From Chitinivibrionales bacterium (GTDB lineage Bacteria > Fibrobacterota > Chitinivibrionia > Chitinivibrionales > FEN-1185): a stretch of DNA of 38,422 nucleotides. The number at the start of each line of letters is the position of its first letter. The stretch's first letter is position 1. Below are positions 1 through 38,422 of this stretch, in pieces. The position numbers and the translations under genes are program-made. The notes under the pieces are model-generated. The model searched no databases and was not told the origin of the DNA. It saw only the letters and a program-made list of their open reading frames with translations. The stretch spans positions 1-38,422 of the forward strand of contig DATJAL010000020.1 of assembly GCA_035516255.1 (NCBI GenBank). Direction: 5' to 3'.

Positions 1-210
1 TCCATACAGAACTGAATCCATTTTCTCTCAAAGATGCAATAGAACGAAAACTCAAAGCCATTTTCAAACAAGTCTTGGTTACCTCATTTGTGAGACGACG
101 ACTTTGAGCCTTCGGTTACCTTTTTAAATGAGCCGATACGCCGGTTCACGGTATTTATCCTGTCATATCCTCTGGCATTTGCCCCCTCAATTCGAGTATT
201 TTATCCGAGC
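1..210. other. Left edge, no gene recognised
   Basis: No convincing gene is seen here. A short open stretch runs off the left edge and stops near position 124, but it has no recognisable content. The motif GGTTACCT occurs twice (about 76-83 and 113-120). CTCAAAG near 51 is answered by CTTTGAG near 101, which could form a weak stem. This may be the end of an upstream unit or the leader of the acyl gene cluster. No confident promoter was found. Confidence 0.4.
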
Positions 211-621
211 ATGAAAGCGGCCGTTCATGATTTTTCCATACCGGTGACCGTCGAATTCGAGGACGTGGACGCGTACCGGATCGCCCACCATACCAAGCTC
301 GTTTCGTACCTTGAGCGCGCGCGGGTGCGGTATTTTTCCAGCCTCGGGTTTGATCTGCAGGCGGCCGACATGACCGTGGTGCTGTACCATCTCGACATGA
401 ATTTCAAGAGGCCCGCCTTTTTCCAGGATTCGCTCACGGTGTCGGTGACACTCCGGTCTTTCGATAATTTCCGTATGGAGCTTTTTTATAAAATCCGCAG
501 GGGAACCGAGCTCATTGCCAGGGCCAGCACGGGCATGTGCTTTGTCGATCCGAAATCAAAGGTCATGATCCCCGCGCCCGACAAATACATTGCGAAGATC
601 AACGCACTGTTGCCAAAATAA
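211..621 (+). CDS. YbgC/FadM-like hotdog acyl thioesterase
   Basis: This is a 136-residue protein of the 4-hydroxybenzoyl-CoA thioesterase (hotdog) family, of normal length for a single-domain member. The motif around residues 16-38 (FEDVDAYRIAHH, then YLERAR) matches the family pattern D-x-D...H..Y...ER.R, with Asp20 as the likely catalytic acid. The family hydrolyses acyl-CoA or acyl-ACP thioesters in the cytoplasm. The gene lies 21 bases before a ketosynthase gene and heads a run of acyl-chain genes. It therefore probably releases or proofreads the acyl product of that pathway (inference). The ATG at 211 is the first start in frame and keeps the whole hotdog fold. No strong ribosome binding site is seen. 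Confidence 0.85.
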   Translation: MKAAVHDFSIPVTVEFEDVDAYRIAHHTKLVSYLERARVRYFSSLGFDLQAADMTVVLYHLDMNFKRPAFFQDSLTVSVTLRSFDNFRMELFYKIRRGTELIARASTGMCFVDPKSKVMIPAPDKYIAKINALLPK

Positions 622-642
622 CTCCGCAGGATAACACGCCCC

Positions 643-1851
643 ATGGCTGACCAGCACATAGTGATCACCGGCCTCGGCCTGATAACCGGACTCGGGCTCG
701 ACTGCGCCTCGTCGTGGGAAAAACTCGTGGCGGGACACAACCCGGTCAGGCGGTTTTCCCTGTTCGATCCCAGGGACCTCGGCTGTTTTTTCGGCGTGGA
801 ACTTCCGCCGGAGGCCGACGCCCTTTTCTCTGCCTGCATCAAGCCGCGCAGCCGGTCCCAGATGACGCGCGCCACCATGATCGCGGCGGTGTGCGCGGAC
901 ATGGCCGCGGCCGACGCGAACCTCGACGAGGTTGACAAAACGCGCATAGGCGTGGTGACGGGCGCCACCGGCACGGGGTATTGGTGGGACAAACAGGGCA
1001 AAGACGAGCACCGCATATTAAAGAACATGGCAAACGCCTCGGCGTCGTGGATAAGCCTGCGGCGCAAGTATCACGGGCCGTCGTATTCGGTGAGCACCGC
1101 ATGCGCATCGGGCGCGTACGCGCTCGCGGGCGCCTGTGACCTCATCGCCACCGGCCAGTGCGACGCGGTGGTCGCCGGCGCAGCGGATTCTTCGATCAAC
1201 TACGCGGACGTGGAGGGGTTCCTGAGCATCATGGCGCTTTCCGAGGAAAAAGAGGACTTTACGCATGCGTGCAGGCCGTTTGACATCGCGCGCAGCGGGT
1301 TTGTGATGGGCGAGGGCGGCGGCATGCTCGTGGCGGAGTCGCTTGAACATGCGCGGAAGCGCGGCGCGAAAATTTATGCGCGGCTCCACAGGCCCGGGCT
1401 TTCCAGCGAGGCGTACAACATGCTTTCCCCGCAGCCATCGGGAACGGGCATGGCGGGGGCGATGGAGCGCGCGCTCGCCAATGCGGCAATGAAGCCTTCG
1501 GCCGTCGATTATATAAACGCGCACGGCACGTCAACAGGGTACAACGATTTGTACGAAACGCTGGCGATCAAGGCGGTGTTCGGCGAACATGCGCGCGCCG
1601 TTCCAGTTTCGAGCACGAAGCCGCAGACCGGCCACTGCCTGGGAGGCGCGGCCGGCGTCGAGGCGGTGATCAGCGTTCTTGCGCTTGTCAATGGCACCGT
1701 TCCGGCGACCGTCAACCTGAAAACGCCCGACCCGCAGTGCGACCTCGACTACGTGCCGGGCCAAAGCAGGAAGCAAACAATCAAGACCGTGATGTCGAAT
1801 TCGTTCGCCTTCGGCGGCCATAACGGCGTCTGCATTTTCGAAAAACCATGA
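643..1851 (+). CDS. FabF-type beta-ketoacyl synthase
   Basis: This 402-residue protein has the complete KAS II thiolase fold. The nucleophile is Cys154 in STACASGAY. The two catalytic histidines are His294 (INAHGTSTG) and His331 (TKPQTGHCLGG). The C-terminal NSFAFGGHN loop is present, so it looks catalytically competent for decarboxylative Claisen condensation of an acyl chain with an extender on a carrier protein. The N-terminus VITGLGLITGLG is typical. It overlaps the next gene by the ATGA at 1848-1851, which indicates translational coupling. Divergent loops, such as GYWWDKQGKDEH near residue 112, and the neighbours suggest a specialised ketosynthase rather than the housekeeping FabF. A role like PksF, a chain-branching decarboxylase, is an alternative, but that group usually lacks the Cys. 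Confidence 0.9.
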   Translation: MADQHIVITGLGLITGLGLDCASSWEKLVAGHNPVRRFSLFDPRDLGCFFGVELPPEADALFSACIKPRSRSQMTRATMIAAVCADMAAADANLDEVDKTRIGVVTGATGTGYWWDKQGKDEHRILKNMANASASWISLRRKYHGPSYSVSTACASGAYALAGACDLIATGQCDAVVAGAADSSINYADVEGFLSIMALSEEKEDFTHACRPFDIARSGFVMGEGGGMLVAESLEHARKRGAKIYARLHRPGLSSEAYNMLSPQPSGTGMAGAMERALANAAMKPSAVDYINAHGTSTGYNDLYETLAIKAVFGEHARAVPVSSTKPQTGHCLGGAAGVEAVISVLALVNGTVPATVNLKTPDPQCDLDYVPGQSRKQTIKTVMSNSFAFGGHNGVCIFEKP

Positions 1852-2960
1852 CACGATCTGTTTATATAGCCGGGACCGGATCGTTCCTTCCGGGGGACCC
1901 CATCCCGTTCGGCGCCATCGACGCGGCGCTCGGGCCGCTTCCGGGCGCGCCCGCGGCGGTGCGGAAGTGGTATGCGTCAAGCGGCGCCGTGATGCGGGAG
2001 CTCCTCGACGTCAAGTACGTGCATTACGCCCTCGACCCCGTGACGCGCGAGTTCACCGAGGACAACGTCACCATGGCGGTGAAGGCGGCGCGGGCCGCGC
2101 TTTCGCATGCCGGCATGGCGCCGCGCGACATCGACCTCATCTGTTACGGCAGCGCGCACCAGGACCAGATGCCAACGGCCTCGGTGCGCATCCAGGAGGC
2201 GCTCGGCATCGAGCGCTGCGACGAGCTGTCCATCCACGCGAACTGCACCTCGGCGTACAAGGCCCTTTACTGCGCGCACGAGTTCATCGCTTCGGGAAAA
2301 AACCGGAACGCGCTTGTGCTCTCTGCCAACATCTCGTCGTCGGAGCTGCGGTCGGAATATTACAACCAGCCCAAGATCGACAAGGAGTCGCTGTTTCTGC
2401 GGTGGTTTCTGTGCGACGGCGCGGGCGCCGCCGTGCTGACAAGCGAGAATGCCCTCTCCAAGGGTTACGAGCTCGAATTCTCGTTCATGGAATCAATCGG
2501 CGGAAAGCGGCCGTCGCTCATGTTCAACGAACGGCCGGCCCTGTGGCTGCCGCCGAACAGGGAATTCGAGGAGGCGCGCCACCATCTGCGCCAGAAATTC
2601 CGCAACGCGCTCTCGACGCCGGTGTTCACGGAAAAGGACGGGTCCGTGTTTTTCAACGGGCTCAGGCGCATGCTGACAAAAGGGAATATTCCGGTGAACA
2701 GGATACGGCTGTTCCAGGTGAACATGCCCACCAAGCACATCATCGAATCCATCATGGAAGAATGCAAAAACATCGGCATCCCGGCGGCCGCGCTCTATTC
2801 CCGTCTCAACGACCTCGGCTACTGCGGCCCGCCCATGGTGTTCATCTGCCTTGACAAGATCGTAAGAGAGGAAACGCTTTCGCCCGGGGACAGGATCGTG
2901 AGCTTCGTGACCGAGGTGAGCAAGTTCATGCAGGCGGGGTACTCGATTGTAAAGAGGTAA
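1848..2960 (+). CDS. KAS III-like (FabH/HMG-CoA synthase superfamily) enzyme
   Basis: This is a 370-residue thiolase-superfamily protein with KAS III layout. A typical N-terminal strand (VYIAGTGSFLP) is followed by the nucleophile segment HANCTSAYKAL (Cys133) and the CDGAGAAVL motif at 189-197. By eye, the FabH catalytic His aligns with Asn292 in QVNMPTKHI and the catalytic Asn aligns with about Tyr325 in LGYCGPPM. So only the Cys of the triad is conserved, and His297 lies close by. It is longer than FabH (about 320). It may be an acyl-transferring or non-decarboxylating condensing enzyme, and its place between a ketosynthase and an acyltransferase recalls HMG-CoA synthase-like PksG. The reaction is not determined from sequence. 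Confidence 0.8.
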   Translation: MTRSVYIAGTGSFLPGDPIPFGAIDAALGPLPGAPAAVRKWYASSGAVMRELLDVKYVHYALDPVTREFTEDNVTMAVKAARAALSHAGMAPRDIDLICYGSAHQDQMPTASVRIQEALGIERCDELSIHANCTSAYKALYCAHEFIASGKNRNALVLSANISSSELRSEYYNQPKIDKESLFLRWFLCDGAGAAVLTSENALSKGYELEFSFMESIGGKRPSLMFNERPALWLPPNREFEEARHHLRQKFRNALSTPVFTEKDGSVFFNGLRRMLTKGNIPVNRIRLFQVNMPTKHIIESIMEECKNIGIPAAALYSRLNDLGYCGPPMVFICLDKIVREETLSPGDRIVSFVTEVSKFMQAGYSIVKR

Positions 2961-2975
2961 AATAAAAAGATATTC

Positions 2976-3085
2976 TGGAGGGGGAAGTCTCCCCCTGGGG
3001 TGCAGCTTCCGCCGCCTCCTTGACAATAAATAATCAAAAAGGCGGCGGCGATCTTCACCCACACCCCCTCAGTGGCGCCGCCCAG
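2976..3085 (+). repeat. Intergenic repeat, family A, copy 1
   Basis: This GC-rich element fills the gap between the KAS III-like gene and the acyltransferase gene. It runs from GGAGGGGGAAGTCTCCCCC through GGGGTGCAGCTTCCGCCG to ACACCCCCTC and GGCGCCG. An inner stem pairs CCGCCGCCTCCTT with AAAAGGCGGCGG across an AT-rich loop. Related copies lie near 10660, 12886, 13216, 16698 and 33735, some reversed. It carries no coding capacity that fits its neighbours. Confidence 0.8.
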
Positions 3086-3102
3086 ATCGCTTAAAAAGAT
3101 TT

Positions 3103-4029
3103 ATGATTGACAAACAACAAATAGTGTTCATCTTTCCCGGCGCCGCAGTCGAACCCTGCGGAGCGGAGAGGGCTTTTTATCAAAAGCACCGTGAGGTCAT
3201 GCGAACGTTCATCCAACAAGCCTCTGTCGTTGCAGGTTTTGATTTCGAGGAAACGCTGGTTGAGGAAGAAATATCTTCGCTTGACGAACGAAGCGGCCAG
3301 CTCTTCACTTTTGCATTTTCCCATGCCGTTGCCATGGCATATCAAAAAACCGGAATTATTCCTGTTGCGCTGGCGGGCTACAGCATGGGCGTTTATGCCG
3401 CCGTGTCGGTGTCGGGTGCGCTTTCATTCATCGATTGCTGCGCGGTGGCGGGCCTGGCGTTCGACATCATGAAAAAACACTGCGGGGGCGAAGCGTTCGC
3501 CATGGGAGCCGTGGTGGGATTGACGCATGAGGAGACGCATCGTCTTTGCGATTCGGGAAAATATCCCTCGGTGTGCCGCACCAACACCAACAACGAAACC
3601 TGCGGCGTATTTTCCGGGAAAAAAGACGAGATGCAAACGTTTTTTGAAGACGCCCGGGCGCGGGGAGCGATTTCAACCACGTTGTTGAACGTGAGCATAC
3701 CGTATCATCATCCGCAATATCTTGCCGAGGCGTCGCGCGAATTCCGCAAAGCCATATATAATTTGTCTTGGAGCGACGCTGATGTTCCGATAATTTCGTC
3801 GATCGACCAGCAACCGCTTGTCAAGTCCGGCGACATTGCCGATTTCATCGCAACGGGCATTGCCTCGCCCGTGCACTGGCACCATGTGGTGCAGGCCATG
3901 GCGGGCATAGGGGTCGCAACGGCATACGAATGCGGGTCCGGGATTTCCCTGTCCCAGAACGGCAGGTTCATCCACAACGGCATCCGCTACGTCACCATAA
4001 AAAAATCCGTCAGGAGCAGTGCCGCGTGA
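3103..4029 (+). CDS. FabD-like acyltransferase
   Basis: This 308-residue protein has the malonyl-CoA:ACP transacylase fold and normal family length. The nucleophile elbow is AGYSMGVYAA with Ser94, and the probable catalytic His is His202 or His203 in VSIPYHHPQYL. Two usual features are missing. The oxyanion GQG near the N-terminus reads FPGAA. The Arg that binds the free carboxylate of malonyl units in FabD (R117) aligns with a hydrophobic residue in VAGLAFDIM. This suggests a non-carboxylated acyl donor, although the alignment is by eye. The enzyme would load acyl groups onto a carrier protein in trans for the neighbouring synthases. Its stop overlaps the GTG of the next gene (4026-4029). 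Confidence 0.85.
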   Translation: MIDKQQIVFIFPGAAVEPCGAERAFYQKHREVMRTFIQQASVVAGFDFEETLVEEEISSLDERSGQLFTFAFSHAVAMAYQKTGIIPVALAGYSMGVYAAVSVSGALSFIDCCAVAGLAFDIMKKHCGGEAFAMGAVVGLTHEETHRLCDSGKYPSVCRTNTNNETCGVFSGKKDEMQTFFEDARARGAISTTLLNVSIPYHHPQYLAEASREFRKAIYNLSWSDADVPIISSIDQQPLVKSGDIADFIATGIASPVHWHHVVQAMAGIGVATAYECGSGISLSQNGRFIHNGIRYVTIKKSVRSSAA

Positions 4030-5096
4030 GCATGAGCATACTCATTGCCGGCAGCGGGAAAATCGGCCGCGACACGGGCATGTATTTCCTGAAACGGGGC
4101 AATGCCGTAACGTGGGTTTCGGCAAACGAGGCCCGTCTCGTGGAGCTGCAGGCATGGGTTGACAAATCGGTGCGCATGCACCTAAAATATTCCGGCGGCG
4201 CCGTGAAGCGGTTGGCGGCGTCGTTTTTCCTGTACGGGGAACTTGAAGACGACAAATTTGATGTGATAGTGGAATGCTCGAAGGAACATCTTGAAGAAAA
4301 GAAAAAAGTTGTTTCTCGGCTCGAAAAATATCTCAACGGCGCGCTTCTGCTTTCCACGTCGTCATCACTGCTTCCGTCCTCGATCCATCCCGCATGCGCC
4401 GGATTTCACGTTTTTTATCCTTTGGAGTTCACCAAAACCGCCGAAACCGTCGTGCCCGCATCATTGTCTTTTTTAAAAATAAACGCGTTGAATTCGCTGT
4501 GCGCCGAAAACGGGATCACGCCGATCATGCAAACCGAGAAAAACGCCTTTAGCGTGAACCGGCTTTTGCTGCCGCTGCAGAACGAGGTGTTCCGGTTGAT
4601 TGAAAACGGTATTGCTGCTGCGGACATCAACAAGGTCTCGGCTTCACCGCTGCTGCCAATCGGTCAATTGGATTTCATTAAAAAAATCGGACCCGCGGTG
4701 GTGAGGGCATCGGTTGAAAATTATCGCTTTCGAATGCGGCCGGAGGAGGCCGACGCGTTTACTCAATTGTCAAACGGCCTCGTCGATTTTATGGGACCTA
4801 GTGTTAGCCGTCAATCGAGTAAAGAACTTTCTCCGAACGATCTTGGTGCGCTGAAACGGCGATTGTATTATCTTTTTATCAACACCTGTCTTGATTTCAT
4901 TGAGCAAAAAGAAATGCGTGCCGCTGATCTTGATCATGCGCTTGATTCCGTGTTCGGCGCGGAGATTGCGTTCGATCAGGCGGTCAGGGACGAAGGAAAG
5001 CAAGTCATCAGCGATACGCTGAACGAAGTTTTTGACAAAACGAGAATAGAATATTTCCGGCCGCGGCCGGCATTGTCGATAGGGGGAAATTTCTAA
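4026..5096 (+). CDS. 3-hydroxyacyl-CoA dehydrogenase-like protein
   Basis: This 356-residue protein is a divergent L-3-hydroxyacyl-CoA dehydrogenase. The N-terminal Rossmann motif is GSGKIG (residues 9-14). The middle segment VIVECSKEHLEEKKKV parallels the family's VIEAV.E...K. The expected catalytic His128 (GFHVFYP) and Asn178 (SVNRLLLP) are present, followed by C-terminal helical substrate-binding domains. It would interconvert 3-keto and 3-hydroxy acyl thioesters with NAD(H). In this cluster it could take the place of a FabG-type ketoreductase, since no FabG is present. The GTG at 4026 is chosen because AGGAG at 4012-4016 is well spaced. ATG at 4032 is the alternative. An open frame upstream of 4026 overlaps the acyltransferase and is not used. 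Confidence 0.8.
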   Translation: MSMSILIAGSGKIGRDTGMYFLKRGNAVTWVSANEARLVELQAWVDKSVRMHLKYSGGAVKRLAASFFLYGELEDDKFDVIVECSKEHLEEKKKVVSRLEKYLNGALLLSTSSSLLPSSIHPACAGFHVFYPLEFTKTAETVVPASLSFLKINALNSLCAENGITPIMQTEKNAFSVNRLLLPLQNEVFRLIENGIAAADINKVSASPLLPIGQLDFIKKIGPAVVRASVENYRFRMRPEEADAFTQLSNGLVDFMGPSVSRQSSKELSPNDLGALKRRLYYLFINTCLDFIEQKEMRAADLDHALDSVFGAEIAFDQAVRDEGKQVISDTLNEVFDKTRIEYFRPRPALSIGGNF

Positions 5097-5139
5097 CGTC
5101 GTTCCTGCGAAAGCGGGAATCTATTTTTATAAACGGTTT

Positions 5140-5345
5140 TTTTCAGGGGCTTTGCCCCCGAACCCCGCCTGCTTTTCTTCTGCAGCGAAGAAAAGTTGGC
5201 AAAAGACGCCGCGCCATCAGCGCCGCCTGAACCCTCGGCAGTCGGGCCGCTCGTGAACTCGCCCGGCGCGTAAAAAGAAAGATGAGCGGGCTCGGAAAGC
5301 ACGAGCGGCTTATCCTCCCGCCTCGGGGTCGGCGCTGACGGCGAT
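5140..5345 (+). repeat. Intergenic repeat, module C
   Basis: The 361-base gap between the dehydrogenase and the first hydratase gene is non-coding mosaic repeat. The stretch CATCAGCGCCGCCTG...CCCTCGGC..GTCGGGCCGCTCGTGAACTC near 5216-5263 recurs almost exactly near 28222-28270, between recB and recD. GGGGCTTTGCCCCCGAACCC at 5149-5168 can fold on itself. Confidence 0.75.
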
Positions 5346-5365
5346 GAAAGAAAAAGAGTGGCGGT

Positions 5366-5432
5366 TGACTTATGCCAAGCGTTAGGGGCGACTGGAGGCC
5401 GCGCCGGAGCCGCGGAACGCCCAATTTCATTA
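5366..5432 (+). repeat. Intergenic repeat, family B, copy 1
   Basis: This short family B copy starts with CTTATGCCAAGCGTTAGG and ends with GGAACGCCCAATTTC just before the AT-rich leader of the hydratase gene. The same two end signatures bracket copies near 14440 and 38015. The right end alone is found at many other gaps. Confidence 0.75.
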
Positions 5433-5457
5433 TATCTTGTAAAGAATATAACGAACC

Positions 5458-6186
5458 ATGAAACTGCTCTACTCCATCACCGGTTCCATCGGCCGCATCG
5501 TGCTTTCAAATCCGCCGTACAATTACCTGCCCGAGCCTGAATTCGAGAACCCCGACACTCTCAAGGGGTTTTTGTCAAGAAAGGAACTCACGGGGATCGT
5601 TGTTTCGGGCGAGGGGAAACATTTCTGCGCGGGCGCTGACACTGAGCGCCTTTCGGAATTGACGAAAAATCCGTCCGCGCTGAAAGACGCCATGGAAAAG
5701 GGAAAATCCCTGCTCGACATCATCCGGTACGCAACGGTCCCTGTTGTGGCGGCGGTCCGCGGCAGCTGCCTCGGCGGCGGGCTCGAGATCGCGCTGGCGT
5801 GCCATTTCCGGTTTGCGGTGAAATCGGCGATGCTCGGTTTCCCCGAGTCGCAGCGGCTGCTGATGCCAGGCCTCGGCGGCACGGTATTTTCGCAGGAAGT
5901 GGCGTGCCGCCGGCACGTCATTGAGCTTGCGGTGTCGGGAAAAATGATCGGCGCGCCCGAGGCGCGTGAAATGGGAATTGTTGACCAATGCTTCGACGGC
6001 GCGGACCTTGAGGGTGAAGCGCAGCGGTTCCTTTGCCGGCTCACCGAGGGCAGGCCCGCGGCGCTGGTCCGCAGCATCATGACCTCCATTCATAACGCCA
6101 GGACCCTGCCGCTCGATGAGGCGCTGCGCAGGGAGACCGAACTGTTCTGCGATGCTGCGAGAAAGAACCATGGCCAGCAACCGTAA
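5458..6186 (+). CDS. Enoyl-CoA hydratase/isomerase family protein 1
   Basis: This 242-residue protein has the crotonase fold. The oxyanion-hole segments are GKHFCAGAD (residues 53-61) and GSCLGGGLEIALACH (102-116). Both positions used as acid/base in true hydratases hold glutamate: Glu110, and Glu130 in LGFPES. The PGLGGT loop follows. It should hydrate or dehydrate an enoyl thioester. It is slightly shorter than the usual 255-260 residues. In the cluster it would follow the dehydrogenase-like protein as the dehydratase step, or act as the first of an ECH pair as in polyketide beta-branching (inference). Its end overlaps the AcpS-like gene by 17 bases. Confidence 0.88.
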   Translation: MKLLYSITGSIGRIVLSNPPYNYLPEPEFENPDTLKGFLSRKELTGIVVSGEGKHFCAGADTERLSELTKNPSALKDAMEKGKSLLDIIRYATVPVVAAVRGSCLGGGLEIALACHFRFAVKSAMLGFPESQRLLMPGLGGTVFSQEVACRRHVIELAVSGKMIGAPEAREMGIVDQCFDGADLEGEAQRFLCRLTEGRPAALVRSIMTSIHNARTLPLDEALRRETELFCDAARKNHGQQP

Positions 6187-6544
6187 CACCCGCGCCGTGG
6201 TTTCGTTTCTCGGCATCGTGCCTGTTGCATCGGTCAAGCAGCATCAGCACGCCCTTTTGAAGCGCTACTTTCCGGAGGGGGACGCGCCTGCCGGCGGCCA
6301 GACCGCGGCGGGGTTCGCGGCGCTCAAGAAGGCCCTTGGCAGGCTTGCAAAATCGGAATTCGGCGCAACGGTCAGTCCGGCCGACATCGTGCTCGCGCAC
6401 GACAAAAGGGGCGCGCCCAGGATCGTGTCCATGCCCCTTGCCGCGGCGGTGAAAAAGCGCATCCATGTTTCGGTCACCCACACGGCCACGCACGCGTACG
6501 GTTTGGCCGCGGCAAAGCGGAAAAGGCATGAAAATGCAGGATAG
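6170..6544 (+). CDS. AcpS-like protein lacking metal ligands
   Basis: This 124-residue protein resembles the holo-ACP synthase (4'-phosphopantetheinyl transferase) domain in its second half. ADIVLAHDKRGAPRIV parallels the AcpS I.(V).D..G.P strand, and RIHVSVTHTATHAYGLAAA parallels the VHVSLTHT...A.A motif. The usual N-terminal GxDxVEI.R metal site is replaced by FLGIVPVAS (13-21), and the AAKEA helix is replaced by FAALKKAL (49-56), so the Mg-binding Asp and Glu appear to be absent. It may bind a carrier protein or CoA without transferase activity, or it may be a divergent transferase. The start at ATG 6170 keeps the visible domain. The gene lies between and overlaps both hydratase genes, which suggests strict co-expression. 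Confidence 0.6.
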   Translation: MASNRNTRAVVSFLGIVPVASVKQHQHALLKRYFPEGDAPAGGQTAAGFAALKKALGRLAKSEFGATVSPADIVLAHDKRGAPRIVSMPLAAAVKKRIHVSVTHTATHAYGLAAAKRKRHENAG

Positions 6545-7148
6545 GCCCATCATCCTCGAGCAGTCGGGCGGGATCGCGCGCCTCACGCTTTCGGCCCCGC
6601 CGAAAAACGAAATGGGCGCCTTGTTCTTTCAGGAGCTTTTTGCGCTCAGGCCAGATCTCCAGCGCCTTTCGGTGAAGGGCATGATCGTCCGCGGCAGGGG
6701 AAGGCATTTCTCGTCCGGCGCCAACATAGCGCAGCTCAGGGCCATGCTCTCGCTCACCACCACGCGGGCGGGGATGCGCTCGCTCCTTGACAACAGCGAC
6801 AGCTTCTCGGCGCTCGCCGCATTGCCGTTCCCCGTGGTGGCCGCCATCCAGGGCTGCTGCCTGGGGTCCGGCCTCGAGCTGGCGCTGGCCTGCCACGTGC
6901 GCGTTGCCGCGAAAAACGCGGTGCTCGGACTTCCCGAGGCAGGCTTCGGCCTCATGCCCGGCTGCGGCGGAAGCGTGCGCTTCACGCGGCTTGTCGGATA
7001 CCGGAAGGCGATGCGGTTTCTGTTGACCGGGGAATCACTGCTGGCCCAAGATGCGCTGAACGAAGGCATTGTCGACAAGGTTGTTGACAAAGATGAACTT
7101 GAGGCCGCGGCGGTGAGGATGATTGAGAAGATTGGAAATAATAGATAA
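6534..7148 (+). CDS. Enoyl-CoA hydratase/isomerase family protein 2
   Basis: This second crotonase-fold protein has 204 residues from ATG 6534. Oxyanion segments are GRHFSSGANI (56-65) and GCCLGSGLELALACH (107-121). The two glutamates Glu115 and Glu135 (LGLPEAGFG) are kept, and PGCGGS follows. It ends soon after the core and lacks much of the C-terminal helical domain of the roughly 260-residue hydratases. ATG 6528 is also possible, but AAAAGG at 6521-6526 is better spaced for 6534. The gene overlaps the AcpS-like gene and is the last of the acyl cluster. Two hydratase-fold proteins in one cluster fit successive dehydration and isomerisation or decarboxylation steps (inference). Confidence 0.85.
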   Translation: MQDRPIILEQSGGIARLTLSAPPKNEMGALFFQELFALRPDLQRLSVKGMIVRGRGRHFSSGANIAQLRAMLSLTTTRAGMRSLLDNSDSFSALAALPFPVVAAIQGCCLGSGLELALACHVRVAAKNAVLGLPEAGFGLMPGCGGSVRFTRLVGYRKAMRFLLTGESLLAQDALNEGIVDKVVDKDELEAAAVRMIEKIGNNR

Positions 7149-7162
7149 AATTTAAATATACC

Positions 7163-7455
7163 GGGCGGGGGAAGTCCAGCCTGTCTCATAACTACCAAAA
7201 GAATCATGGCGCCTGCCGGTCACGGCACCGTGCCTCCCTCCGGGCCCGGCTGTTCGCCTCGTTGCCGGACCGCCCTATGCCGCAAGCGGCGGGGCGCCCA
7301 ATTTCAGTTTTTACAATTCATGCTTAGTGCAAGTGTCCGATTGCGCTTTTCTGCGCTCTCTGCGTCTCTGCGGTGCAGTTTTTCCTTTGACTATTATGTA
7401 TTTTAATTCCAATCAAAGTGGTTTTTTAATCCTTTTCAATTAAATCATCATATCC
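7163..7455 (+). repeat. Intergenic repeats before hisD (family B and CTCTGCG type)
   Basis: This gap begins with a fragment of family A (GGGCGGGGGAAGTC near 7162) and continues with a family B copy (about 7199-7310, ending GGGGCGCCCAATTTC). It then holds a copy of the short repeat CTGCGTCTCTGCGGTG near 7359-7375, a motif that recurs between genes in many unrelated bacteria. No gene is seen. The leader just before hisD is AT-rich, with no clear promoter. Confidence 0.7.
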
Positions 7456-8751
7456 ATGAAAAAGATCCCGATCATAAATCTGTCCAGCGGTACCGGAAGA
7501 AAATTTCTCACGAATCTCAGGTCCAGAAGCGTTGCGCGCACTGAAGCGGCGCAGGCCGTTGTGGATAAAATCCTGTATGACGTCAAAAACAAAGGCGATA
7601 GCGCGCTGTTTGCCTACACGAAGAAATTCGATCACGTAAGTGTTACCAAAAAGACCATCCGGCTCGAACCCTCATATATCAAGAAAAGGGCGGCCCTGGC
7701 GCCGGCCGCGTTCAAGGCCGCCTGCGCCGAGGCGGCACAGCGCATCAGGGCGTTTCACGAGCGCCAGAGGCCGGCGGCGTTTTCCCTGAAGACCACCGAG
7801 GGCGTGCTGTCGCAAGTCATCAGGCCCATCGGGCGCGCGGGCGTGTACGTGCCGGGCGGGGTGACGTTGTATCCGTCAAGCGTGCTCATGAACGTGATCC
7901 CGGCGCAGATCGCGGGCGTGGCCGAGATAGCGCTCGCCACGCCGCCGCGCGGCGAGCTCGATCCCGCGCTCGCGTACGCAATGGCGCTGCTCGGCGTTTC
8001 AGAAGCCTACCGCATGGGCGGCGCGCAAGCCATCGCTGCTTTTGCCTATGGTACCCGGAGCGTCGCGGCCGTCGACAAGATCACCGGGCCCGGCAACCTG
8101 TATGTCGCGCTCGCGAAGAAGGCGGTGTACGGCACGGTCGCCATAGACTCGGTGGCGGGCCCGAGCGAGGTGATCGTGCTCGCCGACGCCTCGGCAAACC
8201 CGCAGTGGGTCGCGCTCGACCTGCTTGCCCAGGCCGAGCACGGCAGCGGGGACGAGACCGCACTGTGCGTCACCGAGGACGCGCGCTTCGCAACAAGCGT
8301 TGCCGAATGCACGGTCCGGGAGATCGAACGCTCGCCCGTAAAGAATGTTTTTTCACGCCTCGGCGCCGCTTCCCTGTGCGTGTGCGTGGCGAAAAGCAGG
8401 AAGCAGAGCATAGAGTTTGTCAACCAATGCGCGCCCGAGCACCTGGAGATCATCACCACAACCTGGAAACAAGACCTGCGTGACATCCGCAACGCGGGCG
8501 CCGTGTTCGCCGGCCCGTATTCGCCGGTAGCCATGGGCGACTATTTCGCGGGCACCAACCACGTGCTTCCCACGGGCGGGGCGGCGCGGTTCTCGTCGCC
8601 GCTGGGCGTCGAAGACTTTGTCAAGCGCATGTCGGTGGCCGAGATCAGCAGGCGGGGCCTGCGAAGCGCCGCCCGCCGCGTGTCGGTGCTGGCGCGCGCC
8701 GAGCGCTTCGTGCACCACGCCCTGAGCGTGGAGCGGCGCGCGGATGCGTAA
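7456..8751 (+). CDS. hisD: Histidinol dehydrogenase
   Basis: This 431-residue protein is full length for HisD, which oxidises L-histidinol to L-histidine in two NAD-dependent steps at the end of histidine synthesis. Zinc ligands are visible as Gln259 and His262 (AQAEHG), Asp362 (MGDYFAG) and His421. The catalytic pair is Glu328-His329 in CAPEHLE. The signature around 227-255 (IDSVAGPSEV..LAD) is intact. No other his genes are in the window. The end overlaps the radical SAM gene by 8 bases. It is separated from the acyl cluster by repeats, so it probably has its own promoter. Confidence 0.97.
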   Translation: MKKIPIINLSSGTGRKFLTNLRSRSVARTEAAQAVVDKILYDVKNKGDSALFAYTKKFDHVSVTKKTIRLEPSYIKKRAALAPAAFKAACAEAAQRIRAFHERQRPAAFSLKTTEGVLSQVIRPIGRAGVYVPGGVTLYPSSVLMNVIPAQIAGVAEIALATPPRGELDPALAYAMALLGVSEAYRMGGAQAIAAFAYGTRSVAAVDKITGPGNLYVALAKKAVYGTVAIDSVAGPSEVIVLADASANPQWVALDLLAQAEHGSGDETALCVTEDARFATSVAECTVREIERSPVKNVFSRLGAASLCVCVAKSRKQSIEFVNQCAPEHLEIITTTWKQDLRDIRNAGAVFAGPYSPVAMGDYFAGTNHVLPTGGAARFSSPLGVEDFVKRMSVAEISRRGLRSAARRVSVLARAERFVHHALSVERRADA

Positions 8752-10165
8752 GAAAGTACTTTTTGTCAACTCCAACACCGAGCTTGCCCCGTATCCGGTC
8801 CCGCCCGTGGGCCTGTGCCTGCTTGCCTCCGCGATAAAAGAATCATACGAGGCGCGCGTCTTTGACGGGCTTTTCACCCCCTCCCCGCGGCTTCCCGATG
8901 CGGTGCGCGAATTCGCGCCCGACTACGTGTGCCTCGGCGTGCGCAACGTCGACAACGTGGTGATCGACAATCCGGTCTATTACCTTGACGCGATAAAAGA
9001 GAGGTTTGTCACGCCCGTCCGCGGCGCCACCGGCGCGCCGCTCATCGCGGGCGGCAGCGGCTTCAGCATGTTCCCGCCGGAGCTCATGGAACTATCCGGC
9101 GCGGACTACGGCATCGTGGGCGAGGGGGAAAAGGCGCTGCCGGCCCTTCTTGCCGCGCTCGATTGCGGCCGCGACCCGGCCGGGATTCCCGGCGTCATCA
9201 CCAAACAGCACGGCGCTGAAAAGTTTGCGCCGCCGCGGTTCGACGGCGAGCTTGCGGCCCTGCCTTTTTCAGAGATCGACAAATGGATAGACTTCTCGCC
9301 GTACAGACAGCGCGGCGCGTACGCCCTCCAGACCAAGCGGGGCTGCGGCAGGCAATGCATCTACTGCACCTACCCCTGCATCGAGGGAACCGCCTTTCGG
9401 CTGCGCGGGCCGGAAAGCGTTGCCGACGAAATCCAACAGGCAAGCGCGCGGCTCGGAAACGTCATGTTCGAGTTCGTCGACTCCACCTTCAACGACCCGC
9501 CGGGCCATGCAGAGGCGATTTGCCGGGAGATCGTCGCGAGAAAAATAAAGGCGCGGCTGCGCACCATGGGCATCAACCCGGCGCACGCAAGCCGCGAGCT
9601 GTTCGAGCTCATGCGGTGGGCCGGCTTCTCGCAGATCGACTGCACGCCCGATTCGGGCTCCGCAGAAATGCTGCGCAATCTCAAAAAGAATTTCAGCGTA
9701 GCCGACCTTGAAAAGACCGCGCGGCTCATAGGGGAAGCAGACATCCCCACCATGTGGTTTTTTATCTTCGGCGGGCCCGGAGAGACCCGGCAGACCATGG
9801 CCGAGACCTTCGCGTTCATTGACAAATGGGTAAACCCCGACGACATGGTGTACATGATGGCGGGCCTCAGGATTTACCCCGGCACGCAGCTGCACCGCGC
9901 CGCGATACGGGAAGGCGTCGTGGGGGAGAAGGATTCCCTGCTCGAGCCCGTGTTCTATGTCTCACCGCTCATCGGCAAGGACGAAATCGACCGCATCATG
10001 AAAGAGGCCTCGCGAACAAGGCACAATTGCATTCCGGCCGCCGAATCAACGCCCCCGCCCGGCATGATGAAGAAGGCAATGGAAATGAGGGAAAAAGAAG
10101 GGCTCAAGGAGCCGATGTTCAGGACATTGCTGAGGATAAGAAGAGAAATAGTTAATAAAAAATAA
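8744..10165 (+). CDS. B12-binding-domain radical SAM protein
   Basis: This 473-residue protein has an N-terminal cobalamin-binding-like Rossmann domain (about 1-135: VLFVNSN, then PPVGLCLLASAI and GIVGEGEKALP). A radical SAM core follows, with the iron-sulfur cysteines Cys201, Cys205 and Cys208 in KRGCGRQCIYC. GGPGET near residue 345 belongs to the SAM barrel. The DxHxxG motif for base-off cobalamin is not evident, so cofactor use is uncertain. Such proteins often methylate or rearrange unactivated carbons in lipids, tetrapyrroles or natural products. The substrate cannot be told. It overlaps hisD by 8 bases and is likely co-transcribed with it. It lies 1.6 kb from the acyl cluster, so a shared pathway is possible but unproven. 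Confidence 0.8.
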   Translation: MRKKVLFVNSNTELAPYPVPPVGLCLLASAIKESYEARVFDGLFTPSPRLPDAVREFAPDYVCLGVRNVDNVVIDNPVYYLDAIKERFVTPVRGATGAPLIAGGSGFSMFPPELMELSGADYGIVGEGEKALPALLAALDCGRDPAGIPGVITKQHGAEKFAPPRFDGELAALPFSEIDKWIDFSPYRQRGAYALQTKRGCGRQCIYCTYPCIEGTAFRLRGPESVADEIQQASARLGNVMFEFVDSTFNDPPGHAEAICREIVARKIKARLRTMGINPAHASRELFELMRWAGFSQIDCTPDSGSAEMLRNLKKNFSVADLEKTARLIGEADIPTMWFFIFGGPGETRQTMAETFAFIDKWVNPDDMVYMMAGLRIYPGTQLHRAAIREGVVGEKDSLLEPVFYVSPLIGKDEIDRIMKEASRTRHNCIPAAESTPPPGMMKKAMEMREKEGLKEPMFRTLLRIRREIVNKK

Positions 10166-10177
10166 AAAAAATCAGGG

Positions 10178-10275
10178 CGTTCCGCGGCTTCGCCGCGGCG
10201 GCACCGCGCCCCAGCGCGGCCGGAGGGAGACCGACCCGACCCGAATTAAGTGAGGGGAGGGGAACGCCCGGATTT
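10178..10275 (+). repeat. Intergenic repeat, family B, with inverted ends
   Basis: This element starts with GGGCGTTCCGCGGC and ends with GGGGAACGCCCGG, so its two ends are inverted copies of the family B right end. The start can also fold locally (CCGCGGCTTCGCCGCGG). It separates the radical SAM gene from the tRNA pair. Confidence 0.7.
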
Positions 10276-10357
10276 TTTTGTGAGAAACAAGTCATACTCA
10301 CTTTTTCGCCTCCTTGCCTCCTTAAGCTTCAATAAAGTATCTTTATCCTCCAAGCGT

Positions 10358-10434
10358 GCGAGAGTAGCTCAGACTGGTAGAGCTCCACCTTGCCAAGGTG
10401 GCCGTCGCGGGTTCAAATCCCGTCTCTCGCTCCA
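10358..10434 (+). tRNA. tRNA-Gly (GCC)
   Basis: A complete cloverleaf is visible. The acceptor GCGAGAG pairs with CTCTCGC, and the anticodon stem CCACC/GGTGG carries the loop TTGCCAA with anticodon GCC at 10392-10394. The T-arm is GGGTTCAAATCCC. CCA is encoded at 10432-10434 and is followed by a T run. It is paired with tRNA-Cys 25 bases downstream. Confidence 0.96.
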
Positions 10435-10459
10435 TTTTTTTTACACGGTCTTTTAAAAC

Positions 10460-10533
10460 GGCGGCATAGCCAAGCGGTAAGGCAGAGGTCTGCAAAACCT
10501 TTATCTCCAGTTCAAATCTGGATGCCGCCTCCA
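10460..10533 (+). tRNA. tRNA-Cys (GCA)
   Basis: A complete cloverleaf is visible. The acceptor GGCGGCA pairs with TGCCGCC, and the anticodon loop CTGCAAA carries GCA at 10492-10494. The T-arm is CCAGTTCAAATCTGG and CCA is encoded at 10531-10533. A T run follows at once. It is probably co-transcribed with tRNA-Gly. Confidence 0.95.
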
Positions 10534-10534
10534 T

Positions 10535-10891
10535 TTTTTCCCCCTCCCTTCTCGATTCTTCTACGAATACGCCAAGCGCATCTGCCGTTCCGCGAAGCGG
10601 CATTCAGCAGCGGTTGCGTTGCGAAGGGCCGACGCCTCGCGAGCGTCAAGCGAGCGAACTCGCGCGGCCCTTTGCAGGAAGGGGTGTGCCCCCGGATCAC
10701 CGCCGCCGCGCTATCCTTATGCATAAATTTTACGGCGGCGGAAGCCGGGGGCCAGGGAAAACCACGAAGTGGTGTCCCCATCGAATAAAGAAATTAAACC
10801 ACGACCGGCAGGCGCCATGATTATTGTGTCTTTTAGAAAGATGCGAGGTAGGGGAACGCCCATATTTTTTTTAATAAACAAAGAATAATTT
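10535..10891 (-). repeat. Gap with reversed family A copy and a family B end
   Basis: No gene is seen here. About 10660-10775 is a reversed family A copy (GGAAGGGGTGTGCCCCCGGAT, a stem of CCGCCGCCG with CGGCGGCGG near 10700-10742, then GAAGCCGGGGGCCAGGG). Near 10853-10862 the family B right end GGGGAACGCCCATATTT occurs in plus orientation. Confidence 0.65.
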
Positions 10892-11206
10892 TCATGGAGC
10901 CCTTCCCCCGGGGTTCCACGCCTGCGTTGTCCCCAAAATCAAGGCAACGAACGCCATCATGCCCACGGCGAGGATCACGAAATGCGTGTAGTCGATTTTC
11001 CGTTTCACGATCTTGATCTTGCCCTTTTCGTCAACCGTCTGGATGCCGCGTTGTGCCAATGCGGCGGTGTCTTTTTTCGCGCTGTCGGCCTGCGCCTGCC
11101 ACTCAGGCGGGGCGAGGACCTGCGACTGGGGCTGGCCCAATGCGGGTAGGGCGAAAAATAATAATAATGACAGGATGGATAGATGCCTCACGGGACTTTT
11201 TATCAT
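10892..11206 (-). CDS. Small secreted or membrane protein, unknown
   Basis: This 104-residue protein is not recognised. Residues 1-24 look like a signal peptide or first membrane segment (basic start, then LSILSLLLFFALPALG). A polar stretch rich in Gln, Ala and Lys follows, then a second hydrophobic segment at about 74-96 (FVILAVGMMAFVALILG). The likely topology is an inner-membrane protein with a short periplasmic or cytoplasmic loop. It lies downstream of gatB on the same strand, about 200 bases away, with repeats between. The ATG at 11206 gives a sensible signal sequence. No function is assigned. Confidence 0.6.
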   Translation of the reverse strand: MIKSPVRHLSILSLLLFFALPALGQPQSQVLAPPEWQAQADSAKKDTAALAQRGIQTVDEKGKIKIVKRKIDYTHFVILAVGMMAFVALILGTTQAWNPGGRAP

Positions 11207-11212
11207 CTGTAA

Positions 11213-11400
11213 AACCCTTTGACAGGCTCAGGGTGAACGGAATTCTTCAACATCAGCAGGAGATTGCTTCGCTTCACCCGCAATACCATCTCCTCTCAAC
11301 TCGTCAACGCGTCCACCCGTCTGCACGTCAACGAATTAACGCTCTAACGCTCTAACGCATCAACTTTTCTCTGTGTCCTCTGTGTCTCTGTGGCTATCTT
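11213..11400. repeat. Cluster of widespread short intergenic repeats
   Basis: Three motif types known from intergenic DNA of unrelated bacteria lie side by side: CCTTTGACAGGCTCAGGGTG (about 11217), TTAACGCTCTAACGCTCTAA (about 11335), and CTCTGTGTCCTCTGTGTCTC (about 11370). They fill the space between gatB and the small membrane gene. No promoter or terminator is clear. Confidence 0.65.
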
Positions 11401-11403
11401 GTC

Positions 11404-12843
11404 TTACCCGAGAACCTTCGCCACCAGCCTGTTGATCTCCTTCGGGTTCCCTTTTCCCTTTGTCGCCTTCATCACCTGGCCCACGAAGAACCCCGCGAGC
11501 TTTGTCTCGCCCGCCTTGAACCTCGCCGCTTCCCTGGGATTGCCGGCCACCACCTCGTTCACGATTTTCTCAAGCTCGCCGGAATCGGAGATCTGTTTGA
11601 GTCCTTGTTCCTCGATGATGGTTTCCGGATCCTTGCCGGTGCTTTCCACAAGGTCGAATACTTTTTTTGCCGCGTTTGCCGAAATGACATTGTCCTTTAC
11701 AAGACGGAGTATTGTTGCCAGTTTTTCCGGCGTGACCTTGAGCCGGTTGATCTCCATTTTCTTTTCCTTGACAACCCGGAGCGCCTCGCCCATGATCCAA
11801 TTGGCAATGAGTTGATTGTCTTCACGTGATTGTGATTTGAATTGATGCACGGTGTTTTCAAAGAATCCTGAGGGCGCGGGAGTGGTTGTGACAACGTCCG
11901 CCATATAGGGCGTAATACCATATTCCTCGATAAACCGTTGCCTTTTTTGCTTGGGTAGTTCGGGCAAAGTCTTTCTGATTTCGTCTATCCATTCGTCGGA
12001 AACCATTAACGGCAGCAAATCAGGCTCGGGAAAATACCGGTAATCGTGCGCGCTTTCCTTGGTGCGCATGGCAACGGTCTGGTTCTTGTTCGGGTCCCAC
12101 AGGTACGTCTGCTGCTCGATTTTCTCGCCGTGCATGACCGCGTCCTTCTGGCGCAGCGCCTCGTATTCGAGCGCCTTCTCCACGCCGCGGAAGGTGTTCA
12201 TGTTCTTGAGCTCGGTCTTGGTGCCGAGTGCCGCTTCGCCCTTGGGGCGTATCGAAATGTTGGCGTCGCAGCGCAGGCTTCCTTCCTCCATGTTGCAGTC
12301 GCATATATCAAGGTATTCGAGGATCTGTTTTATCGCGGTGAGGTAGGCGTGGGCCTCCTGGCCGCTGCGGAGGTCGGGCTCCGAAACGATCTCGATGAGC
12401 GGCGTGCCGCACCGGTTCACGTCGAACAGCGAGTCTTCGTCCTGGTCGTGGACGAGCTTGCCCGCGTCCTCTTCGAGGTGGACGCGCGTAATGCCGATGC
12501 TCTTTTTTTTGCCGTCGATTTCGATCTCGATCGCGCCTCCCCGGCACAGCGGCATGTCGTACTGGGAGATCTGGTATCCCTTGGGAAGGTCGGGGTAGAA
12601 ATAGTTTTTGCGCGCGAAAATCGACCGCCGGGAGATTTTGCTGTTCACCGCCAGCCCCATGCGCACCGCCATCTCCACCACGCTGCGGTTGAGCACGGGC
12701 AGGCTGCCCGGAAGCCCCAGGCACACCGGGCAGCCGTGGGTGTTGGGCGCGTCGCCGAAGGGCGTCGCGCAGCCGCAGAAGATTTTCGTTTTGGTAAGCA
12801 GCTGCGCGTGAATCTCGAGGCCGATGACGGTTTCAAATTCCAT
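11404..12843 (-). CDS. gatB: Asp/Glu-tRNA amidotransferase subunit B
   Basis: This 479-residue protein is full-length GatB, the subunit of GatCAB that binds and activates mischarged Glu-tRNA(Gln) or Asp-tRNA(Asn) before amide transfer. The N-terminus ETVIGLEIHAQL, the cysteine-bearing segment CGCATPFGDAPNTHGCPVC, the EEDAGKL motif and the signature SLRCDANIS are all present. The C-terminal tRNA-binding YqeY-type helical domain ends at KVLG. gatA and gatC are not in the window, so the subunits are not encoded together here. ATG 12843 starts directly at the conserved domain, with no clear ribosome binding site. Confidence 0.97.
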   Translation of the reverse strand: MEFETVIGLEIHAQLLTKTKIFCGCATPFGDAPNTHGCPVCLGLPGSLPVLNRSVVEMAVRMGLAVNSKISRRSIFARKNYFYPDLPKGYQISQYDMPLCRGGAIEIEIDGKKKSIGITRVHLEEDAGKLVHDQDEDSLFDVNRCGTPLIEIVSEPDLRSGQEAHAYLTAIKQILEYLDICDCNMEEGSLRCDANISIRPKGEAALGTKTELKNMNTFRGVEKALEYEALRQKDAVMHGEKIEQQTYLWDPNKNQTVAMRTKESAHDYRYFPEPDLLPLMVSDEWIDEIRKTLPELPKQKRQRFIEEYGITPYMADVVTTTPAPSGFFENTVHQFKSQSREDNQLIANWIMGEALRVVKEKKMEINRLKVTPEKLATILRLVKDNVISANAAKKVFDLVESTGKDPETIIEEQGLKQISDSGELEKIVNEVVAGNPREAARFKAGETKLAGFFVGQVMKATKGKGNPKEINRLVAKVLG

Positions 12844-12885
12844 GGTAATAAATTAATACTTGTAATTATACAGATAAAAAAAATG

Positions 12886-13182
12886 TGGTGGGGGAGGTCT
12901 ACCCCTTCGGGTACTTCCAAGGGTCGTCCCCCTGGGGTGCAGCTTCCGCGGCCTCCTTCACAAGACAGAAAACTAGGAGGCGGCGGTGATCTGTCATTTC
13001 ATTTAGTCTTGGTACGGTAGCGGTGCTTCGCACCATTTTATTATGCCTTTTGCCAAGTGCACCCACACCCCCTCTTTGGCGCCGGAGTACCGTGGTTCGC
13101 GGAAACCTGGGTGGCTGGCGGTCCACCCGCGGCAGATCAATCTTTACATGGTGGAAGCAGAAAAATATCATAGCCGATGAAA
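12886..13182 (+). repeat. Intergenic repeat, family A, long copy
   Basis: This is the longest family A copy. It starts GGTGGGGGAGGTCTACCCC and carries a module CTTCGGGTACTTCCAAGGG that also occurs, reversed, in family B copies near 20670 and 35640. It continues through CCCCTGGGGTGCAGCTTCCG and is interrupted by about 70 extra bases (12994-13063). It resumes at CACCCACACCCCCTCTTTGG and ends near TTACATGGTGGAAG. It fills most of the gap upstream of gatB. Confidence 0.75.
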
Positions 13183-13215
13183 GGCAGATGTTTGAAATTT
13201 CGTGGTAATCGGACA

Positions 13216-13356
13216 CCACAAGGGTGCGCCCCGCGGGTGGCTCGGGCTTGAATCAAAGGGTTCCCGTCTGCACCCAGGAGAGTGGAGTGCCGAGGACACC
13301 GCAGACGCGTTTCGCGGCGAGGAGGCCGAGGCCGGGGGAGATACTTCTCCCCCGAT
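13216..13356 (-). repeat. Degenerate reversed family A copy
   Basis: The reversed family A end GGCCGGGGGAGATACTTCTC is recognisable at 13332-13351 and forms a hairpin (GGGGGAGA with TCTCCCCC) a few bases past the SPOR gene stop. No T run follows it on the minus strand, so a terminator role is doubtful. Confidence 0.5.
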
Positions 13357-13359
13357 TAA

Positions 13360-14625
13360 TTATTGTTTTATCTCTTCAACAACCTGAAATTTCATTCCTT
13401 TTTTTACAAGGCTTGAGTCGCCGTAGGCCTGGGCTTTTTCCTTTGTGTCAAACTCCCCGATGTGCACCCGGAACACCTTCTTGCCTCCGGCGCTGCCCTG
13501 CGTGATCGCCGCGGAGGGAAACTGCACCGCCAGGTTCGCCCTGAGCGCCTGGGCGTTTGCCATTTCGCCGAACGCGCCCACCTGGAGCGAATACACCGTT
13601 TTTTTCTCGACTGGCTTTATTTTTTTCAACGTCGTGTCCGTGCGGTATACAGAATCCTTTGCAGGCGCAGCGACGGCTTCCTTTTTCGCCACGGTGTCTT
13701 TTTTCGCCGGCGAAGCAGATTTTACCGGCGCCCTTTCCACCATGGCTTTTTCAAGATAATCCGGATAGCGCTGCTTGATAAAGGCGAGAACCGAGTCCGC
13801 TTTTTCGCGGCGCGCAAGCCCAGCGGCGCTCGCGTAGGCGCCGGCGGCCGCGGCGCAGGAGCGCGAACCGCTGTCCGAGGAGTCCATGCACGCGCCGAAG
13901 TGCGCCAGTGCGCGGGAGTAATTTCTTTTTGAATAGTAATAGACGCCGAGATAGAAATTTGCGGTTTTCCCCACCGACATTGCGGTGTCTTCCGCTACCT
14001 TGCGCATGGTGACGGCAAACGAGCTGTCGATGGTGTCGTGGATCGCGTTGAGGTAGCACGCCTCCACGTCGCGGCCCTTGCCCGAGAGCCCGGCCGCGCT
14101 GATGAAATAACCCGACGCCTTGTGGAACCTGCTCCACAGGTAATTGGCGCACCCCAGCCTGAAATACGCCTCGCTGCGCAGGGAGTCGGGCGCCGATTTG
14201 TCAAGCGCGACCTTCTTGAGCAGCTCGAGCGCCTTTGCCGCGTCGGCAAGGGAGATGGCGTACAGCACCGTGATCTCAGGGTCGGCCGGGTTTTCCGCGT
14301 GCGCCTTTTCGAGCAGAGCGCCGGCCTTTTTGTATTCGCCCTTTTGCATCATTGCAGCCGCTTCGGAAGCGGGCCCGGCGAATGCCAAGGCGGTGAAAGA
14401 TGGGATGAAAATTATTGCGCAAAGGAAAAGCGAAGTGATGGATGCCTTATGCCAAGCGTTAGGCCGGACTGCAGGGTGAGCTGGAGCGAATTGCCGGCCG
14501 ACCCCTCGCCGAAGGCGGCCTCGGGCGGCCCGGCAACGAGGCCGCATGGCCGAGCCCGGAAGGAGGGCCGCCGCGGCAAAGCCGCGGAACGCCCATGTCT
14601 TTTTAATTTTGAAATTCTTATTCAA
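13360..14625 (-). CDS. Exported SPOR-domain protein with TPR-like region
   Basis: The mature part (about residues 80-421) has helical TPR-like repeats in the first half (EAAAMMQKGEYKKAGALLEK, then FYLGVYYYSKRNYSRALAHF). A Lys/Pro/Ala linker follows, and then a C-terminal SPOR domain (YSLQVGAFGEMANAQAL to VHIGEFDTKEKAQAY). SPOR domains bind denuded septal peptidoglycan, so an envelope or division role is likely. A signal peptide, SITSLFLCAIIFIPSFTALAFA, lies at about residues 62-83. The only in-frame starts (TTG 14625, ATG 14547) lie upstream of or inside a family B repeat, so the first 60 or so residues are repeat-derived. TTG 14625 overlaps the stop of the LapA-like gene. The true start is uncertain. 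Confidence 0.75.
   Translation of the reverse strand: MNKNFKIKKTWAFRGFAAAALLPGSAMRPRCRAARGRLRRGVGRQFAPAHPAVRPNAWHKASITSLFLCAIIFIPSFTALAFAGPASEAAAMMQKGEYKKAGALLEKAHAENPADPEITVLYAISLADAAKALELLKKVALDKSAPDSLRSEAYFRLGCANYLWSRFHKASGYFISAAGLSGKGRDVEACYLNAIHDTIDSSFAVTMRKVAEDTAMSVGKTANFYLGVYYYSKRNYSRALAHFGACMDSSDSGSRSCAAAAGAYASAAGLARREKADSVLAFIKQRYPDYLEKAMVERAPVKSASPAKKDTVAKKEAVAAPAKDSVYRTDTTLKKIKPVEKKTVYSLQVGAFGEMANAQALRANLAVQFPSAAITQGSAGGKKVFRVHIGEFDTKEKAQAYGDSSLVKKGMKFQVVEEIKQ
14440..14598 (+). repeat. Family B repeat inside the SPOR gene 5' end
   Basis: The copy runs from CTTATGCCAAGCGTTAGGCC to GCGGAACGCCCATG and carries GCCGGCCGACCCC and GGCCCGGCAACGAGGCCG modules, also present near 31858-31910. 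It lies over the 5' part of the SPOR frame without a stop codon on the minus strand. Confidence 0.75.
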
Positions 14626-14975
14626 AACGTATCGTCCCCCACCGGCTCCACAAAATCCTGGGCCTGGTCCATGGCCGCCGGCGGCGGCGCCGCCCCAGCA
14701 GCGCGTTCGGCCTCAAGTTGCTTTATCTGTTTGTCTTTTTTGTAAATCTTGGCCCTGAGCGTGACGATGTAATAGGCCGCGATGGAAAGGCCGACCGCGA
14801 GTCCCAGGCCGAGCGCGGCCGAAACGTAATGCCACACCGGATGGGGCTTGGTCTGATAAAAGAAAAACCACGCCGGCACCTGCACGCCGAACTCGGGTTT
14901 TGAAAAGTTCACGATGATCACCACCGCGATTGCAAACGAGATGACGAAAACGATCGCCCAACGGATGAAAACCAT
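14622..14975 (-). CDS. LapA-like small membrane protein
   Basis: This 117-residue protein has two hydrophobic segments (about 5-24 and 53-73) followed by a short coiled coil (RAKIYKKDKQIKQLEAERA) and an Ala/Pro-rich tail. This is the layout of LapA-domain (DUF1049) proteins, which act with LapB in lipopolysaccharide assembly. The assignment rests on layout and is tentative. ATG 14975 is preferred because AAAGGA is well spaced. GTG 14981, which overlaps the miaB stop, is the alternative. It lies between miaB and the SPOR gene on the minus strand, with overlaps on both sides, so the three genes form one operon. Confidence 0.65.
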   Translation of the reverse strand: MVFIRWAIVFVISFAIAVVIIVNFSKPEFGVQVPAWFFFYQTKPHPVWHYVSAALGLGLAVGLSIAAYYIVTLRAKIYKKDKQIKQLEAERAAGAAPPPAAMDQAQDFVEPVGDDTF

Positions 14976-14977
14976 GC

Positions 14978-16246
14978 TCACGTCCTTTCGCAGACAAGCG
15001 TCATGCCGGTGCTGTGCAGCACCCGCATGGGTAAAATCATTCCTGCCAGAGAGTCATTGCAAGCCGCAAGAACCCTTTTGCACCCGAAATCCTGTCCCAT
15101 CCAGAGCTTCTCGCCGCCGTCCTGCCGGCCGGTGAAGAGGACCGGAACGGTTTTTTCCTCCATCGCGGCGTAGTGCCGTTTGGTGATGGCGGTCTGCAGA
15201 TCGATGAGCTCCCTGAGCCGGCGCTGCTTTACATTTTGCGCCACGTCGTCGCCCATGCTCGCGGCAGGCGTGTTGTCGCGCTTGGAATACTCGAACATGA
15301 ACGCCGCCGTGAAACGTACCGCCTTGAAAAGTGAAACCGTGTCGCTGAAATCGTTTTCGGCCTCGGTGGGGAAACCCACCATGACGTCCGTGGTGATGTC
15401 GATGCCCGGAACATGATGCCGTATCATGTCGATGAGGCGCAGATAGCGTTCGCGGTCATACTTGCGGTTCATGAGACCGAGCACCCGGCTTGAGCCTGAT
15501 TGCACGGGTAGGTGCAGGTGCTTGCAGAGTTTCGGGAGCTCGGCCATTGCGCGGACCAGTTCCTCGGAACAGTCCTTGGGGTGGCTCGTGGTAAACCGGA
15601 TTCTTTCAAGGCCGTCTATGGAATGAATGCGCCTGAGCAGGCCGGGAAAATTCGTGCCGCCGTCGTGATACGAATTGACGTTCTGGCCCAGCAGGGTGAC
15701 TTCTTTTGCGCCTTTGTCAACAAGCGAGCGAACGGCGTCTTCGATGCGCAAGGCCGGAAGGGATACTTCGGGCCCGCGCACCTGCGGCACCACGCAGTAG
15801 GCGCAGCGGTTGTCGCAGCCGCGCATGATGGGCACGAACCTGCTCACCGCGTTTTCTTCATGCGCGCCCTTTTTCGCGGGCTTCGGCGCGGCCAGCGCCG
15901 TATCGATGCCCTGCACGAATTTTTCAAAATCCCTCGCGCCGATGACCCGGTCGACGCCGGGGAAATCATGCCTGAGCTTTTCGCCCATGCGCTGGGCCAT
16001 GCAGCCCACCACCCAGATTTTCTGGTTTTTTTTCCGCTGCCGCTTGTGCGCCGCGTGCTCCGCGATGTGCGCGAGCGCGCGCTGCTCGGCGTGCTCGCGC
16101 ACGCTGCACGTGTTGATCACGATGAGGTCGGCGTCCGCGGCGCGTTCCGTTTTAGCAAAGCCGCGCTCCAGGAGCACCGCGGCCAGCGCGTCGGAGTCGG
16201 CGACGTTCATCTGGCAGCCGAAGGTTTCGAAAAATACAAATGGCAT
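14978..16246 (-). CDS. miaB: tRNA-2-methylthio-N6-dimethylallyladenosine synthase
   Basis: This 422-residue protein is a methylthiotransferase. The N-terminal UPF0004 domain carries Cys11 (ETFGCQMN), Cys47 (NTCSVRE) and Cys82 (VVGCMAQ), which bind the auxiliary 4Fe-4S cluster. The radical SAM cysteines are Cys144, Cys148 and Cys151 in RGCDNRCAYC. TSHPKD, HLHLPVQSGS and DVMVGFPTE are typical, and a C-terminal TRAM domain follows. NTCSVREHAE and YCVVPQVRGPE point to MiaB, which modifies A37 of tRNAs reading UNN codons, rather than RimO or MtaB. It heads the operon with the LapA-like and SPOR genes. Confidence 0.93.
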   Translation of the reverse strand: MPFVFFETFGCQMNVADSDALAAVLLERGFAKTERAADADLIVINTCSVREHAEQRALAHIAEHAAHKRQRKKNQKIWVVGCMAQRMGEKLRHDFPGVDRVIGARDFEKFVQGIDTALAAPKPAKKGAHEENAVSRFVPIMRGCDNRCAYCVVPQVRGPEVSLPALRIEDAVRSLVDKGAKEVTLLGQNVNSYHDGGTNFPGLLRRIHSIDGLERIRFTTSHPKDCSEELVRAMAELPKLCKHLHLPVQSGSSRVLGLMNRKYDRERYLRLIDMIRHHVPGIDITTDVMVGFPTEAENDFSDTVSLFKAVRFTAAFMFEYSKRDNTPAASMGDDVAQNVKQRRLRELIDLQTAITKRHYAAMEEKTVPVLFTGRQDGGEKLWMGQDFGCKRVLAACNDSLAGMILPMRVLHSTGMTLVCERT

Positions 16247-16697
16247 AATTAATGATTTGATTAATTGATAAACAATAAAAAAGCTGGGCGTTCACTCAGC
16301 GGAATGGGCGCAGAGTTTTGCGCCCATTCCGCTGAGGTCGGTTCTCCTTACGGTCCACCCCTTCGGGTGCTTCTCCCTCGTCAGGGATTTCCAAGGGTCA
16401 CAAGGGTCGTCGTCCTTGGGCTCGGGCTGCCACGGCCCTTCAAAATTGCGGATTGTGGAATGCGGATTGCGGATTGAAAATGCATCCTCTTCTTGCCTTT
16501 AATTCCGCAATCCGAAATCCGCAATCATCAATCGAAAAGTCCAGGCGGCACCGTGCTCCAGCGACGGCCTCCGCTCCTGCTTAACGCGTGGCATAAGTCA
16601 ACCACCATTCTTGTTTTCCTTCGTTATCATCAAGCGCCGTCCCCCGAGGCAGGGGGAACAAAAATAAAATTTCACCGCAGATACGCGGAGAAGACAA
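16247..16697. repeat. Composite repeat region upstream of miaB
   Basis: No gene is seen. A reversed family B end (GGGCGTTCACTCAGC) starts near 16286. A perfect 18-base-pair hairpin lies at 16295-16336. Modules ACCCCTTCGGGTGCTTC and CCAAGGGTCACAAGGGTCG follow. An inverted pair of the common GATTGCGGATTG repeat lies at 16444-16476 and 16503-16533. A reversed family B left end (TTAACGCGTGGCATAAGTC, near 16580) follows. A TTCACCGCAGATACGCGG repeat lies at 16671-16688. Confidence 0.7.
16295..16336. repeat. Perfect 18-bp inverted repeat (hairpin)
   Basis: Left arm CTCAGCGGAATGGGCGCA (16295-16312) and right arm TGCGCCCATTCCGCTGAG (16319-16336) are exact reverse complements with a six-base loop, GAGTTT. 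No T run follows on either strand, so it is not a typical terminator. Confidence 0.9.
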
Positions 16698-16925
16698 TAA
16701 TTGAGTTTTTTTCATATCATCTATTATTCTTGTCTTTCTCCACCGTGTAAAGGTTGCGCCGCGGCAGATGCATCGCCAGCCACCCTGGAACCTGCGTACC
16801 AAGGGAGTATCGGCGCCAAAGAGGGGGTGTGCCCCCGGATCGCCGGCGCGCTTCTTAACACAGTGGAGTCATGCCTTGGGAGCGCGCCGGAAGCCGGGGG
16901 CCAGGGGGAGACTTCCCCCGCCATG
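16698..16925 (-). repeat. Intergenic repeat, family A, reversed copy
   Basis: This is a reversed family A copy lying downstream of pgpA. Reading plus, it shows the TTCTCCACCGTGTAAAGG end near 16736, TCGGCGCCAAAGAGGGGGTG near 16813, a GCCGGCGCGC and GCGCGCCGG stem, and the left end GGGGGCCAGGGGGAGACTTC near 16903. Confidence 0.75.
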
Positions 16926-16938
16926 AATTCTTTTTCTA

Positions 16939-17436
16939 TTACAACAACCCATGGATAAAATGGTAACTATAAATAATCGCCAGCATGCAAACATTGGTGA
17001 GTATCCCCGCCATAACATCGTCCATGGTGATGCCCAGGCCGCCCTCCAGCGTCTCCATGCGGTGCACCGGAAAAGGCTTGACAATGTCAAAAAACCTGAA
17101 CAGCACCAATCCGAGCACGAGCGTTTTAATGTTGAGGGGAATAAACAAGAACGAAACGATCTGGCCCGCGCACTCGTCGATGATGACCTTGCCGGGGTCG
17201 TCTTCGCCGAACACCTCGCGCGGCCGCGACGAAACGATGGTGGAAAACGCCGTGACGCCGAGTGCCAGCAGCCACAAAGCAAGAGGCTGCACGGGCACAT
17301 GGGTGCGGCCGAAGAACCACCACAGCGCGCCGACCGTGATCGCGGACCCGATGGTGCCCGGCATCCAGGGGAAGTAACCGATGAATAACAGGGTGGCGCA
17401 GGCTTTTTGGAGCCAGATCAAAATTGGATTTTTCAT
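16939..17436 (-). CDS. pgpA: Phosphatidylglycerophosphatase A
   Basis: This 165-residue inner-membrane protein has the PgpA pattern. FPWMPGTIGSA sits near residues 22-32, the conserved acidic motif DDPGKVIIDECAGQ at 78-91, LFRFFDIVKPFP at 111-122, and GGLGITMDDVMAGI at 131-144. Several hydrophobic segments surround these motifs. PgpA dephosphorylates phosphatidylglycerophosphate to phosphatidylglycerol. The ATG at 17436 has AAAGGG at good spacing. It lies downstream of recR on the same strand, with a 112-base gap of short tandem repeats. Confidence 0.93.
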   Translation of the reverse strand: MKNPILIWLQKACATLLFIGYFPWMPGTIGSAITVGALWWFFGRTHVPVQPLALWLLALGVTAFSTIVSSRPREVFGEDDPGKVIIDECAGQIVSFLFIPLNIKTLVLGLVLFRFFDIVKPFPVHRMETLEGGLGITMDDVMAGILTNVCMLAIIYSYHFIHGLL

Positions 17437-17454
17437 AATCCCTTTCTGTCAAAA

Positions 17455-17562
17455 AAGACCATAACGTCTGAAGGTCGTAACGTCTGAAAGTCAAAAAAAT
17501 CCTTACTAAAATGACGAGGGATTGTTGACTTTGTAGACTTTACAGACCTTATAGACCTTCAG
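17455..17562. repeat. Short tandem-like repeats between pgpA and recR
   Basis: Two near-identical units, TAACGTCTGAAGGTCG and TAACGTCTGAAAGTC, lie at about 17462-17491. A run of degenerate units of the type TAGACTTTACAGACCTTATA lies at about 17530-17562. The second block touches the 3' end of recR. No coding function is apparent. Confidence 0.6.
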
Positions 17563-18163
17563 ACTCTCCATACCTGATTTCCACCCGCTCATGCAGCGCC
17601 TGATTAAGCGTGATCTGGTCAATATATTCCAGCTCCGTCCCCGCCGGCACGCCGCGGGCGAGCAGGGTGATTTTCAAATGCAAATCGGCGAAAATGCGCG
17701 CAAGGTACAGGCACGTGGTCTCGGCCTCGGCGCTCGCGCCCAGACCCAGAATGAGCTCCTTCACGCCTCCTTTGTCAAGACGTTTCCTAAGCTCGGCGAT
17801 GCGCAGCTTGTCCGCAGTGACGCCGTTGATGGGCGAAAGCACGCCGCCGAGCACGTGGTAAAGGCCGCGAAAGATGCCGGTTTTTTCGAACACGAGCACG
17901 TCGGACGGTTTTTCCACCACGCAGATCACGCTCGTGTCGCGCCTGGCAGACAAGCACACCTCGCACAATTCGGCAATGCCGTAATTGAAGCAGGTCTTGC
18001 ACACTTTAATTTTCGATTTGACGGTCGCGATGCTCTGGGAAAGGTTGTCGAGCTCGTGCTGCGGACGCTCAAGCAGGTACAGCGCGAGCCGCAGCGCGGT
18101 CTTTTTGCCGATGGTGGGCAGCTGGCTCAGCGCCTCGACAAGGTTTTCAAGCGGTTCGATCAA
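17549..18163 (-). CDS. recR: Recombination protein RecR
   Basis: This 204-residue protein is full length. An N-terminal helix-hairpin-helix region (LPTIGKKTALRLA) is followed by a zinc finger with Cys55, Cys58, Cys67 and Cys70. A Toprim domain follows (ICVVEKPSDVLVFEKTG, then LILGLGASAEAETTCLYLA). RecR works with RecO and RecF to load RecA at single-stranded gaps. Translation appears to begin at TTG 18163, with AAAGGG eight bases upstream and no nearby ATG. It follows ybaB and dnaX on the same strand, the common order in bacteria. Confidence 0.96.
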   Translation of the reverse strand: MIEPLENLVEALSQLPTIGKKTALRLALYLLERPQHELDNLSQSIATVKSKIKVCKTCFNYGIAELCEVCLSARRDTSVICVVEKPSDVLVFEKTGIFRGLYHVLGGVLSPINGVTADKLRIAELRKRLDKGGVKELILGLGASAEAETTCLYLARIFADLHLKITLLARGVPAGTELEYIDQITLNQALHERVEIRYGESEGL

Positions 18164-18194
18164 AACGGGTTCCCTTTAAATTCGTTTGACAGAA

Positions 18195-18300
18195 AAATCA
18201 CCGAAAAGGCGCAAAGTTCGCAAAGAAAGACGGTGTTTTATTCCGAAAAAGACATATGTTCCACTTCGCGTTCTTTGCGTCTTTGCGGTGAATTGTTCTT
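18195..18300. repeat. Inverted pair of TTCACCGCAAAG-type repeats
   Basis: TCACCGAAAAGGCGCAAAGT at about 18199 faces TTCTTTGCGTCTTTGCGGTG at about 18271, so the gap between ybaB and recR holds two inverted copies of a short repeat. They could form an imperfect stem around about 50 bases. Confidence 0.7.
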
Positions 18301-18302
18301 TC

Positions 18303-18626
18303 TTACGGCGCAAGCCCCAGCCCGCCCAGGTTCATCCCCTTGGTGAGCCCGCCGAACGCCGCCTCCGACTGAGCCTTCACCTTCTCCTGCGCGTTTTTGA
18401 ACGCGGCCACGACGAGGTCCTCGAGCATCTCGACGTCGTCGGGGTCGACCACCTCGGGGTTGAGCGACACCGAAACGCAGTCGCCGCCGCCGTTCAGGGT
18501 CACCTTCACCATGGTGCCGCCCGCCGTGCCCTCGAACGTTTTCTTGGCGAGCTCGTCCTGCGCCTGCGCCATCTGCGCCTGAAGGCGCTGCGCCTGCTTC
18601 AGGATCTTGTTGATGTTCTGGGACAT
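18303..18626 (-). CDS. ybaB: YbaB/EbfC nucleoid-associated protein
   Basis: This 107-residue protein matches the YbaB/EbfC family. An N-terminal helix (INKILKQAQRLQAQMAQAQ) is followed by TFEGTAGGTMVKVTLNGGG, and then PEVVDPDDVEMLEDLVVAAF. The family forms dimers that bind DNA and affect nucleoid structure. ATG 18626 is chosen because AAAGGAGG lies at ideal spacing. A longer frame upstream overlaps dnaX and has no family similarity. The dnaX stop is 22 bases upstream, so the two are in one operon. Confidence 0.95.
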   Translation of the reverse strand: MSQNINKILKQAQRLQAQMAQAQDELAKKTFEGTAGGTMVKVTLNGGGDCVSVSLNPEVVDPDDVEMLEDLVVAAFKNAQEKVKAQSEAAFGGLTKGMNLGGLGLAP

Positions 18627-18648
18627 GAATGATCCTCCTTTACTGGTG

Positions 18649-20391
18649 CTACAGCACCGAACCGTCGAATATGTCAAGCACGCTTTTGATGACCGGCTCG
18701 TTGCTGATTTCGTTGTTGATCGACAGCGGCGCCTTTGCCGCGGCGGCCGGGCCCGCCGGACGCGCCGGGTCGCCGGCCTGCTCCAGGGTGATGTGGAGCT
18801 CAACATGGCCGAGCGCGAACTCATCGAGCTTTGCCTGGATTTCGTCTCGGTTTTTCTTTTTGAGGATCTCGTTAAACTGGAAACGGAACGCCTTGGGAAA
18901 CCGGATGTCGATGGACGATGGGGTCGACGAAACCACGTAGGCGGACGACATGTGGTATTCCAGCGTGGGCCGGTCCTGTTTGAGGTGCTGCAGGAACTCG
19001 GGCCATTTGGCCTGGAGATTTAATTGCCCGGCCGGGCCCGCCTCATTGACAGACGAGGGGCCATTGTCCCCGTCGTCGAACTGCGCTTCGTCATCGTCCG
19101 GCGCATCGCCCTGCAAATCCGCGATCGGAGCGGCTGCGGGCGCGGCAACCGGTCTGGCCGGCGCAGGGGCGGCCGCGGCAGGAGTCACCTCACTTTTTTT
19201 TTTATCCTGAGTCGAGAAAGATGCCGGTGAAGAAGCGGCCGCGTCAAGAGAGGGATCCTGCCCGCCCAGCGCCTCGAGGAGTTTTTCGAGCTCGACCGTA
19301 TTGTCAAGGTGCACGAGCTTGAACAGCATGAGCTCGACGAGGAACCGCGGAAAATCGCTGTACCGCAGGTCGCGTTCGGTTTTGCGCACGATCTCCGCCA
19401 TGCGCAGGAGCGCGGCCTCGGAAAATGCCGACGCGGCCTTCGCGATGGCGCCGGACGAATCGGAAGGCAGATCGATGCGCGGATTGCCCATCACCGACGG
19501 GATGCGGCACAAGAGCAGCGTGCGCAAATGGTCTTCGAGGCCGATCACAAACTCGTGCAGGTCGAACCCGCGCGCCAGGATGTCTTCCACCGCGGCGAGC
19601 ACGGGCGCCGCGTTTTTCTCGGCAACGGCCTTCATGACCGTGTCGTAGATCTCGGTGCCGATGATGCCGAGCACGGAGCGCACCGAGCCCTCGTCGATCT
19701 TTTCATGCGAGAACGAGAACACCTGGTCGAGGAGGCTCAGACCGTCGCGCATGCTGCCCTCGGCCTTGCGCGCCACCACGGTGAGCGCACCGGGGTCAAA
19801 CGCGATTTTTTCCGCCGTGCAGATTTTCTCGAGCCGCGCCGCGATCTGTTCCGTGGAGATCCTGCGGAAATCGAAGCGCTGGCAGCGCGAATGGATGGTG
19901 GCGGGAATTTTTTGCGGCTCGGTGGTGGCGAAGATGAAGATGACGTTGGCGGGCGGCTCCTCGAGCGTCTTGAGCAGTGCGTTGAACGCCGACTTGGAGA
20001 GCATGTGCACTTCGTCAATCACGTAGATGCGGTATTTGCCGCCCATGGACGAATAGCGCACGTTTTCGCGGATTTCGCGGATGTCTTCGACTGAATTGTT
20101 TGACGCGCCGTCGATTTCCAGCACGTCAAAGCTCGAACCGCCGATGATGTTTTTGCACGGCTCGCACACGCCGCATGGCGTGGGCGTGGGGCCCCTGTCG
20201 CAGTTGAGCGCGCGCGCCAGGATCCGCGCCGTGGTGGTCTTTCCCACGCCGCGCGTGCCGGTGAAAATGTAGGCATGCGCCACGCGGTCCTTCTCGATGG
20301 CCTTCTTGAGCGTGGCCGTGATGTGCTCCTGCCCCACGACGTCGTCGAAGGTGAGCGGGCGGTATTTTCTGGCAAAAACGAGATAGCTCAT
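18649..20391 (-). CDS. dnaX: DNA polymerase III subunits gamma and tau
   Basis: This 580-residue protein is the clamp-loader ATPase. Walker A is GTRGVGKT (45-52). The zinc-binding cysteines are Cys64, 73, 76 and 79. Walker B has Asp126-Glu127 (YVIDEVHML). The SRC motif, with arginine finger Arg169, is HSRCQRF. A Pro/Ala-rich linker starts near residue 385 and a C-terminal tau domain follows. At codons 396-400 the message reads GAT, nine A, AGT, so the A10 run (19194-19203) gives K and then TGA after a -1 slip. This would make a gamma-like protein of about 400 residues. ATG 20391 starts at the conserved MSYLVFARKYRP. No clear ribosome binding site is seen. Confidence 0.96.
   Translation of the reverse strand: MSYLVFARKYRPLTFDDVVGQEHITATLKKAIEKDRVAHAYIFTGTRGVGKTTTARILARALNCDRGPTPTPCGVCEPCKNIIGGSSFDVLEIDGASNNSVEDIREIRENVRYSSMGGKYRIYVIDEVHMLSKSAFNALLKTLEEPPANVIFIFATTEPQKIPATIHSRCQRFDFRRISTEQIAARLEKICTAEKIAFDPGALTVVARKAEGSMRDGLSLLDQVFSFSHEKIDEGSVRSVLGIIGTEIYDTVMKAVAEKNAAPVLAAVEDILARGFDLHEFVIGLEDHLRTLLLCRIPSVMGNPRIDLPSDSSGAIAKAASAFSEAALLRMAEIVRKTERDLRYSDFPRFLVELMLFKLVHLDNTVELEKLLEALGGQDPSLDAAASSPASFSTQDKKKSEVTPAAAAPAPARPVAAPAAAPIADLQGDAPDDDEAQFDDGDNGPSSVNEAGPAGQLNLQAKWPEFLQHLKQDRPTLEYHMSSAYVVSSTPSSIDIRFPKAFRFQFNEILKKKNRDEIQAKLDEFALGHVELHITLEQAGDPARPAGPAAAAKAPLSINNEISNEPVIKSVLDIFDGSVL
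19192..19206 (-). promoter_or_regulatory. Probable dnaX frameshift or slippage site
   Basis: Ten consecutive A residues on the coding strand are followed by GTGAGG. In the zero frame this encodes Asp-Lys-Lys-Lys-Ser-Glu. In the -1 frame it encodes Lys followed directly by TGA. In E. coli dnaX, A AAA AAG directs ribosomal -1 frameshifting, and in Thermus dnaX a run of nine A causes transcriptional slippage. The position at the end of the clamp-loader core is where gamma ends. Confidence 0.7.
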
Positions 20392-20732
20392 AATTGATTG
20401 CGGACGGAAGAATGTAGAATGAAAATAATACAATTCATGATAATTTTATTATAATGATATGTACTTTTTTTGATTTTATATCATCAGGGACTGAAAGCTG
20501 CAGCAATGAGAATAAAGAAAAATATCGTATCAAAAGAGCCGCTTGAGTCATCCAAGGTTGTGGCGAAATCCTTTTGCCATGCAGGACTGGAGGCCGCACC
20601 GGAGCGCGGTGCTGCCCGGCCCTCGCCGAAGGCATACGGGGAGCCGAAGGCGAGACCGGAAGGACGACCCTTGGAAGTACCCGAAGGGGGAACGCCCAGT
20701 TTCATTTTTCTTTACATCATGAAAAAATAATA
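20392..20732 (+). repeat. Gap between dnaX and SRP RNA with family B repeat
   Basis: About 20578-20706 is a family B copy. It reads GCAGGACTGGAGG, GGAGCGCGGTGCTGCCCGGC, CGACCCTTGGAAGTACCCGA and the right end GGGGGAACGCCCAGTTTC. The rest, 20392-20577, is AT-rich and probably holds the dnaX promoter, but none could be placed with confidence. No gene is seen. Confidence 0.65.
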
Positions 20733-20831
20733 GGGTCAAGTTTACCTGCGGCACACTCAGTATCCGCTTACCGTTGCTCCCTTCCGGGCCTGGCGGGGTT
20801 CACAGACTGACGTTGCGCAGGGCCTGACCCC
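20733..20831 (-). ncRNA. ffs: Signal recognition particle RNA (4.5S type)
   Basis: On the minus strand this roughly 99-base RNA contains the conserved SRP domain IV core: GTGAACCCCGCCAGG, then CCCGGAAGGGAGCAACGGTA, then AGCGGA. The GGAA tetraloop and the asymmetric AGCA internal loop that bind Ffh are visible. The two ends, GGGGTCAGGCCC and AACTTGACCC, close the long stem imperfectly. It is the short form without an Alu domain, as in Gram-negative bacteria. It lies upstream of dnaX in the same direction, an arrangement also known in Bacillus. Ends are approximate. Confidence 0.93.
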
Positions 20832-20833
20832 TT

Positions 20834-20863
20834 GTATCATGCAGATTGATTGTATCCGTGCAA
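20834..20863 (-). promoter_or_regulatory. Putative sigma-70 promoter of SRP RNA
   Basis: On the minus strand, TTGCAC (20863-20858) and TGATAC (20839-20834) are separated by 18 bases and lie directly before the SRP RNA 5' end. The very short distance to the mature end is unusual, so this may be fortuitous. Confidence 0.4.
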
Positions 20864-21055
20864 AAAATAATACGTACCAGGAGAAAAAAGGAATCCAATT
20901 ATTTGCGCCGGATTGAGATAAATAGGAAGAAACCTTATCCGCTGTCGCCTTATGTACGATGGGCGGTACTTATTGTTCCAAGGTCTGGATAATATTTCGG
21001 CATAATCATATATTAAGCAATGACGGTTTAATCTCAATCCCCAAGGAAGCCGCTC

Positions 21056-24000
21056 ATGCCGCTTTCCGTCTTCTTCTCCAACAGCCTCGACCTGCTCGCC
21101 GAACAGTTTGCGGCCAGGCTTGCACAGGATTGGAAAGACCCGTTTGACCCGCCGGTGGTCATCGTGCCTTCGGCGCAGGTCGCGCACTGGCTCAGGCAGA
21201 GCATGCGCAGGATCTGCGGCACCGATGCGGTGTGGACGCATCGCTTTCTCGACGGGTTCATTCAGGAACAGATCGGCCGGTGCAGGAAAAAATCAAGCAT
21301 AAAGGAAGAGAGGAGCATGACATCGGCCGAGGTGCTGCAGTTGTCGGTCCTTCGGCTTTTGCAGGGGTTGACAAAAGCGCAATATCCCTGGCTGTACGGA
21401 CCGCCCGGTGTGGAGGCGGACGCGCCCATTCCGGAGCGCCTGCTCCAGCTTTCCTCGGGCATCAGCCGGCTTTTTCTGGAATATTTTTCTTCGAGGACCG
21501 GGCTGCCGGACGCTTGGGCGGCGGGCGAAGACTTTTTTTCCGAGGGAAAGCCGCCGTGGGAAAAAGAAGGTGAGAAATTCCAAAGGGAACTATATAAGAA
21601 ATTGCTGGACAACGGGGAAATCTGGGCCGTCGCGCACGAGCTCAAGGAATTGCGGCGTCGGCCGTCGGCCAAGTCAACAGATGAAAATGGGCCGGTATAT
21701 CTTTTCAACGTCTCGGGGCTTGGAATGGCGTATCATGAGTTTCTCACCCGTCAAGCCGAAACCCGCGACATACATGCCTTCATCCTCAATCCCTGCGCCG
21801 CGTTCTGGGAAGACGTGCGGACCGTGCGCGACCTGCGCCGCGAGAGAAAATGGTCGCTTAAGAAGCTCAAGGACTATGTCCCGGAAAACGATCCGGACGA
21901 AAACCCGCTGCTGCGTTCCTGGGGCGATTTCGGCAAGCGCGTGATAAAAATCTGGAGCGAGCGCGCCGCCGATTACGCGAACACGGAATACCTGGAAAAA
22001 CCGGCGCTTGCGGAAGGGGAAAATGGAAGCATTCTCAAACAGATCCAGCGTGATCTCCTGCTGCGGATGCCCGGAAAACCGGTTGCGGCCGGTGTTGGCA
22101 AACAAGAATCCGACGGCTCGCTCGAGGTGTTCGCCTGCAAGGGAAGGCTGCGGCAGCTCGAGGTTCTCCGCGACTGGATCGTGAACGTTCTACGCAACGA
22201 CGTCGCAGCATCCCAAAAGCTGATGCTTGGCGATATCGGCGTTTACCTGCCTGACGCCGCCGCCTGCGCCGTTGAAATCGAACTTGTGTTCGGCGCGTAT
22301 CCGCAGAACCATCCGTTGCATATTCCCTGGGCCTTTGAAGGCGGGCGCCCGGACGCGAGCGCGTACGCCGGCGCGGTGCGCGCCTATCTGGCGCTCATGG
22401 ACGGCGCGTTCGCCAGGCCTCAGGTGCTCGATTTTCTGTCAAACCCGCTCGTGATGGAAAAAACCGGGACCGCGGCGGCGGACCTTGAGGCATGGACCGG
22501 ATGGATCACGGCGCTGAACATTTTCCGCGGGTTCGACGCCGCGCACCGCCATGAAGTTGACGGATGCGACAGTTCCTTCCACACGTGGAGCCAGGGCATA
22601 AACCGGCTGCTTCTCGGCCGCATTGCGGCAAATCCGGTGCGCATGGGCAGCGCGGATTTTCTCCCGTACCGCGACATCGCCGCCGGCGACGACGCCGGCC
22701 TGTTCCGGTTTGTCAGCGCCCTCGAGGGATTGTGGGCCGACAGGGCGGCGCTTTGTGAACGGCTCTCCGGCGACGGCGGCTGGAAAGCGGCCGCGGGGCT
22801 GCTGGCCGAAAACCTCGGCCGATGGCTGGAACCTGAAGACAGCGGCGAGAGCGCGGTGCAAAGCGAGTTTCTCGAGGCGCTTTCAATCGCCGATGCCAAT
22901 GACCGGTCGCTTCCGGCCGCGGATATGCCCAGCGGCGTCCGGCTTTTTCTGGGGTGGGCCGCGTCGATTTTACCCAGGCGGACCGCGGGCCGCGCCGGTT
23001 CACCCGGCGTGCTCGTGTTCCGCACGCTTGCGGCCGGCAACGTTTTTCCGTTCAGGCTAATGGCGCTTGTAAATTTCGGCGCGCTCGATTTCCCGGGCGA
23101 GAACGCGCCGCGGCCGCTTGACCTGCGGCCGTTGAAAAAAGCAGTTGACGATACGGACCCCATCGAGCGCAACCGCCACGCCTTTCTCGAGGCCGTGGCA
23201 AGCGTCGGGGAGCGTCTGGCGGTGTTCTACCCGTCGCTGGACGCGGGCAGCGGCGAGGAAATGCCGCCGTCATCGACCGTACTGGAGCTTCTTACCGCGG
23301 CAGGGCTTGACATAAAGCGATTCCGCACCGAAACGCCGTTGTGCGCCGAGGAAGGCGATGTTCCGGCGAACGGGAAAGTGGCGAAAAATCCCTTTCCCGT
23401 CATGGACGGCCTGGTTACCGCTCTGGCCGATGAGATGCGGAAAAATCATGATAACGCCCCAGACGCGGAGCCGCCGGCGCAACAGGCGTTTTCGCCCGAG
23501 CCGGCCGGCGAACGCCGCCGCGTCAAACTGTCCGCGCTCAGGCGCTGGCTTGAAGACCCGTTCACCCACCGTATCGAAAGCGCGCTCGGCAAAGACGATC
23601 CGGAGGAGACCGCGGAGGCGCTTCTTGACGAGGAGCCGTTCGAGACCGCGTTTCTCGACCGTCTCGGCCTTGTGCGAAAAATGTGGGACGGCGCGCTTGA
23701 CGGATTCGAGGGCTGCGACGGCGACGGCGTGGCCGCGCGGTGCAAAATGCCTGATGACAAAAAGGAAGAACGGTGGCGCGGCCATTTCGATGATGCCTAC
23801 CGTCTCCTGCGGCTCGAGTCCCGCACGCCCGACGGGTTCCTGGGCAACGTTGACAAAAAGGACCTTTTTGATAATGTCAAGGGATATTTACGGGCATTGT
23901 GGGACGAAATCGGCGCCGTTGCCGGCATCGCTTTTGTGGAAAGGCTGCGCCTCGAACGCGGGGCGGCAGCGGGCGCGCCCGCCCGCCAGGGACTGGTGTT

Positions 24001-24598
24001 TGACCATGTTCCTGTCAAAGGGCGGGCAGTGGTCCTCGAAGGCGGGCCGCAGGTTTGCTTTTGGGAAGGGGATAAAAGGAAGCTCCATCTTTTTGTTCCG
24101 GTTTATCCTCGCATGAGCAACGACAGAATCGTCAAATACTGCCTGCTTCCCTGGCTTTCGGCGCAGGCGACAGCCGTCGCGCGGAGGCTTGATTTCGGCT
24201 GCGTCATTCATCTGACGGACGGCGAAAAATCAGAAAAGATCGGGATTGACATAAGACAAAAAGAAGCGGCCGCCTATTTCCAGACGGCGCTTGCGGCGTT
24301 TCTTGATGAGACGTCGGTTGAGCATCTCCCGCTGCAGGCGGTTGAGACGTTTGTTCAGAAAAGGCTGGCGGCCGCCGAGGAAATTGAGAAAGCCGATATC
24401 GAGGAATGGCTCGAAGATGACGCCGGCGCGCAACATCCGCGGTACCGCCACCATTCGGAGTTTGTCGACCTGCTCGGGCCGCCGGTGATCAATGATGCGC
24501 GCGAGGCGGCGGCCGCGCGGTACGGCCCCCTCCTATATGCATGCTATCCGCAAGAACCCGCCGACAGAGAAGGGGAGGCCGCGTGTTCCGCGACATAG
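21056..24598 (+). CDS. recC: Exodeoxyribonuclease V gamma chain (RecC)
   Basis: This 1180-residue protein has the size and motif order of RecC. The N-terminus LSVFFSNSLDLLAEQFAARL and VIVPSAQVAHWLRQ correspond to the inactive helicase domain 1 start. ALVNFGALDFPG and DDTDPIERNRHAFLEAV are typical mid-region motifs. VKLSALRRWLEDPFTHRIE, then DEEPFETAFLDRL, match the C-terminal domain. RecC holds the RecBCD complex together and, in E. coli, recognises Chi. AAGGAAG lies at good spacing before ATG 21056. Its end overlaps recB by 16 bases. It is transcribed divergently from the SRP RNA and dnaX genes. Confidence 0.93.
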   Translation: MPLSVFFSNSLDLLAEQFAARLAQDWKDPFDPPVVIVPSAQVAHWLRQSMRRICGTDAVWTHRFLDGFIQEQIGRCRKKSSIKEERSMTSAEVLQLSVLRLLQGLTKAQYPWLYGPPGVEADAPIPERLLQLSSGISRLFLEYFSSRTGLPDAWAAGEDFFSEGKPPWEKEGEKFQRELYKKLLDNGEIWAVAHELKELRRRPSAKSTDENGPVYLFNVSGLGMAYHEFLTRQAETRDIHAFILNPCAAFWEDVRTVRDLRRERKWSLKKLKDYVPENDPDENPLLRSWGDFGKRVIKIWSERAADYANTEYLEKPALAEGENGSILKQIQRDLLLRMPGKPVAAGVGKQESDGSLEVFACKGRLRQLEVLRDWIVNVLRNDVAASQKLMLGDIGVYLPDAAACAVEIELVFGAYPQNHPLHIPWAFEGGRPDASAYAGAVRAYLALMDGAFARPQVLDFLSNPLVMEKTGTAAADLEAWTGWITALNIFRGFDAAHRHEVDGCDSSFHTWSQGINRLLLGRIAANPVRMGSADFLPYRDIAAGDDAGLFRFVSALEGLWADRAALCERLSGDGGWKAAAGLLAENLGRWLEPEDSGESAVQSEFLEALSIADANDRSLPAADMPSGVRLFLGWAASILPRRTAGRAGSPGVLVFRTLAAGNVFPFRLMALVNFGALDFPGENAPRPLDLRPLKKAVDDTDPIERNRHAFLEAVASVGERLAVFYPSLDAGSGEEMPPSSTVLELLTAAGLDIKRFRTETPLCAEEGDVPANGKVAKNPFPVMDGLVTALADEMRKNHDNAPDAEPPAQQAFSPEPAGERRRVKLSALRRWLEDPFTHRIESALGKDDPEETAEALLDEEPFETAFLDRLGLVRKMWDGALDGFEGCDGDGVAARCKMPDDKKEERWRGHFDDAYRLLRLESRTPDGFLGNVDKKDLFDNVKGYLRALWDEIGAVAGIAFVERLRLERGAAAGAPARQGLVFDHVPVKGRAVVLEGGPQVCFWEGDKRKLHLFVPVYPRMSNDRIVKYCLLPWLSAQATAVARRLDFGCVIHLTDGEKSEKIGIDIRQKEAAAYFQTALAAFLDETSVEHLPLQAVETFVQKRLAAAEEIEKADIEEWLEDDAGAQHPRYRHHSEFVDLLGPPVINDAREAAAARYGPLLYACYPQEPADREGEAACSAT

Positions 24599-27500
24599 AC
24601 CTTGACAAACACGGCCTCGTCGAGGCGTCGGCGGGCACGGGCAAGACCTACACCATCGAGCGGCTCGTGCTGCGGCTGCTTGCCGAAAAGAACGTGCTGC
24701 TCGAAAACATCCTGGTGGTCACCTTTACCGAGGCGGCCGCCATGGAGTTGCGCAGCCGCATGCGAGCCCTGCTCGGGCAGGCCTGCGCGGGCAGGGGCGT
24801 CGACGGTTTTTACATTTCGGCCAAACAGATGGCGTGGCTCAGCGGCGAACTGCTCGCGTTCGACCGGGCGAACATTTTCACCATCCACGGGTTCTGCAAC
24901 CGCGTTCTTTCGCGCTGGCCGCTTGAAACCGGTCTTGCCCGGGGCGGCGAGATCGTCGACGAGCAGTCGCTCGCCAACGCCCTTGTTGCCGAGGAGATGC
25001 GCGGCGTGTGGCCCGAGTGGGACGGGCGCCTTGAGGGTGCATTGACAAAAGAGATAGGCGAGGCGGGCATTGAGAAATTCCGGGCCGCCGTCGTTGCCGT
25101 GGCGCAGCGGTATGCGCCCGGACAAGTGGAACTGGCGCCGGAACCGTGTGAAAGCCTCGATGCCTTCTGCGCTTCGGAAAAAGCGTTCGACGAACGGGTC
25201 GACGGCGCCACGGGCAGGCTCCGGAAAGCGGCGGCCCTGCTGCTTGAAGAATATAAAAGGGTCAAGCCGCTGTTGCGGCCCGCTCCCTTAAAGGACGGAA
25301 AGTACGACGCCATCACGGCGTGGCTGAACGGGTTCTCCTGCTCGGAAACGGGAGTCGAGGAGCCGGTTGCGGAAAGGGAAGAAACAAAGGAAACCGCCGG
25401 ACAATGGTTCGGGTTCACGGCGCCGGACATGCGCGTGCCCGAGGTCGCTGCCTTCTTCGGGCGATGGACGGCGTTCGTCAGGGAGAAAACCGGGCTGTGC
25501 GCGGAAATTTCCTCTCGAAGCAACAGCCTCGTTGCCTCGCTCGGCCTGAGCCTCAGGCACCGGCTCGACCGTCACCGCATCGGCAAGGGCCTGACCAGCT
25601 ACAACGACATGATCCGCAGCGTCGAGGCCGCGCTTTCCCGCGGGACAGGCGCGCTGCGTGACCGACTGTGGCGCCAGTACCGCTACGCCATCATCGACGA
25701 GTTCCAGGACACCAACGCGCTCCAGTGGAACATTTTCCGCAGCGTCTTCATGGAGGGCGGGGAGAAAAGGCTGTTCGTGGTGGGCGACCCCAAGCAGTCG
25801 ATTTTCCGTGTGCAGGACGCGGACGTGTACACCTACCTCGAGGCGCGCGGCTATTACGAGGAACAATGCAACAAGGGCCTGGCGAAGATTTATTCGCTCG
25901 ATGTCAATCACCGGTCCACAAAAGGTCTTATTGACGCATGCAACTGCTATTTTTCAAAGAATGACTGGTTCGCCGTTGCGGGGATCGGTTTTTCGCCGAC
26001 CGGGCCGGCGGATGAAAAGAAATCCTCCGCAAACCATGCGGACGCGGGAAAGAAGGATGAACCTGACCTAACGGCGATGATCGGAACCTTGAAGCCGTCC
26101 GGCCCCGTCGTTGTCAGGCCCCTGTACGGTCTTCCGGACCTGATGACCGGCACGCGCGGGTGTCCGCGTATCGGATCGCAGCGCATGTCGTACGCGCGAT
26201 ACATTGTGTCGAAAATCATCGAATGGCACCAGCAGGGGCTCCCGTACCGGTCAATGGCGCTTTTGTACGAGACAAGGACCTATGCCGGCCCGCTGCTGCC
26301 GCTGCTGCGCGAGGCCGGGATTCCCTATTCGCAATACAAGGAGGCCGGGCTCTTCGCCTCGCTGGAGGCGCTCAACTGGGCGTGCCTGCTCGAATACCTG
26401 GCCGAAGGCGCGCCGCAGAATTTAAAAAGGCTCCTGCTCACCGATTTTTTCGGACAGGACCCTTCCGAGGTTGTCGCGGGAAGGGCGGTCGCGCAATTCG
26501 GAACCGTTGCCGCGTGGTGGCGGACGCTCGCGGGGCGCGGGCAATGGCCCGCTCTCATGGCCGCGGTTTTTTCCGGCACCGCGCTTCTGTGCCGCGCGGC
26601 CCGGCGCGCCGGCGGCAAGCGCGTGATCGCCGCGTACCGGCAGATCGGCGAATGGGTCGCGGCCCGTCTCATCGCCGACCGCATGCCGCCCCGCGACGTG
26701 GCAAAGCTCCTGCGGGCGTATTACGCGGGCACGCGGCCGCCGCCCGAGGAGGAGGACCGCTTTCGCCGCGAGACCGAGGAGGACGCGGTCGCCGCGACCA
26801 CCATCCACTCGAGCAAGGGCCTGCAGTTTGACGTCGTGTTCGTTCTGGCAGGAGCGGGCAGGGCCAGATCGCCCGACGCGCCCTACGTGGTGCGCGCCGA
26901 AAACGGAATGCGGCGCGGAAAAATACTGGTGTCGCTTGACAAAAGCCATAAGGCCGCGATGGCGCGGGAGGAAGACGGCGAGCGCCGGCGCCTGCTGTAC
27001 GTCGGCCTCACGCGCGCGCGGTACAAAATGGTCCTGCCGTCGTGGGAGGAACCGAAAAAGGACAGGAAAACAGGCGCCTTGCTTTATGATAAGCTGCCGC
27101 ACTACGAGAAAAACCTGCTTGACGCAAGCGCGGAAAACGAAAAACTGTTTTACCGGGATTTGTCGGCCGTCTCGACGGCGGAGCCGGGGCGGAAGCGGCA
27201 GACAGGCTACCAACGGCCGCGCGCCGGCGCCTTTACAAGCGCGGACAGCACTCCCGTGGAAAGCGCGGCAAGGAAAATCGGCGCTTATGCCGCCCGGTGC
27301 GGCATAAGCGGCCGAAGGCAGCTGCTGCATTCCTACACCTCGCTGGTGCACGGCGGCCGCGACAGCGGTCCTGAGTGGCGGGACGAGGCGCACGACAACG
27401 CGGATGAAATTGCCGCGAACCTGCCGGAGCAGCTGCGGTTTGATCCTGCCGCGGTTTTGTTCGGCGGATCGCCGGAGAAGGACCCGCAGCCCTCAACGCT

Positions 27501-28197
27501 TTCCGGCAAAAAAACAGGCACCGCGCTGCATGAGGTGCTGGAAGGCCTCGATTTTACTTCGGTCAAAACCGGAAACAGCGTGCTGAACAAGAAAATAGAA
27601 AACAGGTTCGGCGCATACGGCCTGCTCGCCGGAAGCGTGGAACGGCGTGCGGAGACATGCCGGCAAGTTGCCGGCCTGCTGACCGCGGCGCTTTCGCTGA
27701 AGTTACCTCTTGTCAACGGCATGACCGTAAGCCCTGCGGAAATCGCGCCGGGAGACATTCTTTCGGAATCGTATTTTTCCGCGGCGGTGGGCCGCCGAAG
27801 CGGCCGTATCGCGGAACCGGCAGCCGGCGCCGGCACCTCCGACAGTATCATCGGTTTCATCGACGTCATATTCCGCAAAGGAAAGGACCTCTATCTTCTC
27901 GACTGGAAATCCGACACGCTCGACGCGTACGACAAGAAATCGCTTGGTGATGCCATGGAAAAACGCGGCTACACCGTTCAAGCGGCGCTGTATACGGCGG
28001 CGTTTCAGCGGTGGCTTGCGGGGCGGTTCGGGGCCCAGGGATACGCGCTGAAAGGTATTTGTTACGTTTTTTTACGCGGGCCCGCGGCGGTAACGGTACC
28101 GGTGGATGGAGAGGTTCTTGGCAAATGGGAAGAGGGATTGAAGAGTTGCTTTTTACAGGCTTTCCAGGAAAAGATCATGACAAAAGGAAATACATGA
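24583..28197 (+). CDS. recB: Exodeoxyribonuclease V beta chain (RecB)
   Basis: This 1204-residue protein is a UvrD-type helicase-nuclease. Walker A is ASAGTGKT (15-22). TIHGFCNRVLSRW follows, then the DExx motif IIDEFQDTNALQW (Asp372, Glu373), GDPKQSIFRVQDAD, TTIHSSKGLQFD and LLYVGLTRARY. The C-terminal nuclease keeps GFIDVIF (Asp1094), LLDWKSD (Asp1107, Lys1109) and QAALY, so it should be active. RecB is the 3'-to-5' motor and sole nuclease of RecBCD. GTG 24583 is chosen because AGGGGAGG lies just upstream. An earlier ATG at 24541 lies within recC and has no such site. Confidence 0.94.
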   Translation: MFRDIDLDKHGLVEASAGTGKTYTIERLVLRLLAEKNVLLENILVVTFTEAAAMELRSRMRALLGQACAGRGVDGFYISAKQMAWLSGELLAFDRANIFTIHGFCNRVLSRWPLETGLARGGEIVDEQSLANALVAEEMRGVWPEWDGRLEGALTKEIGEAGIEKFRAAVVAVAQRYAPGQVELAPEPCESLDAFCASEKAFDERVDGATGRLRKAAALLLEEYKRVKPLLRPAPLKDGKYDAITAWLNGFSCSETGVEEPVAEREETKETAGQWFGFTAPDMRVPEVAAFFGRWTAFVREKTGLCAEISSRSNSLVASLGLSLRHRLDRHRIGKGLTSYNDMIRSVEAALSRGTGALRDRLWRQYRYAIIDEFQDTNALQWNIFRSVFMEGGEKRLFVVGDPKQSIFRVQDADVYTYLEARGYYEEQCNKGLAKIYSLDVNHRSTKGLIDACNCYFSKNDWFAVAGIGFSPTGPADEKKSSANHADAGKKDEPDLTAMIGTLKPSGPVVVRPLYGLPDLMTGTRGCPRIGSQRMSYARYIVSKIIEWHQQGLPYRSMALLYETRTYAGPLLPLLREAGIPYSQYKEAGLFASLEALNWACLLEYLAEGAPQNLKRLLLTDFFGQDPSEVVAGRAVAQFGTVAAWWRTLAGRGQWPALMAAVFSGTALLCRAARRAGGKRVIAAYRQIGEWVAARLIADRMPPRDVAKLLRAYYAGTRPPPEEEDRFRRETEEDAVAATTIHSSKGLQFDVVFVLAGAGRARSPDAPYVVRAENGMRRGKILVSLDKSHKAAMAREEDGERRRLLYVGLTRARYKMVLPSWEEPKKDRKTGALLYDKLPHYEKNLLDASAENEKLFYRDLSAVSTAEPGRKRQTGYQRPRAGAFTSADSTPVESAARKIGAYAARCGISGRRQLLHSYTSLVHGGRDSGPEWRDEAHDNADEIAANLPEQLRFDPAAVLFGGSPEKDPQPSTLSGKKTGTALHEVLEGLDFTSVKTGNSVLNKKIENRFGAYGLLAGSVERRAETCRQVAGLLTAALSLKLPLVNGMTVSPAEIAPGDILSESYFSAAVGRRSGRIAEPAAGAGTSDSIIGFIDVIFRKGKDLYLLDWKSDTLDAYDKKSLGDAMEKRGYTVQAALYTAAFQRWLAGRFGAQGYALKGICYVFLRGPAAVTVPVDGEVLGKWEEGLKSCFLQAFQEKIMTKGNT

Positions 28198-28202
28198 TTG
28201 AT

Positions 28203-28372
28203 CACGCAACCCGCGCCTCGCCATCAGCGCCGCCTGGTCCCTCGGCGGTCGGGCCGCTCGTGAACTCACCCGGCATTAGAGCGAAAAGATTAGCGGGTCC
28301 GGACAGCCCGCGCGGCGGTTCCTCCTGCCCCGGGGCCGACCCCGCGAAGCGGGGGAACGCCCTGCTAATTTT
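28203..28372 (+). repeat. Family B/module C repeat between recB and recD
   Basis: CATCAGCGCCGCCTGGTCCC, GTCGGGCCGCTCGTGAACTC and ACCCGGCATTAGAGCG match the module C stretch near 5216. GACCCCGCGAAGCGGGGGAACGCCC is the family B right end, shared with 31935-31960. It separates two genes whose homologues are usually adjacent or overlapping. Confidence 0.8.
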
Positions 28373-28393
28373 TTATAGGGAAAGTAGCTCATC

Positions 28394-30460
28394 GTGGACC
28401 TTGTAACCTGGGAACGTCTCGCATCCGAGCGCTACCTGAGCCAGCCGCTTGATTGGCATATTGTCAAGATTCTTTCCGCGGCGCTCCCTCCGTCCTGCGG
28501 CAACGATGCGCGCGCCGCGTTTGAAACGGGCGCGCGGCTGCTCTGCGCGTCGTTGAACAAGGGGGACACGTACCTGCCGCTTGACCAAACGGAATTTCTG
28601 GCCGCGGCAAGCGGCTGGCTCGATATGCCGGAAAACTGGCAAGGCGGCGTCCCGTTTAGAAAGGATCATGGGGATCGGCCGGCAGAAACCGTGGATGCGT
28701 TTTCGGTAAAGGAATTTTTGCGCGAACGCATCGCGCGTTTCTCCGACTATCTTGACCGCGACGCATTTGGCGCCGTCGTTTCAAGCCCGGAAGATCCCGG
28801 TTGTCCCATCATTTATGACTCCGGAAAAAAACGCCTCTATTTTGAACGGTATTTTCAGGCGGTGAGAGGCATCAATGACGCGCTGGCGAATAGGCTCGGC
28901 GATTTTCCGTTTGCCGCGACGGACGGCGCCGCACTGGTGAAAAACCTGCTCGCCAACACTCCCGCGGCCATGCGTCCCGACGCGAGGCAGGCCGCGGCGC
29001 TTCTGCTTGCTTTGCGCAACAAGACGCTTCTGGTCTCCGGCGGTCCCGGAACGGGAAAAACCTTCGTGGTGCTGCAGATCGTACGGCTGTTCATGGCCGC
29101 GCTTCCCTGGCTTTCGGCCGAGGACATCCGCCTGGCTGCGCCCACGGGACGCGCCGCGGCGCGGCTGCAGGAGTCGATGGCGGCAGGGCTGGCAACGATT
29201 CTCGGAACGCAACAAAACGTCGGTGACGGGGCCGTGCGCGGCCGCGACGAAGCGCTGGCCGCTTTGCGCGGAACAACGGTGCACCGGCTGCTCGGTTACA
29301 TCCCGTCCTCCGCCTCGTTCGCGCGCGGCCCGGAAAACCCCATCGACGCCGCGGTCGTGGTGGTGGATGAAGTGTCGATGCTCGACATCGAGCTGTTCGG
29401 CCGCCTGCTTTCGGCGCTGCCCGAGGCGTGCGTGCTCATCCTGCTGGGCGACCGGTTCCAGCTGCCGCCGGTGGAGGCGGGCGCGGTGCTCGGCGACCTC
29501 ACCGCGCGGTTCGACCGGAAAAAGGGGGATTCTCTTTCGGAAAGAACGGTGAAGGAAGTCGCGAAAGTATTGAGCGCGGAGGAATGCGGCGACCTGCCGG
29601 ACGCCTGCGGCACCGATGAAAGCGCCCTCCGCGACCGCGCCGTCATCCTGACACGTTCACACCGCAGCGGCCGGGCGGTCCAGGATCTGGCAAGGGCAAT
29701 CAACAGTAACGAACACCCGATGGCGGCGCTGGGCCGGCCCCTTGCCATGGCGCAACATACTTGGGGCGAGGTGCTGAGCGCGGTTCCCGCCGAGGGCCGC
29801 CGAGTGTGGCTCGAGTGCGGTCCGGACGAAAAGGTGTTTCCGAAACTCGAAGGATGGCTCATGCATCATTTCGGTGCGGAATACCAGACGCTGGTCAGAC
29901 GGGAGGTGCTTGACGCAGAAGAACGGCCGGGGGAGCGCGCACCGCTACTGCTCGACGCACTGGAGACCTCGAGAATCCTCACCGTGGTGCGCGAGGGCGA
30001 CCGGGGCGCGGCGGGGATTAACGAAAAATGCTGTAAAAAACTCTTCAGAATTTTTGACAAAAAGGGAACTCCGGAGTTTTTTCACGGCATGCCGCTCATC
30101 GTCACGCGAAACGCGCCGGACCTGGAACTTTACAATGGGGATTGCGGCGTTCTGTTGCGCGGCCGCGGCAACGGCTTTTTCGGGCTTTTCCGCACGGGTG
30201 GAAAATGCGTGGCGCATCCCGCGGGCGCGCTGCCGCGATGGGAACCCTGCTTTGCCATGACGGTGCACAAGAGCCAGGGTTCCGAATACCGCCGCGTGCT
30301 GCTGGTGCTGCCCGCGGCGGAAAATCCCCTTTGCACGCGGGAAATCCTGTACACCGCCATCACGCGCGCGAAAGAATTCGCGGCGGTGATCGGCGAGCGC
30401 CGGGTGGTCGAGCACGGTTTGGGGAGGGCCGTGTCAAGGAACACCGGCATCAAGGTGTAA
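28394..30460 (+). CDS. recD: Exodeoxyribonuclease V alpha chain (RecD)
   Basis: This 688-residue protein is a superfamily 1B helicase. An N-terminal domain (1-195) contacts RecC. Walker A is GGPGTGKT (216-223). The DExx box is VVVDEVSMLD, GDRFQLPPVEAGAVLGD follows, and the C-terminal motifs are FAMTVHKSQGSEY and LYTAITRAKE. RecD is the 5'-to-3' motor of RecBCD. It is longer than E. coli RecD (608) because of an insertion after the Walker B region (about 385-430). The GTG at 28394 follows AGGGAAAG. It is the third gene of a recC-recB-recD run. Confidence 0.93.
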   Translation: MDLVTWERLASERYLSQPLDWHIVKILSAALPPSCGNDARAAFETGARLLCASLNKGDTYLPLDQTEFLAAASGWLDMPENWQGGVPFRKDHGDRPAETVDAFSVKEFLRERIARFSDYLDRDAFGAVVSSPEDPGCPIIYDSGKKRLYFERYFQAVRGINDALANRLGDFPFAATDGAALVKNLLANTPAAMRPDARQAAALLLALRNKTLLVSGGPGTGKTFVVLQIVRLFMAALPWLSAEDIRLAAPTGRAAARLQESMAAGLATILGTQQNVGDGAVRGRDEALAALRGTTVHRLLGYIPSSASFARGPENPIDAAVVVVDEVSMLDIELFGRLLSALPEACVLILLGDRFQLPPVEAGAVLGDLTARFDRKKGDSLSERTVKEVAKVLSAEECGDLPDACGTDESALRDRAVILTRSHRSGRAVQDLARAINSNEHPMAALGRPLAMAQHTWGEVLSAVPAEGRRVWLECGPDEKVFPKLEGWLMHHFGAEYQTLVRREVLDAEERPGERAPLLLDALETSRILTVVREGDRGAAGINEKCCKKLFRIFDKKGTPEFFHGMPLIVTRNAPDLELYNGDCGVLLRGRGNGFFGLFRTGGKCVAHPAGALPRWEPCFAMTVHKSQGSEYRRVLLVLPAAENPLCTREILYTAITRAKEFAAVIGERRVVEHGLGRAVSRNTGIKV

Positions 30461-30561
30461 CATTGCGGGGCCAAAATGTGTTAAGCTATTTCCTCATTGC
30501 AACGCTTCTTGTATATTGAGTACTCCAACAAGCAACCTTTTTAAGCCAGGGAGGTAACCAT

Positions 30562-30837
30562 ATGGCCAAACTCAGCAAGGTCGAAGTGATCCATCTGCAG
30601 AAGAAGTACGGGACCGACGAGGCGATCGGGAAGAAACTCGGCATCACGCGGCAGGCCGTTGAGCAGTGGCGGAAGAAATACGGGATCGATTCCCGGTGGG
30701 CGCGCAACCCCGACCGGAACAAGAAGATGGTCGCGCTTTACAAGGCGGGAAGGTCCGGGACGGAAATCGCCGCAAAATTCGGCATGTCGGTGTCTCAGAC
30801 CTACCGGCTCATTTCGGGCAAGAAAAGAAAAAAATAA
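30562..30837 (+). CDS. Small protein with two helix-turn-helix motifs
   Basis: This 91-residue, very basic protein has two helix-turn-helix-like segments. Residues about 12-40 (YGTDEAIGKKLGITRQAVEQ, then WRKKYG) and about 60-86 (YKAGRSGTEIAAKFGMSVSQ, then TYRLISG) resemble the HTH of resolvases and Cro-like regulators. The tail is KKRKK. It probably binds DNA in the cytoplasm, as a regulator or nucleoid-type protein. AGGGAGGTAA just upstream is a very strong ribosome binding site, which suggests high expression. TATATT at 30512 may be a -10 box. It lies 31 bases before a lipoprotein gene and about 100 after recD. No specific family name is assigned. Confidence 0.75.
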   Translation: MAKLSKVEVIHLQKKYGTDEAIGKKLGITRQAVEQWRKKYGIDSRWARNPDRNKKMVALYKAGRSGTEIAAKFGMSVSQTYRLISGKKRKK

Positions 30838-30868
30838 CAACCGCAACCATTTTAAAAAGGAGCGAATC

Positions 30869-31621
30869 ATGAGGATCCTTTGCGTGCTGTTCGGCGCGGC
30901 GGTCGCCGCCGCTTTGTTTTCCGGATGCGGCAGTTCTTCTTCTTCTCCCACATCACCGGGCGGAAATCCGGTCGGCGGCGCCCCGACCATCCACGCCACC
31001 GTTGACTGGTCCGTCGTGCAGACCAAATTGCTTCAGTCAATTGGGATTCCGGTCGAAACGACCGTGACGGCTACCGTGAACGTATATACGGGAACAAACG
31101 TGCAAGACACCGCGGCGGTGGTCAGTCTCGTGCTGAACGGTGCTTCCTATCCGCTGTCCTGGGATCCCTACGGAATCCGTTTCACCACCACCAGTGCCAC
31201 GCATAAGGTTCCCGCGTCCGCGGTGAAAAACGGCGACCAGGTCACGGTCACGGTCACGTCGGGCGGCACGACGTATACCGAATCGGCGACCATGCCCGGC
31301 GGCGTGACGGTGGCGGACGACGGTTCCAGCGCGAGCTGGTTGACAGAAGGAAATTTCGACGAGCTTACCGTTTTTGCGCTCGACGCTAATAACATGCCGA
31401 TTACTTCGCCCTTTGTTGCCAGCAGCACCGACGGGTCCGGCGGCATGACGGTAACCGAGGATCTGAACTCGCCGGTATCCATTCCGCAGGGCGGAATGAC
31501 CTCCGGCAAGTCGTACGAGATCGAGGTGTTGGCCCAGGAGGTGACAACCTCGTTCGGCAGCGCCGCAAATTTGAGCGATCTTAGTGCCCGGGAGATTTAC
31601 TTAAAGGATATTACCAAGTAG
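30869..31621 (+). CDS. Predicted lipoprotein, unknown function
   Basis: This 250-residue protein has a lipoprotein signal (MRILCVLFGAAVAAALFSGC, lipobox Cys at residue 20) followed by a Ser/Pro/Gly-rich tether. The rest is beta-rich with many Thr, Val and Ser residues (VETTVTATVNVYTGTN, then DQVTVTVTSGGTTYTES), like an immunoglobulin-type or other beta-sandwich surface domain. It is probably anchored in the outer or inner membrane facing the periplasm or outside. AAAAAGGAGC gives a good ribosome binding site for ATG 30869. A longer open frame upstream overlaps the HTH gene and is not used. It may be co-transcribed with the HTH gene. Confidence 0.75.
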   Translation: MRILCVLFGAAVAAALFSGCGSSSSSPTSPGGNPVGGAPTIHATVDWSVVQTKLLQSIGIPVETTVTATVNVYTGTNVQDTAAVVSLVLNGASYPLSWDPYGIRFTTTSATHKVPASAVKNGDQVTVTVTSGGTTYTESATMPGGVTVADDGSSASWLTEGNFDELTVFALDANNMPITSPFVASSTDGSGGMTVTEDLNSPVSIPQGGMTSGKSYEIEVLAQEVTTSFGSAANLSDLSAREIYLKDITK

Positions 31622-32016
31622 TAAATTTACGTTTGAAGGATTAACGATTATTGAATGTGGATTGAAGACAGGCATGGTGGCTCTGCGCTTCAACCCACTT
31701 TTATTTTCTTTTCTCTCAAATCAATTTAATGGACTTTCCAATATAAGCAAGCGACCAGATTGTCTGCCATGTTTCTTTGATTAAGAAGAAAAAAGCAAAA
31801 TCGGGAGTATTGCTTTTTTCCGGCGTTAGGTGGACCGGAGGGCGCGCAAGAGCGCGTTGCCGGCCGACCCCCGCCGGCACGCGGCATCGGGCGGTCCGGC
31901 AACGAGGCCGAATGGCCGAGCCCGAAGGGAGACCGACCCCGCGAAGCGGGGGAACGCCCGGATTCAAATATCTACATGTAAAGAATAAAAATCAACTACT
32001 ATTATATTCCTCCCAT
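31622..32016 (+). repeat. Gap with family B repeat
   Basis: Bases 31622-31815 are AT-rich with no gene. About 31816-31968 is a family B copy. It reads CGGCGTTAGGTGGACCGGAG, TTGCCGGCCGACCCC, GGTCCGGCAACGAGGCCG and the right end GCGGGGGAACGCCCGGATTC. Its inner modules match the copy over the SPOR gene. Confidence 0.75.
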
Positions 32017-32046
32017 TTGCTTTCCCCGCCCCGTAATACCTATATT
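32017..32046 (+). promoter_or_regulatory. Putative sigma-70 promoter of OmpA-family gene
   Basis: TTGCTT (32017-32022) and TATATT (32041-32046) are separated by 18 bases and lie about 70 bases before the ATG at 32115. The leader ends with CCAGGAGGGATGC, a strong ribosome binding site. Confidence 0.5.
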
Positions 32047-32114
32047 TTTTCCTGTAAAGGTTTACAAGACGTCCAAAAACGGTAACAAATCTATTCTACC
32101 TCCAGGAGGGATGC

Positions 32115-33713
32115 ATGAAAGCTGGCCAAAGGCTACTTACCCGATGGATGCTCATGGTTTCTTCAATAGCAGCGATGCTTGCCAGTCAGTCTGCGTTCGG
32201 CGCGTTTGACAATCCGCTGCCGACAACGACCCTTACCGCGACGCGGGGCATGAGCCAGGTAAGTTCGGGCGAGGCGATGGGCGCGGGACGGCTGAGCTTT
32301 TCCTTGTTCGGCTCCTGGTACCAAGTGAACGACTCTTTTCCGCTCTCGCCCAACAAGGGCGCCAATGTGTACACCGACAATGTAGCGTTTTCTTTCGGCG
32401 TCAACCCGTTCATTGACGTGTTCGCCTCCTTGTACACGTACGAAATGCAGAATTACGATTCGACAAACTCGGTGGGGCTCGGCACGGTCATGGCCGGAAT
32501 ACAGGGAACGCTTCCCTTTGCCGACACGCTGCCGGTACGGCTCGGCGGGCAGGTGCTTATCTACGGGGGCACGGCCGCGAACCAGATCAACGGCAACCGC
32601 GCCGACGGATACAATTATTTCGAGACGCGCCAGGGATACGATTTTGCGGGAAAGCTTTTACAAAGTATAATTCTTGGCAATGAAAAGTACGCCTTCAAGA
32701 TGCATTTCAACGAGGGTTTGGTGACCTCGCTGCAGTCGGGCAAGGGCCTGATGATGACGCTGGCCGCGGGGATCCAGGTGAACGCGCATCCGGTGCTCGT
32801 GCTCGGCCTTGAAGCAAACTCGCGAACGTTCACCGACCACATTGCCATTCTCACCGATCCGCTGTGGATAACGCCCACCATCACCTTCAGGACGCCATAT
32901 TATTTCAACGTTCTCATCGGCGGCGACATTGCATTGTCAAAGGAACGCGATACCTCCGGCACGTCCGGCACGACGGCGCTCAAGGCGCTCGAGTCGTACC
33001 GGGTTTTCGGCTCGATCGCCTTTTCATTCGACCTGCTTGCGCGCCAGAAAGCTGCCGCAAAGGAAAAGGAAAAACAGGACGCGCTTGAAAAAGAACGGCT
33101 CAAGGCCGAGGCCGACAGCATGGCGCGCCTGCAGAAAAAGGAGGCCGAGGAAAAAACAAAGGCAATGGCGGCCGCCGACAAGAAGACCCAGGCCGAGCGT
33201 CACCGTGCCGACTCGCTCGCGCATGTTGCGGACTCGCTCGCGCAAAAGGCGCGCGCCGACTCCGTCGCGCTCGCCGAATCGAAGCGCCAGGTCGAGGAGG
33301 AACGGTCGAAGCGCACCGACGCCGAGAAACAGCTCTTGTCAACGGGCCTCCTCCTGCTCGACGCGGTCTATTTCGCGTCCGGCAAGACCGACATCAACAT
33401 CAACTCCAAGCCGTACCTTAACATCATCGGAAAAATGCTTTCCAAATATCCCAAGCTCGTGCTCGAGGTGGGCGGTCATACCGACAACGTGGGCAGCCCG
33501 TCGTCCAACATGCGGCTGAGCCAGGCCCGCGCCGAGTCGGTGCGCATGTACCTGATTTCGGTTGCGCCGGACCTTGCGGGCCGCCTGAGCGCCATGGGCT
33601 ACGGTTCGAGCGTGCCCAAGGCCGAAAACTCCACGGCCGACGGCAGGCAGATGAACCGCAGGGTGGAGCTCAAGGTGCTGAACAAGGACGTGCTGAAGGA
33701 GTATAATCCGTAA
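32115..33713 (+). CDS. OmpA-family outer-membrane protein
   Basis: This 532-residue protein starts with a signal peptide (about 1-29, ending SAFGA). A beta-barrel-like region (about 30-310) follows, with alternating aromatic strands such as GRLSFSLFGSWYQV and PYYFNVLIGGDIALS. A charged coiled coil comes next (about 312-410), with a degenerate ADSLA...ADSVA pattern. The C-terminal OmpA domain (about 415-525) contains GHTDNVGS, SQARAESVRMYL and GRQMNRRVEL, whose Asp and Arg bind diaminopimelate in peptidoglycan. It should link outer membrane and cell wall. The long coiled coil between barrel and OmpA domain could span the periplasm. It stands alone, with a good promoter and ribosome binding site. 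Confidence 0.9.
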   Translation: MKAGQRLLTRWMLMVSSIAAMLASQSAFGAFDNPLPTTTLTATRGMSQVSSGEAMGAGRLSFSLFGSWYQVNDSFPLSPNKGANVYTDNVAFSFGVNPFIDVFASLYTYEMQNYDSTNSVGLGTVMAGIQGTLPFADTLPVRLGGQVLIYGGTAANQINGNRADGYNYFETRQGYDFAGKLLQSIILGNEKYAFKMHFNEGLVTSLQSGKGLMMTLAAGIQVNAHPVLVLGLEANSRTFTDHIAILTDPLWITPTITFRTPYYFNVLIGGDIALSKERDTSGTSGTTALKALESYRVFGSIAFSFDLLARQKAAAKEKEKQDALEKERLKAEADSMARLQKKEAEEKTKAMAAADKKTQAERHRADSLAHVADSLAQKARADSVALAESKRQVEEERSKRTDAEKQLLSTGLLLLDAVYFASGKTDININSKPYLNIIGKMLSKYPKLVLEVGGHTDNVGSPSSNMRLSQARAESVRMYLISVAPDLAGRLSAMGYGSSVPKAENSTADGRQMNRRVELKVLNKDVLKEYNP

Positions 33714-33734
33714 AGGTTTTGCATTTGTTAAATA

Positions 33735-33945
33735 TTCCGGTGGGGGAAGGCTCCCCCTGGGGTGCAGCTTCCGCCGCCTCCTTGTCAAAGAGAGAAATCG
33801 GCAAGGCGGCGGCGATCCGCACCCACACCCCCTCTTTGGCGCCGATACACCCATGGTTTACGAACAATAGTAGTGGCTGGCGATCCGTTTGCTGCGGTCC
33901 AGACCTTACATGGTGGAAGAAGACGAAAATTATAGCCCATTTGAT
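33735..33945 (+). repeat. Intergenic repeat, family A, copy downstream of OmpA gene
   Basis: This is a clean copy. GGTGGGGGAAGGCTCCCCC, GGGGTGCAGCTTCCGCCG, an inner stem of CCGCCGCCTCCTTG with CAAGGCGGCGGCG, ACCCACACCCCCTCTTTGGC, and the right end TTACATGGTGGAAGAAGACG all line up with the copies near 12886 and 16698. Confidence 0.8.
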
Positions 33946-33977
33946 GACTCTCGATATTCTTACAAACTATCTTTTTG

Positions 33978-34020
33978 TCTTCTCTGCGCTCTCTGTGTCT
34001 CTGCGGTGAATTTTGTTAAC
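33978..34020 (+). repeat. TCTCTGCGGTGAA-type short repeat
   Basis: CTGCGCTCTCTGTGTCTCTG at 33983 followed by CGGTGAATTTTG is one more copy of the short repeat also seen near 7359, 11370, 16671 and 18271. Confidence 0.7.
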
Positions 34021-34087
34021 TGGTTAGAGAGTACGCAAACGGCGTATTTCGGTATCTCACCCATTTATTTGCTTGTCAAATATTTTA

Positions 34088-34372
34088 ATGAAACAAAAGA
34101 AACCCGACCCAGATATCGCGCTCCTCCTCAACACGCTTGACAAACTGGGAGTTGAGGTGCGGTGCGGCGTGTTCGACTCCGAGGGAGGCTTGGCGAGAAT
34201 CGAGGACCGGTATATACTATTTTTACATGACGCGGTGACCCTGGGCCGTGAAAAAGAGCTGTGTCTTGACGCGATAAGAAAAATGGACCCCGCGCTTTCG
34301 CACGTGCCGCCGCGGGTGCGGATACTGCTGGGCGAGGGAGATTGGGGAGACCAAGGAGCAACGGATGGATAA
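34088..34372 (+). CDS. Small unknown protein
   Basis: This 94-residue protein is not recognised. It is mixed alpha/beta and acidic in the middle: DPDIALLLNTLDKLGVEVRC, then YILFLHDAVTLGREKELCLD, then the tail PPRVRILLGEGDWGD. The pattern looks like a compact cytoplasmic protein without signal or membrane segments. ATG 34088 is preferred over TTG 34073. There is no strong ribosome binding site. Its end overlaps the Gfo/Idh/MocA gene by 8 bases, so the two are probably translated together. A partner or regulatory role for that enzyme is a guess. Confidence 0.6.
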   Translation: MKQKKPDPDIALLLNTLDKLGVEVRCGVFDSEGGLARIEDRYILFLHDAVTLGREKELCLDAIRKMDPALSHVPPRVRILLGEGDWGDQGATDG

Positions 34373-35312
34373 AGTGCGGGTGGCAGTGATCGGCGCCGGC
34401 GTTCTCGGCTCATACCACATACAGAAATGCCTTAAAAACAGGGACGTCGCCTTTGCCGGTTTTTTCGACGTATCGGCCGAGTGCAGGGTCGAGGTCGCGA
34501 AAAAACTGGGCGTCACCGCGTGGAACAGCGAGGTGGACCTGGTTGCGGCCGCGGACGCCTGCATCATCGCCGCGCCGTCGTCGCGCCATGGTGAAATTGC
34601 GCAACGGTGCATGGAAGCGAAAAAACACGTGCTCGTGGAAAAGCCGCTGGCGCCTTCGTACGATGAAGGCGCGGCCTTGGTGCAGCTCGCCAAGGAAAAA
34701 AACGTGGCGCTTCACGTGGGCCACTCCGAAGCGTTCAACACGGCGTTTGTGCAGCTCCAGTCGCACACACCCGCGCCGCGTTTCATCGAGGTGCACCGGC
34801 TTGCCCAGTATTCGCCGCGCGGCACCGACGTATCGGTGATCCTCGACCTCATGGTGCACGATTTGCAGCTCGTGCTGCGGCTGCTGCGCGAGGAGCCCGT
34901 CTACGGCGCAATCGCGGCCACGGGCGTGCCCGTGGTGAGCAGCGGCATCGACATCGCAAACGTGCGCATCCCGTTCGCCTCCGGGTGCGTGGTGAACTGC
35001 ACGGCCAGCCGCATCTCCGCCAAGCGGATGCGCAAGCTGCGGCTGTTCGAAAAGGACAACTACTACTCGGTGGACCTGGACAAAGAGGAAATAGAACACT
35101 ATTACCTCACCGCCGCCCCGTCGCCGGGCAGGCCCCTGCCCGTGGGTTTTGACAAGCAAAAGGCCAGGCACGTCGACGCGCTCGAGGCCGAGCTTGCCGC
35201 GTTTGTCAATGAAATTCTCGGGAAGGAAGGGCAGAAAGGGGTGACGGGCGAAGAGGCGCTGGCGGTATTAAAGGTCACTGATACGATAATGGGGTTGCTT
35301 GATAAAAAGTGA
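34365..35312 (+). CDS. Gfo/Idh/MocA family oxidoreductase
   Basis: This 315-residue protein has the N-terminal NAD(P)-binding Rossmann motif VIGAGVLGSYH (Gly10, Gly12, Gly15), the family EKP motif at residues 92-94 (LVEKPLAP), and a catalytic region DLMVHDLQLVL with Asp161 and His165. The family oxidises or reduces sugars and sugar nucleotides. The DLM.HD pattern is also seen in sugar-nucleotide 3-dehydrogenases such as GnnA of lipid A synthesis, but no lipid A genes flank it, so the substrate is open. It overlaps the small unknown gene upstream. A repeat-filled gap follows. Confidence 0.88.
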   Translation: MDKVRVAVIGAGVLGSYHIQKCLKNRDVAFAGFFDVSAECRVEVAKKLGVTAWNSEVDLVAAADACIIAAPSSRHGEIAQRCMEAKKHVLVEKPLAPSYDEGAALVQLAKEKNVALHVGHSEAFNTAFVQLQSHTPAPRFIEVHRLAQYSPRGTDVSVILDLMVHDLQLVLRLLREEPVYGAIAATGVPVVSSGIDIANVRIPFASGCVVNCTASRISAKRMRKLRLFEKDNYYSVDLDKEEIEHYYLTAAPSPGRPLPVGFDKQKARHVDALEAELAAFVNEILGKEGQKGVTGEEALAVLKVTDTIMGLLDKK

Positions 35313-35744
35313 CAAAGTGAAATCATTCTTAGATGTCAAATCTGTAGCGACATTGATTGTTTAGCCTCACCCCACCCCCTCTCCCACAGGGAGAGGGGAG
35401 ATTGTCATTCTTTCTTGCCTTGACATCGGGGCGCTGCCCCGGGCAACAAATATTACACCCCTAGGGGGCTGAAAAATACAGTCACGGCGTTACAACCTTT
35501 GCCCGTGCGCCAGGCAGGACTGGAGCTTGGTCCCGACCAACGGGAGGAAATAGACCCGCTGGAGCACGGTTCTGCCCGGCCCGCGCCGTCAGGCATATAG
35601 GGGCCGTGGCAGCCCGAGCCGAAGGCAACACCGGAAGGACGACCCTTGGAAGTACCCGAAGGGGTGCGGCCGCCGCCGCTTCGGCGGGGCGCCCATTTTA
35701 TCTTATTCTTTATATCTACTAACTATGGCACCAATCACAGACAT
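35313..35744 (+). repeat. Gap with CCTCTCCC repeat and family B copy
   Basis: No gene is seen. CCCCCTCTCCCACAGGGAGA (35376) with GGGGAG is a hairpin-forming repeat widespread in bacteria. About 35505-35695 is a family B copy. It reads CAGGACTGGAGCTTGG, GGAGGAAATAGACCCGCTGG, CACGGTTCTGCCCGGCCC, CGACCCTTGGAAGTACCCGA and GGGGCGCCCATTTTATC, closest to the copies near 20578 and 38030. Confidence 0.7.
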
Positions 35745-35775
35745 TTGCTATATTATAGTCTAAATTATTTATATT
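35745..35775 (+). promoter_or_regulatory. Putative promoter of tRNA-Arg and STAS-PEGA gene
   Basis: TTGCTA (35745-35750) and TATATT (35770-35775) are 19 bases apart in an AT-rich stretch about 35 bases before the tRNA. TTTATA at 35775-35780 is an alternative -10. Confidence 0.35.
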
Positions 35776-35809
35776 TTATAGGTTAAGGTCCGTTAATCAG
35801 AGAACTTGT

Positions 35810-35883
35810 GCGCCAGTAGCTCAGTTGGATAGAGCGTCGGCCTCCGGAGCCGAAGGTCGTGGGTTCGACTCCCTCCTGGCGTA
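35810..35883 (+). tRNA. tRNA-Arg (CCG)
   Basis: A cloverleaf is visible. Acceptor GCGCCAG pairs with CTGGCGT, including a G-U first pair. The anticodon stem TCGGC/GCCGA carries the loop CTCCGGA with anticodon CCG at 35844-35846. The T-arm is GGGTTCGACTCCC. CCA is not encoded. The STAS-PEGA gene starts about 35 bases downstream. Confidence 0.93.
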
Positions 35884-35917
35884 TTTCGCAGCTGCTTAAT
35901 TTACAAAGGGGGTTCTT

Positions 35918-37780
35918 ATCAAATTCCGAACCAGAACCAGCGGTATTTTCGAAATCATCCAGCCCGTTGCGGAAAAGGGTGAGGTGTTCGATTCCACGCT
36001 TCTCAAGAACATGATCAACTCGCTCATCGCCGAGGGGAAGCGGAACTTCGCCATCGACCTGTCTCCGCTCGACTACATCTACTCCGACGCGATCAACGTG
36101 ATCCTCGCCCTCAACCGGCGCATTCTCGACGTGAGCGGCCGTCTGTCCATCATGGGCCCGACCCCGGAGGTGCGTCAGATCCTCGAGCGCACGGGGCTGC
36201 AGAACATTTTGAAGATATTCGACACCGAAGCCGAACTGCTCAAGAGCTCGGAGGACATCATCCTCCAGACCACGCGGTATAATGTCGCCGACCTGCAGTC
36301 GTACCAGCAGCAGCCGGCCAAGCCGAAATCGGAGTTCGAGGATTTTCGCTCTGAAATAAGCACCGCAATGTCGCCCGGCGTCGTGGCAGCCGAAGCCGAG
36401 CCCGCACCGGGATTCCGCCAGGCGCCGCCGCAATATGCCGCACCGCAGGAACCGCCCCAGCAATTTGCGAAACCCGCTCCCTTCAAAGAAGAGGAATTCG
36501 AGGCCGCTTATAAATCATTCGAAACCGAGGCAACCCAGGACACCTACGGGCCGCCGCCCATGCGGCCGCCCGCGCCGCAGCAATATGCCGAACCGTTCAC
36601 GCCGCCGCCCGTGGTGCCTCCACGGCCGGCAGCCCAGCCGTTCAAGAGGCCCGAGCAGGAATTCGCGCCTGTCCAGGAGCCCATGCCCGCGGCACGGCGC
36701 AGAGAGGCCGAGTTCACGCCGCCGCCCCCGCCGCCCACCCGCAGGGTTCCGGCGGTTCCTCCTCCCGAAGCGGCTATTGAGAAGCCGGAGCCCGTTCCGG
36801 CAAAACGCAAACCTGCGCTTGAGGAAAAATACGGCGAATATTCCGGCGAAGCCGAAATGGCTCCTAAAAAGCGTTCCCCGCTGCCCGTGATCATCACGCT
36901 GCTCCTGGTGGCGCTTTTGGCCGCGGGCGGATATTACGGATACACCGTTTACATAAAGGGACAAAAAGAGAACCCGGCACCGCTCGTCGCGCCGACGCCA
37001 GCAAAGCCGCCGGCGCCGGCGCCTGCACCAACCGTCTCAACGCCGACGCCGGCACCCGCACCAACGCCGCCCCCTGCTGTTGAGCCGGTCAAGCCGGCCG
37101 CGCCGGTCGCGGAAACTCCTGAAAAACCGTCCAAGAAACCAGCGCCCGGCAAGCCTGGCAAAAAGCCGGAGGCGGTCACACGCAAAGAACCGTCAATTGC
37201 CCCGACCACTGCCGCGGCCCAGGGGAAACTGACCATTTCGTCAGCCCCTTCCGGCGCAACCGTAAAGGCCGACGAAAACGTTCTAGGTGTCACGCCGTAT
37301 ATATGGAAAAATCCCAATATCATCGGCGAGGTGACCCTAACGATTTCCAAAACGGGCTACAAGGACGCGGTCAAGACCATCGAATTCACCGGCGGCACCA
37401 AGCAGGAATTCTTCAAGCTGGAAAAAGAAGAGGCCGCGCCAACTGCTAAGCCGGCTCCTGCGCCCGCACCCGAGACTGTGCCCGCGCCCGAAGCCGCAGC
37501 GCCGCCTCCTCCGCCCAAACCCGCGCCCGCGGCCGAACCGGCGCCCGCGCCCGCAGCGTCATCGGGCAACGGAGATCCAGCGACAATTTTCATCTCGTCG
37601 TTGCCGCCCGTCGCTGACGTGTATATGGACGGGAAACTAATCGGCAAGACGAACATCACCAAGCTCAATGTGCTGTCAGGCACGCACAGCATGCGGTTTG
37701 TCAAGGGAACGGCAGAAGTCACGCAGGACATGACGTTCAAGGCCGGCGACAACCCATCGCGCTTCGTGTCGGTGAAGTAA
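35918..37780 (+). CDS. STAS-transmembrane-PEGA fusion protein
   Basis: This protein has a cytoplasmic N-terminal STAS domain (about 1-110: GIFEIIQPVAEKG, NFAIDLSPLDYIYSDAINVI, SIMGPTPEVRQILERTGL). A long Pro/Ala-rich linker (about 125-315) and one membrane segment (about 323-345, VIITLLLVALLAAGGYYGY) follow. A second Pro/Ala linker leads to two PEGA domains (about 437-505 and 555-620: KLTISSAPSGATVKADENVL and ATIFISSLPPVADVYMDGKL). Basic residues before the membrane segment put the STAS domain inside. STAS domains bind kinases or nucleotides, and PEGA domains sit on envelope surfaces. GTG 35984 would cut off the first STAS strands. AAAGGGGG (35905-35912) instead points to a non-canonical ATC at 35918, giving 620 residues. 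Confidence 0.75.
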   Translation: MKFRTRTSGIFEIIQPVAEKGEVFDSTLLKNMINSLIAEGKRNFAIDLSPLDYIYSDAINVILALNRRILDVSGRLSIMGPTPEVRQILERTGLQNILKIFDTEAELLKSSEDIILQTTRYNVADLQSYQQQPAKPKSEFEDFRSEISTAMSPGVVAAEAEPAPGFRQAPPQYAAPQEPPQQFAKPAPFKEEEFEAAYKSFETEATQDTYGPPPMRPPAPQQYAEPFTPPPVVPPRPAAQPFKRPEQEFAPVQEPMPAARRREAEFTPPPPPPTRRVPAVPPPEAAIEKPEPVPAKRKPALEEKYGEYSGEAEMAPKKRSPLPVIITLLLVALLAAGGYYGYTVYIKGQKENPAPLVAPTPAKPPAPAPAPTVSTPTPAPAPTPPPAVEPVKPAAPVAETPEKPSKKPAPGKPGKKPEAVTRKEPSIAPTTAAAQGKLTISSAPSGATVKADENVLGVTPYIWKNPNIIGEVTLTISKTGYKDAVKTIEFTGGTKQEFFKLEKEEAAPTAKPAPAPAPETVPAPEAAAPPPPPKPAPAAEPAPAPAASSGNGDPATIFISSLPPVADVYMDGKLIGKTNITKLNVLSGTHSMRFVKGTAEVTQDMTFKAGDNPSRFVSVK

Positions 37781-37810
37781 TAAGGTCAAGTTAGAAATTG
37801 AAATTTATTA

Positions 37811-37848
37811 GCCGGAGCGTCTTTTTTAAAGCGCTCCGGTTTTTTTTA
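37811..37848 (+). terminator. Rho-independent terminator after STAS-PEGA gene
   Basis: CCGGAGCG (37812-37819) pairs exactly with CGCTCCGG (37832-37839), and a run of eight or more T follows at once. It lies 30 bases past the stop codon. Confidence 0.9.
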
Positions 37849-37867
37849 TTTTTTGCGGAATGATAAT

Positions 37868-38120
37868 CTGGAGGGGGAAGCCTTTTCTGAGTGCTTCGCC
37901 GAGCTCAATACATGCCCGCGATGCGCCTTTTTTCCATGTTGCGCCCGAACCAGCATGAAAGGTTGATTTTCCCGCTCCGGAGTCCGGCGAAGAAAAACGA
38001 CAATGGTATTTTACCTATGTCAAGCGTTAGACAGGACTGGAGCTTGTCCCGACCAAGGAAATAGACCTGCTGGAGCGCGGTGCTGCCCGGCCCCGCGCAT
38101 CGGGGGAACGCCCAATTTCT
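37868..38120 (+). repeat. Gap with family A fragment and family B copy
   Basis: CTGGAGGGGGAAG near 37870 is the family A left end, cut short. About 38015-38118 is a family B copy with both end signatures, TATGTCAAGCGTTAGACAGG and GGGGGAACGCCCAATTTC. Between them lie GGAGCTTGTCCCGACCAAGG and GGAGCGCGGTGCTGCCCGGC, as near 35510. No gene is seen. Confidence 0.75.
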
Positions 38121-38144
38121 AAATTCAAACGCAAAGTATGATTC

Positions 38145-38172
38145 TTTACTTTATCCCGCGACTTATATATTT
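38145..38172 (+). promoter_or_regulatory. Putative promoter of tRNA-Phe
   Basis: TTTACT (38145-38150) and TATATT (38167-38172) are 16 bases apart and lie about 28 bases before the tRNA. Confidence 0.4.
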
Positions 38173-38199
38173 TATTCATCTTCAAAAAAGAACAGTAGT

Positions 38200-38272
<73 letters not shown>

Positions 38273-38281
38273 TTTTAGATC

Positions 38282-38320
38282 AAGGACTTACAACGCGAGT
38301 TGTGCGTCCTTTTTCTTTTG
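38282..38320 (+). terminator. Rho-independent terminator after tRNA-Phe
   Basis: AAGGAC (38282-38287) pairs with GTCCTT (38306-38311), with an inner ACAAC/GTTGT stem and a GCGA loop, followed by a T-rich run. It lies ten bases past the tRNA. Confidence 0.75.
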
Positions 38321-38422
38321 GTGCTTAAAAATGCTTACGATTTGTAAACAAACTTGGATTTTCAGGCCGCTGTTCTCCACAATCTGCCGATAAGCGCCTG
38401 TACTGCTCCGAGAGGAATGGAA
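38321..38422. other. Right edge, no gene recognised
   Basis: The last 100 bases follow the tRNA-Phe terminator. No gene, repeat copy or RNA is recognised. The direct pair TGCTTAAAAATGCTTACG near 38321 is the only small pattern seen. Confidence 0.3.

Follow-up and report, generated by a model that had tools for sequence, protein, structure and literature searches.

A dispersed repeat read in frame ahead of the signal peptide core of a SPOR-domain gene in a Chitinivibrionales bacterium

The 38,422-nt stretch analysed here (the window) includes an ORF for a SPOR-domain protein in which most of the codons ahead of the putative signal peptide hydrophobic core belong to a repeat found at many places in the same genome. 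This raises the question of where translation of the gene begins, and whether the repeat, which a first-pass annotation proposed to have replaced the original start, supplies the start codon or only part of the region that precedes the hydrophobic core.

The SPOR ORF encompasses nucleotides 13360 to 14625 (all features of this locus are on the minus strand) and its translation, LNKNFKIKKT...NAWHKASITSLFLCAIIFIPSFTALAFAGP..., has no internal stops, so that the frame is open on this strand as had been stated before. Its first start codon is TTG, and residues 343-407 match PF05036 (E 1.6e-11; 44.8 bits against a curated cut-off of 21). The presumed mature protein (13360-14376) includes a weak TPR-like part (TPR_19, below cut-off) and the C-terminal SPOR domain (13405-13599). 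SPOR domains act on the periplasmic peptidoglycan. A protein scan of the genome_contigs collection with the SPOR protein found no relative. The gene adjoins, on its upstream side, that of a LapA-domain membrane protein (14622-14981; PF06305, E 3.4e-8; TGA stop at 14624-14622), and the run of three begins with a radical SAM/UPF0004 gene (14978-16246; matches to PF00919 and PF04055), whose product we take to be MtaB-like and whose stop overlaps the GTG of the LapA-domain ORF. A 4-nt overlap of the type NTGA can be read at both junctions of the run, GTGA at 14978-14981 and TTGA at 14622-14625, and the LapA-domain gene has an additional ATG two codons after its GTG.

That the 5' end of the SPOR ORF is occupied by a repeat was borne out by searches of the genome. 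With a 186-base query taken from the repeat stretch, 40 matches were scored in this genome, all at E ≤ 1.2e-24, indicating at least 40 dispersed copies, of which the best non-self ones are about 87-92% identical to the window copy. The right-end motif CTAACGCKTGGCATNAG occurred there 31 times with up to 2 mismatches, and its reversed control 0 times. A search covering 60 relatives located the repeat in the own genome, in the same-genus genome G001 and, as one weak match (E 1.5e-4), in G003. A profile of the repeat core built from fetched copies with their flanks gave 86 matches in the fetched DNA, a number that is not a whole-genome census, and 63 copies were kept once matches weaker than E 1e-9 had been removed, together with identical copies that recurred where loci overlapped. 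The copies have a left end GGGCGTT, preceded in most of them by A-rich bases, and a right end that reads CTAACGC or CTGGCGC, after which comes one of several kinds of tail; the two ends (GGGCGTT, TAACGC; GCGTT...AACGC) pair imperfectly.

In the SPOR ORF the GC-rich core of the repeat, GGGCGTT...CTAACGC, lies at 14456-14594 (139 nt; profile E 6.1e-31) and is read in frame as codons 11-57, which are certainly repeat-derived. The codon usage of this core is unlike that of coding DNA, with a score of -15.0 over 46 codons as compared to +94.2 over the 337 codons that follow the signal peptide; coding-like scores begin only at about residue 92. The residues NAWHKA (codons 56-61, 14460-14443), which the first-pass annotation had attributed to the end of the repeat, are indeed encoded by AACGCTTGGCATAAGGCA, which consists of the conserved end of the repeat and three further bases. 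The N-terminus of the ORF reads LNKNFKIKKT, about 46 residues from the repeat core, WHKA, and then SITSLFLCAIIFIPSFTALAFA. The A-rich stretch of 27 nt from the LapA stop to the core (14595-14621) consists of either repeat leader or native n-region codons: since the ten codons before the core are as A-rich as the leaders of other copies and also resemble lysine-rich n-regions, they can be assigned to neither, and none is provably native. Insertion of the repeat into a native MNKNFKIKK n-region was considered; it is weakened by the A-rich leaders of the other copies but may still have taken place.

On the other side of the core, the tail (14422-14455) consists of TTGGCATAAG, an exact match to the family, and a further 24 nt that match the family tail TCAACTACCACTCTTGTTTTTCTC in decayed form. 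At fixed register only 0.06-0.08% of the window positions match the family tail as well as these 24 nt do; when the halves are taken alone the values are 0.4-0.6% for the first and 1.6-1.7% for the second, which could be inflated by T-rich codons for hydrophobic residues. All of the other TCAA-type tails (16/16) outscore that of the window copy, which is therefore at best a decayed member. If the match reflects homology, the repeat would run to about codon 67 and take in the foremost part of the hydrophobic core, and some of the native codons near the start would have been lost.

Only two canonical in-frame starts (ATG, GTG or TTG) precede the hydrophobic core, TTG 14625-14623, beyond the repeat, and ATG 14547-14545, inside it at residue 27, in agreement with the earlier remark that all such starts lie in or beyond the repeat. 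The TTG, the probable native start, overlaps the LapA stop as TTGA with an offset of -4 from the stop end. It is preceded by a Shine-Dalgarno-like GGGGGA (14635-14640) whose duplex with the anti-Shine-Dalgarno sequence has an energy of -8.4 kcal/mol, a value matched by 2.8% of 3000 random positions; out of 13 other gene starts scored in the window, 12 are weaker and one is stronger. The ATG has a weak Shine-Dalgarno site (-2.5 kcal/mol). The possibility of a programmed -1 frameshift out of LapA at TTTTGA was also considered, and inspection found no slippery heptamer.

The comparison with orthologues free of the repeat, which the first-pass annotation had proposed as a check, was made on 15 loci of the order (L010-L023 and L026; orientation corrected, weaker matches left out). 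None has a repeat-coded leader, and their n-regions are short when counted from the start closest to the hydrophobic core; among the genomes examined a repeat between start and hydrophobic core occurs only in this one. An ORF of 137-237 residues is found directly upstream of the SPOR gene at 12/15 loci, being absent at the other three, and LapA_dom is present in all of these ORFs (12/12), in 11 above the curated cut-off and in L026 with 27.7 against 28. At the 12 loci the SPOR start nearest the LapA stop falls between -17 and +25 nt from the stop end: the offset is -4 at L015-L019 and L023 (ATGA or GTGA, 6/12), -14 at L010, L014 and L022, -17 at L021, +5 at L020 and +25 at L026. The nearest start overlaps the LapA stop in 10/12 loci, several of which, L010 and L014 among them, also have later ATGs that might be used instead. 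In the window, the TTG at -4 is the only SPOR start within this span. The locus of G001 (L010) has no repeat but is too diverged for the junction to be aligned and for an empty site or a target-site duplication to be read from it; its SPOR protein is 45% identical from residue 79, and it has starts at -14 and +25 and none at -4, the ATG 25 nt after the stop being followed by a normal signal peptide.

Overlaps like these have been described in coupled termination-reinitiation (PMC5972666). The position of the start at the LapA stop, conserved among the relatives, and the presence there of TTG 14625 with a strong Shine-Dalgarno-like site suggest that an ancestral coupled start has been kept. The ancestral start was therefore probably not replaced by the repeat, contrary to what had been proposed, and the repeat lies behind it and in frame; with a well-placed start beyond it, the repeat need not provide one.

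The position of the repeat is typical of its family. A rough gene model was applied to the 63 copies. Where the neighbouring gene on the left-end side is co-directional, its stop codon precedes the left end by 12-37 nt in 22 of 31 copies; where that neighbour has the opposite orientation, 5 of 32 copies are within this distance. This tight association with the 3' ends of co-directional genes is striking, and the 27 nt that separate the window copy from the LapA stop fall in the middle of the distribution. The model is a home-made codon score, for which 15 long window ORFs were the training set, so single gene ends may be off. Besides the SPOR copy, 2/63 copies overlap rough gene models, and the others are intergenic. 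Reading through a copy is ordinary rather than surprising, since the register used in the SPOR gene is open across leader, core and tail in 11/43 full-length copies. We also considered selection to keep the frame open, which is not supported, given this number, the 18/43 full-length copies that have at least one open frame, and the non-coding-like codon usage of the core. What sets the SPOR copy apart among the 24 copies whose downstream gene is co-directional is that only here does an ORF enter from before the repeat with no canonical start between repeat and hydrophobic core; past the repeat, the first in-frame starts to follow are a TTG within the cleavage region and, after it, ATG-ATG (residues 92-93).

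The hydrophobic core and cleavage region, SITSLFLCAIIFIPSFTALAFA, look normal; they occupy 14377-14442 and include the best 12-residue hydropathy value (2.83) of the first 100 residues; the presumed cut, judged by inspection, is after AFA. Translation from the TTG would give a predicted signal peptide of 83 residues, 61 of them in an n-region of net charge +15, and translation from ATG 14547 one of 57 residues, 35 of them in an n-region of net charge +10. The repeat provides most of a long basic leader, as the first-pass annotation had anticipated, where its length had been put at 60 residues; it would be 61 or 35 residues according to the start. The mature protein, including the SPOR domain, is the same under either start, and its coding sequence is uninterrupted and coding-like. 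Exceptionally long signal sequences occur in autotransporters (PMC2805444), and by analogy export of such a precursor is plausible.

The explanation that we favour, and to which we would give about an even chance, is that the repeat came to lie behind the LapA stop, in frame within the n-region of the SPOR protein, and is read from TTG 14625. An intergenic repeat prone to sites tens of bases behind stop codons would have come to lie 27 nt past the LapA stop, at a site falling in what was the short positively charged n-region of SPOR. This is SPOR coding DNA because the SPOR start overlaps that stop in TTGA. As the copy happens to be free of stops and in phase, ribosomes could read through it: those ending LapA would re-initiate at TTG 14625 and cross the repeat into the old hydrophobic core, and the product would carry the 83-residue signal peptide with its 61-residue, +15 n-region, to be removed on export. 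Several features speak against this explanation. TTG is a weak start codon; the TTGA overlap could be a coincidence, since a TTT codon before TGA yields it automatically; G001 has no start at -4; a GC-rich stretch follows the start, although the fold of start plus repeat (-84 kcal/mol) is not beyond that of shuffled sequences (z -1.35); and the similarity of the tail to the family suggests that the repeat may extend over codons 61-68, so that native codons near the start would have been lost rather than shifted.

Should translation begin instead at ATG 14547, the repeat would supply both the start and the basic n-region of 35 residues. This ATG is the only one in frame upstream of the hydrophobic core, and it would give an n-region of net charge +10, but its Shine-Dalgarno site is weak, it is buried in GC-rich structure and it is not at the start position conserved in the relatives, which makes this reading unlikely. 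The coding-like codon score only from about residue 92, together with the tail match to codon 67, would fit a damaged gene that lost its native start and n-region with the arrival of the repeat and is now poorly expressed, or expressed as an unexported protein from the ATG-ATG at residues 92-93. Such a form would be useless to a protein acting on the periplasmic peptidoglycan. The hydrophobic core with its AFA motif is intact and is followed by 337 uninterrupted coding-like codons, and the signal peptide of any gene may score poorly for codon usage; we consider damage to the gene quite unlikely.

An error of assembly, by which one of many similar copies was misjoined to a gene that in truth has an ordinary start, has to be kept in mind as the genome is in 61 contigs, the same-genus relative is a metagenome assembly, and repeats of 140-190 nt can confuse the assembly of short reads. 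The copy is, on the other hand, distinct from the others (at best 87-92% identical), the ORF is continuous on both sides of it, and it lies as far from the LapA stop as is usual for the family, so that an artefact is very unlikely. The first-pass annotation had further suggested that an unusual start might be forced. A non-canonical start (ATC, ATA or ATT) within SITSLF would have AAGG a few bases ahead of the ATC; it would produce a signal peptide with no charged n-region at a place where the orthologues have ATG or GTG, and canonical starts are available here, making it highly improbable that such a start is used.

If the favoured reading from TTG 14625 is correct, the repeat could have gone further and been taken over as a working, removable n-region, with restart at the TTGA, the T-rich tail perhaps making up the first part of the hydrophobic core, and the whole targeting the protein for export; we regard this takeover as rather unlikely. 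Since signal peptides are cut off, a repeat in frame at this place would alter targeting and leave the mature protein untouched, and the n-region may be a tolerant landing place for mobile DNA within a gene. Where two genes overlap, a 3' position that is usually harmless would become a place of insertion into coding DNA. Were the takeover true, such repeats could quite generally find their way into N-termini through overlapping gene pairs, with the mature protein intact. For annotators, the case is a warning against taking the nearest ATG as the start in such genes.

Although the case is unusual, it resembles known repeat insertions in genes. The Rickettsia palindromic elements (RPE) are dispersed repeats, about 150 nt long, which can form in-frame parts of genes, and in R. 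conorii nearly half of them are within ORFs as translational fusions (PMC10969869). The likeness, a dispersed repeat of similar size read in frame inside a gene, is one of outcome and not of membership. Unlike RPE, nearly all examined copies of the present family are intergenic, many of them behind stops: 2/63 overlap rough gene models in addition to the SPOR copy, and 1/24 lacks the usual later start. The family is for this reason not filed under RPE. In its high copy number, non-coding nature and position 3' of genes, and perhaps in its imperfectly pairing ends, it is like MITEs and REP-like intergenic repeats, differing in that it has several tail types. The most fitting description is a MITE- or REP-like intergenic repeat of which one copy became coding through gene overlap. 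The long leader recalls signals of the ESPR type, the exceptionally long N-terminal signal sequences used with Sec by autotransporters (PMC2805444). As those belong to autotransporters and two-partner secretion proteins, and the present leader is repeat-derived, precedes a SPOR protein and was found in one genome, we do not count it among them. The LapA-SPOR pair itself is arranged as in the relatives of the order, SPOR following LapA with its start overlapping the stop or adjacent to it, and differs from them in the repeat between start and hydrophobic core. A literature search limited to open-licence papers found nothing on this repeat or on any repeat-derived signal peptide leader.

Rfam showed no family at the repeat, and no terminator-like site was found in 14300-14750. 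When 17 tails were folded with a possible terminator role in view, the best energy was -9.3 kcal/mol (L039), 12 were between -2.5 and -6.1, three were 0.0 and the window copy had -0.6. Two weak matches to PF01797 (Y1 transposase) in the own genome, G000:C16:70097-70333 and G000:C2:4-105 (28.5 and 24.6 bits), might represent a candidate mobilising enzyme of a REP-like family. The tails that follow CTAACGC or CTGGCGC differ from one another and are each conserved (e.g. L054, L053, L061, L062 and L057), as in TTGGCATAAGTCAA...CCACT followed by a T-run, GGCGGCGG...GTGGCGCCGATCGG, and GAAACATCATCCTG; with several conserved tail types behind the right end, the family looks modular. Further full, partial or weak copies are found in the window at 5357-5410(-), 7221-7293(+), 16539-16587(+), 20577-20697(-), 31823-31959(-), 35508-35644(-) and 38024-38100(-), and the left end alone is matched at 10175-10202(+).
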